A stretch of DNA of 64,000 nt, taken from positions 638,047 to 702,046 of the forward strand of contig NZ_WEIC01000001.1 of the NCBI RefSeq assembly GCF_009184395.1. The letters run 5' to 3'. Made by a program: the position numbers and the translations under genes. The stretch is from Amylibacter sp. SFDW26 (GTDB lineage: Bacteria > Pseudomonadota > Alphaproteobacteria > Rhodobacterales > Rhodobacteraceae). The notes beneath the pieces were generated by a model. It searched no databases. It was not told the origin of the DNA and was given only the letters and a program-made list of their open reading frames with translations. Below are positions 1-64,000 of this stretch, piece after piece. Within the stretch, counting starts at the first letter, position 1; every line of letters begins with the position of its first letter.

Positions 1-535
1 GCAAACCACAGCCTGTACGTGTTGCAACTTCTGATAAGAAATCAATTTCAGACATATCGCTTTCTTCAAAAGCGCAATATGTGGATGGGTTTTCAAGCAG
101 CATACGGCGGCCAACTGTATCTTGCACTTGATCGATGTGATCAACGACACGATCAACGACCGCTTGTGTGTAAGGCACAGGAAGGAGATCGTTTAAGAAA
201 TGCGTTTCATGTGTAGACCACGCCAAATGTTCAGAAAACAGGGCAGGATTTAACCAGCTTACCAGATGTTTTAGGCGTGCAAGGTGATCTGCATCCAATG
301 GACCTTCAGCACCAATAGACAATCCAACACCATGACAAGACACGGGATACATATCGCGAAGATGTTTAAGCTGCGCTATTGGGCGACCACCGTCACCCAT
401 ATAATTTTCGGCGTGGATTTCGATCCAACCGATTGCAGAAGGGTCTTTCAAAATGCCATTCAAATGTTGTGCTTTATAGCCTACACCCGCGCGATTGGGG
501 ATTTCAGGGATGTTGGCAGAGCTTTGATCTAGCAT
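1..535 (-). CDS. bufB: DUF692 / MNIO-family maturase, BufB-like (C-terminus beyond left edge)
   Basis: The reverse strand opens with ATG at 535 and stays open for 178 codons to the window edge, so the C-terminal part is missing. The translation starts MLDQSSANIPEIPNRAGVGY and carries segments typical of DUF692: GWIEIHAENYMGDGG (about residues 36-50), SCHGVGLSIGAEGPL, FSEHLAWS and LLENPSTY. These supply the His, Glu and Asn residues that bind the multinuclear iron site in this TIM-barrel family (MbnB/BufB type). Known family members modify cysteines of small precursor peptides. The gene lies directly downstream of a DUF2282 precursor, the classic bufferin pairing. Family assignment is firm. 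The modification of this particular peptide is inferred from context. A partner bufC (DUF2063) would be expected just outside the window. Confidence 0.9.
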   Translation of the reverse strand, partial: MLDQSSANIPEIPNRAGVGYKAQHLNGILKDPSAIGWIEIHAENYMGDGGRPIAQLKHLRDMYPVSCHGVGLSIGAEGPLDADHLARLKHLVSWLNPALFSEHLAWSTHETHFLNDLLPVPYTQAVVDRVVDHIDQVQDTVGRRMLLENPSTYCAFEESDMSEIDFLSEVATRTGCGL

Positions 536-558
536 TGTGAAAACTCCTTTTCAGGGTA

Positions 559-583
559 GGTGTGGCAGAGTGTCCGCCACACC
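559..583 (-). promoter_or_regulatory. Intercistronic stem-loop between bufA and bufB
   Basis: GGTGTGGC (559-566) and GCCACACC (576-583) form a perfect 8-bp GC-rich stem with a 9-nt loop in the gap between the two genes. There is no run of U directly after it on the transcribed (minus) strand. It is therefore more likely an mRNA-stabilising or attenuating structure that lets the small precursor gene outproduce the enzyme gene than a full terminator. The role is inferred; the structure is read directly. Confidence 0.6.
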
Positions 584-597
584 AAAAGACTTAATGC

Positions 598-900
598 TTA
601 TGCAGGGATGTCGCGTGAAAGCTCTTCCAAAGAACCTGTACGTGGTGTGCCGTCTGCAAGTGCTGGTAGTTCGATACCTTCACATGTACCTTTAGCAACC
701 AATGACCATGCGTTACCTTGGTAATCTACTTTAGATGTACCTGCACATGATGTACCTGGACCAGCTGCACAACCGTTTTCACCAGCCAGAGCAACGCCGT
801 AGCATTTTTCTTTACCAGCTGCTGAAGCTGTGTGTGTTTGCGCTGTAAGAGCTGCTGCAACTGCTGATGCTACTGCTAATGATTTTACTGTTTTTGACAT
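598..900 (-). CDS. bufA1: DUF2282 bufferin precursor peptide, BufA1-like
   Basis: This is a 100-aa secreted small protein. An N-terminal Sec-type signal (about residues 1-28, Lys then an Ala/Val-rich core ending ASA-AGK) is followed by a core with exactly four cysteines (C33, C44, C52, C73) in the DUF2282 pattern KCYGVALAG...[18 protein letters not shown]. Known bufferins of this family have core cysteines modified by the DUF692 partner, bind copper and protect cells in the periplasm. The start at 900 has a strong AAGGAG Shine-Dalgarno 8-9 nt upstream. The gene heads a minus-strand operon with the DUF692 gene. The tail after C73 ([18 protein letters not shown]) is polar and cysteine-free. Copper binding by this member is inferred from family membership. 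Confidence 0.9.
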
Positions 901-985
901 TGTGTGTCTCCTTGAAGGGTCTGTTAATACTGTTCGCTTCTTTGCGATGACTAAGACTTAGCAAAATAAATGTCTAACGCGCCAC

Positions 986-999
986 TCACATCGATGTGA
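986..999. promoter_or_regulatory. Perfect 14-bp palindrome upstream of bufA
   Basis: TCACATCGATGTGA is a perfect palindrome 86 bp upstream of the bufA start, in the region between the bufA start and the terminator of the fpr operon. A second short inverted repeat, CTAAG-A-CTTAG, lies at 951-961, closer to the gene. Either could be an operator for a dimeric regulator or ligand sensor controlling the bufferin operon. No known binding-site family was recognised, so the function is open. Confidence 0.4.
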
Positions 1000-1044
1000 A
1001 TAACATGTAGTTCAGAGTTTGTAACATTACGGGGGCTAAAACGC

Positions 1045-1071
1045 AAAAAAGGCTGGAAAACCAGCCTTTTT
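1045..1071 (-). terminator. Rho-independent terminator of the sulfate-assimilation operon
   Basis: GGCTGG-AAAA-CCAGCC is flanked by A-runs and T-runs on both sides (AAAAAA before, TTTTT after). It is a compact intrinsic terminator able to act in both directions. It lies 20 bp beyond the fpr stop codon on the minus strand and separates that operon from the bufferin genes. Confidence 0.85.
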
Positions 1072-1090
1072 CAATAAGTTTTGTTACAGA

Positions 1091-1921
1091 TTAGCCTACA
1101 AAGGCTTTTTCCACTACGAATTCAGCAGGGGCACTGTTAGAGCCTTCTGTTAGGCCAGCAGCCTCACAAATCTCTTTAATGTCGGTATTTAGACCCATTG
1201 AACCACAGACCATCAAGCGATCTGTTTCTGGGTTCAATGGTGGAAGACCAAGATCAGCAGCCAATGTGCCGTCTTTCATCAATGTTGTGATACGGCCCAT
1301 CTTTGGGCTCTCTTCGCGTGTCGTTGTTGGGTAATATTTCAGTTTGTCACCAACCATTTCACCGATCAAAGGATCAGTCGCCAATGAGGCAATTAAGTCT
1401 GCGCCGTATTTTAGTTCCGCCACTTCGCGGCAGGTATGGCACATGATCACTTCGTCATAGCGTTCATATAGATCTGGATCACGCATCAATGATGCAAATG
1501 GGGCAATACCAGTACCTGTTGCAATGAAATACATGCGTTTTGCAGGTAAGAGCGCATCTAACACCAATGTACCCACTGGCTTTGGACGTACGATGACTTC
1601 GTCACCAACTTTGATATTTTGCAATTTAGATGTCAAAGGACCGTCTTGAACTTTGATCGAATAGAATTCCAATTCCTCGTCCCATGATGGAGAGGCGATA
1701 GAATAGGCACGCAACAGTGGTCTTTGCTTGCCAGTTTTTTCATCAGGATCACCCATAAGGCCGATCATTACGAATTCACCAGAGCGAAACCGCAAGGATT
1801 GCGGGCGCGATAGGCGGAACGAAAACAAATGGTCCGTATAATGTGTAACGGACTTTACGATTTGTGCATCTGGCAGCACTGGTTTAGCTTTTTCTGTTGT
1901 CACAACTGATTGCTCTGTCAT
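1091..1921 (-). CDS. fpr: Ferredoxin--NADP reductase
   Basis: This 276-aa flavoprotein moves electrons between NADPH and ferredoxin in the cytoplasm. The FAD-binding domain has RAYSIASP (residues 71-78). The NADP-binding domain has GTGIAPF (136-142) and CGSMGLN near residue 240. The C-terminus VVEKAFVG matches the bacterial subclass with an extended C-terminal tail. Length is normal for the family. It is the last gene of the cysG-cysI-cysH operon, 48 bp after the DUF934 gene. This suggests it supplies reduced ferredoxin to the sulfite reductase encoded upstream, which lacks a CysJ flavoprotein partner here. The family call is secure; the electron-donor role is inferred from operon position. 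Confidence 0.95.
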   Translation of the reverse strand: MTEQSVVTTEKAKPVLPDAQIVKSVTHYTDHLFSFRLSRPQSLRFRSGEFVMIGLMGDPDEKTGKQRPLLRAYSIASPSWDEELEFYSIKVQDGPLTSKLQNIKVGDEVIVRPKPVGTLVLDALLPAKRMYFIATGTGIAPFASLMRDPDLYERYDEVIMCHTCREVAELKYGADLIASLATDPLIGEMVGDKLKYYPTTTREESPKMGRITTLMKDGTLAADLGLPPLNPETDRLMVCGSMGLNTDIKEICEAAGLTEGSNSAPAEFVVEKAFVG

Positions 1922-1969
1922 TGGTCTTACTTTCGGGAGTGTCTATAGAGGGATTATAGAGAGTTGTTA

Positions 1970-2401
1970 TTACGCTTTTTGGCGCATACGGGATTGGTAA
2001 TCATGGGCTTTCCAATCTGCGCGGAATTGCCATTGATCTTCGGGCTGGCGTTGGGCTAGCTCATCGGAAATTTCTACTTCATCAAAACCACAGCGACGCG
2101 CCATAGCGTATTGGTCTGCTAAGACGTGACCATGCGCACGAATGCGGCCTGTATAGCCCAGCATGCGCAAATGGCGCGCGATTGAAAAACCGCGACCATC
2201 TGCAGAAGAAGGGAAATTGATGCGGATGACAGCCGCTTGATTGAAATACGGCTTAATCTGCTCTGCGCCCACAGTATTGGGAACATCCAGACCGTAGCCT
2301 GCATCAGCACCGTAAGAGGAAGATGTTACACCCTCCCAATCACGGAAACCGTCTTCCCAATCATCAGCTACAAAGCCAGTGTCATTGATAAGTTGTGTCA
2401 T
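1970..2401 (-). CDS. DUF934 protein, sulfite-reduction accessory
   Basis: A 143-aa soluble protein matching the DUF934 family (motifs GRGFSIARHLRMLGYTGRIRA and a central DQYAMARRCGFDEVEI). In many proteobacteria this family is encoded immediately downstream of cysH and the siroheme nitrite/sulfite reductase and is annotated as probably involved in sulfite reduction. It has no obvious cofactor motif. Its biochemical role is not established. It starts 3 bp after the cysH stop, so it is translationally linked. Start ATG at 2401. Confidence 0.85.
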   Translation of the reverse strand: MTQLINDTGFVADDWEDGFRDWEGVTSSSYGADAGYGLDVPNTVGAEQIKPYFNQAAVIRINFPSSADGRGFSIARHLRMLGYTGRIRAHGHVLADQYAMARRCGFDEVEISDELAQRQPEDQWQFRADWKAHDYQSRMRQKA

Positions 2402-2404
2402 TCG

Positions 2405-3145
2405 TTACTCCGCATCTGCACGCGCTGTAGTACCATTGTCGAAATGGATACCACATTCTGTTTTTTCAACCCCACGCCAGCGGCCAGAGCGTTCATTCTC
2501 GCCATCTTTAACAGGGCTGGTACATGGTGCACAACCAAGGGACAGATAGTTTTTAGCTACCAGCGGGTGGCGCGGCAAATCATTATCTACGATATAGTCA
2601 CGCACATCGCCTTTGCGCCAATGGCTGAGTGGGTTTATTTTGATGCGTTTGTTATCTTCGTTCTCAAACAACGTCAATTCAGCGCGTTGACCCGATTGGA
2701 AACGCTTACGGCCCGTGATCCATGCATCAAAACCGCTCAAGGCTTTTTCAAGAGGCTCTGATTTACGCAGGGCACAACATGCATCTGGATTTGACTTGTG
2801 TAGTGTACCAGATGGATCGCGTTCAGCGATTGCAGTTTCATCCGCTTTGATCACGCGCACATCTTTCAGGCCAAGCTTTTCAGAAAGCTCGACTTGATAC
2901 TCAAGTGTTTCTGGAAACAACATTTCCGTATCAATGAACAATACAGGTGTTTCAGGTTTAATAAGTGACACCATTTGCAACAACACAACAGATTCAGCAC
3001 CAAAAGAAGACACCAAAGCCACATCACCAACGATAGGATCGTTTAAGGCATGACGTAAAACAGGGATTGCCGCATGGTGGCGGTAATATCCGTTCAACAT
3101 CTGAACCCGTTCATTAATTGAAATATTCGAAATCTCAAAAGGCAT
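2405..3145 (-). CDS. cysH: Assimilatory adenylyl-sulfate (APS) reductase
   Basis: 246-aa CysH-family reductase producing sulfite from activated sulfate. The PP-loop-like segment SSFGAESVVLLQ is at 47-58. Two cysteine pairs, C123-C124 and C205-x2-C208, are present. These ligate a [4Fe-4S] cluster and mark the plant/bacterial APS-type enzyme rather than the E. coli PAPS type. The catalytic cysteine lies in ECGIH (C231), near the usual C-terminal position. It is five bases after cysI and three before the DUF934 gene. APS rather than PAPS as substrate follows from the four cluster cysteines. Confidence 0.95.
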   Translation of the reverse strand: MPFEISNISINERVQMLNGYYRHHAAIPVLRHALNDPIVGDVALVSSFGAESVVLLQMVSLIKPETPVLFIDTEMLFPETLEYQVELSEKLGLKDVRVIKADETAIAERDPSGTLHKSNPDACCALRKSEPLEKALSGFDAWITGRKRFQSGQRAELTLFENEDNKRIKINPLSHWRKGDVRDYIVDNDLPRHPLVAKNYLSLGCAPCTSPVKDGENERSGRWRGVEKTECGIHFDNGTTARADAE

Positions 3146-3150
3146 AATAT

Positions 3151-4818
3151 TTACTCCGCAGCGACGCGCGTTTCAGGATAAAGCGCCGCTTTAAACGGTG
3201 CTGATCCCAAACGGCGATACGTTTCAAGGAAAGTTTCATCCGCGCTTGTGCGGACTTCTAAGTAAGCGCCGACCAACCGTTCGATCGCAGGTACGATTTC
3301 TGTATACGAGAAACCTGGGCCAGCACGTTCGCCAATTGCAGCATTTTCAGAGCCGTCACCACCCAAAGTGATCTGATAGCTTTCAACACCAGCTTTATCC
3401 AAACCAAGGATACCAATGTGACCCACGTGGTGGTGACCACAAGCATTGATACAGCCAGAGATTTTGATTTTCAGTTCACCAATCTCATGCTCAAGTTTCA
3501 ACTCGTCAAAACGTGTTGCGATTTGCTGTGCAATAGGGATCGAGCGCGCTGTAGCCAAAGCACAGTAATCCATACCCGGGCAGGCGATGATGTCTGAGAT
3601 CAAACCAATGTTAGCCGTCGCCAAACCATGTTCACGTAATTTTGCATGGATTGCAGGGATGTGCGACTTGTGCACGTGTGGCAGGATCACGTTTTGCTCG
3701 TGGCTGATACGCAGTTCGTCATGCGCGTATTCTTTCGCCAAATCTGCCATAACGCGCATTTGTTCGGATGTCGCATCACCCGGTGTTTGCCCGTGCTTCT
3801 TGATGCTGATCGAAACGATCGCATAATCAGGATTACGATGTTCAAACAAGTTTGTATCCGCAAAAGAACGGAAAATAGGATCGCTGTTCACAGCCTCATC
3901 AAAAGCAGTAGTTGGTGCTTTCAAATAATCAGGTGCAGCAAAGGCTTCGCGAATGTCTTTGAACAACTCTTGATCATAGCCAGCAAAGGCTTCGCGTTGG
4001 ATGATGAAACGTTCTTCAACCAACTCCTGAATTTTTTCGATACCGTTTTCATGTACTGTGATCTTAATACGCGCTTTGTATTTGTTATCACGACGACCAA
4101 GGGCGTTATAAACTTGCATGATCGCTTCTGAATACGGCAGCAAGTCTTCGCGTGGAAGGAATTCACGCAAAACCTTACCGATCATCGGTGTACGGCCCAA
4201 ACCGCCGCCGACAAGAACTTTGTAACCAATTTCGCCAGCTGCATTCTTAACGACCTGAATACCAACATCATGCGCTTTAATAACAGCACGGTCTGTTTCA
4301 GAGCCAGTTACTGCAAACTTAAACTTACGACCCAAGAAGGCAAACTCTGGATGATCTGTTGACCATTGGCGCAACAACTCAGCAGTCGGGCGCGGGTCTT
4401 CAATTTCGTCCTTAGCAGCGCCAGAAAAATGGTCGGCGGTCACGTTGCGGATACAGTTGCCTGATGTTTGAATGGCGTGCATTTCCACGTCTGCCAAAGC
4501 TTGCAACATATCTGGCACGTCTTTCAGTTTTGGCCAGTTGTATTGGATATTTTGACGCGTGGTGAAATGGCCATAACCTTTATCCCACTTGTCCGCTACA
4601 TCTGCCAACACATGCATCTTTTGTGAATTCAGCGTGCCATATGGGATTGCAACGCGCAGCATATAAGCGTGTAATTGCAAATACAGGCCGTTCATCAAAC
4701 GCAAAGGCTTGAATTCATCTTCTGTTAGGCTGCCATCAACGCGACGTTCCACTTGGGAACGGAATTGTTTCACACGTGTTTGGATGAAATCTTTGTCAAA
4801 TTCGTTATAGCTGTACAT
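3151..4818 (-). CDS. cysI: Siroheme-dependent sulfite (nitrite/sulfite) reductase
   Basis: 555-aa hemoprotein that reduces sulfite to sulfide with six electrons. Siroheme/[4Fe-4S] ligands are visible as C-x5-C in CPGMDYC (about residue 413) and C-x3-C in GCINACGHHHVGH (about residue 460). The duplicated nitrite/sulfite reductase ferredoxin-like halves are recognisable, for example MNGLYLQLHAYMLRVAIPYG and TTRQNIQYNW in the N-terminal half. Placement between cysG and cysH, with no nitrate or nitrite genes nearby, points to sulfite as substrate. Nitrite is the alternative from family membership. Start ATG at 4818 follows the DUF2849 stop by 3 bp. Confidence 0.93.
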   Translation of the reverse strand: MYSYNEFDKDFIQTRVKQFRSQVERRVDGSLTEDEFKPLRLMNGLYLQLHAYMLRVAIPYGTLNSQKMHVLADVADKWDKGYGHFTTRQNIQYNWPKLKDVPDMLQALADVEMHAIQTSGNCIRNVTADHFSGAAKDEIEDPRPTAELLRQWSTDHPEFAFLGRKFKFAVTGSETDRAVIKAHDVGIQVVKNAAGEIGYKVLVGGGLGRTPMIGKVLREFLPREDLLPYSEAIMQVYNALGRRDNKYKARIKITVHENGIEKIQELVEERFIIQREAFAGYDQELFKDIREAFAAPDYLKAPTTAFDEAVNSDPIFRSFADTNLFEHRNPDYAIVSISIKKHGQTPGDATSEQMRVMADLAKEYAHDELRISHEQNVILPHVHKSHIPAIHAKLREHGLATANIGLISDIIACPGMDYCALATARSIPIAQQIATRFDELKLEHEIGELKIKISGCINACGHHHVGHIGILGLDKAGVESYQITLGGDGSENAAIGERAGPGFSYTEIVPAIERLVGAYLEVRTSADETFLETYRRLGSAPFKAALYPETRVAAE

Positions 4819-4821
4819 GGG

Positions 4822-5121
4822 TTATACCTCTGCTTGCTTGCCGTGGTGGTAGTTTGATGGACCACGGGTGCGAAACTCTTCGCGGAAATGAGTAGGGACT
4901 GGTTTGCCGTCTTCTAAAGCGGCATTCGCCAAATATGCGCCAACCAGATATTCGGAAAGCTTGCTACATGCCGCCAACAGCTCATTGGCTTGCACTTCAT
5001 CTGTTAAATAAAGTGCATCATCATGGGATGTGACCCAATCGCCATTGGCGCTGTAATAAATCACGTCACCTTCCAAAAGGCGGTTTGCTGTTAGAACTTT
5101 AGGGGTAAATGCACGAGCCAT
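4822..5121 (-). CDS. DUF2849 protein
   Basis: 99-aa soluble protein starting MARAFTPKVLTANRLLEGDV, matching the alphaproteobacterial DUF2849 family. The family is nearly always encoded between cysG and the sulfite reductase gene. Its start codon shares one base with the cysG stop (TAATG arrangement on the minus strand), so it is translationally coupled. No catalytic motif is visible. A role in sulfite reductase assembly or electron delivery is only a context-based guess. Confidence 0.85.
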   Translation of the reverse strand: MARAFTPKVLTANRLLEGDVIYYSANGDWVTSHDDALYLTDEVQANELLAACSKLSEYLVGAYLANAALEDGKPVPTHFREEFRTRGPSNYHHGKQAEV

Positions 5122-6518
5122 TATGCCAATTCCGTTTCTTCAAGTGTTTCTATTTCGTCCATTGCTGCACGTGGTGATAAGCCAAGTAGGATGACGGCAG
5201 GGCCATCAACATCTGCCTTGCTGATCACGTCAGGCAAACCCAATAGGGTGGTGGACAATATGCGTTGATCTGGGCGCGATGCGTTTTCAACGATGGTAAT
5301 AGGCGTGGACTCTGAAGCACCAAACATCATCAGACGACCGCGCAAGTACGCTGAGGCACGTTTGCCCATGTAAATGACGGCTGTTGAGCCTGTTTTTGCT
5401 AGCTCTTTCCAATCGTGATCAGCAAAGCCATCTACATCGTGACCCGTTAGAATACGAAGGGAAGAATTGCGACCGCGTTTTGTAAGCGATTGACCAATGC
5501 TTGCAGCTGCTGCTGATGCAGCAGTGATGCCAGGCACGATGTTAAAAGGAATGCCTGCATCTGTTAGGGCATCCATTTCTTCATCCAAACGACCATAAAT
5601 TACAGGATCGCCAGATTTTAAACGGACAACATGATGGCCTAATGCGGCGTGTTTGATCATGAGTGCGTTGATATCATCTTGTTTCCAAGATGGGCCGAAG
5701 CCCTTTTTACCAGTTTCGATCACGATTGCTTCGCGGCGCGCGAGTTCCAAAACGGGTTTGGAGACGAGTTGATCGTGGATCACCACGTCAGCTTCGTGTA
5801 ATAGATTACGTGCCTTCAGTGTTAAAAGTTCTGCATCACCAGGGCCTGCACCCATCAACCACACGCGACCATTTTCAGCAGCCGTTGAAAGTGTTTGGTT
5901 TAGAAGGGCATCAAGTTCTTCTTCCACGGCAGGTTTGCCACCATTCGCCAAGGCCAATGGACCGCGCTTGAAATAGAATTTTGACCAAAAGTCACGGCGA
6001 CGACGTCCCATTGGGATCTGATCTGCAACAGGGCGAAAGGCTTGACCTATACGCGCAAGTACCCCCAATTGTTCTGGCAGGCTTTCTTCAAGCTGTTGCT
6101 TGATCTTACGTGCCAAAACTGGTGCCGCACCCTCTGTGCCAATCGCAACTGTCACAGGGTCACGGTCTACAATGGCAGGTGTTATGAATTGGCTGTCTTC
6201 CAGATTATCAACGATATTGATCAATGCGCCAGCTGTGCGACCCAGATCAGTTACACGTTTATCTTCAACAGCATCTTCATTCGCACCGTAAACAAGAACA
6301 GCACAAAGTGCGTCGCCTTCTTTCATTGGGCGATCAATATAAGTAATTTTTTCGCTTAGAGCCCATCTCAAAACCTCATGATGAGGTTTTGTGCCAATCA
6401 CAGTGATATGGGCTTCGGTTTTCAAAAGCAGGCGTAATTTAGCAACCGCGCATTCACCAGCACCAGACACGATGACACGTCTACCAGCGAGGTTCATAAA
6501 GATCGGAAAGTGGCGCAT
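5121..6518 (-). CDS. cysG: Siroheme synthase (uroporphyrinogen-III methyltransferase / precorrin-2 dehydrogenase / ferrochelatase)
   Basis: 465-aa two-module enzyme making siroheme for the adjacent reductase. The N-terminal part (1 to about 200) begins MRHFPIFMNLAGRRVIVSGAG with the Rossmann GxG of the NAD-dependent dehydrogenase/ferrochelatase. The C-terminal part has the SUMT start VWLMGAGPGDAELLTLKA (about 218-235), VVIHDQLV, LKSGDPVIYGR and PGITAASAAAA. Full-length and colinear with E. coli CysG. First gene of the operon. The 150-bp divergent gap to the Lrp-type regulator holds its promoter. Confidence 0.95.
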   Translation of the reverse strand: MRHFPIFMNLAGRRVIVSGAGECAVAKLRLLLKTEAHITVIGTKPHHEVLRWALSEKITYIDRPMKEGDALCAVLVYGANEDAVEDKRVTDLGRTAGALINIVDNLEDSQFITPAIVDRDPVTVAIGTEGAAPVLARKIKQQLEESLPEQLGVLARIGQAFRPVADQIPMGRRRRDFWSKFYFKRGPLALANGGKPAVEEELDALLNQTLSTAAENGRVWLMGAGPGDAELLTLKARNLLHEADVVIHDQLVSKPVLELARREAIVIETGKKGFGPSWKQDDINALMIKHAALGHHVVRLKSGDPVIYGRLDEEMDALTDAGIPFNIVPGITAASAAAASIGQSLTKRGRNSSLRILTGHDVDGFADHDWKELAKTGSTAVIYMGKRASAYLRGRLMMFGASESTPITIVENASRPDQRILSTTLLGLPDVISKADVDGPAVILLGLSPRAAMDEIETLEETELA

Positions 6519-6561
6519 GGCTTGTTCCTTTCGGGTTGGCTTTCAAAACATATAGCGTTAT

Positions 6562-6577
6562 TAGAATAAAATTCCTA
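6562..6577. promoter_or_regulatory. Candidate Lrp-type operator between cysG and the Lrp/AsnC gene
   Basis: TAGAATAAAATTCCTA is an imperfect inverted repeat (TAGGAAT facing TAGAAT with an A-rich centre). It resembles degenerate Lrp boxes (YAG-rich arms around an AT core). It sits 44 bp upstream of cysG and 92 bp upstream of the divergent Lrp/AsnC gene, in an AT-rich intergenic region. The match is by eye only. The divergent layout supports local control. Confidence 0.4.
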
Positions 6578-6668
6578 TATCATAGGGTATGTAATTATAA
6601 ATTAGAAACTTTGTTCTGATTTATTGAGCTAAGAGAATAAAGTATTTTGATTTGAAGGGAAAAATAGA

Positions 6669-7130
6669 ATGGCAGACCAATTAGATGCGATTGATCGAAA
6701 AATTCTTATGGAACTGCAATCAGATGCCTCACAAAGTCTTGATGAGATTGCTAAGAAAGTAGGGGCATCTAAGACACCTGTATGGAACCGCATCCGTAAG
6801 TTTCGCGATTCTGGACTAATCAAAGCAAACACAGCTATTTTGGACCCTGAAAAACTTGGTTTAGAGGCTTGCTTCTTTGTGCTTGTTCGAACGTCTGAAC
6901 ATGAAAAAGAGTGGCAGGATAAATTTTTGAAGGTTCTTATGGACCGCCCAGAAGTGCTGGAGGCCCATCGTTTGGCTGGTGACATCGATTATATTTTAAA
7001 AGTACGCGTTCAAAACGCGAAAGCCTATGATGCATTTTATCAAGCCATGATTGATGATGTACGTATTTTTAATGTGACGGCCTTGTTGTCGATGGAAGAG
7101 ATTAAGGCGACTACGGTTTTATCTATATAA
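6669..7130 (+). CDS. Lrp/AsnC-family transcriptional regulator
   Basis: 153-aa regulator. An AsnC-type helix-turn-helix (about residues 5-60: LDAIDRKILMELQSDASQSLDEIAKKVGASKTPVWNRIRK, cut here into its two helices) is followed by the RAM ligand/oligomerisation domain (about 70-145, GDIDYILKVRVQN). Divergent from the cysG operon with 150 bp between starts, so probably its regulator (inference). Effector unknown; a sulfur amino acid is plausible given the target. Start ATG at 6669 is preceded by an AAGGGAAAAATAGA purine-rich site. Confidence 0.9.
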   Translation: MADQLDAIDRKILMELQSDASQSLDEIAKKVGASKTPVWNRIRKFRDSGLIKANTAILDPEKLGLEACFFVLVRTSEHEKEWQDKFLKVLMDRPEVLEAHRLAGDIDYILKVRVQNAKAYDAFYQAMIDDVRIFNVTALLSMEEIKATTVLSI

Positions 7131-7196
7131 AGTCATTAAAAAGTCTTTTTTTATCAGTATAATTCGATAATAAATTTATTTTTAGGTAAACTCATA

Positions 7197-8180
7197 ATGA
7201 TATTCCGTGTCCTTTTCTATTTTGCGATATTTTCGATTTCGCTGTCAAATATAGCTTCATCAGAAGAGCTCTTAGATCGTTCTAATATTCGATCAAAGGT
7301 TGACTACCTTTTTTTCAATAAAGATTTTATTGGCGTAGATGCATTGGCAGACGAATATAGAGATACTAGAGCGCGTACTGATAGCGGAGTATGGAAACTT
7401 GCTCAATTATATTATGGATTAGGGGATTCAATAAAATATACACGAATTGCTTCGGATAAGAAGCAATTGGATAACATTACTAAAGAATACTTAGAAAAAC
7501 ACCCCAATTCACCTACAGCTATCATTGCGCGCAGTAAGTTCTTTGTTGCATTGGCCTGGAGTTATCGTGGAGGCGGTGTTGCGAGTACCGTTCCTGATGA
7601 TGCGTGGGAGCCATTTTATGAGAATCTAAAATTAGCTCAGAGCCTTCTTCAGGAGCACAAAAATATAGCGAGCTCTGATCCGCATTGGTATGCTTTAAAT
7701 ATTGAGATACAAAAAGGCTTGGGACGTTCTCAAGGAAATTTAGCGGCAAGCATTGCAGAAGGTGTTCAAGTATTTCCATATTATTATGATATTTATTTTC
7801 AGGCCGCTTCAGCCCTTTCTCCTTTTTGGAATGGCAGCCGTATCCATATTGACGCTTTTGCCAGAAGCGCTGCAGAAAGCACAAAAGATATAGATGGTAA
7901 TAGTGTCTATGCGCGCATCTATTGGTCGCTAAAGAAAGGTTTGCGGAAAAGTGAGAAGCTATTTCGTGATTATGATGTTGACTGGGAGAAAATGAAGCGA
8001 GGTATGGAGGATATTATGGTGCAATATCCAGACCAATGGAATATAGTTAATTTTGCAGTCTTTTCCTGTGAGGCGGGGGATGTGGACACAACACGAGATT
8101 ACATAGAACAAATTAGAACCGATAAATATCACTTCCTATGGAAAAAGGATATTTCTTTTGAAAAGTGTAGTAACTTATAG
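7197..8180 (+). CDS. Secreted DUF4034-like protein
   Basis: 327 aa with a clear N-terminal signal peptide (MIFRVLFYFAIFSISLSNIASS, cleavage near residue 22). The mature part is helix-rich and resembles the DUF4034/TPR-like pattern: a dFxxLDALAxEYR-like start, a GVWKLAQLYYGL segment, then WSYRGGG and FQAASALSPFWNG. The match is recalled, not computed. The gene is more AT-rich than its neighbours and stands alone between the Lrp gene and a convergent hypothetical gene. Two cysteines lie near the C-terminus. Likely periplasmic; function unknown. Confidence 0.6.
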   Translation: MIFRVLFYFAIFSISLSNIASSEELLDRSNIRSKVDYLFFNKDFIGVDALADEYRDTRARTDSGVWKLAQLYYGLGDSIKYTRIASDKKQLDNITKEYLEKHPNSPTAIIARSKFFVALAWSYRGGGVASTVPDDAWEPFYENLKLAQSLLQEHKNIASSDPHWYALNIEIQKGLGRSQGNLAASIAEGVQVFPYYYDIYFQAASALSPFWNGSRIHIDAFARSAAESTKDIDGNSVYARIYWSLKKGLRKSEKLFRDYDVDWEKMKRGMEDIMVQYPDQWNIVNFAVFSCEAGDVDTTRDYIEQIRTDKYHFLWKKDISFEKCSNL

Positions 8181-8218
8181 ATAGTAATAAAATTATTGCT
8201 AAGCTTTAAAGATAAGCC

Positions 8219-8617
8219 TTACTTTTTCATTAAGATGTTAGATTTTTTGCGAACTAATACGGTACGTAAATCATGCATTGCCATCAATAAATCATCTGCA
8301 AATAGGTCAACTTGTTCATCTGTTGCATCAGATTGGACCCATTGTGCTGTATCATTTAAATGATCCACAGCACGTATAATATCATCAACTTTTCGCGCAG
8401 CTAATTGCTTTCGGCGGTCCACAACCCATGCGTCAATGTCGTTGCGTTCAGCAGCTGTTGGAGATTGATCTCCTTGCGGTTTTACTTGTCCATTACGTAT
8501 ATTCACCACCGCAATTTGTTTTAGTTCCAAGCGGCGTTGACGGTTTTCGGTATCCACACGAAATACTGCGGCGCCGTTTTCACGTACTCGAAAGAAAAGC
8601 TCTGATTTTTTACTCAT
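8219..8617 (-). CDS. Conserved hypothetical protein (Rhodobacterales type)
   Basis: 132-aa soluble, charged protein. A short beta-rich N-terminus (ELFFRVRENGAAVFRVDTENRQRR) reads like a small strand domain. It is followed by helices with the segment ERNDIDAWVVDRRKQLAARKVDDI. No signal peptide, membrane segment or catalytic motif. It precedes the aminotransferase gene in reverse orientation only by position; there is no strong operon signal. The family is widespread in roseobacters to my recollection, but no function is known. Confidence 0.7.
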   Translation of the reverse strand: MSKKSELFFRVRENGAAVFRVDTENRQRRLELKQIAVVNIRNGQVKPQGDQSPTAAERNDIDAWVVDRRKQLAARKVDDIIRAVDHLNDTAQWVQSDATDEQVDLFADDLLMAMHDLRTVLVRKKSNILMKK

Positions 8618-8667
8618 TCTGCTAGATACCTGCTATTTTTTCTTTAAACATTACTTTGGCTTTATCT

Positions 8668-9897
<1,230 letters not shown>

Positions 9898-9981
9898 TTA
9901 CTATGCTTGCCTTTATGTTTGTGCAAGTCGGGACTTGTGGTTTTTTTCTGCTTCGTTATCAAACCCGAAAAGGGGATTGTT

Positions 9982-10251
9982 ATGTCTGAGGATCGCGAAA
10001 CACGTTTAAAACGTCTGCGCTTACGTTCGTGGCGACGTGGCATCAAGGAAATGGATTTAATGTTTGGCAGCTTTGCTGACGAAAAGATGGCGGAACTTAC
10101 TGACGCTGAATTGGATGCTCATGAAATCTTAATGTCTGAACATGATCAGGACCTTTTGGTTTGGGTGACAGGCCAACAAGAAACCCCAAAAGAGATCAAA
10201 ACAGCGCTTTCACGCGTAAAAACGCATTATTTTACAAAAATAAACTCATAA
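9982..10251 (+). CDS. sdhE: FAD assembly factor SdhE
   Basis: 89-aa small helical protein that promotes covalent flavinylation of succinate dehydrogenase. It contains LRLRSWRRGIKEMDLMFGSFAD, with the RGxxE motif (RGIKE) essential in the family. A longer reading frame open from 9907 exists. ATG at 9982 gives the conserved family N-terminus MSEDRETRLKRLR and has an AGGGGA site 9 nt upstream, so it is preferred. Followed after 65 bp by a MarR-type gene. Confidence 0.9.
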   Translation: MSEDRETRLKRLRLRSWRRGIKEMDLMFGSFADEKMAELTDAELDAHEILMSEHDQDLLVWVTGQQETPKEIKTALSRVKTHYFTKINS

Positions 10252-10316
10252 TTTAACGAGTTGTTTGAGTTTACCCGTCATGAATGAACCAGAGCAGTAT
10301 CTGGTGGAGTAAAAGA

Positions 10317-10826
10317 ATGAGCGTTTATGAAAACATTTCCGCTGACCCGGTTAAACAACAGGGCAGCGCTTTTTTGGGGTATTATTTAGAGACCCTTTCT
10401 ATGGTCGAACGGTTGCACAGATTATTATTGGATGTGATTAAAGATGAATTTGAACGACTAGGTTTACTAGATATTAATTCAGTTCAAGCTTTATTGCTTT
10501 TTAATATTGGCGATAACGAAGTGACGGCAGGTGAATTGAAATCACGCGGTTACTACCAAGGCTCTAATGTCTCTTATAATCTGAAAAAACTTGTCGAATC
10601 TGGTTACATGGAACACAAACGATGTGAAATTGACCGTCGTTCTGTACGTGTCCGCTTATCTGAACGTGGTCGCTATATTCGTAAGGTTGTATCTGAGCTG
10701 TTCGGTCGACATTCTGATGGTATTTTAAGCAAAGACGTTCTGGGGGATTTAGATTTAGGAGATCTGAATGGTACATTACATAGATTGGAACGTTATTGGG
10801 GCGATCAAATTCGATATATTTATTAA
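10317..10826 (+). CDS. MarR-family winged-helix regulator
   Basis: 169-aa regulator with the MarR fold: helix LDINSVQALLLFNIG, recognition region KSRGYYQGSNVSYNLKKLVESGYMEH (shown in part), and the wing CEIDRRSVRVRLSERGR. An upstream in-frame ATG (10284) would add 11 unlikely residues. The start at 10317 has GGAG nearby and the conserved N-terminus MSVYENIS. It resembles the LdtR-like MarR proteins of alphaproteobacteria. It lies 121 bp upstream of hemA in the same direction. Whether it regulates hemA or cell-wall genes is not visible. Confidence 0.85.
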   Translation: MSVYENISADPVKQQGSAFLGYYLETLSMVERLHRLLLDVIKDEFERLGLLDINSVQALLLFNIGDNEVTAGELKSRGYYQGSNVSYNLKKLVESGYMEHKRCEIDRRSVRVRLSERGRYIRKVVSELFGRHSDGILSKDVLGDLDLGDLNGTLHRLERYWGDQIRYIY

Positions 10827-10947
10827 TAAACCGTGCTAAAATATAAACAAAAATGAAAAATCTGTGACATTTCGTACCTTGGGAGATTTTTAGCGTGCAG
10901 TGCAAGTAGTTTCGTTTTATATCTGACTTGTAAGCTAGGAAAAGACT

Positions 10948-12171
10948 ATGGACTACCAAGCCAGAATAGACTCCGCACTTGAAGCCCTACATGATGAAGG
11001 GCGTTACCGTGTATTTCAAAATATTCGCCGTAAAAACCAACAGTTTCCTAAAGCTGTTTGGACAACTACAAACGGCGAAGAGCGTGATATTACTGTTTGG
11101 TGTGGCAATGACTATCTTGGCATGGGGCAAAACCCAGTCGTTTTGAATGCAATGCAAAAAGCAATTGAGGTTGCTGGTGCTGGATCAGGTGGAACACGAA
11201 ATATATCAGGCAACACATCTTATCATAAAGACTTAGAAGCCTCGCTTGCTGATTTACACGGCAAAGAAGCGGCTTTGGTTTTCACATCCGCATATAATGC
11301 AAATGAAGCAACGCTTTCGGTATTGCCACGTTTATTTCCAGGTTTAATTATTTATTCAGATGCATTGAATCATGCGTCTATGATCGAAGGTATTCGCCAT
11401 GGTTTTGGTGAGAAGCGTGTTTTCCGCCACAATGATGTTGCTCATTTACGTGAGATGTTGGAACAAGCGCCAAAAGATGCACCAAAGTTGATTGCATTTG
11501 AATCACTCTATTCAATGGATGGTGATTTTGGTCCTATTGAAGAGATTTGTGATCTGGCTGACGAGTTCAACGCATTGACATATATTGATGAGGTTCATGC
11601 TGTTGGCCTTTATGGCCCTCGCGGTGGTGGTATTGCCGAACGCGATGGCTTGATGGATCGTTTAGATATGATTAATGGCACTTTGGCAAAGGCTTATGGT
11701 GTGATGGGCGGGTATGTAACATGTTCTGCAAAATTGGCAGATGCTATTCGTTCATATGCTCCAGGATTTATATTCACGACATCATTGGCACCTGCAATAG
11801 CAGCAGGGGCACTCGCATCTGTTGAGTATTTAAAAATACACCAAGAGTTGCGTGATGAACACCAAGCCCGTGCGCGCAATTTAAAAGAGCAGGTTAAATC
11901 ATTGGGCATGCCTATTGATGATTACGGCAGCCACATTGTACCTGTGCATGTTGGTGATCCTGTTAAATGTAAAATGCTATCTGATAAGTTATTAGAAGAT
12001 TATGGCATATACGTTCAGCCAATTAACTTCCCAACAGTTCCGCGTGGAACTGAACGGTTACGGTTTACACCATCACCAGTGCATACGGATTCCATGGTTC
12101 GTGAGCTGGTTGTCGCCCTTGACGAACTTTGGGGTCACTGCGCACTAAACCGCTCACAAATGGCTGGCTAA
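10948..12171 (+). CDS. hemA: 5-Aminolevulinate synthase
   Basis: 407-aa PLP enzyme condensing glycine and succinyl-CoA, the first step of tetrapyrrole synthesis in alphaproteobacteria. Motifs: [11 protein letters not shown] (79-89), [18 protein letters not shown] (211-228), and the Schiff-base lysine K248 in [14 protein letters not shown]. Start ATG at 10948 has AGGAAAAG upstream. Normal length. It supplies precursors for heme and for the siroheme enzyme encoded about 5 kb away. Confidence 0.97.
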
Positions 12172-12220
12172 CCTTATTTAGTAGGTGGGGCTACATTACT
12201 GTACTAATTGTGTTACAATA

Positions 12221-12249
12221 GAATCGAAGAGGGTATACCTTCTCGATTC
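12221..12249. repeat. 29-bp near-perfect palindrome between hemA and the rodZ-like gene
   Basis: Outer arms GAATCGA (12221-12227) and TCGATTC (12243-12249) surround a central GGTATACC palindrome, with short internal mismatched triplets AGA and TTC. It starts 50 bp after the hemA stop and ends 35 bp before the next start. There is no T-run, so it is not a standard terminator. It could be an operator or an mRNA hairpin. Confidence 0.5.
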
Positions 12250-12284
12250 GAGGTTATTGAGCGCAGAAATATAGGTAAGTAGAA

Positions 12285-13490
12285 ATGAGCACGTCTGCTG
12301 AAGATTTCAGACCACGGGGGTTTGACTCCTACCCATTAGCATTAGGGGATATGATGCGCGGTGAACGTGCAACATTGAATAAATCTCTTATTGACGTTCA
12401 AGATGATCTGAAAATCGGTGTGAAGTATATTTCAGCTATTGAAAATGGTGACTTATCTGTTTTTGAAACGCGTGGTTTTATCGCTGGTTATGTACGTTCT
12501 TATGCGCGGTATTTGAATTTAGATGGCGATAAAGCTTACAAACAATTTTGTGTTGAAACAGGCTTTGACGCCCAAGCCGTTGATGTTGCCGATCGGGAAA
12601 CACCAAGTCAAAACCAACGTGAACAACGTATTTTACCTGGTGTCGCTGCAAATGATCCAAATGTATCTACAAAGACGCCTATGGCGCTGCCTGTTCCACC
12701 TTGGTATGAAAAAATCTCGTTTTCAGCTATTGGATCTCTTTTGGTGTTAATCGCTTTGGTCTCTGGTTTGGGATATGGTGGTTGGATTGTACTTCAAGAG
12801 GTGCAGCGCGTGCAATTCGCACCAGTTAATGAAACGCCAGGCGTGGCATCAAATATCTCTGTTTTATCTGATGGAACAAATGGTTTTGATCAGAGTCCAG
12901 TGTTAAGTCAAGAGACGGCATCAGCACAAAACTCAACAGGGCCAAGTTTATCTTTGGATCAACTATACCGTCCGCAAGAGTTAGATGTCCCTAGTATCAT
13001 TTCTCGTGATGGTCCGATCGCAACAATTGATCCATCTACGCAAGGTGCCTTGGCACCATCTCCAATATTAACAGTCTCAGCGCCTAAAGTAGTTGAAGCG
13101 ACGCCAGTTGCTGTTATTGCTGAAGGCCCACCAACAATTGACGTTGTTGCTACACGTCCAGCTTGGGTGCGTGTCTATTTACCTGATAATAGTGTGCTAT
13201 TTGAAAAGATATTAAATGTAGGCGAACGCTACCGTGTACCACAAGACTTGCAAGCGCCATTGCTAAAGGCTGGTAATTCGGGATCCGTTTATGTGATGGT
13301 TGGGGAAAAAATATTTGGCCCAGTTGGAACTCGCGGCAGCGTTGCACGCAAGGTTTCATTAGTGCAAGCGGATGTTGAGCAAACGTTTACTGAAGCAACA
13401 AATCTTTTCACAGAGCCATTATCACCGCCTTTGAACGTTGATGTTGAGAAAACTGCTGAAGCAATTATTGCTGACATTCAAAACAACTAA
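12285..13490 (+). CDS. RodZ-like protein: cytoplasmic HTH, one TM helix, periplasmic DUF4115-type domain
   Basis: 401 aa. The N-terminal Cro/C1-type helix-turn-helix (about 17-85; LGDMMRGERATLNKSLIDVQ and GVKYISAIENGDLSVF) is the RodZ_N signature. A single transmembrane segment spans about 146-170 (SAIGSLLVLIALVSGLGYGG). A long Pro/Ser/Thr-rich linker leads to the C-terminal beta-rich domain (VVATRPAWVRVYLPDNSVLFEKIL). RodZ links MreB to cell-wall elongation. This homolog is likely the same, but no mre genes are near, so the role is inferred from architecture. Confidence 0.85.
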   Translation: MSTSAEDFRPRGFDSYPLALGDMMRGERATLNKSLIDVQDDLKIGVKYISAIENGDLSVFETRGFIAGYVRSYARYLNLDGDKAYKQFCVETGFDAQAVDVADRETPSQNQREQRILPGVAANDPNVSTKTPMALPVPPWYEKISFSAIGSLLVLIALVSGLGYGGWIVLQEVQRVQFAPVNETPGVASNISVLSDGTNGFDQSPVLSQETASAQNSTGPSLSLDQLYRPQELDVPSIISRDGPIATIDPSTQGALAPSPILTVSAPKVVEATPVAVIAEGPPTIDVVATRPAWVRVYLPDNSVLFEKILNVGERYRVPQDLQAPLLKAGNSGSVYVMVGEKIFGPVGTRGSVARKVSLVQADVEQTFTEATNLFTEPLSPPLNVDVEKTAEAIIADIQNN

Positions 13491-13580
13491 CGTTTTGGTA
13501 ATCTTGCCGCATTGGCTTTGACGCTTCCCAAACAGTACTATATCTAAAAGCAAAAGCTTACCTATAGATTAGGCCACCCT

Positions 13581-14711
13581 ATGACCCTTAATCACATTCG
13601 TCCTTGGCGGAATATTTATCGCCGCAAAAGCCGTCAAATTCATGTGGGCAATGTTCCTGTGGGTGGTGATGCACCGATTTCAGTGCAAACAATGACCAAC
13701 ACATTAACGCATGATGCGAAAGCAACGATTGAACAAATCCAAGCCTGCGCGGAGGCTGGTGCCGATATTGTGCGTGTGTCTTGTCCTGATGAAGCATCAA
13801 CAGCTGCGATGCATGAGATCGTCAAAGAAAGTCCTGTGCCTTTGGTTGCGGACATTCATTTTCACTATAAACGTGCAATTGAAGCGGCAGAAGCAGGGGC
13901 ATCTTGCCTGCGGATCAACCCTGGTAATATTGGCAGTGCTGATCGTGTAGCAGAAGTTATCAAAGCTGCCAAAGATTATGGTTGTTCTATCCGTATTGGT
14001 GTAAATGCGGGATCTTTGGAAAAGCACCTGTTAGATAAATATGCAGAACCTTGTCCAGAAGCGATGATCGAAAGCGGTATGGAACATATTCGTATTCTGG
14101 AAGACAATGATTTCCAAGAATATAAAATTTCTGTGAAAGCATCCGATGTTTTCCTATCTGCGGCGGCTTATCAAGGCTTGGCAGAGGCCACAGATGCCCC
14201 AATTCACCTTGGCATTACTGAAGCAGGTGGTTTGACCTCTGGCACGATTAAGTCAGCCATTGGACTTGGAAACCTGCTTTGGATGGGTATTGGCGATACG
14301 TTACGTGTATCTTTGTCTGCTGATCCCGTTGAAGAAGTCAAAGTCGGTTATGAAATTCTAAAATCACTTGGATTGCGCCATCGCGGTGTAAATATTATTT
14401 CCTGCCCCAGCTGTGCACGCCAAGGATTTGATGTAATCAAAACGGTGGAAGTATTGGAAAAACGTCTTGAACACATCAAAACACCAATGTCGTTGTCGAT
14501 TATCGGTTGTGTTGTGAATGGTCCAGGCGAAGCATTGATGACCGACGTAGGGTTTACAGGCGGCGGGGCTGGCTCTGGCATGGTCTATATGGCAGGTAAA
14601 CAGGACCATAAGTTGGACAACGAAAAAATGGTTGATCATATCGTGGGGCTTGTCGAACTGAGAGCTGCAGAGATTGATGCGCAAGACGCAGTGGATACTG
14701 CCGCTGAATGA
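13581..14711 (+). CDS. ispG: 4-Hydroxy-3-methylbut-2-enyl diphosphate synthase
   Basis: 376-aa [4Fe-4S] enzyme of the MEP isoprenoid pathway. Signature segments: [14 protein letters not shown] (27-40), LRINPGNIG, and the cluster-binding C-x2-C in [12 protein letters not shown] with the third cysteine in [10 protein letters not shown]. Length typical of the proteobacterial form. The stop overlaps the next gene start by 4 bp (ATGA). Confidence 0.97.
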
Positions 14712-15172
14712 AGCGAGTAAAAATGACGTTTATTGCAATAACCCTTTTTGTAGCCGTTTCATTATTAATATATGTGCGTTTGGCACCCGATATTATCGAG
14801 CATTGGCATCAAGATCCTGAAACGGTTAAACCCACGGGCCGTCCGAATGATTACCGTTTGGCAGGAGAAACCTCTATTAGTCTTAATGCTAAACAAACAA
14901 AGGTGTCTCAGTATATCTTGGACTATGCTGGCAAACAGGAACGTACAGAGTTAGTGGCAAATACGGAAGATGGGCAATTATTGACCTTTGTTCAACGTTC
15001 AAAACTGATTGCATATCCAGATTACATTACATTCAAGATCACACCACAAGAAAATAGATCACAGGTATCGGTTTTTTCCCGTTCCAGATTCGGTTATCGT
15101 GATTTCGGTGTGAACAAGTTACGTGTTGAAACTTGGGTTGATGGTATCCGCAGATTGGCCACTGGAAGTTAA
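14708..15172 (+). CDS. DUF1499-family protein
   Basis: 154 aa with an N-terminal membrane anchor or signal (about residues 7-24, [18 protein letters not shown]). The mature region has the DUF1499 features RPNDYRLAG and [22 protein letters not shown]. Coupled to ispG by an ATGA overlap. Its 3' end overlaps a convergent small gene by 54 bp. Function unknown. Confidence 0.8.
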
Positions 15173-15397
15173 ACATCCCTTATTCATTTCGCGCCACATG
15201 GGAACATTTTGAGACATTTCACATCTGGCAATAAAATCGCGTCCGCCGACATTCATACAGACCATTGTGCCCAATTCCACGCGTAAACCATCTTTGTCAG
15301 TACAGTAGCAATCGGGCCATTTTACTTTGGCGCCGTCACCTTGTGCTATCGATGCAGCACATGTGAATATCATCGTTAAAAGCCCCTTCATAAGCAT
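15119..15397 (-). CDS. Small secreted cysteine-rich protein (conserved hypothetical)
   Basis: 92 aa: signal peptide (KGLLTMIFTCAASIAQG) then a compact cysteine pattern WPDCYCTDKDGLRVELGTMVC...GGRDFIARCEMS...NVPMWREMNKGC. I recall this pattern as common in Rhodobacterales hypothetical proteins. The five mature cysteines suggest disulfides or metal binding in the periplasm. The weakly conserved C-terminal tail overlaps the convergent DUF1499 gene by 54 bp. The start could be at 15397 or two codons later. Confidence 0.7.
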   Translation of the reverse strand: MLMKGLLTMIFTCAASIAQGDGAKVKWPDCYCTDKDGLRVELGTMVCMNVGGRDFIARCEMSQNVPMWREMNKGCLTSSGQSADTINPSFNT

Positions 15398-15469
15398 TTA
15401 TTAGCATAAAATGTTGAAAAAGTCATCCTTGCTCTTGACCAGAGCCTTACAAACCGCAATGTCAGGCGC

Positions 15470-16525
15470 ATGATACCAGAAGATAAACTTATCCAAATTA
15501 CTAGTCGTTTTGAATTTCTTGAAGCTAAAATGGCAGATGGATCAGCCGTTGATGATTTTGCTGCTTTGTCCAAAGAATATTCGGATTTAAAGCCTGTCGT
15601 TGATAAAATTAACGACTATCAACGCCTTGTTGCCGATATTGCCGAAGCCGAAGAAATGATGTCTGACCCAGATATGAAGGAACTCGCCGAAGAAGAACTA
15701 CCAGAATTGAAAGCAGCTTTGCCAGATGCAGAACACGGATTGCAACTGTCACTTTTACCAAAAGATGAAGCTGATGAACGTTCTGCAGTTCTTGAAATTC
15801 GTGCAGGGACAGGCGGTGATGAGGCTGCTTTATTCGCAGGTGATCTGTTTAGAATGTACCAACGCTATTGCGAGTCGGCAGGTTGGAAAATCGAAGTGAT
15901 TGAAGAGGCTGAAACTGAACTTGGTGGGTACCGCGAAGTTGTTGCCAACATTAAAGGCGCAGGTGTTTTTGCCAAAATGAAGTTTGAAAGCGGTGTTCAC
16001 CGTGTTCAACGTGTGCCAACCACAGAAAGTGGCGGCCGCGTGCATACATCTGCTGCAACAGTTGCTGTGTTACCAGAGGCAGAAGAGGTAGATATTGATC
16101 TGCCTGCAACGGATTTGCGTATTGATACAATGCGTGCATCAGGTTCTGGCGGTCAGCACGTAAATACAACGGATAGTGCAGTGCGAATTGTGCATATTCC
16201 AACGGGTATTATGGTTGTGTCAGCTGAGAAATCGCAGCATCGTAACCGTGAAATTGCGATGCAAACGTTGCGCACGCGTTTATATGATTTGAAACGACAA
16301 GAGGCGGACGATGAACGGGCTGCAAGCCGTAAAGGGCAGGTGGGGTCTGGTGATCGCTCAGAACGTATCCGTACATATAACTTCCCACAGGGTCGTATGA
16401 CAGATCACCGCATTAATCTAACGCTTTATAAGTTAGATCAAGTGATGCAGGGTGACTTAGATGAGATTATTGATGCACTAATCGCCGATGATCAGGCACA
16501 TAAACTATCAGAATTAAACCCATGA
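15470..16525 (+). CDS. prfA: Peptide chain release factor 1
   Basis: 351 aa. The catalytic GGQ is at 227-229 in [16 protein letters not shown]. The stop-codon-reading tripeptide position reads PTT (183-185, in [10 protein letters not shown]) where most RF1 have PAT or PVT. The rest of the segment is typical of RF1 (UAA/UAG). The N-terminal domain with [14 protein letters not shown] (113-125) is present. Overlaps prmC, its methylating enzyme, by 4 bp. Confidence 0.97.
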
Positions 16526-17370
16526 CCCAAACAGCCCAAGAATTGTTATCTTGGGGACTGGATCAACTTACGCCGGTTCTTGGGGACACTGCCCGCACAG
16601 ATGCACGTAGTTTATTAGCGCATGCAATTGGAATTGAACGTGGTATGTTGTCTATCCAAATGCTTGATAGTGTTGGTTCTGACGTAATCGAACAATATAA
16701 AAAAATGCTCGCACAGCGATTGCAGAGACAACCAGTTTCTCAGATTATTGGTGTGCGCGAATTTTGGGGAAGACGTTTTATAGTAACCCCAGATGTTCTT
16801 GACCCACGCCCAGATACAGAAACCTTGATAGAAGAAATATTGAAAGAACATGCGCCTAAAACTATCCTTGATTTAGGGACAGGTTCAGGCTGTATTTTAT
16901 TGACATTACTATCAGAGTTACCAGAAGCAACTGGTGTGGCTGTGGATTTATCACAAGATGCTTTAGATGTGGCAAATGATAATGCCAATGCTTTAGACGT
17001 AAAAGACCGTGTAAAGTTTGTTCAGTCCGATTGGTTTCAAAATATTGATGGTCAATTTGACCTGATCGTTAGTAACCCACCTTACATTACAGCGACAGCA
17101 ATGGATGAGATTGAACCAGAGGTCCGTGATTGGGAACCTCGTATGGCTTTGACACCAGAAGGGGATGGTTTAGATGCTTACCGTATTATTGCGAGTAAAG
17201 CGGAGACGTATTTGTCACGGAACGGGCATATATTTTTAGAAATCGGTTGGGATCAAGCAGCGGCTGTAATGGATATTTTCAAGGCAAAAGGCTTTGAAAA
17301 TGGAAGATGTATCCAAGATTTAGCCAATAAAGACCGTGTTCTTCATTTTTGTGCGCCAAAAATAGCTTAA
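16522..17370 (+). CDS. prmC: Release factor glutamine methyltransferase
   Basis: 282-aa SAM-dependent enzyme that methylates the Gln of the GGQ motif in release factors. SAM motif [13 protein letters not shown] (115-127), catalytic NPPY at 185-188, N-terminal helical RF-binding domain. The 4-bp overlap with prfA confirms the functional pair. Confidence 0.96.
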
Positions 17371-17543
17371 ATCGCATGTTTTGACGTATAAAATACCATT
17401 AGGGCTTGTATCGTTGATTTTCTAAGATATAGTTTGTTCATTGGATGATTGATGTAATCTCATCCATAGAAACCCCAAAAGCTTAATCGGGACATCGCCA
17501 AAAGGCGCAAAAATTTCAAATACGACAAAGGCATTCGGATCAT

Positions 17544-18104
17544 ATGAGATCTTCTAACAAATCACGCTCACGTAATAAAAATAACAATAACAACCGTCGC
17601 GGTAATCCTGCAAATGTTGTGAATCGCGTTTTCGACTCTTCTGGCCCTGAAGGTAAAGTACGCGGCACACCACAACAGATTATTGATAAATATCAAAGCC
17701 TTTCAAGTGATGCGATGTTGTCAGGTGATCGTGTGAATGCAGAAAATTTCCTTCAACACTCCGAACACTATTCACGTTTGTTGACTGAGGCACAGCGTGA
17801 AATGAATGAACGCCGCGAAGCACAAGAAGCACAACGCCAGCAACAACAACAGAAACAGCAAAATCAGCAAAAGCAAAAGGCTGCTGTGGATGCAAGTGAA
17901 GGTGATCAACCCGATGTTGCAGGAAATGCTGGGGATGTATTTCCGGCTCAGGCAGATAACAATCTGGTAGATACACCAGAAACAAAAAAGAAGCCTAGTA
18001 AAGCTAAAAAACCAGTTGAAAAAAAGATTAAACTTGCTGAACCAGAAGCTGAGCCAAAAGCAGCGCCTGCGAAAAATTCTGCACCAGACACAGCTGCTGA
18101 ATAA
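17544..18104 (+). CDS. DUF4167 protein
   Basis: 186 aa. The basic Asn/Arg-rich N-terminus (RSRNKNNNNNRRGN) and the conserved core VNRVFDSSGPEGKVRGTPQQ / YQSLSSDAMLSGDRVNAENF are diagnostic of DUF4167 in alphaproteobacteria. A Gln-rich coil (about 93-112) and a Lys/Ala/Pro-rich disordered tail follow. Probably a nucleic-acid or ribosome-associated protein given the basic low-complexity ends, but no function is established. Preceded by a 173-bp gap with no recognised element; convergent with rsmA. Confidence 0.85.
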   Translation: MRSSNKSRSRNKNNNNNRRGNPANVVNRVFDSSGPEGKVRGTPQQIIDKYQSLSSDAMLSGDRVNAENFLQHSEHYSRLLTEAQREMNERREAQEAQRQQQQQKQQNQQKQKAAVDASEGDQPDVAGNAGDVFPAQADNNLVDTPETKKKPSKAKKPVEKKIKLAEPEAEPKAAPAKNSAPDTAAE

Positions 18105-18105
18105 C

Positions 18106-18945
18106 TTAGCTAAACATCTGACTTAAAGTACAAAACTCTTCGACAGAAAGCTGTTCTGCACGTTCTGTGGGTTTTATGCCTGCTGCATTGATCCGATCTT
18201 CAATATCTGGTGCAAGGGATTTTAAACTGGCACGTAACATCTTACGCCTTTGATTAAACGCGGTTGCAACAACGCGTTCTAATACTTTGGCATCGCAGTT
18301 AAATTTCGGTTGATCGCATTTCGTAATGTGAACAACAGCCGAAGACACCTTTGGTGCAGGTGTAAAAGCCTGAGGAGGTAAGTCCATTACGATTTTCGCA
18401 TCAGAACGCCATTGTGACAAGATCGACAGGCGCCCATATGCTTTGCTGCCTGGTTGAGCGACAATGCGGTGGGCAACCTCTCTTTGGAACATCAAAGTTA
18501 AGCTGTCCCAGAACGGGGGCCATTCTTTTGGCGTTAGCCAGCGCACAAGTAATTCAGTACCAACATTATAGGGCAGGTTGGCCACGATTTTGATTGGACC
18601 TTCAAAATGCTCATGCGGATTCACTGCAAGTGCATCACCTGATATAACTTTTAAACGTCCATCATAGTGCTCTGAAATTTCTGCAAGCGCGGGTAGACAA
18701 CGTTCATCACGTTCAATAGCAACGACACGACGTGCACCTTCATAAAGCAAGGCACGTGTCAGTCCACCTGGGCCTGGACCAACTTCTAAAACGTCACAAT
18801 TCGACAAATCGCCTGCCTGACGTGCGATCTTACCTGTCAGGTTTAAGTCCAAAAGGAAGTTTTGTCCTAGTGATTTTTGCGCACGCAATTCATGTGTCGA
18901 GATTACATCACGTAAGGGGGGCAATCCATCAGCTGATGTTGTCAT
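18106..18945 (-). CDS. rsmA: 16S rRNA (adenine(1518)-N6/adenine(1519)-N6)-dimethyltransferase
   Basis: 279 aa with [20 protein letters not shown] at the N-terminus, SAM site [16 protein letters not shown], and the catalytic [14 protein letters not shown] motif. The open frame extends to 18993. ATG at 18945 ([10 protein letters not shown]) is the conserved family start, and its 17-bp overlap with pdxA fits this operon. Last gene of the lptF-lptG-lptD-surA-pdxA-rsmA unit. Confidence 0.95.
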
Positions 18946-19921
18946 AATTCGCTCTATTCTGCGCCATTTGATGAGCTTGTATAATAGCTTCAATCAGGCT
19001 TGTTGCATCTGCAGTACCTTTGCCTGCAATATCGAAAGCAGTGCCATGATCAGGGGAGGTGCGTATGAATGGCAGCCCAAGTGTTGTGTTTACGCCTGCA
19101 GAAAAGTTCAATGTCTTCAATGGTATCAAAGCTTGATCATGATACATACACACGGCTGTATCATATTTTTCGCGAGCTTGTGGATGAAACATTGTGTCCG
19201 CTGGCAATGGTCCAATGAGTATGATGTCCTCTTGACGTAACTCTTCTAAAAGTGGTGTGATACGGTCCATTTCTTCAGTCCCCATTGTACCACCTTCACC
19301 TGCATGTGGGTTTAAACCTGCCACTGCAATTCTTGGTTTGGCGAGCCCAAAATCACGTTTTAATGCATATTCGGTAATTCGAATAGTATCTGCAATTAGC
19401 CTGTCAGTCAGGGCGTTAGGAACCTCAGAAAGCGCAATATGAATAGTCACTGGAACTGCACGTAATTCTGGAGCAGTTAACATCATTACTGATGTTGGAA
19501 CGTTTCCTAAGTGTGCAAGGAATTCTGTATGCCCAGGATAAGGAAATGCTGCGCCATCTTTTAAGACTTTTTTGTTTATGGGGTTTGTACATACGGCAGC
19601 AGCTTGGCCAGATTTTGTGAAACCAACAGCCATTTCGATTGACTTAATAACCGCATGGGCATTCCCTGGTTGTTCTTTTCCCAGATTTGGGGGTTCGGCA
19701 AAAGGGATGTGTAAAACTGGCAAAGATGAGGGGCAGACGTTTATTGCATCTGCTGGTGTATCTATAATTGTCGTTGGTATATTTGTTACTGCCTGTACAT
19801 GGTTATGATCTGCAATCAAAAAGAAAGGTGCTTTATCTTTCAGCACCTTCCAAGCTAGCCCAGTAATTTCCAAGCCAATACCACTGGGATCACCAGATGT
19901 TAAGGCAACGGGTTGTTTCAT
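18929..19921 (-). CDS. pdxA: 4-Hydroxythreonine-4-phosphate dehydrogenase
   Basis: 330-aa metal- and NAD-dependent enzyme of pyridoxal phosphate synthesis. Start [15 protein letters not shown] (5-19). Metal-binding His residues lie in [22 protein letters not shown] and [22 protein letters not shown] is near the end. ATGA overlap with surA. Full length. Confidence 0.96.
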
Positions 19922-21129
19922 CTTTCTATAATCGTAGCATCACTGCGTAATTCTTGCAGATATCCATCGCCAAAGCTGCCAACACGCTGGCTAAACAATG
20001 CATTGCGAATATTTTCGCGCGCTCCTTCTGGAATATCTTTGGCGCGGTTACAAAGCATTAAAACATTCACGTTTCCAGTTTCTGTAATGAAATAAGTTGC
20101 TTCGTTTTTGTCCAAACGTGCCAACTCTGCGCCAATGCGTGCAGGAATTTCTGGTGCCGTAAATGTATAGCTAGTGATTGCGCCTTCGCCAAAACCTGCT
20201 GCGTTTGATTGCATATCAAGACAAGTATCGCCTGCGTTTATAAGTTTCGTTGCTTCTGCAATTTGACCAGATTGTGCACCTTTATTTTTTGGTATCGCAA
20301 CCTGCATGTAACTTACGGCTAATACTTGTTCACTTGCTGATTTTGCTTCACGTATTCCACGGAGTTGGTACAGAGCAATTGCGCTACCAATACTAACGGG
20401 AGCAGTCATTTGACCAGGCTGCAACTGAGAGATGCGCGCGGCGACTTGCGGTGGTAAATTTCCAAGTGGAACCCAGCCAACATTGCCACCATTACTTGCA
20501 GTAGGGGATTTAGAATGTTTACGTGCGGCAGCAGTAAAATCTTGTTCATTCTTTATGGTTTCTGACAAACGGTCTGCCAAAGCACGTGTTGGGCCATCTC
20601 CACGTTCTGCAAACGGCAGAATAATCTCTGCAACATTAACGGTTTTTGGGAAATCGATTGCTGTGTCACCTAAGCGTGCATCAATCTCTTCATCCGCTAT
20701 GTTTACTTTGGATGCAAAGCGAGACCCAATTACATTTCGCCAAGCTATGCCAGCACGCACGAATGATGCAAATGTCTCGCGTTCAACGCCACGTTGACGC
20801 AAATATTGTAATAACTGTTCTGCAGTAAAGTTCCCACGCGCAGCGAATTCATCCATACCAGCTAAAACATCTTCTTCATTAGTTGTGATGCCTGCATCTT
20901 TTGCAGCTTGCATACGTAAGCGATCTTCTATCAGCTGAGTCCTCGCTTGCTCAGGAACATCAATCTGAGAGCCAAAAGCACGCAGCATTGCAATGCGCTG
21001 ATTTAACTCAAACTGCGTTACAACGCTTTCATTGACCTGTAATATAGGGGAATAGATGCCTGCAAGGGTTGGAGATGTGAAGGCAAAGCCTGCTAACATT
21101 CCACAAATTAAAAAAGACGTTTTTTTCAT
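19918..21129 (-). CDS. surA: SurA-like periplasmic chaperone / peptidyl-prolyl isomerase
   Basis: 403 aa from the preferred start. Signal peptide MKKTSFLICGMLAGFAFTSP, N-terminal SurA_N domain (VNESVVTQFELNQRIAML; IEDRLRMQAAKDAGI) and one parvulin-like domain (about 165-275, including GGNVGWVPLGNLPP). ATG at 21129 is chosen over an ATG ten codons upstream because AGGTGA lies 8 nt before it and the signal peptide then begins normally. It assists folding of outer-membrane proteins, including the LptD encoded just upstream. Confidence 0.9.
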   Translation of the reverse strand: MKKTSFLICGMLAGFAFTSPTLAGIYSPILQVNESVVTQFELNQRIAMLRAFGSQIDVPEQARTQLIEDRLRMQAAKDAGITTNEEDVLAGMDEFAARGNFTAEQLLQYLRQRGVERETFASFVRAGIAWRNVIGSRFASKVNIADEEIDARLGDTAIDFPKTVNVAEIILPFAERGDGPTRALADRLSETIKNEQDFTAAARKHSKSPTASNGGNVGWVPLGNLPPQVAARISQLQPGQMTAPVSIGSAIALYQLRGIREAKSASEQVLAVSYMQVAIPKNKGAQSGQIAEATKLINAGDTCLDMQSNAAGFGEGAITSYTFTAPEIPARIGAELARLDKNEATYFITETGNVNVLMLCNRAKDIPEGARENIRNALFSQRVGSFGDGYLQELRSDATIIER

Positions 21130-21146
21130 TCTATCACCTGTATTCT

Positions 21147-23291
21147 TTATAGAGCGCAACTGTGACGGCGACGTTTCGCCCGCGCTTTATTCCCTATGCC
21201 AACCAATGAGACGGTTAAACCCAATTCTTTTGTTGGTGTTATTGTACCAGAGGCAGCGTATTGAAGCGAGAGTGAAAGGTCTACTTTCACACATTCATTT
21301 TCATACACGACACCAAATTCACCTTCAATTGCGCTATCTGTCACGAAGTCGTGACGCCATTCAGCTAAATATGTCCAATTGTCATTTGGAGTGTAATCTA
21401 ATTTTAATGTTGCTTCTCGTCGTCTATCGCTGGCACCCGCAACGACATCCTCTTCAAGTTGAAGATAATTAATGCTTGTTTCAAGGTCTTTATATATATA
21501 GCTAAGATCGGTTTCATTTTTTGATATCTCGAACTCGCTGCTAAAAAGTGTACGATTTGTTAACGTGATTTTATTTGGGAAACTCAGTGATACTGCACCA
21601 ACCCAATCGGAATTTTGCCCAGAAAGCCCAGTTGCATTTGAAAATTGCCCGAGATCTTGTTCGCGAAAAATGCGTCCAACTGTGCTGCTAATATTCCAAC
21701 CCGTTGGATCATAGCGCGTATAATTTACGCCTACATTTGCACGTAAGCCAAGTTCTTGTTGGTCAAAGCCAGGAAATCGGTTTGTAGAGAATAAATTTGT
21801 TTCTTCAAATTCAACCTGAACGCTATCTTCATTTGGCGCAGCAGTTTGAAAATCCTCATTCCAAACAATCTGGGCTATTGGTTCAATTACATGAACTGCT
21901 GATGCTGTTGCTTTTGACAGTGGTAGACGAATTTCGGCAGAAAGAGTGGGGGTTACGCGAGATATTGAATCATCTGTAAATCCTGTGAAATTGTTCAATG
22001 AATAATATTCTGCATCAACCTCACCGCGCGCGCCAAATAGAATACCGTTTTTCAGACTCCATTCGCGCTGCCAATCTAATCCACCACCAATACGCGTAAA
22101 GCGATTACCGCCTGATCTGAACAGAGTTGTTGAATTTGCCTCAAGTGCAAGCTTTCCGCCAATAAAGGGCGTTTCGCGGATATTACGCCAATAGACTTCT
22201 GGTAGAACCAATGGGATTTGAGCGTCGATTTCATTTGTGCGTAAACTTTGGATACTTGCTGTACTAACATTAAAAAAACTGTTGGTTGTATTACGTTCTA
22301 AGTATAGCTCAGACACCAATCTATCTTGGGCTGTAACTGAATCTTCGTCTTCAAAGCCATATTGTGCGCGGTATGTTCGATCTGAAGCAACATCAATGTT
22401 AAAGCCCCAATCAAAATTGTTGGGTAAACGAAAACGCCCTTCGCCTTTTAACGATGATCTAAATGGGTTGTTATCAAGACCATCAACCAGCAAAATTGAA
22501 CCGTCCAATGTATAGCTTCCGTTTCGTGTTTCTCGGCGATATTCAACTTCGGTCACGAAGCTGCCAACTGTAGCGAAGAATGCTGTAACTGTTGCATCTG
22601 AATGATCATCAATGGCGAAGAAATATGGAATTTTCCCACCGAATTGCAAAAGATCAGATGTAAAGAAAGACGGGACTAAAAGACCTGATGCGCGATCTAC
22701 TGTGGGATCAGGTAAACGTAAGTTTGGTGCATAAAGTACCGGTACCCCAAGAAATTCCAACTTTGCATGTTCAAAATAAAGCTGTTTTTCTAACTCGTCA
22801 TGGATAACGCGGTTCGACCGTATCTGCCAGAATGGAATAGGGTTTGATTTACAAATATAACATGTACTAGCGACCACTCGGTCTAAAACTTTAAAGCGAT
22901 TATCTTTGTATTGAGCTTGGTCTGCGGCCAACTGAAATTGGTCGGCAATTAATATACGTGCACCCTTGATGATATTATTGGCTAAATCTGCCGATAGATC
23001 TGCATCAGTACCCGTTAATATACTGCCGTCAGGATTTGTGATTGTAAAACCACCTGGGATCGTAAGCCGCCCCGTTGCTTCGTTAAACAAAACAGTTTTT
23101 GCTGATAATACTTGTCCTTCAGAAACAATACGTACGTTACCTGTAGCGCTTAGTACTTTTGCTCGGGCGTTATAATCAACAGAATCGGCTAGCAATCCCA
23201 CTGGATTATTTGCTTGGGCCAAGGCAGCTGTAGATGTGGAGTTTAATAATAATGCAACCAGCAAGGCGCTTGATAATCTTTTCAAGGTCAT
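21147..23291 (-). CDS. lptD: LPS-assembly protein LptD (outer membrane)
   Basis: 714 aa from ATG 23291. Signal peptide MTLKRLSSALLVALLLNS...ALAQA, N-terminal OstA/jellyroll region (YNARAKVLSATGNVRIVSEG, then TGTDADLSADLANNIIKGA), and the large beta-barrel domain with alternating aromatic strands to the C-terminus. Cysteines occur in STCYICKS. The frame is open upstream to 23363, but that would overlap lptG and bury the signal peptide. LptD inserts LPS into the outer leaflet with LptE. Confidence 0.93.
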   Translation of the reverse strand: MTLKRLSSALLVALLLNSTSTAALAQANNPVGLLADSVDYNARAKVLSATGNVRIVSEGQVLSAKTVLFNEATGRLTIPGGFTITNPDGSILTGTDADLSADLANNIIKGARILIADQFQLAADQAQYKDNRFKVLDRVVASTCYICKSNPIPFWQIRSNRVIHDELEKQLYFEHAKLEFLGVPVLYAPNLRLPDPTVDRASGLLVPSFFTSDLLQFGGKIPYFFAIDDHSDATVTAFFATVGSFVTEVEYRRETRNGSYTLDGSILLVDGLDNNPFRSSLKGEGRFRLPNNFDWGFNIDVASDRTYRAQYGFEDEDSVTAQDRLVSELYLERNTTNSFFNVSTASIQSLRTNEIDAQIPLVLPEVYWRNIRETPFIGGKLALEANSTTLFRSGGNRFTRIGGGLDWQREWSLKNGILFGARGEVDAEYYSLNNFTGFTDDSISRVTPTLSAEIRLPLSKATASAVHVIEPIAQIVWNEDFQTAAPNEDSVQVEFEETNLFSTNRFPGFDQQELGLRANVGVNYTRYDPTGWNISSTVGRIFREQDLGQFSNATGLSGQNSDWVGAVSLSFPNKITLTNRTLFSSEFEISKNETDLSYIYKDLETSINYLQLEEDVVAGASDRRREATLKLDYTPNDNWTYLAEWRHDFVTDSAIEGEFGVVYENECVKVDLSLSLQYAASGTITPTKELGLTVSLVGIGNKARAKRRRHSCAL

Positions 23292-23296
23292 TGCTG

Positions 23297-24397
23297 TTAT
23301 CCGTCCTCTAAGTGCAAAAATAGTGCGATTGCTGCCAAAAAAGCCGCGATCGGTGGCGCCCATGCTGCAAAGAATATGGGAATCTCTCCAGCCTCTCCTA
23401 GTGTTCTAGCAAGATTTTGCAGAAAATGTAGAGAAAACCCGCATAAAAGAGCCATTAATACAGAAACACCTAAATTACCCAGTCGTGCGTTTTGCAAAGT
23501 AAACACGGCACCGATAATTAACATGGCTGCAAAAAGGATAGGGCGTGCCAATTCCATTTGTAAATGTACACGATGTTGTAAGGTTGAAAACCCAGCTGCA
23601 TCCATTGACCGTACAAATTTTGGTAAATCCCAAATGACGACGGTTTCAGGTTTTTGATACCCTTCCAAAATCTGATCGCTGGTGATTGTTGTAGGAACCC
23701 TGATGACAGATTCTAGTCGCGAACTCGCTTCTGGGTTACCTGTTGTATTTGATAAATCCCAAACTTTTGTACGGATCAAAACCCACTCGTCTTTTGAAAG
23801 TGTCGCAGTTGCTGCTGCGATACGTTTAACAACATTTTTATCCTCATTAAACTCGATCATTGTAACGTCACGAAGGCTGGTGCCATTTTGGTTGGCCTGA
23901 CTTGCTGTAATTACGATGTGACCAGTTTCATTTTTTTGTCTAAGCCAAAACCCATCATCATTCACTACAATTGCTTTAGGCTCTCGCCCTAAATATTTGT
24001 CTTTTAGTGTATCGTAATGCGTCGAAAAAGTAGCAACTAAAGGATTCAGAAATAAGATTGAAACCAATCCAATTAAAAATGCCGTGCTCATTGGAAAGGT
24101 TAATCCTTTGAGGGCCGAAACACCTGCGGCACGTGATACGATGAATTCATTAGAACGCGCTAAACCTACGCAAAAAGTTAAACCTGCCAACATAACTATA
24201 ATTGGCATCGCTTCGCGTATGAAAGATGGTGAACGTGTGCTTGCTAACGCTAATGCTTTTGGAAATGTAATGCCAGAAGATGACAATGCACGGATGTTTT
24301 CCATTGTATCGACAAAGAAAATGAGAAGCCCAATTATCAAGAATACACGGATAAATGCGCTGGCGAATTTTTTTGTAAAATACCAATAAAGCGTCAT
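23297..24397 (-). CDS. lptG: LPS export ABC transporter permease LptG
   Basis: 366 aa, six predicted membrane helices in the LptF/G pattern: three N-terminal (for example SAFIRVFLIIGLLIFFVDTM), a periplasmic beta domain (about 130-270) and three C-terminal helices. The start MTLYWYFTKKFA at 24397 overlaps the lptF stop as ATGA. An ATG five codons earlier is less likely. Works with LptF and LptB2 to extract LPS from the inner membrane; lptB is not in this window. Confidence 0.93.
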   Translation of the reverse strand: MTLYWYFTKKFASAFIRVFLIIGLLIFFVDTMENIRALSSSGITFPKALALASTRSPSFIREAMPIIVMLAGLTFCVGLARSNEFIVSRAAGVSALKGLTFPMSTAFLIGLVSILFLNPLVATFSTHYDTLKDKYLGREPKAIVVNDDGFWLRQKNETGHIVITASQANQNGTSLRDVTMIEFNEDKNVVKRIAAATATLSKDEWVLIRTKVWDLSNTTGNPEASSRLESVIRVPTTITSDQILEGYQKPETVVIWDLPKFVRSMDAAGFSTLQHRVHLQMELARPILFAAMLIIGAVFTLQNARLGNLGVSVLMALLCGFSLHFLQNLARTLGEAGEIPIFFAAWAPPIAAFLAAIALFLHLEDG

Positions 24398-25524
24398 TTC
24401 AATGTCCGCCATTTCTTAAAGATATCAGCCAAAGTAAAGCCATTCCATCCTTTTATCGTCAATACTATCAGAAGCGTTGTTATAAAACAGGACAGGGCTA
24501 ATGGAGAATATAATGTAAAAGAAAGAGAGGGCGTTTTATTCACAAAACTTTCTGCAGCTCCACGCAATGTATTTAAGCTAAATAGAAGTAGAATGGCGAA
24601 TGTAATGCGATAGAAAAAACCGGCGCGACTAAAATTACCTGAAAACAAAACAGCTGCACCTAACAAAGGCATAATTAGAGAAAATAACGCTTTTACTAGT
24701 CGCGATTGCGCCTCGATAGCACTGCTTTGCTCTGCCGCAGGTGCAGAAGCAATCCACCAAGGAAGTTGTGTTGTTATGGTTTCTGCGGCACTTTTTTTCC
24801 TCGGACCTAAGTTCTTTGCGAATTGGGTCAAATCATAGGATAAGCTATCAAATTGCACAACATTTAAAAGCCGGTTTTCTGGATCATAGCGTTGCAAGGC
24901 ACCGTTAATTAAAACCAATTTAGCATTGGTATCATTATCAACAATCCGTCCAGATGGAGCCGAATGTATTGTTTGATTGCCATCCTTTGATGTTTCCCGA
25001 ATTAAGATATCTTTAAGCAAGCCATCTTCTTGGACTTTACCGAAGTAAAACGTTACACCTTTTTTAGGAGAGATAAACGAGCCTTCTTTTACCAATTGCG
25101 ATAGAAATTCTTGTCGAATTTCATACTGACGAGTTTGGAAAGCGCTATTACTAATAGGTGTTATATAGTGAGCTAAGGCTGATACCGACAAAAAACAAAT
25201 CATACCAAAAATAATGAAAGGGCGTGAAAATTGTAGCGGTGTTTGCCCAGCAGCCGTTAATGCAGCATATTCTGATTCTGAGTATAACCGGTTCGTTAGA
25301 AAAACAGCCGCAGCGAATGCAGCAACAGGAAAAACACTTTCGATAACGCGTGGCAGTAGATAGGAACTTAGCTCAATAAAGACCATACCAGGTTGGCCGT
25401 TTTCAATCACAACATCAACAATTTTTAAGGCTTGGTTTAACCATAAAATACCTGCAAAAATCAGTAAAAAGAATAAAAACGGCCCAATGAGCTGCTTTAC
25501 AATATACCGATCAATAAGTTTCAC
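24394..25524 (-). CDS. lptF: LPS export ABC transporter permease LptF
   Basis: 376 aa beginning MKLIDRYIVKQLIGPFLFFL, with the same three-plus-three membrane helix layout and central periplasmic jellyroll as LptG. SRPFIIFGMICFLSVSALA is helix 3. First gene of the operon, divergent from pepA across 143 bp that must contain both promoters. Confidence 0.93.
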   Translation of the reverse strand: MKLIDRYIVKQLIGPFLFFLLIFAGILWLNQALKIVDVVIENGQPGMVFIELSSYLLPRVIESVFPVAAFAAAVFLTNRLYSESEYAALTAAGQTPLQFSRPFIIFGMICFLSVSALAHYITPISNSAFQTRQYEIRQEFLSQLVKEGSFISPKKGVTFYFGKVQEDGLLKDILIRETSKDGNQTIHSAPSGRIVDNDTNAKLVLINGALQRYDPENRLLNVVQFDSLSYDLTQFAKNLGPRKKSAAETITTQLPWWIASAPAAEQSSAIEAQSRLVKALFSLIMPLLGAAVLFSGNFSRAGFFYRITFAILLLFSLNTLRGAAESFVNKTPSLSFTLYSPLALSCFITTLLIVLTIKGWNGFTLADIFKKWRTLK

Positions 25525-25667
25525 GCGGTAATGGCCCTAACCCAAACTAATAAACTCTCAGATTCTTTACAGGATTTTATTCCTTAACAACAGTCCATAG
25601 TGGTCAATTGCTCTGAATCACGTTAGGTCTTGAGGAAATCAAGAAAAAGCAATTACAGGAGCCCGCT

Positions 25668-27137
25668 ATGAATGCCCCAATGACCCCGAAATTTGTTGAA
25701 ACTGATCTGGATAGTATCTCTGACTTTGATGGTAAAGTTGCTGTCTTTATGTCACCAACTGGGCAAATTGGCTTGCCAGCGCGCCGTGTGAATAAACTGA
25801 TGAAACGTAGCTTAATACGTTTATCTGAAAGTAAAACCTTTGATGATATGCCAAATGCAGGTTGTCATGTTATGTCTATGCCAAATGGTATGGCTGCAAG
25901 CGCTGTTATTGTTATTAAAATGCCAAAGCGTGTGACAATTGATGATGCGCGTGCAGCTGGTGCAAGTCTGGCAAAAATAGCTGCAGGCGATGACGTATTG
26001 CTACTGACTGGAACGGGAAAGCGTGCATCTGAGATCGCATTTGCTTTCACGCTTCGCCAATATGAATTCCATGATCATAAAACATCTGATGCAATAGGCG
26101 CAGGGCAATTGACAGTTATGGCCAATGATGCTGCAGAAGCGGAAACAGATTATGCAGATAAAGGTGCTATTGCTGAAGGTGTATTTTTCACGCGGGATTT
26201 AGTCAATGAACCTGCTAATATCCTGACAACGAAAGAATTTGCAAAACGTTTGCACGATTTAGAAGCTCATGGCCTTAAAGTGAAAACTTTGGAAGAGGCG
26301 GATATGGAAAAATTGGGCATGCATTCGCTTTTGGGCGTAGGTCAAGGCTCTGAAAGCCCATCTAAGATTGTCATCATGGAATGGAATGGCGGTGGTGATG
26401 AGCAACCATTCGCGCTTGTCGGTAAAGGTGTCGTTTTTGACACGGGTGGCATCTCTTTAAAACCAGCTGGCGGCATGGAAGATATGACCATGGATATGGG
26501 CGGCGCTGGTGTTGTGGCTGGTGTGATGAAAACATTGGCAATGCGTAAAGCCAAAGCCAATGTTGTGGGTTTGGTTGGCCTTGTCGAAAACATGCCTGAC
26601 GCCAATGCACAACGTCCTGGGGATGTTGTGAAATCTATGAAAGGTGACACGATTGAGGTTATCAATACAGATGCCGAAGGTCGCTTGGTATTGGCTGATG
26701 TTCTTTGGTATGCACAAGAAACGTATAAGCCAACAGGTGTAATTGATTTGGCCACTTTAACGGGCGCAATTATCATTGGTTTGGGGCATGAAAATGCAGG
26801 CGTATTCTCTAACAACGATGAATTATCCCGTAAGTTCTTGAATGCAGCGAATATCGAACGCGAAGGCGCATGGCGCATGCCACTTGGAGATGCTTATGAT
26901 AAGTTAATCAAATCACGCATTGCAGACATCAAGAACGTTGGCGGCCGCGCGGCTGGTTCTATTACAGCGGCACAATTTCTGCAGCGCTTTATCAAAGAAG
27001 ACATGCCGTGGATTCATTTGGACATAGCAGGCGTAGCCTCCGTGAAAACAGAAACTGACTTTGCGCCAAAAGGTGCGACGGGTTGGGGCGTGCGGGCATT
27101 GGACCGTTACATTGCGGATAATCACGAAGCGGAATAA
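25668..27137 (+). CDS. pepA: Leucyl aminopeptidase (M17)
   Basis: 489-aa cytosolic zinc/manganese exopeptidase. The catalytic domain shows VGKGVVFDTGGISLKPAGGM (with metal and catalytic Lys/Asp residues), DMGGAGVVAGVMK and the family signature NTDAEGRL. GAG-rich RBS (CAGGAG) 9 nt upstream. Its stop shares a base with the holC start (TAATG), a pairing seen in many proteobacteria. Confidence 0.96.
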   Translation: MNAPMTPKFVETDLDSISDFDGKVAVFMSPTGQIGLPARRVNKLMKRSLIRLSESKTFDDMPNAGCHVMSMPNGMAASAVIVIKMPKRVTIDDARAAGASLAKIAAGDDVLLLTGTGKRASEIAFAFTLRQYEFHDHKTSDAIGAGQLTVMANDAAEAETDYADKGAIAEGVFFTRDLVNEPANILTTKEFAKRLHDLEAHGLKVKTLEEADMEKLGMHSLLGVGQGSESPSKIVIMEWNGGGDEQPFALVGKGVVFDTGGISLKPAGGMEDMTMDMGGAGVVAGVMKTLAMRKAKANVVGLVGLVENMPDANAQRPGDVVKSMKGDTIEVINTDAEGRLVLADVLWYAQETYKPTGVIDLATLTGAIIIGLGHENAGVFSNNDELSRKFLNAANIEREGAWRMPLGDAYDKLIKSRIADIKNVGGRAAGSITAAQFLQRFIKEDMPWIHLDIAGVASVKTETDFAPKGATGWGVRALDRYIADNHEAE

Positions 27138-27601
27138 TGGCTGAAGTCTTTTTTTATCATTTAACCAGTTCGTTGCTTGAACAAACCTTACCACAATTAC
27201 TGGAGCGCACTCTTCAAAATAAGTGGCGTGTTCTGGTGAAGTCTGGAGATAAGGGGCGCTTAAACTGGATTGATACACAATTGTGGGGCGGTAACTCTCC
27301 ACAATTTTTGCCACATGGTGTTAGTGGCGGTCCACATGATGCGGATCAACCCGTGTTATTATCTGATAGCGGTGAGAATACAAATAAAGCGCAAGCTTTG
27401 ATGTTGGTTTACGGTGCAAAGACAACACCACAAGAAGTTGCTCAATATGAACGCGTCAGTTTGATTTTTAATGGCAACGAGGATGGTCATGTCCAAGATG
27501 CGCGGGCAGATTGGAAAACTCTCACAGATGCTGGAATTGCAGCAAAATACTGGAGCCAAGAGACGGGCCGTTGGCAGATGAAAGCCGAAAAGAATACTTA
27601 A
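27137..27601 (+). CDS. holC: DNA polymerase III subunit chi
   Basis: 154 aa with the HolC pattern EVFFYHLTSSLLEQTLPQLLE at the N-terminus, DTQLWGGNSPQFLPHG in the middle, and a C-terminal EVAQYERVSLIFNGNED. Chi links the clamp loader to SSB. Start follows pepA directly. Convergent 4-bp overlap with the protease gene downstream. Confidence 0.92.
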   Translation: MAEVFFYHLTSSLLEQTLPQLLERTLQNKWRVLVKSGDKGRLNWIDTQLWGGNSPQFLPHGVSGGPHDADQPVLLSDSGENTNKAQALMLVYGAKTTPQEVAQYERVSLIFNGNEDGHVQDARADWKTLTDAGIAAKYWSQETGRWQMKAEKNT

Positions 27602-28179
27602 CGCGTTAACGTCAAAGTATTCCCGCTGATTTTAAATTCTGAAAACTGGTTAATGTAATCCATACCAAGCAAGGATTCAAATAATTCGCCACCATTCACA
27701 GACGCGTGCATATCATAAAACGTGATATCTCCCAATGTGATGTGATTCAACTTAACCGATGCGGTATCAACCACACCGTTTGCTGTATATGCTTGACCAA
27801 GAAAATTAAGGTTCATGACATCAATACCAATATCTTGTGCATCGTCTTTGCTTAGGACAATTGATGTAGCCCCTGTATCAACAACAAACTTTATATCCTG
27901 GCCATTAACAGCCAACGTTGCATAGAAATGCCCATCATTTGCGCGGGATAATGTGATACTGCCTTCGCCATTTTGAACAGCCGCAGATGGAAATACCTGC
28001 GATTGAAATACGTCTTTAAAACCATATGCGATAATTACACCAACAAAAATTAAGCCCCATATCAAGGCTTGCTGTATAGATTGACTGAGAGTTTCGCGAC
28101 GATCATACAGGAACCACCCGCCAACCATTACTAATAAAATTAGCATATAAAATAGGTGAGCTTTATCGTCTACTGTCAT
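27598..28179 (-). CDS. Membrane-anchored retropepsin-like aspartic protease (TIGR02281-type)
   Basis: 193 aa: two N-terminal hydrophobic helices (about 9-24 and 38-54), then a clan-AA aspartic protease domain with the catalytic motif VVDTGATSIVLS (D101-T-G). SLLGMDYINQF near the C-terminus is the second flap-region signature. A single DTG implies an obligate homodimer. The substrate is unknown. Shares a base with the marC stop. Confidence 0.85.
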   Translation of the reverse strand: MTVDDKAHLFYMLILLVMVGGWFLYDRRETLSQSIQQALIWGLIFVGVIIAYGFKDVFQSQVFPSAAVQNGEGSITLSRANDGHFYATLAVNGQDIKFVVDTGATSIVLSKDDAQDIGIDVMNLNFLGQAYTANGVVDTASVKLNHITLGDITFYDMHASVNGGELFESLLGMDYINQFSEFKISGNTLTLTR

Positions 28180-28793
28180 TATAAAACACCCAAACCATGC
28201 ATTCCATCTACTACGAATTGTACGGATAAAGCTGCCAAAAGCATGCCCATTAGGCGAGTGATAACGTTGATACCTGTTTTACCCAACAAGCGCTCCAAAA
28301 TATTGCCCATCAGAAAACCAAGCCCAACCAAGGCAACAACACTGATCATGGCCGCCATGACAACAGCCACCGCTCTTGGAGAGTTTTGCATATCACTTGC
28401 CAAAAGGATCATGGCAGCCATTGCGCCAGGGCCCGCTATTAATGGAGTTGCAAGCGGGAAAACAGAAGGATCATCACTTTGATCCGCTTCTTCGGATTGT
28501 TCTTCACGACGTTGTCCACGTTTATTAAACAGCATTTCGACGGCGATAAGGAATAACAACAAACCGCCAGAAATACGGAAAGCTGGTAATCCTATGCCTA
28601 TAAAATCAAGTAACTTTTCACCAACAAGTCCAAATATTGCAAGAATAACAATTGCAATTAAGCAGGCCCGAATAGCGATACTTGTGCGCTTTGCTACATG
28701 CCCAACTGTTAACGAAATAAACATCGGTAACAGCCCAATCGGGTCAATGACTAAAAAAAGCGTAACAAAGGCTGTAATGTAGAACTCAATCAT
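28179..28793 (-). CDS. MarC-family integral membrane protein
   Basis: 204 aa with about six hydrophobic helices and the MarC pattern FVTLFLVIDPIGLLPMFISL at the N-terminus, PLIAGPGAMAAMILLASD in the middle. Despite the name, the E. coli homolog is not a proven drug transporter; function unknown. ATGA overlap with the ABC-F gene upstream. Confidence 0.88.
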   Translation of the reverse strand: MIEFYITAFVTLFLVIDPIGLLPMFISLTVGHVAKRTSIAIRACLIAIVILAIFGLVGEKLLDFIGIGLPAFRISGGLLLFLIAVEMLFNKRGQRREEQSEEADQSDDPSVFPLATPLIAGPGAMAAMILLASDMQNSPRAVAVVMAAMISVVALVGLGFLMGNILERLLGKTGINVITRLMGMLLAALSVQFVVDGMHGLGVL

Positions 28794-30673
28794 TTCTTTC
28801 GGGCAACTTCCAAAGCTTCAACGGCTGTTTCCCAAAGGTTCTCAGCTTTTTCCATTGCTTGCAAGATTTCTCCGTGTTTTTTGGTTAATTCTTCAACCTT
28901 GGCAGCATTTTCTGGAGCGTAGAAATTTGGATCAGCCATACGTTCAGCAATTACAACTTTCATTTTTTCTAACTTTTCAATGCGTTCTTCGCATTTCGTC
29001 ACTTCTTCTTTTAATGGCGTCGTCAGCTTTTTGCGCTCTGAATTGGACAAACGCTTCACTTTTGGACCTTTTTCCTTTTTCTTCTTTTGCTCGGATGCAG
29101 CACCACCAGCGCCACGTTCAGATAAAAGAAGTGCTTTATAAGCCTCCATATCCTCATCAAATCGATTTACCGTGCCATCTTTAACCAGCCATAATTGGTC
29201 TGCGATAGTGTTAATCAAATGTGGATCGTGACTTACCAAGACAACAGCGCCTTGGTAGCCAGCCAATGCCATAGCCAAGGCTTCACGGCTTTCAATGTCC
29301 AAGTGGTTTGTCGGCTCGTCGAGGATAACAAGGTGAGGAGCTTCTAATGTGGCTAATAGTAGAGATAGGCGTGCTTTTTGACCACCAGAAAGCTTCCCGA
29401 CTAACGTATCTACCTGTTCAACACCCATACCACCTGATGCAAGGCGTGCACGCAGGCGTGCTTGCCCTTCTTGTGGTCGTTCGCGTTGGATGTGTTGTAA
29501 TGGCGTTTCATCCAGATGTAATTCATCCACTTGGTGTTGAGCAAAGTAACCAATCTTTAGTTTTGACGAGCGAACAAGCTTACCTTCCATTGGTTGAAGT
29601 TTGTCTGCTAACAGTTTGGAAAGTGTAGATTTACCTTGACCATTTGCCCCAAGCAAAGCAATGCGATCAGATTGATCTATACGCAGGTTTAAGTTTCGTA
29701 AAATTGGTGTGTCGTCATAACCAACATCGACACCATCCAAACGTAAGATTGGTGGGGATAGCTCTGTTGGTTCTGGAAAGTTAAAGGATGCAACTGCATT
29801 CTCAACAGATGATGCTATAGGTTCCATTTTTTCAAGCATTTTTAAACGAGACTGGGCTTGTTTTGCTTTAGAAGCTTTTGCACGGAAACGATCGACAAAG
29901 GATTGTAGGTGGTCGCGTGCTGCTTCTTGTTTCTTTGCCATAGAGGCCTGTTCTGCCAATTTTGCGCGACGAACGGAATCAAATGTATCGTAATTGCCTT
30001 GGTATAGTGTCAATTTCTTATCATGCAGATGCAAAATTGAGTTAACTGACTTATTTAACAAAGTGCGGTCATGAGAAATAACCAGTACTGTATGTGGATA
30101 TTTAGCCAAATAGTTCTCCAACCAAATTGTACCTTCAAGATCCAAATAGTTGGTTGGCTCATCGAGCATCAGGATTTCTGGCTGCCAAAATAACACGCCA
30201 GCAAGTGCTACACGCATGCGCCAACCGCCTGAAAACTCGGAGCATGCCCGTAATTGCGCTTCGCGATCAAATCCAAGGCCATGCAGAATACTAGACGCGC
30301 GCGCTTCGCCAGAATAAGCATCAATTGCATCTAAACGTTCATAGATTTCCCCAATGCGTTCAGGGTCTTCTGCCGTTTCGGCTTCTTTGAATAATGCCGC
30401 ACGTTCAATATCGGCCGCCAGAACTGTATCTAACAAACTTACATCGTTTGAGGGCACTTCTTGGCTGACACCACCCACACGTAAACCTTTTGCGGTTGTA
30501 ATAGCTCCGCCATCTAGAAGTAATTTACCAGTTGTAAGGTGGAAGAGGGTGGTTTTACCTGTTCCGTTGCGGCCAACAATGCCCACTTTGTGGCCAGATG
30601 GAATGGTTGCAGAAGCCCCAGCAAGCAGCTGGCGACCTTGGATAGAATAGGAAATGTCATCGATACGTATCAT
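28790..30673 (-). CDS. ABC-F family ATPase (Uup/YheS-like)
   Basis: 627 aa with two ABC modules and no membrane domain. Module 1: Walker A GRNGTGKTTL (about 34-43), signature FSGGWRMRVALAG, Walker B EILMLDEPTNYLD. Module 2: GANGQGKSTLSK, LSGGQKARLSLLLA, LVILDEPTNHLD. A linker (about 230-300) and a Lys/Glu-rich C-terminal coiled coil (about 535-625) follow. ABC-F proteins act on ribosomes. Whether this one resolves stalling, translates drug resistance or binds DNA (Uup) is not decidable here. Confidence 0.9.
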   Translation of the reverse strand: MIRIDDISYSIQGRQLLAGASATIPSGHKVGIVGRNGTGKTTLFHLTTGKLLLDGGAITTAKGLRVGGVSQEVPSNDVSLLDTVLAADIERAALFKEAETAEDPERIGEIYERLDAIDAYSGEARASSILHGLGFDREAQLRACSEFSGGWRMRVALAGVLFWQPEILMLDEPTNYLDLEGTIWLENYLAKYPHTVLVISHDRTLLNKSVNSILHLHDKKLTLYQGNYDTFDSVRRAKLAEQASMAKKQEAARDHLQSFVDRFRAKASKAKQAQSRLKMLEKMEPIASSVENAVASFNFPEPTELSPPILRLDGVDVGYDDTPILRNLNLRIDQSDRIALLGANGQGKSTLSKLLADKLQPMEGKLVRSSKLKIGYFAQHQVDELHLDETPLQHIQRERPQEGQARLRARLASGGMGVEQVDTLVGKLSGGQKARLSLLLATLEAPHLVILDEPTNHLDIESREALAMALAGYQGAVVLVSHDPHLINTIADQLWLVKDGTVNRFDEDMEAYKALLLSERGAGGAASEQKKKKEKGPKVKRLSNSERKKLTTPLKEEVTKCEERIEKLEKMKVVIAERMADPNFYAPENAAKVEELTKKHGEILQAMEKAENLWETAVEALEVARKK

Positions 30674-30740
30674 GATGCTCAGATGGCAGAGCCTCTAGAG
30701 CGGGTCAAGCTGATCTTAATCAAACGAAAGATTTAGATTG

Positions 30741-30771
30741 AAGTGAACCATCTGTTCATGATGGCTCACTT
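30741..30771 (-). terminator. Stem-loop terminator after the 47-aa gene
   Basis: AAGTGA-A-CCATC (30741-30752) pairs with GATGG-C-TCACTT (30760-30771), an 11-bp stem with one A/C mismatch and a 7-nt loop. It begins 8 bp past the stop of the small minus-strand gene. The following minus-strand sequence is only weakly T-rich. Supports real transcription of that small gene. Confidence 0.55.
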
Positions 30772-30778
30772 CATTTAT

Positions 30779-30922
30779 TTATGATGTGAATGGGGAAACA
30801 GATGCTGGTTTTTCAACTGCACTGTTTGGTTTTTCGGTAATTAAGGTATCGCCATTTGCAACAGTGACCACCGCAACAACTGCAGCCAAACCTGCAACAA
30901 CGATAAACATCTTATCTTTCAT
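30779..30922 (-). CDS. Small single-TM protein (47 aa)
   Basis: Short reading frame MKDKMFIVVAGLAAVVAVVT..., a positively charged start, one hydrophobic helix (about 6-22) and a polar tail ending SVSPFTS. GGAG lies 7 nt before the ATG at 30922, and a stem-loop follows the stop, so expression is plausible. It fills the gap between the ABC-F gene and ndk. The rest of that gap (30923-31109) shows no other element. No family recognised. Confidence 0.6.
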   Translation of the reverse strand: MKDKMFIVVAGLAAVVAVVTVANGDTLITEKPNSAVEKPASVSPFTS

Positions 30923-31109
30923 GACAAACTCCATTGGTTATCTGTGATTCCCATTTAATCTTGAATTTATGATTTAAGAAGTGTGATTTCAGCATATCTG
31001 CAATGTAAAAATTGCATGGTCGTTGAGGCTGATAATTGAATGCTTTTCAAGTGCGTTTTTCCATGTTACTGCGGCGCAGAAATTCATCCCCTGTTAAAGG
31101 AACATAGAC

Positions 31110-31532
31110 ATGGCTCTAGAACGCACATTTTCAATCGTGAAACCAGACGCAACAAAACGTAACCTTGTTGGTCAAATCGTAGCAAAATTCGAAGAGGGTG
31201 GTTTGCGCGTTGTTGCACAAAAACGCATCCAGCTAACACTTTCACAAGCGCAAACATTTTACGGTGTTCACTCTGAGCGTCCATTCTTTGGTGAACTATG
31301 TGAATTCATGATCTCTGAACCAATCGTTGTTCAAGTTCTAGAAGGTGAAAATGCAATCGCACGTAACCGTGAAATCATGGGTGCTACAAACCCAGAAGAA
31401 GCAGCAGCTGGCACAATTCGTAAAGAGTTCGCACTTTCAATTGGCGAAAACTCAGTACACGGTTCAGACGCTCCTGAAACAGCAGCAGAAGAAATCGCAT
31501 TCTTCTTCTCTGGTTTAGAATTGGTTGGATAA
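31110..31532 (+). CDS. ndk: Nucleoside-diphosphate kinase
   Basis: 140 aa, full length. It phosphorylates NDPs with ATP through phospho-His H117 in the motif [28 protein letters not shown] at the N-terminus binds nucleotide. AAAGGAA RBS 8 nt before the start. Codon use looks biased to preferred codons (many CGT, CTA and GAA), as expected for a well-expressed gene. Confidence 0.97.
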
Positions 31533-31591
31533 ACCAATTCAGGTGGCAGGGTAATCTCAAAGAAATTGCCCGAGACCCTAGAACAAGTAGG

Positions 31592-31927
31592 CTAAACTTT
31601 CTTAATAACACCTAATTCATTCAGGGCCGTTTCCAGTTTGGAGCGGCCCTTATCTTTTGGTGAAAGCCTTGCTTTGATAGTATCAAAGCGTTTTTGCAGG
31701 TCTTTCTTCTCTGATCCTTGGCAATCATTCCATGGGCGACCTTGCATCCCCATAACCATAGCATAATAGCCAATGAAATGCGGCTTGCCGCCAGCTTGTA
31801 AAGCAAGGAAATATGCTTCATCTGGACCTAAATCGCGCAATTGCTCCGCGGATGTAATACCTGCGCGACCATAAAATTCATCCGAAGCAGGGCCGAGATT
31901 TCGGATGCTGGATGGTTTCGCGGTCAT
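31592..31927 (-). CDS. TfoX/Sxy C-terminal-domain protein
   Basis: 111 aa composed of the TfoX C-terminal fold (SIRNLGPASDEFYGRAGITS, then AEQLRDLGPDEAYF), with helix-hairpin-helix-like geometry. The N-terminal TfoX domain of competence regulators is absent. It overlaps purN by 4 bp (ATGA), so it is co-expressed with purine genes. A competence role is not supported by context. Confidence 0.8.
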   Translation of the reverse strand: MTAKPSSIRNLGPASDEFYGRAGITSAEQLRDLGPDEAYFLALQAGGKPHFIGYYAMVMGMQGRPWNDCQGSEKKDLQKRFDTIKARLSPKDKGRSKLETALNELGVIKKV

Positions 31928-32496
31928 ACTGATACAAAAGCCTTTAGTGCAGATGGATAAAGCTTATGCTCTTCTTTAATCACGCGGGCGGCCAATGTAT
32001 CAGCCGTATCGCTCTCTAAAATAGGCACTTCGATTTGTCCGACAACGGGTCCCGCATCCAATTCAGGTGTTACGATATGTACTGAACATCCCGCAACCTT
32101 ATCACCAGCATCTAAAGCGCGTTGATGTGTGTTTAAACCTTTGTATTTAGGCAAAAGAGAAGGGTGGATATTTAACATCTTACCAGCCCAGCGATTGATA
32201 AAGCTCTCAGTCAGGATACGCATAAAGCCAGCCAAACAAATCACATCTGGCTGATGTGCATCCAATACCTTGTTTAACTCCACCTCAAAAGCTTCACGAT
32301 CACCGCTGAATGGACGATGATCTACAACCGCCGTCGATACACCAAACCCATTAGCCTTTGCCAAGCCGCCTGCATCCGCATTATTTGCCAATACCAATAC
32401 AGGTTCTGCGTTAAAATCATCTGCTTTCATGGCTTCAACAAGCGAAACCATGTTAGAGCCGCCGCCAGAAATTAGAATGGCGACGCGTTTTGTCAT
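31924..32496 (-). CDS. purN: Phosphoribosylglycinamide formyltransferase
   Basis: 190 aa using formyl-THF to make FGAR in purine synthesis. Nucleotide-binding start RVAILISGGGSNM, the active-site segment MRILTESFINRWAGKMLNIHPSLLP with Asn/His, and the distal catalytic Asp in VTPELDAGPVVGQ. Shares a base with the purM stop. Confidence 0.96.
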   Translation of the reverse strand: MTKRVAILISGGGSNMVSLVEAMKADDFNAEPVLVLANNADAGGLAKANGFGVSTAVVDHRPFSGDREAFEVELNKVLDAHQPDVICLAGFMRILTESFINRWAGKMLNIHPSLLPKYKGLNTHQRALDAGDKVAGCSVHIVTPELDAGPVVGQIEVPILESDTADTLAARVIKEEHKLYPSALKAFVSV

Positions 32497-33539
32497 TATA
32501 GAGAGCCTGTGTAGGAGACACCTTCGCCCGCAACGACTTTACCGATGCGTACAGGTGTGATGTCTTGGCTTGCCAATGCTGCTTCGATTTCAGCTGCATT
32601 TTCTTCTGATGCAATCGCAATCATGCCAATACCACAGTTGAAAGTTTTCAAAGCTTCAGCTTGTTCAAGACCTGCTTGTTTGATTAGCCAATCAAAAATT
32701 GGCAAACGATCCCAAGCATTTAGATCAATCTCCGCACCTAAACCATCAGGCAAAGCACGTGGTAGATTTTCCGTCAAACCACCGCCTGTAATATGTGCCA
32801 AAGCTTTTAGATTACCTGTTTCCAGTGCAGCCACAGCAGGGCGCACATAGATTTTTGTTGGTTCAAGCAAAGCATCAGCCGCAGGGCCATCACTGAATGG
32901 TGACGGATCATTCCAATCCAATCCTGCCATTTCAACGATCTTACGCACCAATGAATAACCGTTTGAGTGAATGCCAGTTGAAGGCAAACCAATTAATACA
33001 TCACCATCAGCAACACCTGTTGGCAACATTGCGCCACGTTCCATTGCACCCACAGCAAAACCAGCAAGGTCAAAATCTTCGCCTTCGTACATACCTGGCA
33101 TTTCAGCAGTTTCACCACCAACCAAAGCTGTGTTCGCTTGGCGACAGCCTTCTGCGATACCATTGATCACATCTGTGGCTTTATCAATTTCCAGCTTACC
33201 AGTTGCAAAGTAATCCAAGAAAAAGAGGGGAACGGCACCTTGGCAAATAAGGTCGTTCACACACATAGCTACCAAATCGATACCAACCGTGTCTAATTTG
33301 CCTGTATCAATGGCAATTCGTAGTTTCGTACCAACACCATCAGTCGCAGACACAAGAACAGGATCGTTGAACCCCGCAGCTTTCAGATCAAACATGGCAC
33401 CAAAGCCACCTAAGCCATCCATAACACCAGGGCGTTTTGTGGATTTTGCAGCGGGTTTAATACGCTCAACAAGTTCATTGCCAGCATCGATATCAACACC
33501 TGCATCGGCGTAGGTAATAGAGTTTTTTGAATCGCTCAT
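32496..33539 (-). CDS. purM: Phosphoribosylformylglycinamidine cyclo-ligase
   Basis: 347 aa. Family blocks [17 protein letters not shown] (7-23), [24 protein letters not shown] and [13 protein letters not shown] are all present. ATG 33539 (MSDSKNSI) is preferred to an upstream TTG at 33551; GGGGACA lies before it. Pairs with purN in the usual order. Confidence 0.96.
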
Positions 33540-33640
33540 AAGTGTCCCCAAACTGCGTTTGGTTTCCTTTACCTCAAGCTTTCTAAAATGAAAATAGCCA
33601 AGCTATTTTAACATTGGATAAATTAAGAATAGGCAAGAAA

Positions 33641-33661
33641 AGAGCGGGGAATGCCCGCTCT
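33641..33661 (-). terminator. Intrinsic terminator of the metallo-hydrolase gene
   Basis: AGAGCGGG (33641-33648) and CCCGCTCT (33654-33661) form a perfect 8-bp stem with a 5-nt loop. On the minus strand it is followed by TTTTCTT. It begins 9 bp after the stop of the minus-strand metallo-hydrolase gene. Confidence 0.85.
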
Positions 33662-33669
33662 CTAAGTTA

Positions 33670-34644
33670 TTATATATTATAATCCCATGCAGCGGCTTCA
33701 AATTGGTATTGATCCCCTTTGCGCACTACATGCCCAAAGCCTGGGAAATCCATATGCATACCTGTGACCATAACTTTATCTGTTGCTACTCTATCCAGTA
33801 ATCGCGCACGTGTTGCTTTGGCTGTGTTTTGGTCAACATCAAAAGCCAATGCCCAATCTGGGTTTTCAAACTGAAGTTTGGGTGCGTGGATTATATCTCC
33901 CCAGATCAACAATTCTTCACCTTCAGAGCGCAGATGTACCCCGATGTGGCCTGGTGTATGCCCTGGTAAAGATACAAGTTCTATACCGTTAACAATCTCT
34001 GCATCAGTTTTTGCAAGTGTAATGCGATCTGAATAGGGTGCAGTGCGTGTACGTGCAATATTGATAAATCCTTTAAATGCATCATCTGCTTGTGCCAAAA
34101 TCGTATCATCATGCCAAAAGTCCCATTCGGTTTGATTTGTAATCACATCTGCATTTGGGAATATGGCAGCACCATGTGCATCAATTAAACCGCCAATATG
34201 ATCAACGTGCAGATGTGTTGTAATGATATGGTCAATTTGATCAGGTGTAACGCCAGCTTGGGCCAGTGATTTATGATAATTTCCTGTTGTTGGTGTGAAA
34301 TCATCCGTAGTACCACAATCAATTGCGATTAACTTCTCACCCGTGTTAACCAAATATCCATTCACAGGAATGGCGTGTCCAGACGGTTGAGCTGGTAAAT
34401 GTTGGTTTGCAAAGGCATCTGCAGCTTTTGCCTCATCGTATCCTACAACCCAATCAGGGGATAACAACAATGCACCATCCAAAAGGGCTGTAACTTCAAA
34501 ATTGCCAACTTGGTGCGTGTAAACACCTGTGATTTGTTTGCCTTTTTTTTGCGCTTTAGCAAGACTTGGCTTCGCATTTATAAGGGCAGGGGCAGCCAAT
34601 CCAGCGGCAGTTAAAGTCAAAAATGTTCTTCGTGTGGATTCCAT
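33670..34644 (-). CDS. Tat-exported MBL-fold metallo-hydrolase
   Basis: 324 aa. Twin-arginine signal with STRRTFLTL at the N-terminus, then an Ala-rich core ending near residue 31. The zinc-binding motif HLHVDH is at 144-149, with further metal ligands in LPGHTPGHIGVH and a late GMHMDFPGFGH. Fold family is shared by lactonases, phosphonate and alkyl-sulfate hydrolases, so the substrate is unknown. Periplasmic location is supported by the Tat motif. Divergent from a LysR gene, which probably controls it. Confidence 0.88.
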   Translation of the reverse strand: MESTRRTFLTLTAAGLAAPALINAKPSLAKAQKKGKQITGVYTHQVGNFEVTALLDGALLLSPDWVVGYDEAKAADAFANQHLPAQPSGHAIPVNGYLVNTGEKLIAIDCGTTDDFTPTTGNYHKSLAQAGVTPDQIDHIITTHLHVDHIGGLIDAHGAAIFPNADVITNQTEWDFWHDDTILAQADDAFKGFINIARTRTAPYSDRITLAKTDAEIVNGIELVSLPGHTPGHIGVHLRSEGEELLIWGDIIHAPKLQFENPDWALAFDVDQNTAKATRARLLDRVATDKVMVTGMHMDFPGFGHVVRKGDQYQFEAAAWDYNI

Positions 34645-34761
34645 AAGAATCTCCTATATCTAAATTTTTCAATTTGTATAATTCATAAATATATCATTAG
34701 TTTACCTTTACATAGCTTGGATAATCTTATATTTACCATAAGGTAATCTTATGGATAAATA

Positions 34762-35697
34762 ATGGATCATCTTGGTTTTTTATCAAATTATCTGATTGTA
34801 ATTGATGAGGGTTCTTTAAGTGCTGGAGCAAGAAGAACGGGTATATCTCAACCAGCTATCAGCCAGCAAATAGCAACATTAGAAGAATACTATGGCCAAA
34901 AGCTGCTAGAACGCAGCAAAGCAGGTGTCCGACCGACAAAAGCAGGCCAAGTCGTTTGCAAATATGCAACCCAGATGCAAGAGGCGCAACATGAGCTTTT
35001 GGCTGAATTAGATATACTTGGTAATTCTACCTCTGGCACATTAACACTTTCAACAAGTTTAGTTATGGCAGAACTTGGTGTTGCAGACGTTGTTTATAAT
35101 TTGCGGCATACAACACCAGATTTAAATATTGTTATGCGCGTTGAGGATCGTTTGGTTGATGTCGTTCGCGAAAACTATGATCTGGCCATTCGTACAGGTA
35201 ATCTGGGTAATACAGATGGGATTGTCCGTAAAATTGCGATGATCGATACAATCTTGGTCGCAAACCCTGCTTATTTAGATACGCATGGGCGACCGCACAT
35301 ATGGGATGATATGTCTAAACTAGACTTTATTGAATACAGCGTTGGGCGCAGCAATGGATACCTGCCTGTTATCAAAGATAATATCGAAATTGAAATGCCA
35401 GTACGCATCGGATTTACTGCAAATACAGTAAATGTTGTTTTATCGGCTCTCGCAAATAGTGTTGGATATGCACGTATGCCTAGGGCATTAGTGCGCGAGC
35501 ATTTAAAAGATGGTCGATTGGAAGAGGTTTTTCCGAAATATAAAATTGCTCCCAAACCAATTCATGTTGTCTACCCTCATAGACATTCGTTAAACCGTCG
35601 CTCGCAGTTGTTAATTGATGCTCTCATTGATGAGTTCAAAACTAACAATGATGTCCATCTTTTGCATTCTATAAAAAAGACTGAGACTATTGCTTGA
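34762..35697 (+). CDS. LysR-family transcriptional regulator
   Basis: 311 aa with the LysR N-terminal HTH (about 1-60; FLIVIDEGSLSAGARRTGISQPAISQ in the usual spacing, shown over the scaffold) and a substrate-binding domain (about 90-295). Divergent from the metallo-hydrolase with 117 bp between starts, AT-rich and typical for LysR autoregulation. A plausible T-N11-A dyad could not be fixed by eye. Confidence 0.9.
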   Translation: MDHLGFLSNYLIVIDEGSLSAGARRTGISQPAISQQIATLEEYYGQKLLERSKAGVRPTKAGQVVCKYATQMQEAQHELLAELDILGNSTSGTLTLSTSLVMAELGVADVVYNLRHTTPDLNIVMRVEDRLVDVVRENYDLAIRTGNLGNTDGIVRKIAMIDTILVANPAYLDTHGRPHIWDDMSKLDFIEYSVGRSNGYLPVIKDNIEIEMPVRIGFTANTVNVVLSALANSVGYARMPRALVREHLKDGRLEEVFPKYKIAPKPIHVVYPHRHSLNRRSQLLIDALIDEFKTNNDVHLLHSIKKTETIA

Positions 35698-35734
35698 CCA
35701 CATCGATTACGCACAGTATTCCCACATTTAAGGC

Positions 35735-35811
35735 GGGCCTGTAGCTCAGTTGGTTAGAGCAGAGCGCTCATAACGCTTTGGTCGCAGGTTCGAGTCCTGC
35801 CGGGCCTACCA
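35735..35811 (+). tRNA. tRNA with CAT anticodon, probably tRNA-Ile2 (lysidine type)
   Basis: 77-nt cloverleaf. Acceptor GGGCCTG pairs with CGGGCCT (two G-U pairs), D-arm TAGCTCAG, anticodon loop CTCATAA (anticodon CAT), T-arm GCAGG-TTCGAGT-CCTGC, encoded CCA. The TTGGTCGC after the anticodon stem and C4-G69/C5-G68 pairs resemble bacterial tRNA-Ile2, whose C34 is modified to lysidine by TilS, rather than elongator tRNA-Met. Automated tools would probably label it Met. Confidence 0.9.
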
Positions 35812-36142
35812 TTATCTTATATTTTATTTCAGCTGAATTTGCGAAAACTGTCGTTCTTTTTGCATGGCTTTCTTTTACCCAAAAGTAAAATGCCCAATCT
35901 GTTGCCATAATTGTTGTTCCACAAAAGGTAAATATACAGTTGTATAACAATAAATCTATGCCTAAGCTGACGCTGCGTGAAGAGTTTGCTAGCTTTACAT
36001 GTGATTATAACTCGCTAGGGTTATTGGATGAATAGGGTCGTTCTATGTTTAACTTCTGCTTAGTGGCAAAATGATAAACACTTAAATTCATAGAACTGAT
36101 TATAAAAATAATAATAAAACAGTTTCAAATAGGGAGAAAATT
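35812..36142. other. 331-bp intergenic region upstream of the ABC transporter
   Basis: AT-rich and without a supported gene. A 25-codon frame MPKLTLREEFASFTCDYNSL... (35957-36034, plus) has no good RBS and may be a decayed fragment. A TTTTAC/GTAAAA inverted repeat lies shortly after the tRNA. The stretch just before 36143 must carry the transporter promoter; AGGGAGAAAATT is a good RBS for the binding-protein gene. Confidence 0.5.
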
Positions 36143-36979
36143 ATGAAACTTAACCGACGTATCTTTACATTCGCAACGGGTGTAGCACTTGCGCTATCTG
36201 CAAGCGTATCCTTTGCCGGTGAAGCAATGGATCGCGTGATGTCATCAGGCACACTGAAAGTTGCAACAGACGCTAACTGGGCACCGCAATCGTTTCTAAA
36301 TGACGAAAATAAAATGGATGGCTTCGACGTCGATGTTGCCCGCGAAGTAGCAAAACGTTTGGGTGTTGAAGTCGAATTCGTTACACCGTCATGGGATATT
36401 ATCACTGCTGGTAATTGGAATGGTCGTTGGGATCTGTCTGTAGGATCAATGACACCAACAAAATCACGGGCAGAAGTTCTAAGCTTCCCAGAAGTATACT
36501 ACTACACACCTGCATCAGTTGCGGTTCACAAAGACAGTGCTGCACAAAGCGTATCTGATCTAGATGGTAAAAACGTTGGTGCATCTACTGCATCTACATT
36601 TGACCTATATCTACGCAAAGACTTAACGATCGATGCAGAAGGCACACCAGCATTTGACTATAAGATTACACCTGGCGCAATTAAATCATACAAAGATGGT
36701 ACCGCTGCTATGGACGACCTTCGTCTAGGTGATGGTGTACGTATTGATGGTATGGTTGGATCATTGCCTGCTATCCTTGCAGGAATCGAAAACAATTATC
36801 CTCTACGTGTATTAGGTGATCCAGTATTCTACGAACCATTGTCACTTGCTATTGATAAGGGCGATACAGAGTTCAACGATAAACTTGCTGGTATCGTTCA
36901 AGAAATGAGAGCTGATGGGACATTAAAAACGCTTTCTGAAAAATGGTATGGTATCGATTACACAACTGCAATTGAGTAA
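36143..36979 (+). CDS. Amino-acid ABC transporter periplasmic binding protein
   Basis: 278 aa. Sec signal MKLNRRIFTFATGVALALSA... cleaved near SFA-GEA; no lipobox. The SBP family 3 domain starts GTLKVATDANWAPQSF, followed by GFDVDVAREVAKRLGVEVEFV and the C-terminal EKWYG. Codon use suggests high expression. First gene of a three-gene transporter. The ligand is probably a polar amino acid or derivative, not determined. Confidence 0.92.
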   Translation: MKLNRRIFTFATGVALALSASVSFAGEAMDRVMSSGTLKVATDANWAPQSFLNDENKMDGFDVDVAREVAKRLGVEVEFVTPSWDIITAGNWNGRWDLSVGSMTPTKSRAEVLSFPEVYYYTPASVAVHKDSAAQSVSDLDGKNVGASTASTFDLYLRKDLTIDAEGTPAFDYKITPGAIKSYKDGTAAMDDLRLGDGVRIDGMVGSLPAILAGIENNYPLRVLGDPVFYEPLSLAIDKGDTEFNDKLAGIVQEMRADGTLKTLSEKWYGIDYTTAIE

Positions 36980-37006
36980 GATTATATCCATTTTATAAAT
37001 ACATAG

Positions 37007-37036
37007 GCCTGGCTCAATTTATTGGGCCGGGCTTTT
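37007..37036 (+). terminator. Partial terminator/attenuator between binding protein and permease genes
   Basis: GCCTGGCTC (37007-37015) pairs with GGGCCGGGC (37024-37032) using two G-U pairs and an 8-nt AT loop, followed by TTTTCT. Typical of ABC operons where the binding protein is made in excess of membrane parts. Confidence 0.75.
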
Positions 37037-37053
37037 CTATGGGGAGAAGATAA

Positions 37054-38025
37054 ATGCTATTTGCTGATACAGTTGTTGGTGATCCAGCGGTACATAAGCC
37101 AAAGATCATTTTGATAATGGTTATGGTGGCGACGGTACTATTCACGTTATTTGGTTTGAACGACACTATATTTGGCGAATTCATGCGGCCAGTGATAGGC
37201 GAGCCAAAAGAATCTGGTTTCTTTGGCAATGCATCCATTGGCCTTGTTATGGCAATAATTGTGGTCATAAACATTGTGTTGATCGGGTTTCTACCGTTTC
37301 GCATACAAATTCTGATCGTTTGGTTTGAATTGCTCCTCTTATTCTTAACTTTCTTCTATAGTTTTGGCCTGAATTACCAATTCATCCAGTCTAAAATATG
37401 GTTCATGATCACGCAGGGTGTTTTCACAACCCTTTATATTTCAGCGATCTCAATCATACTTGCATCAGTTCTTGCTATCGTTGGGGCGATTGCAAAGTTA
37501 TCATCCAATGGTTTTGCTTTTGCGATTGCTAGTTTCTACACCTCATTCTTTCGCGGTCTGCCACTCCTAATGCAAGTGTATCTAATCTATCTTGGCTTGC
37601 CACAGCTTGGTTATGTGATTGATGCTGTTCCAGCGGGCGTTATGGCGCTTACACTTTGTTACGGCGCCTATATGACCGAGATTTTTCGTGCAGGCATTCA
37701 ATCCATTAACAAAGGCCAATGGGAAGCATCCCGTTCAATGGGCTTTGGGTTTGGCCTAACTATGCGTCGCATCATTTTACCACAAGCCATGCCACTAATC
37801 ATCCCGCCAACAGGCAACCAATTCATTGCAATGTTGAAAGACAGCTCTTTGGTATCTGTTATCGGTGTTTGGGAACTTATGTTCCTAGCGCGGACATTGG
37901 GCAACAAAGACTTCCGTCATATGGAAATGTTAATCACTGCAGCTTTGATTTACTGGGTTCTGACTGTTTGTCTGGAACTGGTGCAAAGCCGTATTGAACG
38001 CCATTACCGTACAGCAAGCCATTAG
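37054..38025 (+). CDS. Amino-acid ABC transporter permease (HisM/GlnP family)
   Basis: 323 aa, longer than the usual ~220 because of an N-terminal extension with three predicted helices (about 19-120) ahead of the permease core. The core begins FMITQGVFTTLYISAISII and has the EAA loop YGAYMTEIFRAGIQSINKGQ. Only one permease gene is present, so it likely forms a homodimer. Confidence 0.92.
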   Translation: MLFADTVVGDPAVHKPKIILIMVMVATVLFTLFGLNDTIFGEFMRPVIGEPKESGFFGNASIGLVMAIIVVINIVLIGFLPFRIQILIVWFELLLLFLTFFYSFGLNYQFIQSKIWFMITQGVFTTLYISAISIILASVLAIVGAIAKLSSNGFAFAIASFYTSFFRGLPLLMQVYLIYLGLPQLGYVIDAVPAGVMALTLCYGAYMTEIFRAGIQSINKGQWEASRSMGFGFGLTMRRIILPQAMPLIIPPTGNQFIAMLKDSSLVSVIGVWELMFLARTLGNKDFRHMEMLITAALIYWVLTVCLELVQSRIERHYRTASH

Positions 38026-38034
38026 GAGAACGCC

Positions 38035-38775
38035 ATGTCTACACCGATTATTGAAATGACAAACGTGAACAAGTGGTACGGAACTTACCATGCTTTACGA
38101 AACATCAATTTTACAGTGAACGAGGGCGATAAGATCGTTGTTTGCGGCCCTTCTGGGTCAGGCAAATCCACAATGATCCGCACGTTAAATTATCTGGAAG
38201 CACATCAAGAGGGCACTATTCGTGTGAATGGCACCGATATGCACAGCAAGATGAAAGACGTTGATAAAGTGCGGATGGATGTTGGAATGGTGTTCCAGCA
38301 TTTCAACCTGTTTCCACATCTTACGATTCTACAAAACCTCATGGCGGGCCCGATGTGGGTGCGTGGCATTTCTGAAGAAGAGGCGCGCAAAACCGCGATG
38401 ATGTATTTGGAACGTGTTCGTATTCCAGAACAGGCTGATAAATACCCAGGACAACTATCTGGTGGTCAACAACAGCGTGTAGCGATTGCACGGTCATTGT
38501 GCATGAAGCCGAAAGTGATGCTGTTTGACGAGCCAACATCCGCACTGGACCCTGAAATGGTGTCAGAAGTCTTGGATACAATGGTCAGCCTTGCCAAAGA
38601 TGGCATGACAATGGTCTGTGTGACACATGAAATGGGCTTTGCTAAAGCTGTGGCAGATCGCGTGATTTTTATGGATGAAGGGGAAATCATTGAGGAAAAC
38701 GACCCTATTAATTTCTTTGATAATCCACAAAGCAAACGGACACAGAACTTCTTAGGTCAAATCCTACAACATTAG
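38035..38775 (+). CDS. Amino-acid ABC transporter ATP-binding protein (GlnQ-like)
   Basis: 246 aa with Walker [11 protein letters not shown] (about 39-48), Q-loop [12 protein letters not shown], signature [15 protein letters not shown], Walker [15 protein letters not shown] and H-loop VTHEM. Nine bp after the permease. Convergent 4-bp overlap with the PrpD gene. Confidence 0.95.
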
Positions 38776-40085
38776 ATTGGTTCGGAAATAAGTTTAAACA
38801 ATCCATCTACAGTACTGTGCTGCTCTATGCCACGAATAGTGCTAATAATTAGATTGGAACGTTCTTGGCCAAGAATGGGTGATGTCAGTTGTCGATATTT
38901 ATCCCATATAACATCATCAGAAACCTTATTCTCAGGGTCGCCTTGTGCTTCGGTCACATCCGAAGTCAAAATATTTCCATCAGTTAAATAAAGATGTGCA
39001 CGCGCAAAACGTTGGGCAGGAAATGCTGCATTAAACGCATCCGTTTCGACAATCTCAACACGTTTCGCCATATCCATTATTTGCGCATCATTAAGCCCAT
39101 CATCCGTGACTTCTTTGATGCCAATCGTTCCACGGACCAATGCAGCAGCAACAGAGAAGGGCAATGAATATTGTGCTTGTTCTGTGTTCGTTGGAATGGA
39201 CGTCAGGCGTTTTGCCTCGTGAAAGGTTTCAACCTTTATATGTGAAACTTGCCCCATGCTTAGATAATGTTTTTGAACCAAAGCCAAAACTGCTTCCACA
39301 GCAGGTTGCGCCCAGCGACATACGGGATAAAGTTTGATGTATTGCTGTGTGACATACCAGTTTTGTCCCAAATCATTCCAATAGGACGCAAGATCAGGGC
39401 TCTCTAATGTGATGGCAGGCGCACCCGTAAATCCATCCTTGGCAAGGTAAGCCGCGGAAATACCCGCCATAGCCCCCCAACCAGAACCATCTTTCACCAT
39501 AGTTGGCGCATCGATACAGCGCATCATTTGACTGCGTGGGCCGTGATATTCGGCAATGCCTAATGCCTCTCGCGTTTGATCTTTTGATAACCCTAATTGA
39601 CGTGAACCAAGCGCTGCTGTTGCCAACGCAATCCACGCACCCGAAGTATGATAATCACAAGCACTTGAATGTAATGAAATACCTGAGCGCGTGCCAATCT
39701 CATAACCAATAACAATACTGGTTAATAATTCCTTCGGGTCATAAATACCCTCCGCCTGCATTAAAGCAATCAATCCAGGGACTACGCCGCATCCAACATG
39801 CCCTTTGGTCAATTTATGACCGTCATGAGCATCCAATGCATCAATCGTCATCCCATTTGCCAATGCAGCACCAGCAGCGCTTACACACCGCCCATCTTGC
39901 CACAAAGTTGCATCATCACCACCAAATTGTCTGGCAACATGATTATGGATAATTACAGAAAGTTGCGTTTGTGAACCACCAACGGCTACACCCAATGTAT
40001 CGACAAGACAGCGTATTGCTTCGTGAATGGTGTGCTTTGGCAACATATCAAATGTCGTGTCATGGATGAAATCAATGGCTTTCAT
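38772..40085 (-). CDS. MmgE/PrpD-family protein
   Basis: 437 aa. MmgE/PrpD fold features: [13 protein letters not shown] near 30-42, [28 protein letters not shown] (in two parts around residues 80-107), and [22 protein letters not shown]. The family includes 2-methylcitrate dehydratase, cis-aconitate decarboxylase and iminodisuccinate epimerase. The reaction here is unknown. Third gene of an operon after a 2OG-oxygenase-like gene and an aldolase, and convergent with an amino-acid transporter. It probably processes a product of that substrate. Confidence 0.85.
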
Positions 40086-40104
40086 ATGACTTCCCCATCA
40101 TTGT

Positions 40105-41151
40105 TTACGCGTAATAGGATTGAAAGGACTGTATTGCTAAATCTAAAGCGTCATCACTTATGTCGCGATGCATAACCATCCTTATCGTAGGAGATTGCCC
40201 ACCAATAACAACACCCGTTTTTGCCATATGTGCATATAAAGTTTTATGATGCTCAGGGGCAGGGGTGAAAAATACCATATTACTGTTATGAACTACAGCC
40301 CCCACATCAAGTGTGGTTAATGCATTTGCCAAACGTTCAGCACGATTATGATCCTGTACAAGAGTTTCTATATTATGATCCAATGCATAAAGTGCAGCTG
40401 CTGCCAAAATCCCAGATTGGCGCATAGAACCGCCTAATATCTTACGGTTACGCCGCGCTTGCGCAGTTAATGCATGACTGCCAACCAATACGGATCCGAC
40501 AGGTGTTCCCAATCCTTTTGACATGCAAAGCGATATACTGTCAGCACAATCAGCCAATTCCTTTGGACTGCATTTTAACGCGGTAATAGCATTAAAAAAC
40601 CGCGCGCCGTCAAGATGAACAGAAAGCCCTGCATCCTTTGCAACTTTTGCAGACGTATTTATCGTCTGAATAGGAATAGCACGACCACTAACCGTATTTT
40701 CTAAGCATAACAAACGGCTACGCGCATAATGCGGATCATCTTCTTTAATCGCTGCTGCAATAGAGTCTGGCGAAACCTCTCCACCCATTTCGGTTTTAAC
40801 AGGGTTAAGCGAGATACCAGCCAAAACCGATGCGCCAGCCGCTTCATCACAAAAGGTATGATATTCATTCCCAACAATAATCTCATCACCGCGCCCGCAA
40901 TGCGCCATAATAGCTGCGAGATTGCTTTGTGTGCCTGTTGGAAAGAATACTGCGGCCTCTTTGCCAAGCATATCAGCCAACCGTTCCTCTAAATGATTTA
41001 CAGTAGGATCGTCACCGTAAACATCATCCCCCACAACAGCAGAAGCCATCGCTTCTCGCATGGCCACATCTGGGCGTGTAATCGTATCACTGCGAAAATC
41101 ACAGATTGTATTAACACCCGAAGTTGCGTTCATACCTGAATAAGTACTCAT
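40105..41151 (-). CDS. Low-specificity L-threonine aldolase-like PLP enzyme
   Basis: 348 aa. CDFRSDTITRPDVAMREAM at the N-terminus, VYGDDPTVNHLEERLA, and the Schiff-base lysine K212 in SLCMSKGLGTPVGSVLVG define the threonine aldolase/beta-eliminating lyase group. It cleaves beta-hydroxy amino acids to glycine and an aldehyde. ATGA overlap with the upstream 2OG-oxygenase-like gene suggests that enzyme may generate its substrate. Confidence 0.9.
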   Translation of the reverse strand: MSTYSGMNATSGVNTICDFRSDTITRPDVAMREAMASAVVGDDVYGDDPTVNHLEERLADMLGKEAAVFFPTGTQSNLAAIMAHCGRGDEIIVGNEYHTFCDEAAGASVLAGISLNPVKTEMGGEVSPDSIAAAIKEDDPHYARSRLLCLENTVSGRAIPIQTINTSAKVAKDAGLSVHLDGARFFNAITALKCSPKELADCADSISLCMSKGLGTPVGSVLVGSHALTAQARRNRKILGGSMRQSGILAAAALYALDHNIETLVQDHNRAERLANALTTLDVGAVVHNSNMVFFTPAPEHHKTLYAHMAKTGVVIGGQSPTIRMVMHRDISDDALDLAIQSFQSYYA

Positions 41152-41825
41152 TTTGTAATTTGCTCATAAGCTAAAGCAGCAACAACGTGGATACGGCGTG
41201 TCTCACCACCATTTAATGCTGTGTGATACCCACGTGTGTCGGTAAAATAGACTGATCCATCCGCAGGCATATGCGTTACATGATGGTTCACGACGAATAG
41301 GGAGCCTGGATTGGATATAACAGGGATATGCAAGCGTGGTTCTGGGTCACGGTGCCAAGAATTACAGTTATACAGCCCCTTAGATAGGACACGCGTGCGC
41401 CCGATTGGGAAGCGTTTTGTCAATTCTTCATGAACATACTCAAAATACGTGCCTTTGAATTTTGGATTGAACTCTGAAAAATCTACCTCTGGCACTAAAT
41501 CTTCCCGAGGTTCTTCAACATAGCGATCATCTGCACGGGTCCAAAAACGTCCAGACAGATCATTGCTGGTCCATTCCGTTTGTCCGGGGCGTTGTGTCAA
41601 AGGTAATGCTGCAAATCCTTCGTCTTGCATGTCACCATGAAATGCTTCGATTGCTAAGCATTCATCAAGTGCTTTTTGCAACTCAATGATATCGAATTTT
41701 AAATCAAGGCGTTGAATGCCAGGTCCAGGGACGAACTCAGCTACCGAAACTGTGTCAGGTTGTGTTTTCATCCAACCTTCAATGGCTTGAACATCAACAT
41801 CATTTATTTTTGCAGTGAATGTCAT
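41148..41825 (-). CDS. Probable Fe(II)/2-oxoglutarate oxygenase (aspartyl/asparaginyl hydroxylase-like fold)
   Basis: 225 aa. The C-terminal half shows a facial-triad pattern: H158-x-D160 (NSWHRDPEPRLHIPV), a distal H201 (GYHTALNGG) and a following Arg (ETRRIHVV, 210-211) suited to bind 2-oxoglutarate. This layout matches Asp/Asn beta-hydroxylase-like enzymes. No signal peptide. First gene of the operon with the aldolase and PrpD gene. The substrate is unknown; an imported amino acid is inferred. The family call is by motif reading only. Confidence 0.7.
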   Translation of the reverse strand: MTFTAKINDVDVQAIEGWMKTQPDTVSVAEFVPGPGIQRLDLKFDIIELQKALDECLAIEAFHGDMQDEGFAALPLTQRPGQTEWTSNDLSGRFWTRADDRYVEEPREDLVPEVDFSEFNPKFKGTYFEYVHEELTKRFPIGRTRVLSKGLYNCNSWHRDPEPRLHIPVISNPGSLFVVNHHVTHMPADGSVYFTDTRGYHTALNGGETRRIHVVAALAYEQITK

Positions 41826-41877
41826 ATATCCGATCCTTATATAGTGTAACCTTTAGCGTAACTCTCTTTTTAAATAC

Positions 41878-43227
41878 CTATCGCGGTATCGATAATATCG
41901 CCTTCAAACCACCTAAGTCTTGGCTGTGAAACAACTCTAATTTGCCACCATGACTACGCGCAACATCAGCAGCAATTGCAAGACCTAATCCTGATCCAGA
42001 GCCTTTGTTTTGGTTTCGAGCTTCATCTAGTCGAGTAAAAGGTTCCAGAGCATCATTACGTTTGTCTTTTGGAATTCCTGGTCCTGCGTCTTCTACCGTA
42101 AAATCTACATGCTTGGGATCAAGAGACACAGTAATACGAGCTTTTTCACCATATCTTATTGCGTTCCCAATAAGGTTTTCAATCGCGCGTTGTATAGCGC
42201 GTTCACGGCATTTAATTGTCTCTTCACCAGCCGTTATGCCATTAAATACCAATTCCACTGGTTCATTCGCACGCGCATAATTGCGAATGATACGCTTGAT
42301 CAAAGCTTTTACACCAACTGTTTCCGTTTTTTCACCAGAATCACCACGTGCAAATTCAAGGAATTCTGTCAGCATCGCTTCCATCTCATCAACATCGCGT
42401 TCCAAATGTTGGACTTCTTCTGATGGTTCTAATAACTCCAACGACAGCTTCATACGTGTCAGCGGTGTACGTAAATCATGGCTTACACCAGATAACATCA
42501 TGGTACGTTGGTCAATTTGGCGAATAATCCGTGCACGCATGGATAAAAAAGAATGACCTGCACTCCGCACTTCTCGTGCTCCCCTAGGATGAAAAGGGAT
42601 AGACCATCCCCGTCCAAAAGCCTCTGCAGCATCTGACAAACGTTTGATTGGGCGTATCTGGTTATTTAGAAATAAAACAGAAATGCCTGTGAACAATACT
42701 GATGTTAAAATCATAGCCACTAATAATTGATGTGGGTTGGTGGCAGATGCACGGGTCCGTGCAAATGACATCTGTATTGGTCCTTTAGAGGATTTTATCC
42801 CCAATCTCACAAGCTTACGATCTGATTTGAGGTCAACATAAACCAAATTTGGAAGACTCAGACGCAATGCATCAACAACATATTTACCAGATAAATCAAA
42901 CCATTCCCACGTGTCACGTGTTTGGCTAAATTCTATAGGTAAGGATACATTTACATTCAGCGGACGCGCGTGATTTGTGATTTCTGATATTGCAGCAATA
43001 CGGTCAGGAGCGTCATTGATCTGTGAAACTATGTGATTCACATCCAAAGATACGTTCGATGACATCTGTTCTGATACATCGCGGAAAAGGCGCTCAGCAA
43101 AAAACGCGGCCACAACGATTTGAATAACGACGATAGGGACCGCTAAAATAAGCATAGCGCGGCCAAACAGGCTGCGTGGGAGTTTAGATTTGATCCACTG
43201 TTCTATCATATATTTAGGGTTAAGCAT
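41878..43227 (-). CDS. EnvZ-like sensor histidine kinase
   Basis: 449 aa from ATG 43227 (a TTG six codons earlier is possible). Two TM helices (about 24-44 and 167-188), a periplasmic domain of about 120 residues, HAMP (NNQIRPIKRLSDAAEAFGRG), phospho-acceptor H250 in SGVSHDLRTPLTRMK, N-box ENLIGNAIRYG, G-boxes DAGPGIPKD and GSGLGLAIAADVA. No response regulator gene is adjacent, so its partner lies elsewhere. Likely an OmpR partner by family. Confidence 0.88.
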   Translation of the reverse strand: MLNPKYMIEQWIKSKLPRSLFGRAMLILAVPIVVIQIVVAAFFAERLFRDVSEQMSSNVSLDVNHIVSQINDAPDRIAAISEITNHARPLNVNVSLPIEFSQTRDTWEWFDLSGKYVVDALRLSLPNLVYVDLKSDRKLVRLGIKSSKGPIQMSFARTRASATNPHQLLVAMILTSVLFTGISVLFLNNQIRPIKRLSDAAEAFGRGWSIPFHPRGAREVRSAGHSFLSMRARIIRQIDQRTMMLSGVSHDLRTPLTRMKLSLELLEPSEEVQHLERDVDEMEAMLTEFLEFARGDSGEKTETVGVKALIKRIIRNYARANEPVELVFNGITAGEETIKCRERAIQRAIENLIGNAIRYGEKARITVSLDPKHVDFTVEDAGPGIPKDKRNDALEPFTRLDEARNQNKGSGSGLGLAIAADVARSHGGKLELFHSQDLGGLKAILSIPR

Positions 43228-43360
43228 ATGTCGGGACCTGTGCAAGCAAAGAGATCACGATGGAGATATGACATTTTTTTCGTTTTCTTTAAAAAACCCT
43301 ATAGACGCCTGAAATAGCTACTGCTATACGCAGCCTCGCAGCGCATGTTGCACTTGGTAT

Positions 43361-43435
43361 TCCGACGTAGCTCAGCGGTAGAGCAGTTGACTGTTAATCA
43401 ATTGGTCGTAGGTTCGATCCCTACCGTCGGAGCCA
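43361..43435 (+). tRNA. tRNA-Asn(GTT)
   Basis: 75-nt cloverleaf. Acceptor TCCGACG / CGTCGGA, D-arm GTAGCTCAGCGGTAGAGC, anticodon stem-loop TTGACTGTTAATCAA with anticodon GTT, T-arm GTAGG-TTCGATC-CCTAC, encoded CCA. Its 3' 17 bp are duplicated 1.5 kb downstream, marking it as an integration site. Confidence 0.97.
43419..43435 (+). repeat. Left att core (3' end of tRNA-Asn)
   Basis: CCCTACCGTCGGAGCCA, the last 17 nt of tRNA-Asn, is repeated exactly at 44950-44966 in the same orientation. This is the usual footprint of tyrosine-integrase insertion into a tRNA 3' end. Confidence 0.85.
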
Positions 43436-43471
43436 GAAAACTTTATAAGTTATTGTTTTTAAATGATAATT

Positions 43472-43484
43472 TAGGTTCGATCCC
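43472..43484 (+). repeat. 13-bp copy of the tRNA-Asn T-arm
   Basis: TAGGTTCGATCCC repeats tRNA positions 43409-43421 exactly, 63 bp downstream and outside the tRNA. It may be a remnant of an earlier insertion/excision event or part of the element end. Confidence 0.7.
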
Positions 43485-43498
43485 ATATTTTCTGGCAT

Positions 43499-43532
43499 TT
43501 GCATTACAAATTGCATTACATTTTGTATTACG
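43499..43532 (+). repeat. Left array: three decamers at 12-bp spacing
   Basis: TTGCATTACA at 43499-43508 and 43511-43520, and TTGTATTACG at 43523-43532, spaced exactly 12 bp start to start. The array resembles arm-type integrase or directionality-factor sites, or short iterons. The same decamer array recurs at the right end. Confidence 0.75.
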
Positions 43533-43607
43533 CATCGTGTTTAGCTTCTAATTAATAAATCTTAAGATTGACGCCGATTCACCCGTATTAACTCAAAATC
43601 AAATGAG

Positions 43608-44675
43608 TCAATCTTCATCCTCTTGTTGATCAAATCGTTTCTTTTCTAATAGAAGAGCATTTTGTTTGGCGGTTTGGGCATTTTCTATTAACTCACTAAC
43701 TTCATTAACTATTGCAGCAGCCTCTTCATCAAAATCCTCATCATCAAAGACGACCGAGCGCGGAGGTGAAAAGTCAACATCACCACCTTTTTCACGAAAA
43801 GATAGGTATTTCTTTATTGCATTTTCGAGTACAGCTTTCTGTTCTGGTTTTATTTTATTTGGGAGATGTTCTGTAACTTCTTTTAACGCTTCTTGTGAAA
43901 TAGCTTTGCGTCGAGTCTTTTCCATAGTGCGGAGCTCTTTTTCAACTGTTGCATTGTGCATTTTTTTTGCACGTAAATCTTCTAGTTGATCAGCAACACC
44001 AATAGAATAACTTGCGATTTCCGACGCATGTTTTGCTATGATTGCTAATAATTTGGTTACAGCAGCCGTTGCCGTTAAAAATACAATAATCGAACCATTT
44101 GAAACACCAATAATATCAGTTTCTTCAGGGCGTTCATCAACAGCCCCAGCTACACCTGAAATTATTTGCTCCCAATCCTTAGACGATTTTGTAAGATCTG
44201 GTACATTCTCTATAGAAGCATCTTTCTGAAACATAACCGCAATACGGTATTTGTCTTCGGGCAGGTCACTTGTTTCTAAATCGAAACCTAGTGGAATGGC
44301 AGAGTCTACAAATGTTTTGAGTTCACTTTGAGCTTGTTCAATTCTATTAACTGCCCGTTGAACTTCTTCATATACTGTTGCTGGATCGTAGATGGCAGAT
44401 TTCACAGTTTTCTTTATCCAATAGACACCATTACGTCCTAATAAGTGTTCTATGCCTATATGTCCTAGGATATTCATTTGGAGCGTGGAAAGCTCTGAAA
44501 TTGGTACGTTGTATAGAAATTCAACAAGTGTATCGAGTGGGGCGGTAACTGGTTGTGCGCTGGCTTGTTGAGCGTTATTTGCTAAGACATCACGTAGAGG
44601 TCTATAATTATCTAATATTTGCGGTGTCCAAATTTCGATCCATTGGTTAAGTGTCAAAATATCTCTAACGTCCAT
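43608..44675 (-). CDS. Hypothetical cargo protein of the tRNA-Asn mini-island
   Basis: 355 aa, not recognised. N-terminal helical part (1-125) with LNQWIEIWTPQILDNYRPLR. A middle region ends in ETDIIGVSNGSIIVFL followed by a hydrophobic helix (about 194-215) that could be a membrane segment or a buried strand-helix. Charged helices with coiled-coil character follow (225-295), then an acidic C-terminus. The GSIIVFL strand plus hydrophobic helix recalls adaptor modules of bacterial conflict proteins, but only weakly. Its position as the only gene of a tRNA-bounded element makes a defence, toxin or regulatory role plausible, unproven. Confidence 0.75.
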   Translation of the reverse strand: MDVRDILTLNQWIEIWTPQILDNYRPLRDVLANNAQQASAQPVTAPLDTLVEFLYNVPISELSTLQMNILGHIGIEHLLGRNGVYWIKKTVKSAIYDPATVYEEVQRAVNRIEQAQSELKTFVDSAIPLGFDLETSDLPEDKYRIAVMFQKDASIENVPDLTKSSKDWEQIISGVAGAVDERPEETDIIGVSNGSIIVFLTATAAVTKLLAIIAKHASEIASYSIGVADQLEDLRAKKMHNATVEKELRTMEKTRRKAISQEALKEVTEHLPNKIKPEQKAVLENAIKKYLSFREKGGDVDFSPPRSVVFDDEDFDEEAAAIVNEVSELIENAQTAKQNALLLEKKRFDQQEDED

Positions 44676-44848
44676 GATATCCCCAAAATTAAAGTACTGA
44701 TAATAATTAATCAGAATCGTTGAAAATTAATTGCTCTACGATTGCACAAGGGTAAGCTAAGGTAAATGAAGCGTACTTTTCATCCCATATAAACAGTAAT
44801 CTAACCTGAGTGTTTAGGTTGCTGTTCATATGGAAACATTAATAATTT

Positions 44849-44882
44849 TTGCATTACATTTTGCATTACAATTTGCATTACA
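44849..44882 (+). repeat. Right array: three decamers at 12-bp spacing
   Basis: Three exact copies of TTGCATTACA at 44849-44858, 44861-44870 and 44873-44882, again 12 bp start to start and in the same orientation as the left array. The gap bases between copies are TT and AT. Confidence 0.8.
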
Positions 44883-44900
44883 TTATGGAGCCAATATTAA

Positions 44901-44922
44901 ATTATTGTTTTAAAACAATAAT
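44901..44922. repeat. 22-bp perfect palindrome at the right end of the mini-island
   Basis: Half-site ATTATTGTTTT is followed immediately by its reverse complement. It lies between the decamer array and the right att core. An imperfect form with the same TTATTGTTTT half begins at 43450 near the left core. Candidate recombinase or regulator site. Confidence 0.75.
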
Positions 44923-44949
44923 ATATACTACCCCTGCAACGGGATCGCC

Positions 44950-44966
44950 CCCTACCGTCGGAGCCA
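44950..44966 (+). repeat. Right att core (copy of tRNA-Asn 3' end)
   Basis: Exact copy of the last 17 nt of tRNA-Asn including CCA, without the rest of a tRNA. Directly followed by an A-run and an intrinsic terminator. Confidence 0.85.
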
Positions 44967-44972
44967 AAAAAC

Positions 44973-45002
44973 AAAACCTTAGCGGGAAATCGCTAAGGTT
45001 TT
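44973..45002 (+). terminator. Strong intrinsic terminator, probably the displaced tRNA-Asn terminator
   Basis: AAAACCTTAGCG (44973-44984) and CGCTAAGGTTTT (44991-45002) form a perfect 12-bp stem with a 6-nt loop, then GATCGTTTTTAG. It starts 7 bp after the right att core, the expected distance from an uninterrupted tRNA-Asn. Confidence 0.85.
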
Positions 45003-45108
45003 GATCGTTTTTAGTCTCTTTTTAGTCACTTAAATCATAAGATTTTGTTATGTTTAGCTATGGGAATATCTGGAGTGAGTAGGGGTATTACACTCCCCAT
45101 AATCATCT

Positions 45109-45318
45109 TCACCACATCTGATCCGCGATCTATAACTCCTCTGGCCCGACAGTATTCGCGTAGATTGCAGTAGTGGTAATGAAAGCATGTCCCATCCACT
45201 TTTGCAACATGTTGAGTTGCACACCTGATCGGACAGCATTGATACCGTAACCGTGGCGCAAGCCCTTGGGGCTGACTTGTGGGCCTGTGACCTTGGCATC
45301 CTTCATGACAGCCTTTAT
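45109..45318 (-). pseudogene. Tyrosine recombinase (integrase) C-terminal fragment, degenerate
   Basis: Read from 45318 on the minus strand the frame gives AVMKDAKVTGPQVSPKGLRH and continues through GVQLNMLQKWMGHA to TTTAIYANTVGPEEL, then TAG at 45130-45132. The Arg of LRHGYG, the His of GH and the Tyr of AIYAN are the catalytic RHRY residues of phage-type integrases. After the stop the frame still matches the family (IADQMW), and an in-frame TGA lies just upstream (45319-45321). So this is a broken remnant lacking the N-terminal and most catalytic parts. Confidence 0.85.
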
Positions 45319-45818
45319 TCATCATTCCAGAAAGACAGAACCTGCGGATAAGTCACAGATTGAAGAATCTGTCCGCCTGAACGCTTTATCTGTGAACATC
45401 GTCCAATATCGGTTAGTGCTGAATTGGGGCGTGATAACAGTGCCAAAAGCGCAAAACGTAAGAGATTCCATCCTCACACCCCACGCATCTGCCCATTGCT
45501 TTTTAAGCGCATCAATGATGCCAGAAGCAATCAATGGACGGTAATGCTGTGACTTTCTCAGTGAATGAGTTTTGCATCACGCGATTGTCGCGCGTTAGAT
45601 TATATCGCGAAAGACGTGAGCCCTTATGGTTTCTGACATATCGCTATTTTTTAGTCGAACGGATTTAATCACAACGCCCTACAGGCTGATTAAATTTTAG
45701 ATAATCAAAGACCTTTTCAAGCCCCAAGCTCCCGAAATAGGATTATCTTCGATCAGTGCTCTCGGAAAGCTCTACATAAATGCAAAGCTTTCCGCATTAT
45801 CTTCGGTAAGATTAAATC
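45319..45818. other. 500-bp region of gene remnants between the integrase relic and the RTX gene
   Basis: Short minus-strand frames (for example one containing PLIASGIIDALKKQWADAW, and another further upstream with LTRDNRVMQNSF) read like coding sequence broken by frameshifts, but no family is recognised. A stem GGAAAGCT (45764-45771) / AGCTTTCC (45786-45793) lies 26 bp after the RTX stop and may end its transcript, though no T-run follows. Confidence 0.5.
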
Positions 45819-48800
45819 TTAGAATATAAACTCATCTTCATGTGTCTGATCTAAAGTTGCAGCAATAAAGTCAGCCTGAGACAGTGTTGTTCCATCCTCA
45901 AAAGTAAACTGATTAACGCTCGCACGGCTCGCAATTGTACTGGATGATGATAATGTATTTAGAATTGTAATAGTATCGTCTGTATTACCTTCAAATCCAA
46001 TCACAAGGTCATCATGACCATTACCATCAATATCGGCTTTGAATGTGAATATATCTTCCACAGTCAGACCATTTTCAAAAACCAGAGTATCAACTTCCAA
46101 GTAGTTTGATGAGTTTGATAAAATCGTATCGTTCCCCATGCCGATACCCGCAACAAATGTATCATTCTCACCGGAACCATTGAATGCATCATCGCCAGCA
46201 GTACCAAGTGTCTCTGCTAGGAATTCTTCGCGGGTCAATATAGTGCCATCTGAGAAGGTAAATTGATCAACATGTTGGCGGTCTGAACTATGGCTATCGT
46301 TCCCATCGTTTAAAATCGTGAAGGTGCCTTCTGCGTTTTTAAATCCAATGACTAGGTTATCACCATCATAAGTTGAATATACATCCGCAGCAGTTATGCC
46401 TTCTTCAAACGTCAAAGTATCGACTTCCAAGTAATTTGATGAATTAGAAGACAGTGTATCATCACCTTGACCTGCGCGAACGATAAACGTGTCATTCTCA
46501 CCAGAGCCATTGAATGCATCATTACCAGCGGTGCCAAGTGTCTCTGCAAGGAACTCTTCGCGGGTAAATGTAGTCCCATCCGAGAAGGTAAATTGATCAA
46601 CATGTTGACGGTCTGAATTATGGCTATCGTTCCCATCGTTTAAAATCGTGAAGGTGCCTTCTGCGTTTTTAAATCCAATGACTAAGTTATCACCATCATA
46701 AGTCGTATAGATATCTGCAGCAGTGATGCCTTCATCAAATTGTACTGTGTCCACTTCAAGATAGTTTGACGTATTCAATGAGACTGTGTCGTCGCCTTGC
46801 CCATATCCAACGTAGAATATATCGTTTCCAGCAGTTCCTGTGAAAGCGTCATCTGCTACTGGCGTATTGCCAAGCGCATTATTTAATGCCTGTTCTATGA
46901 ATTCAGCTTGAGTAAGAACGGTACCATCAGAAAAGACAACTTGATCAAGGTTCGTTATAGAACTGCCACCACTGTTCAAAATAGTAAGGGACCCTTCTTG
47001 TACTACGAACTGAATACGTAGATCACCGCCATTATCAACCGCATATATATCATCTATGGTTATACCGTCCTCAAAGGTCAGAGTATCAACCTCTAAATAA
47101 TGAGAAGAACTCAAAGACAGGGTATCATCACCTTGACCTGCGCGAACAATAAACGTGTCATTCTCACCAGAGCCGTTGAATGCATCATTGCCAGCGGTGC
47201 CCAGTGTTTCGATTAAGAACTCTTCGCGCGACAATGTCGTACCATCTGAGAACGTAAATTGATCGACTTGATGGAAAGCCGCATTCCCATCGTCATCCGC
47301 ATAATTCAGGATCGTTAATGTTCCTGCTGCATTTCTAAACCCGATAACCAAATTATTGCCATCATAGGTCGTATAGATATCTGCAACAGTAACACCTTCT
47401 TCAAAGGTAACAGTATCCACTTCGAGGTAATGGGCTGAGTTCGACGACAGTGTATCATCACCTTGACCTGCGCGAACGATAAACGTGTCATTCTCACCAG
47501 AGCCATTGAATGCATCATTACCAGCGGTGCCCAGTGTTTCGATTAAGAACTCTTCTTGAGAGAACGTTGTACCATCTGAAAACGTAAATTGATCGACTTG
47601 ATGGAAAGCCGCATTCCCATCGTCATCCGCATAATTCAGAATGGTTAATGTGCCCTCGGTATTCTTAAAACCAATAACCAAGTTATTGCCATCATAGGTC
47701 GTATAGATATCTGCAACAGTAACACCTTCTTCAAAGGTAACAGTATCGACCTCAAGATAGTTCGAGGAATTCGACGACAGTGTATCATCACCCTGACCTG
47801 CGCGAACGATAAACGTGTCATTCTCACCAGAGCCATTGAATGCATCATTGCCAGCGGTGCCCAGTGTTTCGATTAAGAACTCTTCACGCGACAATGTCGT
47901 ACCATCTGAGAACGTAAATTGATCGACTTGATGGAAAGCCGCATTCCCATCGTCATCCGCATAATTCAGGATCGTTAATGTACCCTCGGCATTCTTAAAA
48001 CCAATAACCAAATTATTGCCATCATAGGTCGTATAGATATCTGCAACGGTGACACCTTCTTCAAAGGTAACTGTATCAACCTCGAGATAGTTTGCTGAGT
48101 TTTCGACAACTTGATCATCACCTTGACCAGATTGTAAATAAAAATTATCGCTTTTTCCCCAGCCATAAAAAATATCATCCCCAGCCGTTCCCAAAGCCTG
48201 ATCTATATCGGATAATGTATATATTATGCCATCGGCAAATTCGATTAACTCAAGCTCCTCATTATGGCTATTATAATGATTGGCTAAAGTAATCGTACTA
48301 CCGTCTGGAAGCGTAAGGATAAGATCTCGATCTATATTCTGTGAGAAAGACACGTCACTTGCATTGATATCTGTGAATACAAGTTTATCCTGATATTGAT
48401 TATGTGTTGAGCCAAAATCAATGATAGTATCGCTGCCATCCCCACTTGTATAAATATATGTATCTTGTGCGTAATTACTTGTGATTATATCGTCGCCAGC
48501 GCCACCAACAACAATACTCTCTCCATTATTCACTTCGATTTGATCATCACCAGAGCGCCCAAAAATAGCTCCTGAACCATTTAAAGTAAGTGTATCAGTA
48601 CCTGTTGTGCCATCTACGAACACCCCAACGTCGAGATATTCGGCAATAAGCGAAACATCAATATCTTCAAACAAGCCGATAACAAGTTCACCTAGACTAT
48701 CAATATCATTATCGAAGTGAGCCAACACTTCTAGCGCATCAGCATCTGTTCCCAATCCATCAGCGCGGAATAAATCGATGAAGTTTTTTACGAAAGCCGC

Positions 48801-50807
48801 ATAATTACCCTCAATCGTATCGGTAAATGGATTTACTGATAAACCACTAAACGGTTCTAACGCGCCAAGATCGGCATCGGCACCTTCTTGCAACAAAACA
48901 GTCCAAACGGATTCAACTAAAAAACGAGATGTCGTATATGAAAGCATTTCATCGTATGACGCTTGTAAATCCGGAATCACTTCCTCTGGTGGGTTATTCA
49001 AAATCACATCATCTGGCGCGATAAAGTTTCCACTTTCTGAAAACTCTTGGCCCAATAAGTTCTGAATAAATGCAAACCGTTTTGCATCAAAATCAGGTAC
49101 GGAGATATCTTCAATGTCGCCTTCATAGATACCGTCGATTGGCGACACATATGGCTCACCACCTGATAATAATGTCTGAAAACGTGGGGCTTCCTCTGCG
49201 TAAAAAGTACCATTCCCAAAAGAGCCAAAAGTCCCAAATGAAGGGGTTCCCAAATCTCTTTCATCGATCCATTCTTGTTCTACTATAAAGTCCAAAGCCT
49301 CAAACGGAGCACTCACTTCACCAACGTGACCTGGCACTGTATCTGGTCGCGTTACATAATAAATCACCCCAGCGACAGCGGGCGGTGGCAAAGGCACACC
49401 ATTAAAGGGGGGGACCCAATTTGGATCTAAATCACTTTTATTATAAAGCAGCTTAGTCGTAAGCTCTTGAGCCTCGCCAAGCCAAATAGTTTCGTCTGCA
49501 ACATCGCCCCATTGGAATAAGAACTCTTCAAACCCTGTTTCAAACATATCGAAATCACCAGATCGCACATCCAAAATCAGGTCTTCGGCTGCTGTAACCA
49601 GAGTGTCATCCTGTGCAAAAGCAATATTCAAATCAGCAATATTGCCAAAGCCCCGTAAAAAAGGCAGGGCGTTAACCGCAGCACTGATTTCAAGATCATC
49701 AGGGACATTGGCTTGGGTATCTGTTTGGGAAAGCTCAAATAAAACCTCACCAGATTCCGTAGTTGTACCATCGCTAAATTCAACAGTAGAGGTTTCAATG
49801 ACCTGATTACCGTTGATGGTGAAATCCGTTTCCGTGACATTCAGATTAAGCTCTGTAATGCCAGCTTCTGATAACGTTTGCAGCTCACCCTCATCGGACA
49901 CGCCGTTCCCATTTGCATCTTGCCAAATCAACAACGTATCAAAATCATCATCATCAGCGTTAACAACACCGTCTCCGTTCGTGTCATAGACCGCTAACTG
50001 TTCATAACCCGTTTCGGTTTCCGATCCAAACACCTCTGAAATGTCATCAATGGTTCCATTCCCATTGGCATCAACCGCTAACAGACCATCATCAGGGGCA
50101 ACCCATGCCGTGTTTTCCGCAAACCCATCGCCATCAAGATCGAAATAAGCATCTGACCCTTCAAGGCTCGTAAGTTCAATGCCATCGCCATCAAGATCAA
50201 TCACCAACGGATCAATTGGAGGGGTCAGAGCATCAACTAAGTCTTCAAGCCAGTCGGGAAAACCCAAGTCATCTGGGAACAGGTTAGCTATTTCATTATA
50301 TAAATTTTCATAATAGCTTTCTAAAAAACCACCTAGTAATGATGCACCTACAATTGTTAAACCTATTGTAAGTGCTGATGCAATCAAACCAGCGCCCAAT
50401 AAAGGTGCAGCGGCCAAACCAAAAGCTCCACCGATAATACCTCCAACAGCTGCGCCAATTACGGCACCAAACCCACCAGCCAATTGTTGCCCAATACTTT
50501 CACCAGAAGCCCATGCTTGCCCTACCTCAATTCCTTCTAAAACCGTTGCAACTACTGCATTACCTTGCAGAAGAGTTCGAGAAAGTGCCGCCCCATTTAA
50601 ACCAGATTGCGGAAAAGCTCTATAAATCTCTTCTACTACGCTATCTAAAAAATCATGAGCGACTGCGGTAAGCGTAGTGATATCTGCAATCGGGATGTTA
50701 CCCCCAGATGCGATATTATCTATACTCTGCCTAAAATCTTGAATCGCATCTCTGAATGCCTGCGTATTTAAAGATTGTGTAAAACTATCTGCTGTTACAT
50801 GAGTCAC
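45819..50807 (-). CDS. Large RTX-like secreted protein with glycine-zipper region, EF-hand-like Ca sites and seven tandem repeats
   Basis: 1662 aa with no Sec signal, as expected for type I secretion. N-terminal helical part; a Gly/Ala-rich glycine-zipper hydrophobic region at about 106-162 (GGFGAVIGAAVGGIIGGAFG). A calcium-loop region follows at about 200-305 (DLDGDG twice, DANGNGTIDD, DTNGDGVVNADD, DANGNGVSDEG), typical of FrpC/hemolysin-like RTX proteins. A unique middle (about 350-770), RTX-type nonapeptides (about 780-820, GRSGDD, GGAGDD), then seven repeats of about 110 aa, each GTAGND...GQGDD...YLEVDT (from residue 872). The acidic, aromatic end HEDEFIF suits a type I secretion signal. 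No T1SS genes nearby. Could be a bacteriocin-like toxin or an adhesin/surface protein. Confidence 0.88.
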   Translation of the reverse strand: MTHVTADSFTQSLNTQAFRDAIQDFRQSIDNIASGGNIPIADITTLTAVAHDFLDSVVEEIYRAFPQSGLNGAALSRTLLQGNAVVATVLEGIEVGQAWASGESIGQQLAGGFGAVIGAAVGGIIGGAFGLAAAPLLGAGLIASALTIGLTIVGASLLGGFLESYYENLYNEIANLFPDDLGFPDWLEDLVDALTPPIDPLVIDLDGDGIELTSLEGSDAYFDLDGDGFAENTAWVAPDDGLLAVDANGNGTIDDISEVFGSETETGYEQLAVYDTNGDGVVNADDDDFDTLLIWQDANGNGVSDEGELQTLSEAGITELNLNVTETDFTINGNQVIETSTVEFSDGTTTESGEVLFELSQTDTQANVPDDLEISAAVNALPFLRGFGNIADLNIAFAQDDTLVTAAEDLILDVRSGDFDMFETGFEEFLFQWGDVADETIWLGEAQELTTKLLYNKSDLDPNWVPPFNGVPLPPPAVAGVIYYVTRPDTVPGHVGEVSAPFEALDFIVEQEWIDERDLGTPSFGTFGSFGNGTFYAEEAPRFQTLLSGGEPYVSPIDGIYEGDIEDISVPDFDAKRFAFIQNLLGQEFSESGNFIAPDDVILNNPPEEVIPDLQASYDEMLSYTTSRFLVESVWTVLLQEGADADLGALEPFSGLSVNPFTDTIEGNYAAFVKNFIDLFRADGLGTDADALEVLAHFDNDIDSLGELVIGLFEDIDVSLIAEYLDVGVFVDGTTGTDTLTLNGSGAIFGRSGDDQIEVNNGESIVVGGAGDDIITSNYAQDTYIYTSGDGSDTIIDFGSTHNQYQDKLVFTDINASDVSFSQNIDRDLILTLPDGSTITLANHYNSHNEELELIEFADGIIYTLSDIDQALGTAGDDIFYGWGKSDNFYLQSGQGDDQVVENSANYLEVDTVTFEEGVTVADIYTTYDGNNLVIGFKNAEGTLTILNYADDDGNAAFHQVDQFTFSDGTTLSREEFLIETLGTAGNDAFNGSGENDTFIVRAGQGDDTLSSNSSNYLEVDTVTFEEGVTVADIYTTYDGNNLVIGFKNTEGTLTILNYADDDGNAAFHQVDQFTFSDGTTFSQEEFLIETLGTAGNDAFNGSGENDTFIVRAGQGDDTLSSNSAHYLEVDTVTFEEGVTVADIYTTYDGNNLVIGFRNAAGTLTILNYADDDGNAAFHQVDQFTFSDGTTLSREEFLIETLGTAGNDAFNGSGENDTFIVRAGQGDDTLSLSSSHYLEVDTLTFEDGITIDDIYAVDNGGDLRIQFVVQEGSLTILNSGGSSITNLDQVVFSDGTVLTQAEFIEQALNNALGNTPVADDAFTGTAGNDIFYVGYGQGDDTVSLNTSNYLEVDTVQFDEGITAADIYTTYDGDNLVIGFKNAEGTFTILNDGNDSHNSDRQHVDQFTFSDGTTFTREEFLAETLGTAGNDAFNGSGENDTFIVRAGQGDDTLSSNSSNYLEVDTLTFEEGITAADVYSTYDGDNLVIGFKNAEGTFTILNDGNDSHSSDRQHVDQFTFSDGTILTREEFLAETLGTAGDDAFNGSGENDTFVAGIGMGNDTILSNSSNYLEVDTLVFENGLTVEDIFTFKADIDGNGHDDLVIGFEGNTDDTITILNTLSSSSTIASRASVNQFTFEDGTTLSQADFIAATLDQTHEDEFIF
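45822..48194 (-). repeat. Seven ~330-bp in-frame tandem repeats within the RTX-like gene
   Basis: Units of 110 codons (some 105-125) begin LGTAGND/LGTAGDD. Units 2, 3 and the start of 4, and units 5 and 6, are nearly identical at DNA level; the first and last units diverge. Pattern suggests recent duplication or gene conversion inside the array. Copy number is likely variable and hard to assemble with short reads. Confidence 0.9.
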
Positions 50808-50862
50808 TATTCTTGATCCTTATTCTCTATAAATTTATTAAAAATCTTATAATTCTCGGAAG

Positions 50863-51444
50863 CTAAAACTTAGATATAATTCTAGATTTTGGATTCCATA
50901 TTAGTTCTGAAATGACAATTACATTCAAAGGAAATATGATTGTTTTTAAGAAAGATACTAGCCAAATTGGTAACTGTGCTAAATTCGTATTATAATCTAC
51001 AAAGAAAATCAGAGAACCAGAAAATAATAATTTTTGCTCCAAAAGATACAAAAATAAAACTCCAAAAAACATAAGTGGAAACCTGTGCTTTAAATTACCA
51101 TTATGCAAAGTTAAAATTTTCAACCTATCGAGCAACATTACAATAATTAGTAAAGTATTTAAAAAAAAGTACGGTAGCATAAGCACCAAAAGCTCTGCGT
51201 GTGCAGCGGCATAAGAATTGATTGAATCGTCAAGTAGCATAATTTCAATTTCGACAAAAAAGCCGAGGCTGCTAAAATAACTAAGTTGATCAATAGATAG
51301 TATCGACCATGTTGATATATGAGTAATGTATATAATGACCCAAACCCAGAAAACCACACGATAAAATCGTAACATCTTGGGCTGCATCGGCTCAGTATAA
51401 ATCTTATCTGGAGCCGAAAATATATAATCTTTTAGTTTGGACAT
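50863..51444 (-). CDS. Four-TM hypothetical membrane protein
   Basis: 193 aa, four predicted hydrophobic helices (about 27-50, 83-104, 122-145, 160-182) with a short basic N-terminus (MSKLKDYIF). Very AT-rich compared with flanking genes. Lies 55 bp upstream of the RTX-like gene on the same strand, 12 bp after the other membrane gene, so the three may form an operon. No family recognised; an immunity or secretion-helper role is speculative. Confidence 0.65.
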   Translation of the reverse strand: MSKLKDYIFSAPDKIYTEPMQPKMLRFYRVVFWVWVIIYITHISTWSILSIDQLSYFSSLGFFVEIEIMLLDDSINSYAAAHAELLVLMLPYFFLNTLLIIVMLLDRLKILTLHNGNLKHRFPLMFFGVLFLYLLEQKLLFSGSLIFFVDYNTNLAQLPIWLVSFLKTIIFPLNVIVISELIWNPKSRIISKF

Positions 51445-51456
51445 TTTAATTATTCC

Positions 51457-51900
51457 TTAATATTTATGAGCTTTGGCGATCATCATTCCAATTAGAGAAA
51501 GGCTTCCTATGTAGTACAAAACAATTAAACTCATGGCTTGGATTTGGTCTGATGCAACGTCTTTAAACACGGCAACGAAATCACCAAACAATACTGCAAT
51601 AGGAAGAAGGAATAATGAAACCAATATGAAAGTATGAAAAAGAAAAAATATTTTAGCCGACGCTTTATCACCAGGGAACAAGGCTTTTGATACAATAATT
51701 TTTTTAAATTCAAGCTCGTTCTTATAGTCTATCATTCGTTTGATTGTCCGAACATACAATCCAAGAAACACTATACATATAGATATTTCCAAAATGACAT
51801 TGCTAAACATATAGAGCAGTATACCGCTGGTTAATATTAGGAAATGAAACTCAAGTAATAACTTTATCCCCCTTGATCCGCGTAGCCCTAAAATAAACAT
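51457..51900 (-). CDS. Four-TM hypothetical membrane protein
   Basis: 147 aa with about four hydrophobic helices (12-30, 34-50, 85-107, 122-140) and a basic cytoplasmic loop (RTIKRMIDYKNELEFKK). AT-rich. First gene of the putative three-gene unit leading into the RTX-like gene. Upstream lies only the RTX fragment. No family recognised. Confidence 0.65.
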   Translation of the reverse strand: MFILGLRGSRGIKLLLEFHFLILTSGILLYMFSNVILEISICIVFLGLYVRTIKRMIDYKNELEFKKIIVSKALFPGDKASAKIFFLFHTFILVSLFLLPIAVLFGDFVAVFKDVASDQIQAMSLIVLYYIGSLSLIGMMIAKAHKY

Positions 51901-52042
51901 ATTATTTCATTTCCTTAAATAATTTCGGGATATTCACTCATCTTTTAGCAACCATAGTTGCGGCTTTAAAATAACATAATCTAAAAACTGTTTAATCATT
52001 AAATTTAGAGCTTGTTAACTTGCTCAAAGACAACACGTCAAG

Positions 52043-52231
52043 CCGCTAATCTCTCATAACCCGTTTCGGTTTCCGATCCAAACACCTCTGAAATATCATC
52101 AATGGTTCCATTCCCATTGGCATCAACCGCTAACAGACCATCATCAGGGGCAACCCATGCCGTGTTTTCCGCAAACCCATCGCCATCAAGATCAATCACC
52201 AACGGATCAATTGGAGGGGTCAGAGCATCAA
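52043..52231 (-). pseudogene. Fragment of a second RTX-like gene
   Basis: 189 bp nearly identical to 49991-50236 of the RTX-like gene, covering the calcium-loop region (VIDLDGDG ... GSETETGYE). It lacks an in-frame 57-bp block between two direct repeats (CCATCGCCATCAAGATC), so the two DLDGDG loops are fused into one. Sequence on both sides is unrelated, and no start or repeat region remains. It is a relic of a paralog or of a duplicated locus. The rest of 51901-52337 shows no gene. Confidence 0.9.
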
Positions 52232-52337
52232 GCTGACATTCGTTGCTGGAGCAACACCTCCAATTTAAGCGTGTCAAAGCGTGCAGAAAATGATAGCTTC
52301 CGAACGACCATGGACCAGAATGGAAAGGACCATAACC

Positions 52338-52592
52338 ATGAAGTTCCTAGAGGAAATGTTGTTAAGCATCTTGGAATTTTCTGGTTTTGAAGTCTCGAAA
52401 TTTGCGCTTGGTGAGTTATTCCCAGCTGCGCTAATCAGCTTGTTCCCAGCCGCAATGATTGGGGGAATAGTCTCTGATTGGAAGTTCAATCAAGGATCGT
52501 TGTTTTCTAAACTTCCATTGGACTGGTTGGCGTCATTGCTTACGATGATAGGCACGATCTATCTCTACTACTGGCTGTTTCTGTCGTCATAA
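52338..52592 (+). CDS. Small hypothetical membrane protein
   Basis: 84 aa from ATG 52338: MKFLEEMLLSILEFSGFEVS, then two to three hydrophobic segments (FPAALISLFPAAMIGGIVS; WLASLLTMIGTIYLYYWLF). AAAGGA lies about 10 nt before this start; a frame open 19 codons earlier gives an unlikely polar extension. Isolated between the RTX fragment and the siderophore locus. The 155-bp gap after it shows no supported feature. Function unknown. Confidence 0.5.
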   Translation: MKFLEEMLLSILEFSGFEVSKFALGELFPAALISLFPAAMIGGIVSDWKFNQGSLFSKLPLDWLASLLTMIGTIYLYYWLFLSS

Positions 52593-52747
52593 AAGCAAGA
52601 TCAGTCGCTCCTAAAAGTAGGCGGTAAAGTGTAATAATTTGTTCCTCATATACAACTTCTGGAATGTATAGTTGTTTTGTCAGATCACTTAAATAATGAG
52701 ATTCCGTATGTAATGAAAACAACCGTTAATTTTTACAATTATGAGAT

Positions 52748-53827
52748 TCATAGTAGTGGTATTTTAGACTTCCAATAGCCTGCTGAATATAATTCTTGTT
52801 TTGATAAACCCTGGCTAGTGAAATGTTGGCGTACAGCTTGTGCCATAGATTTTTCACCAGCAAACCACACATAGCGAGTTTTGTTTTTCGGGATGCTAAT
52901 ACTATTAACCCTTTTTAACAATTCTGTCTCAGGCTGTATAATTGAGATCCAAGTAATACTCCCATTATCAGGGGCAATTGTAAGTGTTTCATCCTCTTTT
53001 GAGCTAGCTTTTATAATCGCGGTTACTTGTGTTTCTTTTGTAGTATTCTCAAGGATGCGCGCAATTGCAGGTAAAGCCGTTGCATCTCCAGCCAATAAAA
53101 TCCAATCAGCATTTGGGTGCCAGCCGCCACCCGGTCCCATTATGCCGACTTTTTTATAGGGCTCTACAGATGCAGCCCATATGCTGGTGCGGCCACCATC
53201 ATGTATGAAGATATCAATATCTAATAAACCACTTTGTGGATCAATCCATCTTATAGTGTAGACTGGCTTATGTAGCGTATCTTTGCCTGTTGGCCATTTT
53301 GTTTGGCCATTCGATCCAATTTTAGGCCATTTGGGATCACTTGGGTTATTTGGTAATAATAATCGAACATGGAGGCCATCTTGTGCAAATGATGCAAGTG
53401 CATCCCCATGTAATCGAATGCGATAATAAGAAGACGATATGCGTTTAGAGGAAACCACCGTCATTAACCGAAAGTTTGGTGGGGTATCCCCTTTTTTAAT
53501 ACTACCTGTCCATTGAAGCGAAGCAGCTAAAGGTTCTGATTTATGGGCAATATGTTGTGTGACACTGTCTTGGAGTGTATATAGGTTTTCTTGTGTTGGA
53601 GATCGAAGGCGTATGGTAATACGAGCCGTTTCCATGGATATTTCTATTGCCCCTAGAGGGGTTGCACATATGTATTGATCCGTTGATGTTTTTACGAAAC
53701 CTAGATCATGATCCTTTGCTAAATTGAAGAAAAGATCACGTACGGCAGAAGATTGAGGAGTCTTTATAATAGCTTCTGAAACCGTGTCTGAATGGTGTTT
53801 TTGTGTTATAATTTGTTGTTGCATCAT
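52748..53827 (-). CDS. Siderophore-interacting protein with N-terminal DUF2218 domain (ferric-siderophore reductase)
   Basis: 359 aa. N-terminal DUF2218 (about 22-110, LFFNLAKDHDLGFVKTS ... HIAHKSEPLAASLQW). Then a ViuB/SIP flavoreductase: FRLMTVVSSKRISSSYYRI (about 118-136), FAD contacts PVYTIRW, GPGGGWHP, NAD(P)H region ILLAGDATALPAIARIL and C-terminal YVWFAGEKSMAQAVR. Family role: FAD-dependent release of iron from imported ferric siderophore in the cytoplasm. Divergent from the importer gene. Confidence 0.9.
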   Translation of the reverse strand: MMQQQIITQKHHSDTVSEAIIKTPQSSAVRDLFFNLAKDHDLGFVKTSTDQYICATPLGAIEISMETARITIRLRSPTQENLYTLQDSVTQHIAHKSEPLAASLQWTGSIKKGDTPPNFRLMTVVSSKRISSSYYRIRLHGDALASFAQDGLHVRLLLPNNPSDPKWPKIGSNGQTKWPTGKDTLHKPVYTIRWIDPQSGLLDIDIFIHDGGRTSIWAASVEPYKKVGIMGPGGGWHPNADWILLAGDATALPAIARILENTTKETQVTAIIKASSKEDETLTIAPDNGSITWISIIQPETELLKRVNSISIPKNKTRYVWFAGEKSMAQAVRQHFTSQGLSKQELYSAGYWKSKIPLL

Positions 53828-53929
53828 GTTTACTCTTGACGATTTATGATTACCTTATAAAAACACTCAGAAATATACAAATAGCAAGCAACAATGGCCA
53901 GCTAGTAAAATTTACTGATTGGATGTAGC

Positions 53930-55201
53930 ATGCCGTTGCTTAAAACAACGACCCCGAAATCTGTGTTCGTGACGCTTATTGGTTTGTATATTGCTCAAGC
54001 CATTCCATTATACTTGGTTGCAGCAGCTTTGCCGCCAATATTACGAGAGCGTGGTGTTGACCTTGCCGTGATAGGCGCCTTTGCTGTGCTTTTGGCACCT
54101 TGGGTGCTTAAATTTCTATGGGCCCCTTATGTGGATCGACTTTCACGAGGTGGAAAACTAGGGCGTAAAGCTTGGATCATTGCAACGCAATGTTTAGTTT
54201 TGTCCTGTATCTTTACTTTATCCAGTTTTGATCCCGTTACAGATGTTGGATATTTTTTCCCATTGCTGATGATGATGTCGGTTGGGGCTGCAACTCAAGA
54301 CATTGCTACAGATGGGTACGCTGTTGAACATTTGGCCTCGCGAGATCAACCCATTGGCAATGCAATACAAGGTGGAGCCGTTGCTGCAGGTGTTCTGTTG
54401 GGGGGATCCGTCACTTTATTTGTCCATGATCTATCTGGTTGGACCATAGCTGTTCTAACCGCAGGCGCTTTGTCTGCCCTAGCGACACTTCCAATTCTTA
54501 TTGTGAGAGAAGATGTTGGGAAACGAGAACAAGAGGAGATCTCCACCAAAGCATCGCTTTTGACATTCTTCAAGCGTAAAGAAGCGATCGCTATCTTTGT
54601 CTTTGCATTATTATTCCGAGTTCCAGAGGGCCTGATTAAAGCTGTTGAACAAGCGTTTCTTGTCGATGCAGGGTTTTCTTTAACAAAGATCGGTTTGATC
54701 TCTGGCGGATCAGCCGCCGTTGTAGGTCTCGCAGGTTCAGCCATTGGCATGTTAATTATCCTTAGGTTTGGTCTGAAGTCATTTTTATGGGGCATTATTA
54801 CCCTACGAACTGTATGTTTTGCAGGGTACGTCGCAGCGGCTTATACAGGATTGCCCGATTGGGCTTTAATCGGATTAAGTGCGCTAAACACATTCAGCCG
54901 TTACATGGAAATTGTAGGCCTCTATACGGCGTTTATGCGGATTGCTTCACTGAAACAAGCCGGTACGGATTTTACAATCTTATCAAGTGCAAACCTTTTG
55001 ATGTATATGGTCGGGTCAATGCTGGCAGGTGTCATTGCATCTGCCGCTGGCTATGCACTTCTCTTTACAATCGCGACGGTCCTCTCTGTGATCACAGGTG
55101 TTATGGCCATGTGGATTTTGCCCAGATCTGTCACGGTACATGTTCCTTCAAACCATACTTCCTCAACTCAAAATACAGAGTTTACTGAAAGAGTAACCTA
55201 A
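53930..55201 (+). CDS. MFS transporter, RhtX/FptX-like siderophore importer
   Basis: 423 aa, 12 predicted helices. RhtX/AmpG-like features: LYLVAAALPPILRERGVDLA, LAPWVLKFLWAPYVDRLSRG and AATQDIATDGYAVEHL. RhtX/FptX proteins import ferric siderophores across the inner membrane without an ABC system. Two bases before the TonB receptor gene, so one operon. No other inner-membrane importer is in the locus, which supports the role. Confidence 0.88.
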   Translation: MPLLKTTTPKSVFVTLIGLYIAQAIPLYLVAAALPPILRERGVDLAVIGAFAVLLAPWVLKFLWAPYVDRLSRGGKLGRKAWIIATQCLVLSCIFTLSSFDPVTDVGYFFPLLMMMSVGAATQDIATDGYAVEHLASRDQPIGNAIQGGAVAAGVLLGGSVTLFVHDLSGWTIAVLTAGALSALATLPILIVREDVGKREQEEISTKASLLTFFKRKEAIAIFVFALLFRVPEGLIKAVEQAFLVDAGFSLTKIGLISGGSAAVVGLAGSAIGMLIILRFGLKSFLWGIITLRTVCFAGYVAAAYTGLPDWALIGLSALNTFSRYMEIVGLYTAFMRIASLKQAGTDFTILSSANLLMYMVGSMLAGVIASAAGYALLFTIATVLSVITGVMAMWILPRSVTVHVPSNHTSSTQNTEFTERVT

Positions 55202-55203
55202 CA

Positions 55204-57351
55204 ATGAAACGTCCTTATTCTTTATGCCTAATGACTACGGCATCATTTTTTGCCTTAAATACAATAACCAATGCACAAGAGCTTGATGATGAACCTTTTG
55301 CATTAGATGAGATTGTTGTTGAAGCCTCTCGTACAGGCGCACCTGTTTCATCCATTCCCGGAACTGTCCAAGTTATCGACGGAGATACGCTTAAAGAGCG
55401 CATTGGAGCTGGGGATAGTATTGCAACTGTATTGGGGGATTACGTTCCAGGGTTTGCGCCTAACAATGGATCTATTTCTGGCGCAAGCCAAACCTTGCGT
55501 GGTCGGAATGTGCAAATTTTGCTAAACGGTATTCCTCGATCGAGTGAACTGCGCGGCTTTAACCGCGATCTTGCTCTGATAAATCCAGACTCGATTGCTT
55601 CTATTGAGGTAATTAAAGGATCAAGTGCCATATTCGGAAATGGGGCAACAGGTGGTCTAATCAATATCGTTACGAAAGCTGCTGAAGAAGAAGGAACGCA
55701 TTATTCGGTTTCTAACAGAGTCTCTTTTCAGGATACGGATATTTCAGATAGTTTGAGTAATGAATTGGCTGTTTCTGTTGATCACAGAAAAGGTGATTTT
55801 GGTATTCGTGTTGACGGGTCTTTCAGTACAACGGGTAATAGTTTCGATGGCGCAGGGCGTCAAAGGCCAAGCGATCCATTGATTGGCCAAGGTGGTGGTG
55901 ATAATGTTGATCGTTATACAATTGGGACGACAATCGATTATGCGTGGGGCGCAAGCGAACTTGAATTCAACTTTAATGCAATCAAGTTAGATCAAGATAT
56001 AGAATTCAATTCTGATTATTCTACGAACCCAGTTAGTATAGATACAACATCACCTTATGCTGGGCAAAATGTTTTTGATGATACAAAGACAGCATCAGCA
56101 ACATATAAAAACACTGGATTTGGTTTTGCAGATATAGATTTCACTGTTTACTATAGCGACAGTGAACGCCGCGCAGCCTTTGTTCCTGTGGGACCAGCAA
56201 ACCCTTTGGTTAATTTTTCTGGTGATCCAGCTAATCCTCAAGATCCTAATGGTCAGTCTGTTTTATTTACAGAACAATATGGTGCACGTCTTGCTTTTCA
56301 ATCTGGGTTAAATTTTCTGTCAGAAGGTGCCACTTTAACTTATGGTGTTGATTATGGCCATGATGCTGTCAGACAGCAAACGGTTGGTGGAACACCGATT
56401 ATCTCTCCGATCAGTCAAGATAGTATTGCTGCTTTTGCACAGGCTGAAATACCTATTGGTCAGAAATTTGAGCTTAGTTTAGGTTCGCGTGCCGAGAAAT
56501 TTTTCCTTGATGTTGGTAATTTCACTCGGCCTGCTATTTTCTTTTCTACGGCTGGTGTTGTTTTACCTGCGGTGGATGTTACTGGTACAAGCACAGATTA
56601 CTCCGCAGTTGTATTCAATATTGGTGGTGTCTATCATGCGACGCCAAAATTAGATATTTTTGCTGGGCTCAGCCAAGGGTTTTCTATCCCCGATGTAGGT
56701 GCATTCACGCGCCGTGCACAAAATACAAATCCGTTTGATGCAACGCCTATTAATTTTGGAAGCATTCAACCTGATGCGCAAATTGTGAACACTTATGAAA
56801 TAGGTGCGCGTTATACAACATCAACCTTAAGGATTTCTGGGTCTGCTTTCTTATCAACCTCTGATGATGGCACGACATTTGATGCCACAACAAACACGAT
56901 TACGCAGCAAAAAGAAGAAATCTGGGGGGCAGAATTGTTGGCGGATTATAAGGTGAACACGGATTGGAACGTTGGCGCCTTATTTAGCTTCACTGAGGGG
57001 CGCTTTGACAGTGACAATGATGGTCAAATTGATGATTGGTTGCCAAACAACCGTATTCCAGCACCTTACACTGCAACAGTATACAGCGACTATGCCTTTG
57101 CTTCTGGTTTTAAGCTGTCAGGTGATGTTGTACTTTCGAGTGCGCGTACAAAAGTTGAGAATGCCGCTTTGGAAAATAATGTACGGATTAACTTGCGGGG
57201 CAGTTATCAACTTGGAAATGGCGTTGTTTCAGCTGGGATAGATAATCTGTTTGATACCAATCAATTGAATGCCGCTGCCACTTCAGTCCGTAATATTGCT
57301 ATTGCGGATGAAGGGCGACGCATTTGGGTGGCATATGGCGCTAAGTTCTAA
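55204..57351 (+). CDS. TonB-dependent siderophore receptor
   Basis: 715 aa. Signal MKRPYSLCLMTTASFFALNT..NAQ, a TonB-box-like DEIVVEAS (about 35-42), plug domain (about 45-160: QTLRGRNVQILLNGIPRSSE, SIEVIKGSSAIFGNGATGGL) and a 22-strand barrel ending with aromatic WVAYGAKF. Ligand inferred to be the siderophore made by the adjacent genes. 3' end overlaps the convergent synthetase gene by 11 bp. Confidence 0.95.
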   Translation: MKRPYSLCLMTTASFFALNTITNAQELDDEPFALDEIVVEASRTGAPVSSIPGTVQVIDGDTLKERIGAGDSIATVLGDYVPGFAPNNGSISGASQTLRGRNVQILLNGIPRSSELRGFNRDLALINPDSIASIEVIKGSSAIFGNGATGGLINIVTKAAEEEGTHYSVSNRVSFQDTDISDSLSNELAVSVDHRKGDFGIRVDGSFSTTGNSFDGAGRQRPSDPLIGQGGGDNVDRYTIGTTIDYAWGASELEFNFNAIKLDQDIEFNSDYSTNPVSIDTTSPYAGQNVFDDTKTASATYKNTGFGFADIDFTVYYSDSERRAAFVPVGPANPLVNFSGDPANPQDPNGQSVLFTEQYGARLAFQSGLNFLSEGATLTYGVDYGHDAVRQQTVGGTPIISPISQDSIAAFAQAEIPIGQKFELSLGSRAEKFFLDVGNFTRPAIFFSTAGVVLPAVDVTGTSTDYSAVVFNIGGVYHATPKLDIFAGLSQGFSIPDVGAFTRRAQNTNPFDATPINFGSIQPDAQIVNTYEIGARYTTSTLRISGSAFLSTSDDGTTFDATTNTITQQKEEIWGAELLADYKVNTDWNVGALFSFTEGRFDSDNDGQIDDWLPNNRIPAPYTATVYSDYAFASGFKLSGDVVLSSARTKVENAALENNVRINLRGSYQLGNGVVSAGIDNLFDTNQLNAAATSVRNIAIADEGRRIWVAYGAKF

Positions 57352-59107
57352 AGAGAGGGTTTTGCAGATCGGTGCCTAAGTTTGGCATAGGTCGATCTGT
57401 ATTGTCACCATAACCTATTGTGAACCGCACTTTGTTAATAATAACGCGAGGCAACGTCGGTTTGAAAAGATCAAAGATGTCGAACCGCTCAGAAAGTTCT
57501 GGGTGGTTTTTCATATATGCTCGCAAAGTGTTACCCAAAATCTTATAGAAAAGATCCTCTGATATCGCGCCGCAGCAGGCCAATCGTGCTGAAAGAAAGC
57601 GTAAAACAGTGACGAAATGGGCCGTTTGGATATCGTGAATAATATGCGCCGCTGGTTTGCGGGGTAACGTATCTTTTATATTCGTAGCTAAGTTATTCAG
57701 TTCAGAGAAGTCTTGATCCTCTAAGTCAACATCGCCCTGTAAATCTTTGATAGCCATTCCAATAGGGACATGGTCACGCAATACCACGGTCACATTCTGA
57801 CCATGAGCAATAAAGCCAATGCCGTATTGGCATAAAAAATGATATAACGGCACTGAAGTAACTTGGAATAGTCTCTCTAGCCACGCTTCAATAGAAAGTC
57901 CTGACTTTTGTGCGTGGGCACAGGCAAGCGGTGTGCCTGTGTTGTCCAAATGTAATAAACTCGCCATTAATGTGGCATATGTGTCATCTCCCAAACGTGC
58001 CTCTGGTGTTTCTCGCCATATAGCACCTAAGGTCTCTACGTGTTGGTATGGAACGTTGGGGATTTGTGACAAGGTAGAGTGTTTATACCAGATTCCACGT
58101 AATTCACGCAGAACTGTTACTCGTTCTGATAATAATGCATCTGCATTTACGATATTGGTCAACCAATCCGATAAGGCTCCACCGCAAGTGATGTATTTTC
58201 CAGGAATACCACGCCATGCTGAGGTGTTTAAAATCATTAAGGAAAGCTTGATGTTGGGTGCGCTTGGTTGTTCTAAGTTGACCAGAGTGCGTAAGCTGGG
58301 CGTTGCTGCGAATTTGTTACCAAATAAGCCAAGCGGAATAAGACGGCGCAATGCAAAATCTTCTATATAGGCTTGTTGAATGACATGATCCCATTGCCAT
58401 GGATGTACTGGGATAAGCGTATGGGTTGCAATTGAAATACCTTGTATAGCCATAGCATTTAAGATGTCTTTTGCACCTTGTTGACCTAGGCATGCTGTTA
58501 GTAACGAGGTTTCATCGCTCTCTTCGCTATCTCCAATCTCACAGAATTTACGATCAGCGGCTAACCAGAATGTTTGGAAGCCATTCTTACTTTCTGGCGC
58601 ATAGTTTGTTACGTCATCGATACCCCAACCAAGTCGCCCTTTGTTTGCAACTGCTTTAGGATGCCCTTCGAGTATTGCATGAATCTCATGTGAGGGGAGC
58701 GCAATGAGAGCATCGCCAGTAAGTTGCCCAAACTCATTTTCTAATAAAAGATCTTGTTTTAGCGTATTTGAGAGTTCTCGTATAAATGTCGCCTCTGTAT
58801 CGGGTGACATGCCATGTTCGGCACGTGCATCTATGACGAACTGTAGAGGCGACATCTCTTGTGTATCTTGGACGTTACTACGAGTGATTGAAGCTGGGTC
58901 AATCAATAAATTGCCCCAAGCTCCCAATGTTGCATCAAAAATATATGTAACGCCCGACTTAAGTTTAAGCTCTGCTTTCCCATCTTTGTAAATCGGCGAA
59001 AGGACTTCTTCATATGATAACTCACTTAGTAATTTTGCTAAGGATTTTCTGCATACGCTCTGCCATATAGCACTTTCAGGTTGGATTTCTTTAAGGGGTA
59101 TATTCAT
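57341..59107 (-). CDS. IucA/IucC-family NIS siderophore synthetase (IucC-like)
   Basis: 588 aa. N-terminal SLAKLLSELSYEEVLSPIY resembles IucC. Conserved NIS segments: GHPKAVANKGRLGWGIDD, HPWQWDHVI, SLRTLVNLEQPSAPNIKLSL, HGQNVTVVLRDHVP. NIS synthetases join a carboxylate (usually citrate or its amide) to an amine with ATP. The IucC-type end of the assembly line is inferred by resemblance. ATGA overlap with the acetyltransferase gene. Confidence 0.9.
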   Translation of the reverse strand: MNIPLKEIQPESAIWQSVCRKSLAKLLSELSYEEVLSPIYKDGKAELKLKSGVTYIFDATLGAWGNLLIDPASITRSNVQDTQEMSPLQFVIDARAEHGMSPDTEATFIRELSNTLKQDLLLENEFGQLTGDALIALPSHEIHAILEGHPKAVANKGRLGWGIDDVTNYAPESKNGFQTFWLAADRKFCEIGDSEESDETSLLTACLGQQGAKDILNAMAIQGISIATHTLIPVHPWQWDHVIQQAYIEDFALRRLIPLGLFGNKFAATPSLRTLVNLEQPSAPNIKLSLMILNTSAWRGIPGKYITCGGALSDWLTNIVNADALLSERVTVLRELRGIWYKHSTLSQIPNVPYQHVETLGAIWRETPEARLGDDTYATLMASLLHLDNTGTPLACAHAQKSGLSIEAWLERLFQVTSVPLYHFLCQYGIGFIAHGQNVTVVLRDHVPIGMAIKDLQGDVDLEDQDFSELNNLATNIKDTLPRKPAAHIIHDIQTAHFVTVLRFLSARLACCGAISEDLFYKILGNTLRAYMKNHPELSERFDIFDLFKPTLPRVIINKVRFTIGYGDNTDRPMPNLGTDLQNPLFRT

Positions 59108-60150
59108 AATTTCACCTCAGAAAAGAAACGTTGGCGACGGCATTGTACCAATGCTGATCGCTTATGGGGGAAGTCAAATTCCTTGATTTTTTCATAGGCG
59201 ACATCATCAGCATAACTGAGCATCTTTTTATGATCTGCTCTGGGTTCTCCCATGATGTTCTCTGTCATTGGGCAATCTAGGAATAAGTAATGTGTGATTG
59301 CTCTAAAACAGGCCGCTGTTTTCGTACGCCCAAGATGGCTACGTTCACCGATCAAGCCATGCCAACCACGATCCCAGTAAGCTGAATCATAATATGCCCC
59401 AAGACGATCTTCGCGGGTCCAGTATGTTTCAAAATAACCAGCATCTTCGCCGTTAAAACAACCAATTACAGGATAAGTATGTGGGTCTGTTTCTAGTTTT
59501 AAAAGATACTCGCGTAATTCTTCTTTTGAATGAGCCAGTTCCCAAAAATGGGATACGCGCCCGTCATTCATCCAACGGTAAAATGTATCTAAATCGTTAT
59601 CAATATCTAAGGCACGAAATGAAACTGTTAAGCTAGCTACTGGGTCATGCCTTTGGTAGCACAACCCAACTGGGGCAGGTGGTCTGTGTGGATGGTCACG
59701 TCCGTCTGGACCAGATACGAGTTTAGTTTCAATAAATCCAGAAGGTTGGTGACTGATCCAAAGTGATGAACTTTGATAAAAACCAGAACGATCCACCCAA
59801 TATGAACCATTATCATAAAATAGAAAATCAACGTCACGTGGTGGTATATTTGCAGTAGTCGTAACGAGTTTCATATTTATGATGTCGGCGTTTTGAGCAA
59901 AGACCCATTCAATAGCTCCTGCTATTACTGCGAGGTTCAGTTGGTCTTTGTCTGACTTTAAATGTAATTCTGGTGTTGTATTTAAGACTAATCGTGCGTT
60001 TGCTGTATGCGTCTGTCCCACAGTAATGTTCACAGTATTTTCAGATGCGCGTTCGATAATAATTTCAGAATATTGATTTTGCCAACGGACAAGTGATGGT
60101 TTCGCGGTGTTTTCTAACTCATTGGATTGGTTCGAGACATGTATATTCAT
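59104..60150 (-). CDS. GNAT acetyltransferase for the hydroxylated amine (IucB/RhbD-like)
   Basis: 348 aa with the AlcB/IucB-type C-terminal GNAT domain (about 170-345): FRALDIDNDLDTFYRWMNDG, VIGCFNGEDAGYFETYW, EPRADHKKMLSYAD. The N-terminal part is the family beta-rich extension. It acetylates the N-hydroxylated amine to a hydroxamate. Between the two synthetases in one operon. Confidence 0.9.
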   Translation of the reverse strand: MNIHVSNQSNELENTAKPSLVRWQNQYSEIIIERASENTVNITVGQTHTANARLVLNTTPELHLKSDKDQLNLAVIAGAIEWVFAQNADIINMKLVTTTANIPPRDVDFLFYDNGSYWVDRSGFYQSSSLWISHQPSGFIETKLVSGPDGRDHPHRPPAPVGLCYQRHDPVASLTVSFRALDIDNDLDTFYRWMNDGRVSHFWELAHSKEELREYLLKLETDPHTYPVIGCFNGEDAGYFETYWTREDRLGAYYDSAYWDRGWHGLIGERSHLGRTKTAACFRAITHYLFLDCPMTENIMGEPRADHKKMLSYADDVAYEKIKEFDFPHKRSALVQCRRQRFFSEVKL

Positions 60151-60159
60151 AATGTGTCC

Positions 60160-61956
60160 TTAGTTTTTAATAAGTGGGTTTGGAATTTGAAGAAATGTTG
60201 CAAGCTGCCCATCTGCATCGCCAGATGCTTCATTCACATCGCTTAAGCTGGTCATGTAGTTGCCTTTACTGCACAGAGTTGGCGCATCCAAAAGCATACG
60301 GATAAAACCATCATCGCCGTTTGTTTCTATCTGCGTTTTTTCTAAGAAATGGCGGAAGCAGTTATGAAATTGAGCTTCTGTTCCCAAACCATCTATCGCC
60401 AATGTGCTTATAATATTCATGATGTTATTGACGACCAAGTAATAACAAAACAGGCTGTCGCCCAATTCAGGATCAGCAACATTTTCAGAAAACCGTCCAA
60501 TGTCTGGCACATAGCTTTGCAGTAAATCATGAGTCGTCGTTAAATGCCCTGTACCCTGGCAATCCCGAATCCATACATCTGTTGGGTATCCATCTTGCAA
60601 CTCGACCATCATGTTTTGTTGATGAGCGCCAAACAGCAACCCGTATTCAGACCGCAGATGGAGAAGGGGAGAGACTGCTACCTCTAGAAACCTTTGAAAC
60701 CAATCAAGGGCAACGGTATTTTCGATATCTTTTGTATGTTTAGATATCGCTCTGATAATGTCACCCAAGGCGGATGATGTACTAAGTGGCGTTTCGCACA
60801 AACTGGCCAACATATAGGGTCCTTTGGCGGATTTTGTTGTGAAAGGATTATCGCGGAAAACAACAATGCTTTCCTCTATTTCGATACCATCTAACCCTTT
60901 CAGCGCTATGTGTGCAGGCTCTCCTAATATATGCAGTGTTGGCAGGTCTTTTCTTATAGCGCCCCCGATTGGTGTTTCCATTAAACGGTGTAATTGTTTG
61001 CCACGTTCCACCTCTTTAAACACTAATGTTCTTAACGAGTTTGTAAGCCGTAAGTTCATTGAAAATTTCAACATATATGGGGCGTGAAATGCGTGGATTG
61101 TGCGCATGGAACCCGTTGGTGAATAAGTGCGGCCTACTTTGCCAACGATTTTCAATAAACCCTCTTGCATCCATTGGATAACATCCGAGCGTAATAAAAG
61201 ATGACTTGCTTGCCAAGGATGCCAAGGAATTGGAATGAAACCTTCTGGGCAATCTTCATCTAATGCACTTGGCAATGTGCCATCAGCGCTGACAAGAGCG
61301 CAACACATATCAGCAGCACTTTCGTGGCTTACACTATCTAATGACAGAATAGATTCGTGTGCGAGGCACCAAAACAGTGGAAACTCACCATTAAATTCTG
61401 GAGCGTATTCTGAAGCATCTTGTGGTGACATTTCATCACGGCTGCGTGGGTTCGGGTGTGTAGGATGTCCTGCAGTAAGAGCTTTTTCAGCTTCGGCGAA
61501 GTTCCAGTTTTCGGGGGGCATTCGTGCAGGTAAAGCTATCAATGCTTCACGTGTCATTTCCAAACTGTCCATAACACGAGCCATAAAGCGTACTTTCTTT
61601 TGTGATTTCCCTGCACTTGCCTCATCATCGAATACTAATAACGAAAGCATTGTTTCGGTACTTATCGGCTTGGGTGCGTTGCCGTTCGTTATCCAAAGCG
61701 CGGGGAGTGAAAATACCTTTCGGAATCCGCTATCGTGTGTCAGTGAAATTAGGATGGTTCCGCTTGGGGATTGAATGGGTAGTTGAACAACCCTCCCAAC
61801 TAAGCCCCATGCTTCTTTTTTACTTTCTGGTAATAAAGACCAACCATTCCATTCTCGTAACAGCGCATTCAAAAATGAATTTACGGCACGAAAGTCAGCA
61901 TCTTGTTGTGCTGTTGTTATATCTTGTTCGGGCAATTGTGGGGGTAATTCGCTCAT
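60160..61956 (-). CDS. IucA/IucC-family NIS siderophore synthetase (IucA-like)
   Basis: 598 aa. GHPTHPNPRSRDEMSPQDAS, IPWHPWQASHLLLRSD, SMRTIHAFHAPYMLKFSMN, LFGAHQQNMMVELQDGYPTD are the NIS motifs. The N-terminal WSLLPESKKEAWGL fits the IucA/RhbC branch. Heads the minus-strand biosynthetic operon; promoter region shared with the exporter gene. Confidence 0.9.
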   Translation of the reverse strand: MSELPPQLPEQDITTAQQDADFRAVNSFLNALLREWNGWSLLPESKKEAWGLVGRVVQLPIQSPSGTILISLTHDSGFRKVFSLPALWITNGNAPKPISTETMLSLLVFDDEASAGKSQKKVRFMARVMDSLEMTREALIALPARMPPENWNFAEAEKALTAGHPTHPNPRSRDEMSPQDASEYAPEFNGEFPLFWCLAHESILSLDSVSHESAADMCCALVSADGTLPSALDEDCPEGFIPIPWHPWQASHLLLRSDVIQWMQEGLLKIVGKVGRTYSPTGSMRTIHAFHAPYMLKFSMNLRLTNSLRTLVFKEVERGKQLHRLMETPIGGAIRKDLPTLHILGEPAHIALKGLDGIEIEESIVVFRDNPFTTKSAKGPYMLASLCETPLSTSSALGDIIRAISKHTKDIENTVALDWFQRFLEVAVSPLLHLRSEYGLLFGAHQQNMMVELQDGYPTDVWIRDCQGTGHLTTTHDLLQSYVPDIGRFSENVADPELGDSLFCYYLVVNNIMNIISTLAIDGLGTEAQFHNCFRHFLEKTQIETNGDDGFIRMLLDAPTLCSKGNYMTSLSDVNEASGDADGQLATFLQIPNPLIKN

Positions 61957-62001
61957 TTTGAAAACCTATCAATTATCATATTGACGACAGCTAATTAATT
62001 C

Positions 62002-62016
62002 TGACAAATAAAGTCA
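62002..62016. promoter_or_regulatory. TGA-N9-TCA inverted repeat (RirA/IRO-like iron box)
   Basis: TGACAAATAAAGTCA is a TGAC-N7-GTCA dyad, matching the TGA-N9-TCA form of RirA iron-responsive operators in alphaproteobacteria. It lies in the 78-bp divergent region between the synthetase operon (start 61956) and the exporter (start 62035), 18 bp before the exporter start. TTGACG at 61981-61986 could be a -35 with the box over the -10. None was found between 53827 and 53930. Confidence 0.55.
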
Positions 62017-62034
62017 ACTATATATCTTACTAAA

Positions 62035-63300
62035 ATGCTCGGATTTAATGTAACCCTTGTTTTTAAGCAGAAAGTTGCCACTTTGAACACCTCAACGGCT
62101 ATCGCAATAAGATTCAGTTTGATGGGAAATGGTTTCCATCAATCTGTATTGTTGGCACTAGTACCCATCATCCAAAGCAGCTTTGATTTACCTGTATCTT
62201 ATGTGGGTTTCATTGTCAGTTTAGGGTTATTGGCATCTGCTGTCACTATTCCAGTGTGGGGTATGATCGTCTCTAGATACGGTTTTAAAATTGTTTTCCA
62301 TATCGTCATATTGGGTGGGTTATTGGGGTCATTAGGGATTGGTATATTAATTCTACTGTCTCAGAATGGATATGGAGTAGGAGGCGGTGCCTTTGGAATA
62401 CTTATTCTCTGTCGCTTGATTTATGGATCAACCGCAACTGCAATGCTGCCCATTGCGCAAGCTTATACAAGCATACATTCAATACCGTCACTGACCTTGA
62501 AATCATTAGGGCAGTTGAGTGGTACTCTTAGCATTGGGCGTATTGCAGGGAGTGGGCTGGTCTGGCCACTCTTGCTCATAGGCAATAGTATTCCATTATT
62601 AGCAACGGCCCCAATTTATATCGTAGCTTGGGTTTTGCTAAGAAAGGAGGTGGATACCTATTGTGTTCCTCCAATCTCTGCCCCCCTAAAGTCAACACTT
62701 CGACATGATGTATCAGCGATAATTGTCGTATTTATTTTACAGCTTTCAATAGGCTTGCTCTATGTCGCTTTAGGCCCGCTAATTATGGAACGTACCGCTA
62801 TGCTGCAAGAGCAGGTAGCTGGTTTTATTGGTTTTTGTATTATGGCTGGTGGAATGGGGGGGATAGCTGCACAGTTTTTAATAGTACCTCGGCTAAATGG
62901 CAAAGAAGTAACTGGTCGTATACTTGGTGTTGGAGCCGTTCTGGTTGGTTTCTTATTCATTATATATCAGCCAAAAATAACGATATTACTTCTATCTTGT
63001 GCTTTAATCGCGGGCGGTACTGCAACCGTGCTTTCAACAAATTTATCCATTCATTTACGCGGCAAAGATAGCAGGCAGAAAGCCCAGTTAACATCAATCT
63101 TGGCAAGCATACAACTTATTGGACTTGCCATAGGCACCTTAGTATCAGGGGTACTTAGCGATATTGCCGCGGATTTACCATTCTGGTTCGCGAACTTATT
63201 TATGGCCGTTTTAATGTGTGTGTTGAGTGTAGCGCGGCTGTTTAACATCATAATAATCCCAGCATTTGCAAGGAAGGCAGACACAACTCTGCCGAAATAA
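62035..63300 (+). CDS. MFS transporter, probable siderophore exporter
   Basis: 421 aa, about 12 helices. A drug/siderophore-export-like MFS pattern (SFDLPVSYVGFIVSLGLLAS; the loop 2-3 motif WGMIVSRYGFK). Placed between the synthetase and N-hydroxylase genes, so export of the finished siderophore is likely. The start codon at 62035 lacks a clear RBS; a later start is possible. Confidence 0.85.
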   Translation: MLGFNVTLVFKQKVATLNTSTAIAIRFSLMGNGFHQSVLLALVPIIQSSFDLPVSYVGFIVSLGLLASAVTIPVWGMIVSRYGFKIVFHIVILGGLLGSLGIGILILLSQNGYGVGGGAFGILILCRLIYGSTATAMLPIAQAYTSIHSIPSLTLKSLGQLSGTLSIGRIAGSGLVWPLLLIGNSIPLLATAPIYIVAWVLLRKEVDTYCVPPISAPLKSTLRHDVSAIIVVFILQLSIGLLYVALGPLIMERTAMLQEQVAGFIGFCIMAGGMGGIAAQFLIVPRLNGKEVTGRILGVGAVLVGFLFIIYQPKITILLLSCALIAGGTATVLSTNLSIHLRGKDSRQKAQLTSILASIQLIGLAIGTLVSGVLSDIAADLPFWFANLFMAVLMCVLSVARLFNIIIIPAFARKADTTLPK

Positions 63301-63327
63301 CCTCCCTATAAATTAAAGGAAATTAAT

Positions 63328-64000
63328 ATGTCGACGATATCCACACTTGAAACTATGCAGTCCAACGAACTTGATTTGGCGGGGATTGGTGTTGGGCCAT
63401 TTAACCTAAGCCTTGCGGCGGTTCTAAGTCATATACCAAACCTAAAAACAGCATTTTTTGAGCGCAGTGTTGATTTTACTTGGCATCCAGGTTTGATGAT
63501 CCAAAACTCAATATTACAGAGCTCTTTTTTAAAGGATCTTGTGACACCTGTTATGCCCACCAGTCCACATTCATTTTTGAATTATCTTGTCTCACATAAA
63601 CGGTTTTATGATTTTACATCTGGCCGATTTGGATCTGTAACACGCCAAGAGTTTTCCAATTATTTAAGTTGGGTTGCTATGCGTTTACAATCGGTGCAGT
63701 TCAAATCAAATGTGCGCGAAGTCAGGTTTGAAAATGGTGTTTTCCATTTAGACTTTGATAATGCCGAGACTATAAAGGCACAAAACTTATCCCTTGGTAC
63801 TGGGATGCGGCCTTATCTCCCAGAATGTTCTAAACCTCATATTGGAGAAAGCTGTTTTCATGCGTCTGAATATCTGTTTCGCGCACCAGATTTATCTGGC
63901 AAACGTGTTGTCATCATTGGGGGTGGTCAAACAGGTGCAGAGATTTTTTTACAAGCCTTAACAAACGCCAACATGGCGCCATCGCATGTCACTTGGGTTA
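63328..64000 (+). CDS. Lysine/ornithine-type N-hydroxylase (IucD/SidA family), cut by right edge
   Basis: 224 codons visible from ATG 63328, preceded by AAAGGAAATTAAT. Family motifs: FAD GIGVGPFNLSLAA (about 18-30), WHPGLMIQNSILQSSFLKDL, SFLNYLVSHKRFYDF, and the second Rossmann start VVIIGGGQTGAEIFL. It hydroxylates the side-chain amine that the acetyltransferase then acetylates. Together with two NIS synthetases this fits an aerobactin-, rhizobactin- or schizokinen-type siderophore; which amine is used cannot be told. Confidence 0.92.
   Translation, partial: MSTISTLETMQSNELDLAGIGVGPFNLSLAAVLSHIPNLKTAFFERSVDFTWHPGLMIQNSILQSSFLKDLVTPVMPTSPHSFLNYLVSHKRFYDFTSGRFGSVTRQEFSNYLSWVAMRLQSVQFKSNVREVRFENGVFHLDFDNAETIKAQNLSLGTGMRPYLPECSKPHIGESCFHASEYLFRAPDLSGKRVVIIGGGQTGAEIFLQALTNANMAPSHVTWV

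What the first reader, a model, noticed from the sequence alone, without database searches (positions are those of the whole stretch)
43419..44966. 1.5-kb integrase-less mini-island in tRNA-Asn with a single unknown gene
An exact 17-bp copy of the tRNA-Asn 3' end bounds a segment with one unrecognised 355-aa gene and structured ends but no recombinase. Such a minimal, apparently trans-mobilised tRNA-targeted element with a single cargo gene is unusual, and its cargo is a good candidate for a new defence or conflict function.
Basis: partly seen in the sequence, partly recalled or inferred. Interest (0 to 1): 0.75.

Follow-up and report, generated by a model that had tools for sequence, protein, structure and literature searches.

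The report
Tiny helper-dependent DNA element in tRNA-Asn
A 1.5-kb stretch of DNA carrying one unknown gene sits in a bacterial tRNA gene with what look like the landing signals of a mobile element but no enzyme to move itself, and a second element with the same signals but a different gene and a different tRNA suggests a small family that borrows another element's integrase.

Summary
An exact 17-bp copy of the tRNA-Asn 3' end lies 1,531 bp downstream and encloses one 355-aa gene and no recombinase. New here: (1) each end carries three 12-bp-spaced repeats (TTTGCATTACA-like), the form expected of integrase arm-binding sites. (2) A congener (G423, uncultured Amylibacter) has a 1.4-kb integrase-less element with a matching left end and such repeats at both ends, but in tRNA-Leu and with an unrelated 163-aa gene. 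(3) In 394 family genomes the exact paired repeat occurs at four places: three in this element, one between a tRNA-Arg and a DUF6538 tyrosine-integrase gene in G288. That points to the class of integrase that would move it in trans. No integrase with matching repeats was found in the host genome. (4) The cargo family is rare and patchy; a 33%-identical homologue rides in a 10-kb tRNA-Asn-integrated, capsid-encoding satellite-like element. Integrase-less att-bounded elements are known (CIMEs; tRNA-tail islands), so this is a new variant of a known kind. A defence role for the cargo is plausible but untested.

The parts
43361..43435 (+). tRNA-Asn(GTT), integration target, intact
   Evidence: ARAGORN; Rfam tRNA 73 bits
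43419..43435 (+). left copy of the 17-bp direct repeat (3' end of tRNA-Asn); attL core
43446..43473 (.). left AT-rich near-palindrome, shared with the left end of the G423 element (pattern AAGTTATTGTTTTTAAANNNTAATTTA)
43498..43532 (+). left array of three 12-bp-spaced arm-type repeats (TTTGCATTACA, ATTGCATTACA, TTTGTATTACG)
43608..44675 (-). single cargo gene, 355 aa, unknown family, one TM-length hydrophobic segment at residues 196-214
44848..44882 (+). right array of three 12-bp-spaced arm-type repeats (TTTGCATTACA x3)
44902..44921 (.). right perfect palindrome TTATTGTTTTAAAACAATAA (0 of 300 shuffles as good)
44950..44966 (+). right copy of the 17-bp direct repeat; attR core
44972..45003 (.). 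terminator-like hairpin, probably the tRNA-Asn terminator displaced by the insertion (outside the element; inference)
45154..45321 (-). remnant of a tyrosine integrase (outside the element; one in-frame stop)

Best explanation
It is a non-autonomous, tRNA-targeted integrative element: attL (tRNA-Asn 3' end + palindrome + three arm-type repeats), one accessory gene, attR (three arm-type repeats + palindrome + 17-bp tRNA copy). It would be excised and integrated in trans by a DUF6538-type tyrosine integrase carried by another element, whose arm-binding domain recognises the TTTGCATNACA repeats; strand exchange falls within the 17 bp and restores the tRNA. Shown: anatomy, insertion at the tRNA, a second element with matching ends and different cargo, and the same repeats beside a DUF6538 integrase. 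Inferred: that the repeats are arm sites, that mobilisation happens in trans, and that the cargo serves host or element in conflict with phages or other elements.
For: Exact 17-bp tRNA copy and empty sites in relatives. Same repeats at both ends: 0 of 5000 random draws of two stretches 1.3 kb apart shared such a word (draws near the element not counted). G423: matching left end (alignment 81.5, 1000 shuffles max 64; palindrome pattern with 0 mismatches only in G000 and G423 of 33 genus genomes), repeats at both ends, other tRNA, other cargo. In 33 genus genomes all 5 zero-mismatch hits of TTGCATNACANNTTGCATNACA lie in these two elements. In 394 family genomes 3 of 4 exact hits lie in this element and the fourth in the gap between tRNA-Arg and a DUF6538 integrase in G288; the reversed control gave 0. 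Elements with Arm-DNA-bind_3 integrases: 4 of 5 ends tested (three elements) have a 7-mer or longer repeated at 10-13-bp spacing within about 200 bp of the att, against 238 of 5000 random draws. Low GC: 36.0% against 42.9% for the window; 4 of 312 stretches are as low.
Against: No integrase with matching repeats was found in the host genome: its single relative of the G288 integrase (C6, tRNA-Thr, DUF6538) has another upstream word, once; G423 has no relative at E <= 1e-10. Upstream of the related integrases of G404, G405 and C6 the TTTG-words read against the integrase, in G288 and G424 with it, so the class is not uniform; for this, newly weighed, I put the confidence at 0.70 instead of 0.72. 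In G288 no second array or tRNA-Arg tail was found in the roughly 20 kb read downstream. The paired word also occurs in 6 viral contigs with no tRNA in the DNA held. At up to 2 mismatches the genus holds 20 hits, 8 in the two elements, against 11 for the reversed control. Only two members are known; G423 lacks the right palindrome, and the left palindromes do not stand out from shuffles. No excised circle or transfer was seen.
Confidence: 0.7

Rival explanations
1. A decayed island: a once autonomous integrase-bearing element (satellite, prophage or ICE) in tRNA-Asn lost its integrase and all else by internal deletion, leaving both att ends and one accessory gene (a CIME), with no continuing mobility.
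For: A 33%-identical cargo homologue sits inside a 10-kb tRNA-Asn element with integrase, primase, capsid and portal genes. In G288 the integrase begins about 40 bp after the repeats, near where the cargo gene of the mini-element ends (about 75 bp after its left repeats). No partner integrase found in the genome. CIMEs are described as decay products (PMC5704250, passages).
Against: Two elements at different tRNAs have similar sizes (1,531 and 1,404 bp from copy to copy), three repeats at each end (one degenerate in each left array) and an open cargo frame. Full elements with the same repeats might be expected to be commoner than the minis; one candidate was seen (of 394 family genomes) against two minis (of 33 genus genomes). 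I did not search the spacers for remnants of other genes.
Confidence: 0.24
2. A MITE-like transposable element with terminal inverted repeats that happens to lie behind the tRNA.
For: An inverted repeat pair of 30 nt (83%) lies near the ends (43444-43473 and 44898-44927).
Against: Both arms are themselves near-palindromes, so direct and inverted matches arise together. The boundaries are a tRNA-tail direct repeat. G423 lacks the right palindrome but keeps repeats and tRNA tail. No further copy of the right end or of the repeat and palindrome patterns in the host genome.
Confidence: 0.03
3. Chance or tRNA duplication: the 17 bp is a relic of a tandem tRNA duplication with unrelated filler.
For: G403 and G397 also show second tRNA-Asn 3' copies (about 45 bp) with other filler.
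Against: 17 exact bases against an expectation of 0.02; the same repeats inside both ends, also in G423 in tRNA-Leu.
Confidence: 0.03

Closest known systems
CIME (cis-mobilizable element), as in PMC5704250 and, as a suggestion, the Dehalococcoides ssrA islands of PMC3146451 (passages seen)
   Same: att sites kept at both ends, no integration or transfer genes; tRNA or tmRNA gene hot spot
   Different: 1.5 kb with one gene; no functional neighbour with matching att sites was seen for cis-mobilisation; ends shared with a second element at another tRNA; points to a tyrosine integrase (DUF6538), whereas the Dehalococcoides integrase is described as a serine recombinase
Additive flexible genomic islands delimited by tRNA-Lys tails in Methylopumilus (PMC10872708, passages seen)
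   Same: Repeats of the last 20 nt of a tRNA, 330 bp-42 kb, 1 to 63 CDS, mostly unknown genes, aquatic bacteria
   Different: The passages seen mention no shared arm repeats and one tRNA; here the ends are shared between tRNA-Asn and tRNA-Leu
Capsid-encoding satellite-like element in tRNA-Asn (L132, IMGVR_UViG_3300002461_000629); cfPICI is the nearest named kind by my recall
   Same: Same target tRNA type and a homologous cargo gene
   Different: Has integrase (Arm-DNA-bind_3), Prim-Pol, capsid and portal genes, a 49-bp repeat and another end repeat (GGGGTAACG, found at the tRNA side only)
CALIN gene-cassette arrays (review PMC11389934, passages)
   Same: By analogy: recombinase-less units that rely on an integrase supplied elsewhere
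   Different: attC sites were not searched for here; the boundaries are tRNA tails with arm-type repeats

Membership tests
CIME | attL and attR retained | tested here: met
   by sequence only: 17-bp copies plus matching repeats at both ends; recombination itself not tested
CIME | no integration or transfer genes | tested here: met
   one ORF of 355 aa without confident family match
CIME | mobilised in cis by an adjacent element of the same att specificity | tested here: inconclusive
   the neighbour is only a remnant of a tyrosine integrase
DUF6538-integrase element (non-autonomous relative) | tRNA target with TTTGCATNACA-type 12-bp repeats inside the end | tested here: met
   G288 compared with G000 and G423; only one such integrase element was found
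DUF6538-integrase element (non-autonomous relative) | encodes the integrase | tested here: not met
   absent between the ends; so not an autonomous member
Phage satellite (PICI, cfPICI) | integrase plus replication, packaging or capsid-interference genes (recalled) | tested here: not met
   single-gene content
Tycheposon | tRNA border with tyrosine recombinase, 4-200 kb (as described in PMC10872708) | tested here: not met
   1.5 kb, no recombinase
MITE | terminal inverted repeats with short target duplication, dispersed copies (recalled) | tested here: not met
   tRNA-tail boundaries; no further copies of the ends in the genome
Integron cassette or CALIN | attC sites | not tested
   no attC search was run
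Known anti-phage defence family (cargo) | match to a PADLOC model | tested here: not met
   0 PADLOC families for the window protein at E <= 1; one of four aligned proteins touches SAVED_TIR at E 0.0026

The most novel reading that the evidence does not exclude
A cassette-like family of minimal elements in marine Rhodobacteraceae: two complete integrase end-complexes around a single exchangeable gene, kept small by selection and moved wholesale by DUF6538 integrases of passing satellites or prophages, able to switch target tRNA by swapping the 14-17-bp core while keeping the arms. It would be a tRNA-based counterpart of integron cassettes.
Probability: 0.3. Interest if true: 0.75.

Novelty: new variant of a known kind. 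Interest (0 to 1): 0.52.

Why it matters
If such minis are mobile in trans, single genes can move into tRNA sites without carrying any recognisable mobility gene, so island finders that start from integrases would miss them. The ends give a searchable signature (tRNA tail, paired 12-bp repeats, cargo, paired repeats, tRNA tail), and the candidate integrase class (DUF6538) makes the trans-mobilisation question directly testable. The cargo family, found alone, in a satellite-like element and, distantly, beside restriction-modification genes, is a reasonable candidate for a new conflict gene.

Tried and rejected
Palindrome as a universal mark: an exact scan for TTATTGTTTTTAAANNNTAATTTA gave 31 genome stretches and 1 viral one. 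Besides the G423 element (L094), one lies right behind a tRNA-Ser (L104, no arm repeats seen) and one before a tRNA-like tail (L107, by eye); apart from L094 and L104 ARAGORN found no tRNA within 300 bp before or 400 bp after. A tRNA-anchored version hit only the own genome among 394 and nothing in viral contigs. Palindromes behind the tRNA in other elements were mostly not rare in shuffles (12 ends tested; fewer than 5 of 300 shuffles as good only for the right end here, 0, and G288, 4). I rest nothing on it beyond the G000/G423 match.

Partner in own genome: 9 Phage_integrase matches in G000 and 4 in G423. I annotated the surroundings of the matches on C6, C7 and C9 and of the two G423 matches with open frames over 400 codons; C1:441887, C8:242770 and G423's C3:28432 and C1:1624890 (306-320 codons) I did not follow. 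The repeat pattern itself was sought in the whole of both genomes and at up to 2 mismatches lies only in the two elements there. In the 6 viral contigs with the paired word I looked for tRNAs (none in the DNA held), not for integrases.

Cargo: no confident Pfam, PHROG, PADLOC or NCBIfam match (best for the window protein phrog_26654, unknown function, E 0.0027); PDB profile search best E 0.39; AlphaFold model poor (two-sequence alignment, mean pLDDT 50.6), so no fold search was made. Phages collection: no match. Genome contigs and first viral peptide scans: none. The weak partial hit in G740 (E 1.9e-4) was dropped. Displaced-terminator homology to G404 was not significant.

Literature: ten searches; DUF6538 with integrase gave 0 papers in the held library. 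I did not find a description of this element, within those searches only. Four papers were seen in passages; the rest only as listings.

Full report
What is there. The window contains tRNA-Asn(GTT) at 43361-43435 and an exact 17-bp copy of its 3' end at 44950-44966, far beyond chance. Between them lies one main open reading frame, 43608-44675 on the minus strand, 355 codons. Just inside each end sit three short repeats at 12-bp spacing: TTTGCATTACA, ATTGCATTACA and TTTGTATTACG on the left (43498-43532), and TTTGCATTACA three times on the right (44848-44882), in the same orientation. An AT-rich near-palindrome lies outside the left repeats (43446-43473) and a perfect one outside the right repeats (44902-44921). 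The longest terminator-like hairpin of the region starts 6 bp behind the second copy; I infer that it is the tRNA's own terminator, displaced. Its sequence match with the hairpin behind the tRNA-Asn of G404 is not significant.

Insertion. Of 33 genomes searched in the genus, 31 matched the query around tRNA-Asn, G416 only through another tRNA-like stretch. I looked at what follows the tRNA-Asn in 25. In five (G120, G424, G412, G396, G394) rnd begins about 60-70 bp behind the tRNA (positions), an empty site. Second tRNA-Asn tails were seen in G000, G403, G397 and, with a mismatch, G415; most loci reach only 1.5 kb downstream, so this is a lower bound. The G403 and G397 copies are about 45 bp long and their inserts hold no hit of the paired repeat at up to 2 mismatches, so the tRNA seems to be a hot spot used by several kinds of element. 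The G397 insert is also a single-gene unit of 1.38 kb without an evident integrase.

Same ends, other cargo. G423 (its contig agrees in length and sequence with CANMGS010000001.1, uncultured Amylibacter sp.) has an element in tRNA-Leu(TAA): tRNA, palindrome AAGTTATTGTTTTTAAA-CAG-TAATTTA, three TTTGCATAACA-type repeats (the first degenerate), a 163-codon gene without family match, three repeats again, and a 14-bp copy of the tRNA-Leu end. The left ends of the two elements align far better than shuffles (81.5 against a maximum of 64 in 1000). The G423 right end lacks the palindrome. Both elements are AT-rich (36.0 and 36.2% GC against 42.9 and 45.9% around).

Which recombinase. In elements that do carry an integrase I find the same anatomy with other words. 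The host's own 20-kb tRNA-Trp element (C9), a tRNA-Ser element of G423 and the viral contig L132 have Arm-DNA-bind_3 integrases, and 4 of the 5 ends tested have a repeat at 11-12-bp spacing, against 238 of 5000 random 200-bp draws; the integrase-side end of L132 is the miss. The exact paired word TTGCATNACANNTTGCATNACA occurs at four places in 394 family genomes: three in this element and one in G288. In G288 it forms three copies in the 148-bp gap between tRNA-Arg(ACG) and a 430-codon integrase with a DUF6538 domain and a Phage_integrase domain. Relatives of this integrase occur in 5 of 33 genus genomes at E <= 1e-10; of these only the host's C6 copy was run against Pfam and has DUF6538. Upstream of them I see paired words in G404 (TTTGCTAC, 12 bp) and G405 (TTTGTCCAGAAT, 11 bp) by script, in G424 (TTTGCTACGCA-like) by eye, the G405 word once in C6, and nothing for the two G406 matches. 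In G404, G405 and C6 the words read against the integrase, in G288 and G424 with it, so the picture is not uniform. I infer that the repeats of the mini-elements are arm sites of a DUF6538 integrase. None with matching repeats was found in G000, and no relative of this integrase in G423, so any movement would need a visiting element. The G288 element's far end was not found in about 20 kb. The paired word also turned up in 6 viral contigs with no tRNA in the DNA held.

Cargo. Homologues are rare: 4 other genomes of 393 in the family (31-39% identity) and G699 among 385 of the class (a weaker hit in G740 dropped). They are single genes at scattered places: beside a polA-like gene in G699, between other chromosomal genes elsewhere, and one with an in-frame stop in G067 next to five 11-bp CCATACG repeats (read by eye). 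One (33% identity over 312 aa) lies in L132, an 11.7-kb viral contig: integrase, Prim-Pol/AAA, HNH, the homologue, capsid and portal genes, between 49-bp tRNA-Asn repeats 10,068 bp apart. A 24% match is on a Photobacterium damselae plasmid, next to an AAA ATPase gene and a type II restriction-modification system. All six aligned proteins have one hydrophobic, TM-length stretch at about residue 196. The AlphaFold model is poor. I think a membrane-associated conflict protein is the likeliest role, at perhaps 40%; nothing tests it.

Mechanism and rivals. Best reading: a non-autonomous integrative element that borrows a DUF6538 tyrosine integrase in trans. The serious rival is plain decay of a full element to its two ends plus one gene (a CIME). 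The two differ in whether the present form still moves. The G423 element, of similar size, with different cargo and repeats at both ends, favours the first; the absence of a partner integrase leaves the second open. On checking the calls I moved the first from 0.72 to 0.70 and the second from 0.22 to 0.24, for the mixed orientation of the words beside the related integrases.

Known or new. CIMEs are defined as elements that lost integration and transfer genes but kept attL and attR (PMC5704250, passages). Fifteen Dehalococcoides ssrA islands lack integration modules (PMC3146451, passages). Methylopumilus has tRNA-Lys-tail islands of 330 bp to 42 kb with 1-63 CDS (PMC10872708, passages). So the kind is known. 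The shared arm repeats across two tRNAs with different single cargos, and the pointer to DUF6538 integrases, are the new part as far as the searches named above show.

Noticed in passing
window 45154-45321 (-); also G000 C7:258153-258311 and C1:196229-196356: DNA-similar stretches occur at three places in the host genome, one behind tRNA-Asn and one behind tRNA-Phe; the first scores as a tyrosine-integrase remnant, the second just below the cut-off with a stop, suggesting an older, dead island family.
   Followed up: partly
L102, L108, L112, L114 and others: The AT-rich palindrome TTATTGTTTTTAAACAATAA-TTTA (or close to it) recurs alone in betaproteobacterial and Legionella DNA, in these four within 80 bp behind a long open reading frame on the same strand; its role is unexplained.
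   Followed up: partly
L104 3231-6143: In a Hyphomicrobiales genome the same palindrome lies 15 bp behind tRNA-Ser, followed by a 745-aa gene that looks like a DUF262 (GmrSD-type) protein, by my reading of the sequence only.
   Followed up: no
L048 (G403), about 3741-4569: An insert of about 0.87 kb between two tRNA-Asn 3' copies of about 45 bp, with inverted repeats by eye and no listed ORF over 88 aa.
   Followed up: no
L054 (G397), between tRNA-Asn copies 1376 bp apart: A second kind of single-gene unit in tRNA-Asn without an evident integrase, with a 229-aa gene containing a SGGLNSSGCHSG...PYHCH stretch.
   Followed up: partly
L132 1550-11666: A 10-kb tRNA-Asn element with integrase, Prim-Pol, capsid and portal genes, possibly a capsid-forming satellite.
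   Followed up: partly
L069 8613-8882: In the G423 mini-element a stretch behind the cargo is bounded by an 18-nt inverted repeat (GACGGTCGTTGCC...), perhaps a structured RNA; no Rfam match there at gathering score.
   Followed up: partly
window 45819-50807 (-): A 1662-aa protein with repeated blocks that I read as RTX-like, downstream of the remnant integrase.
   Followed up: no
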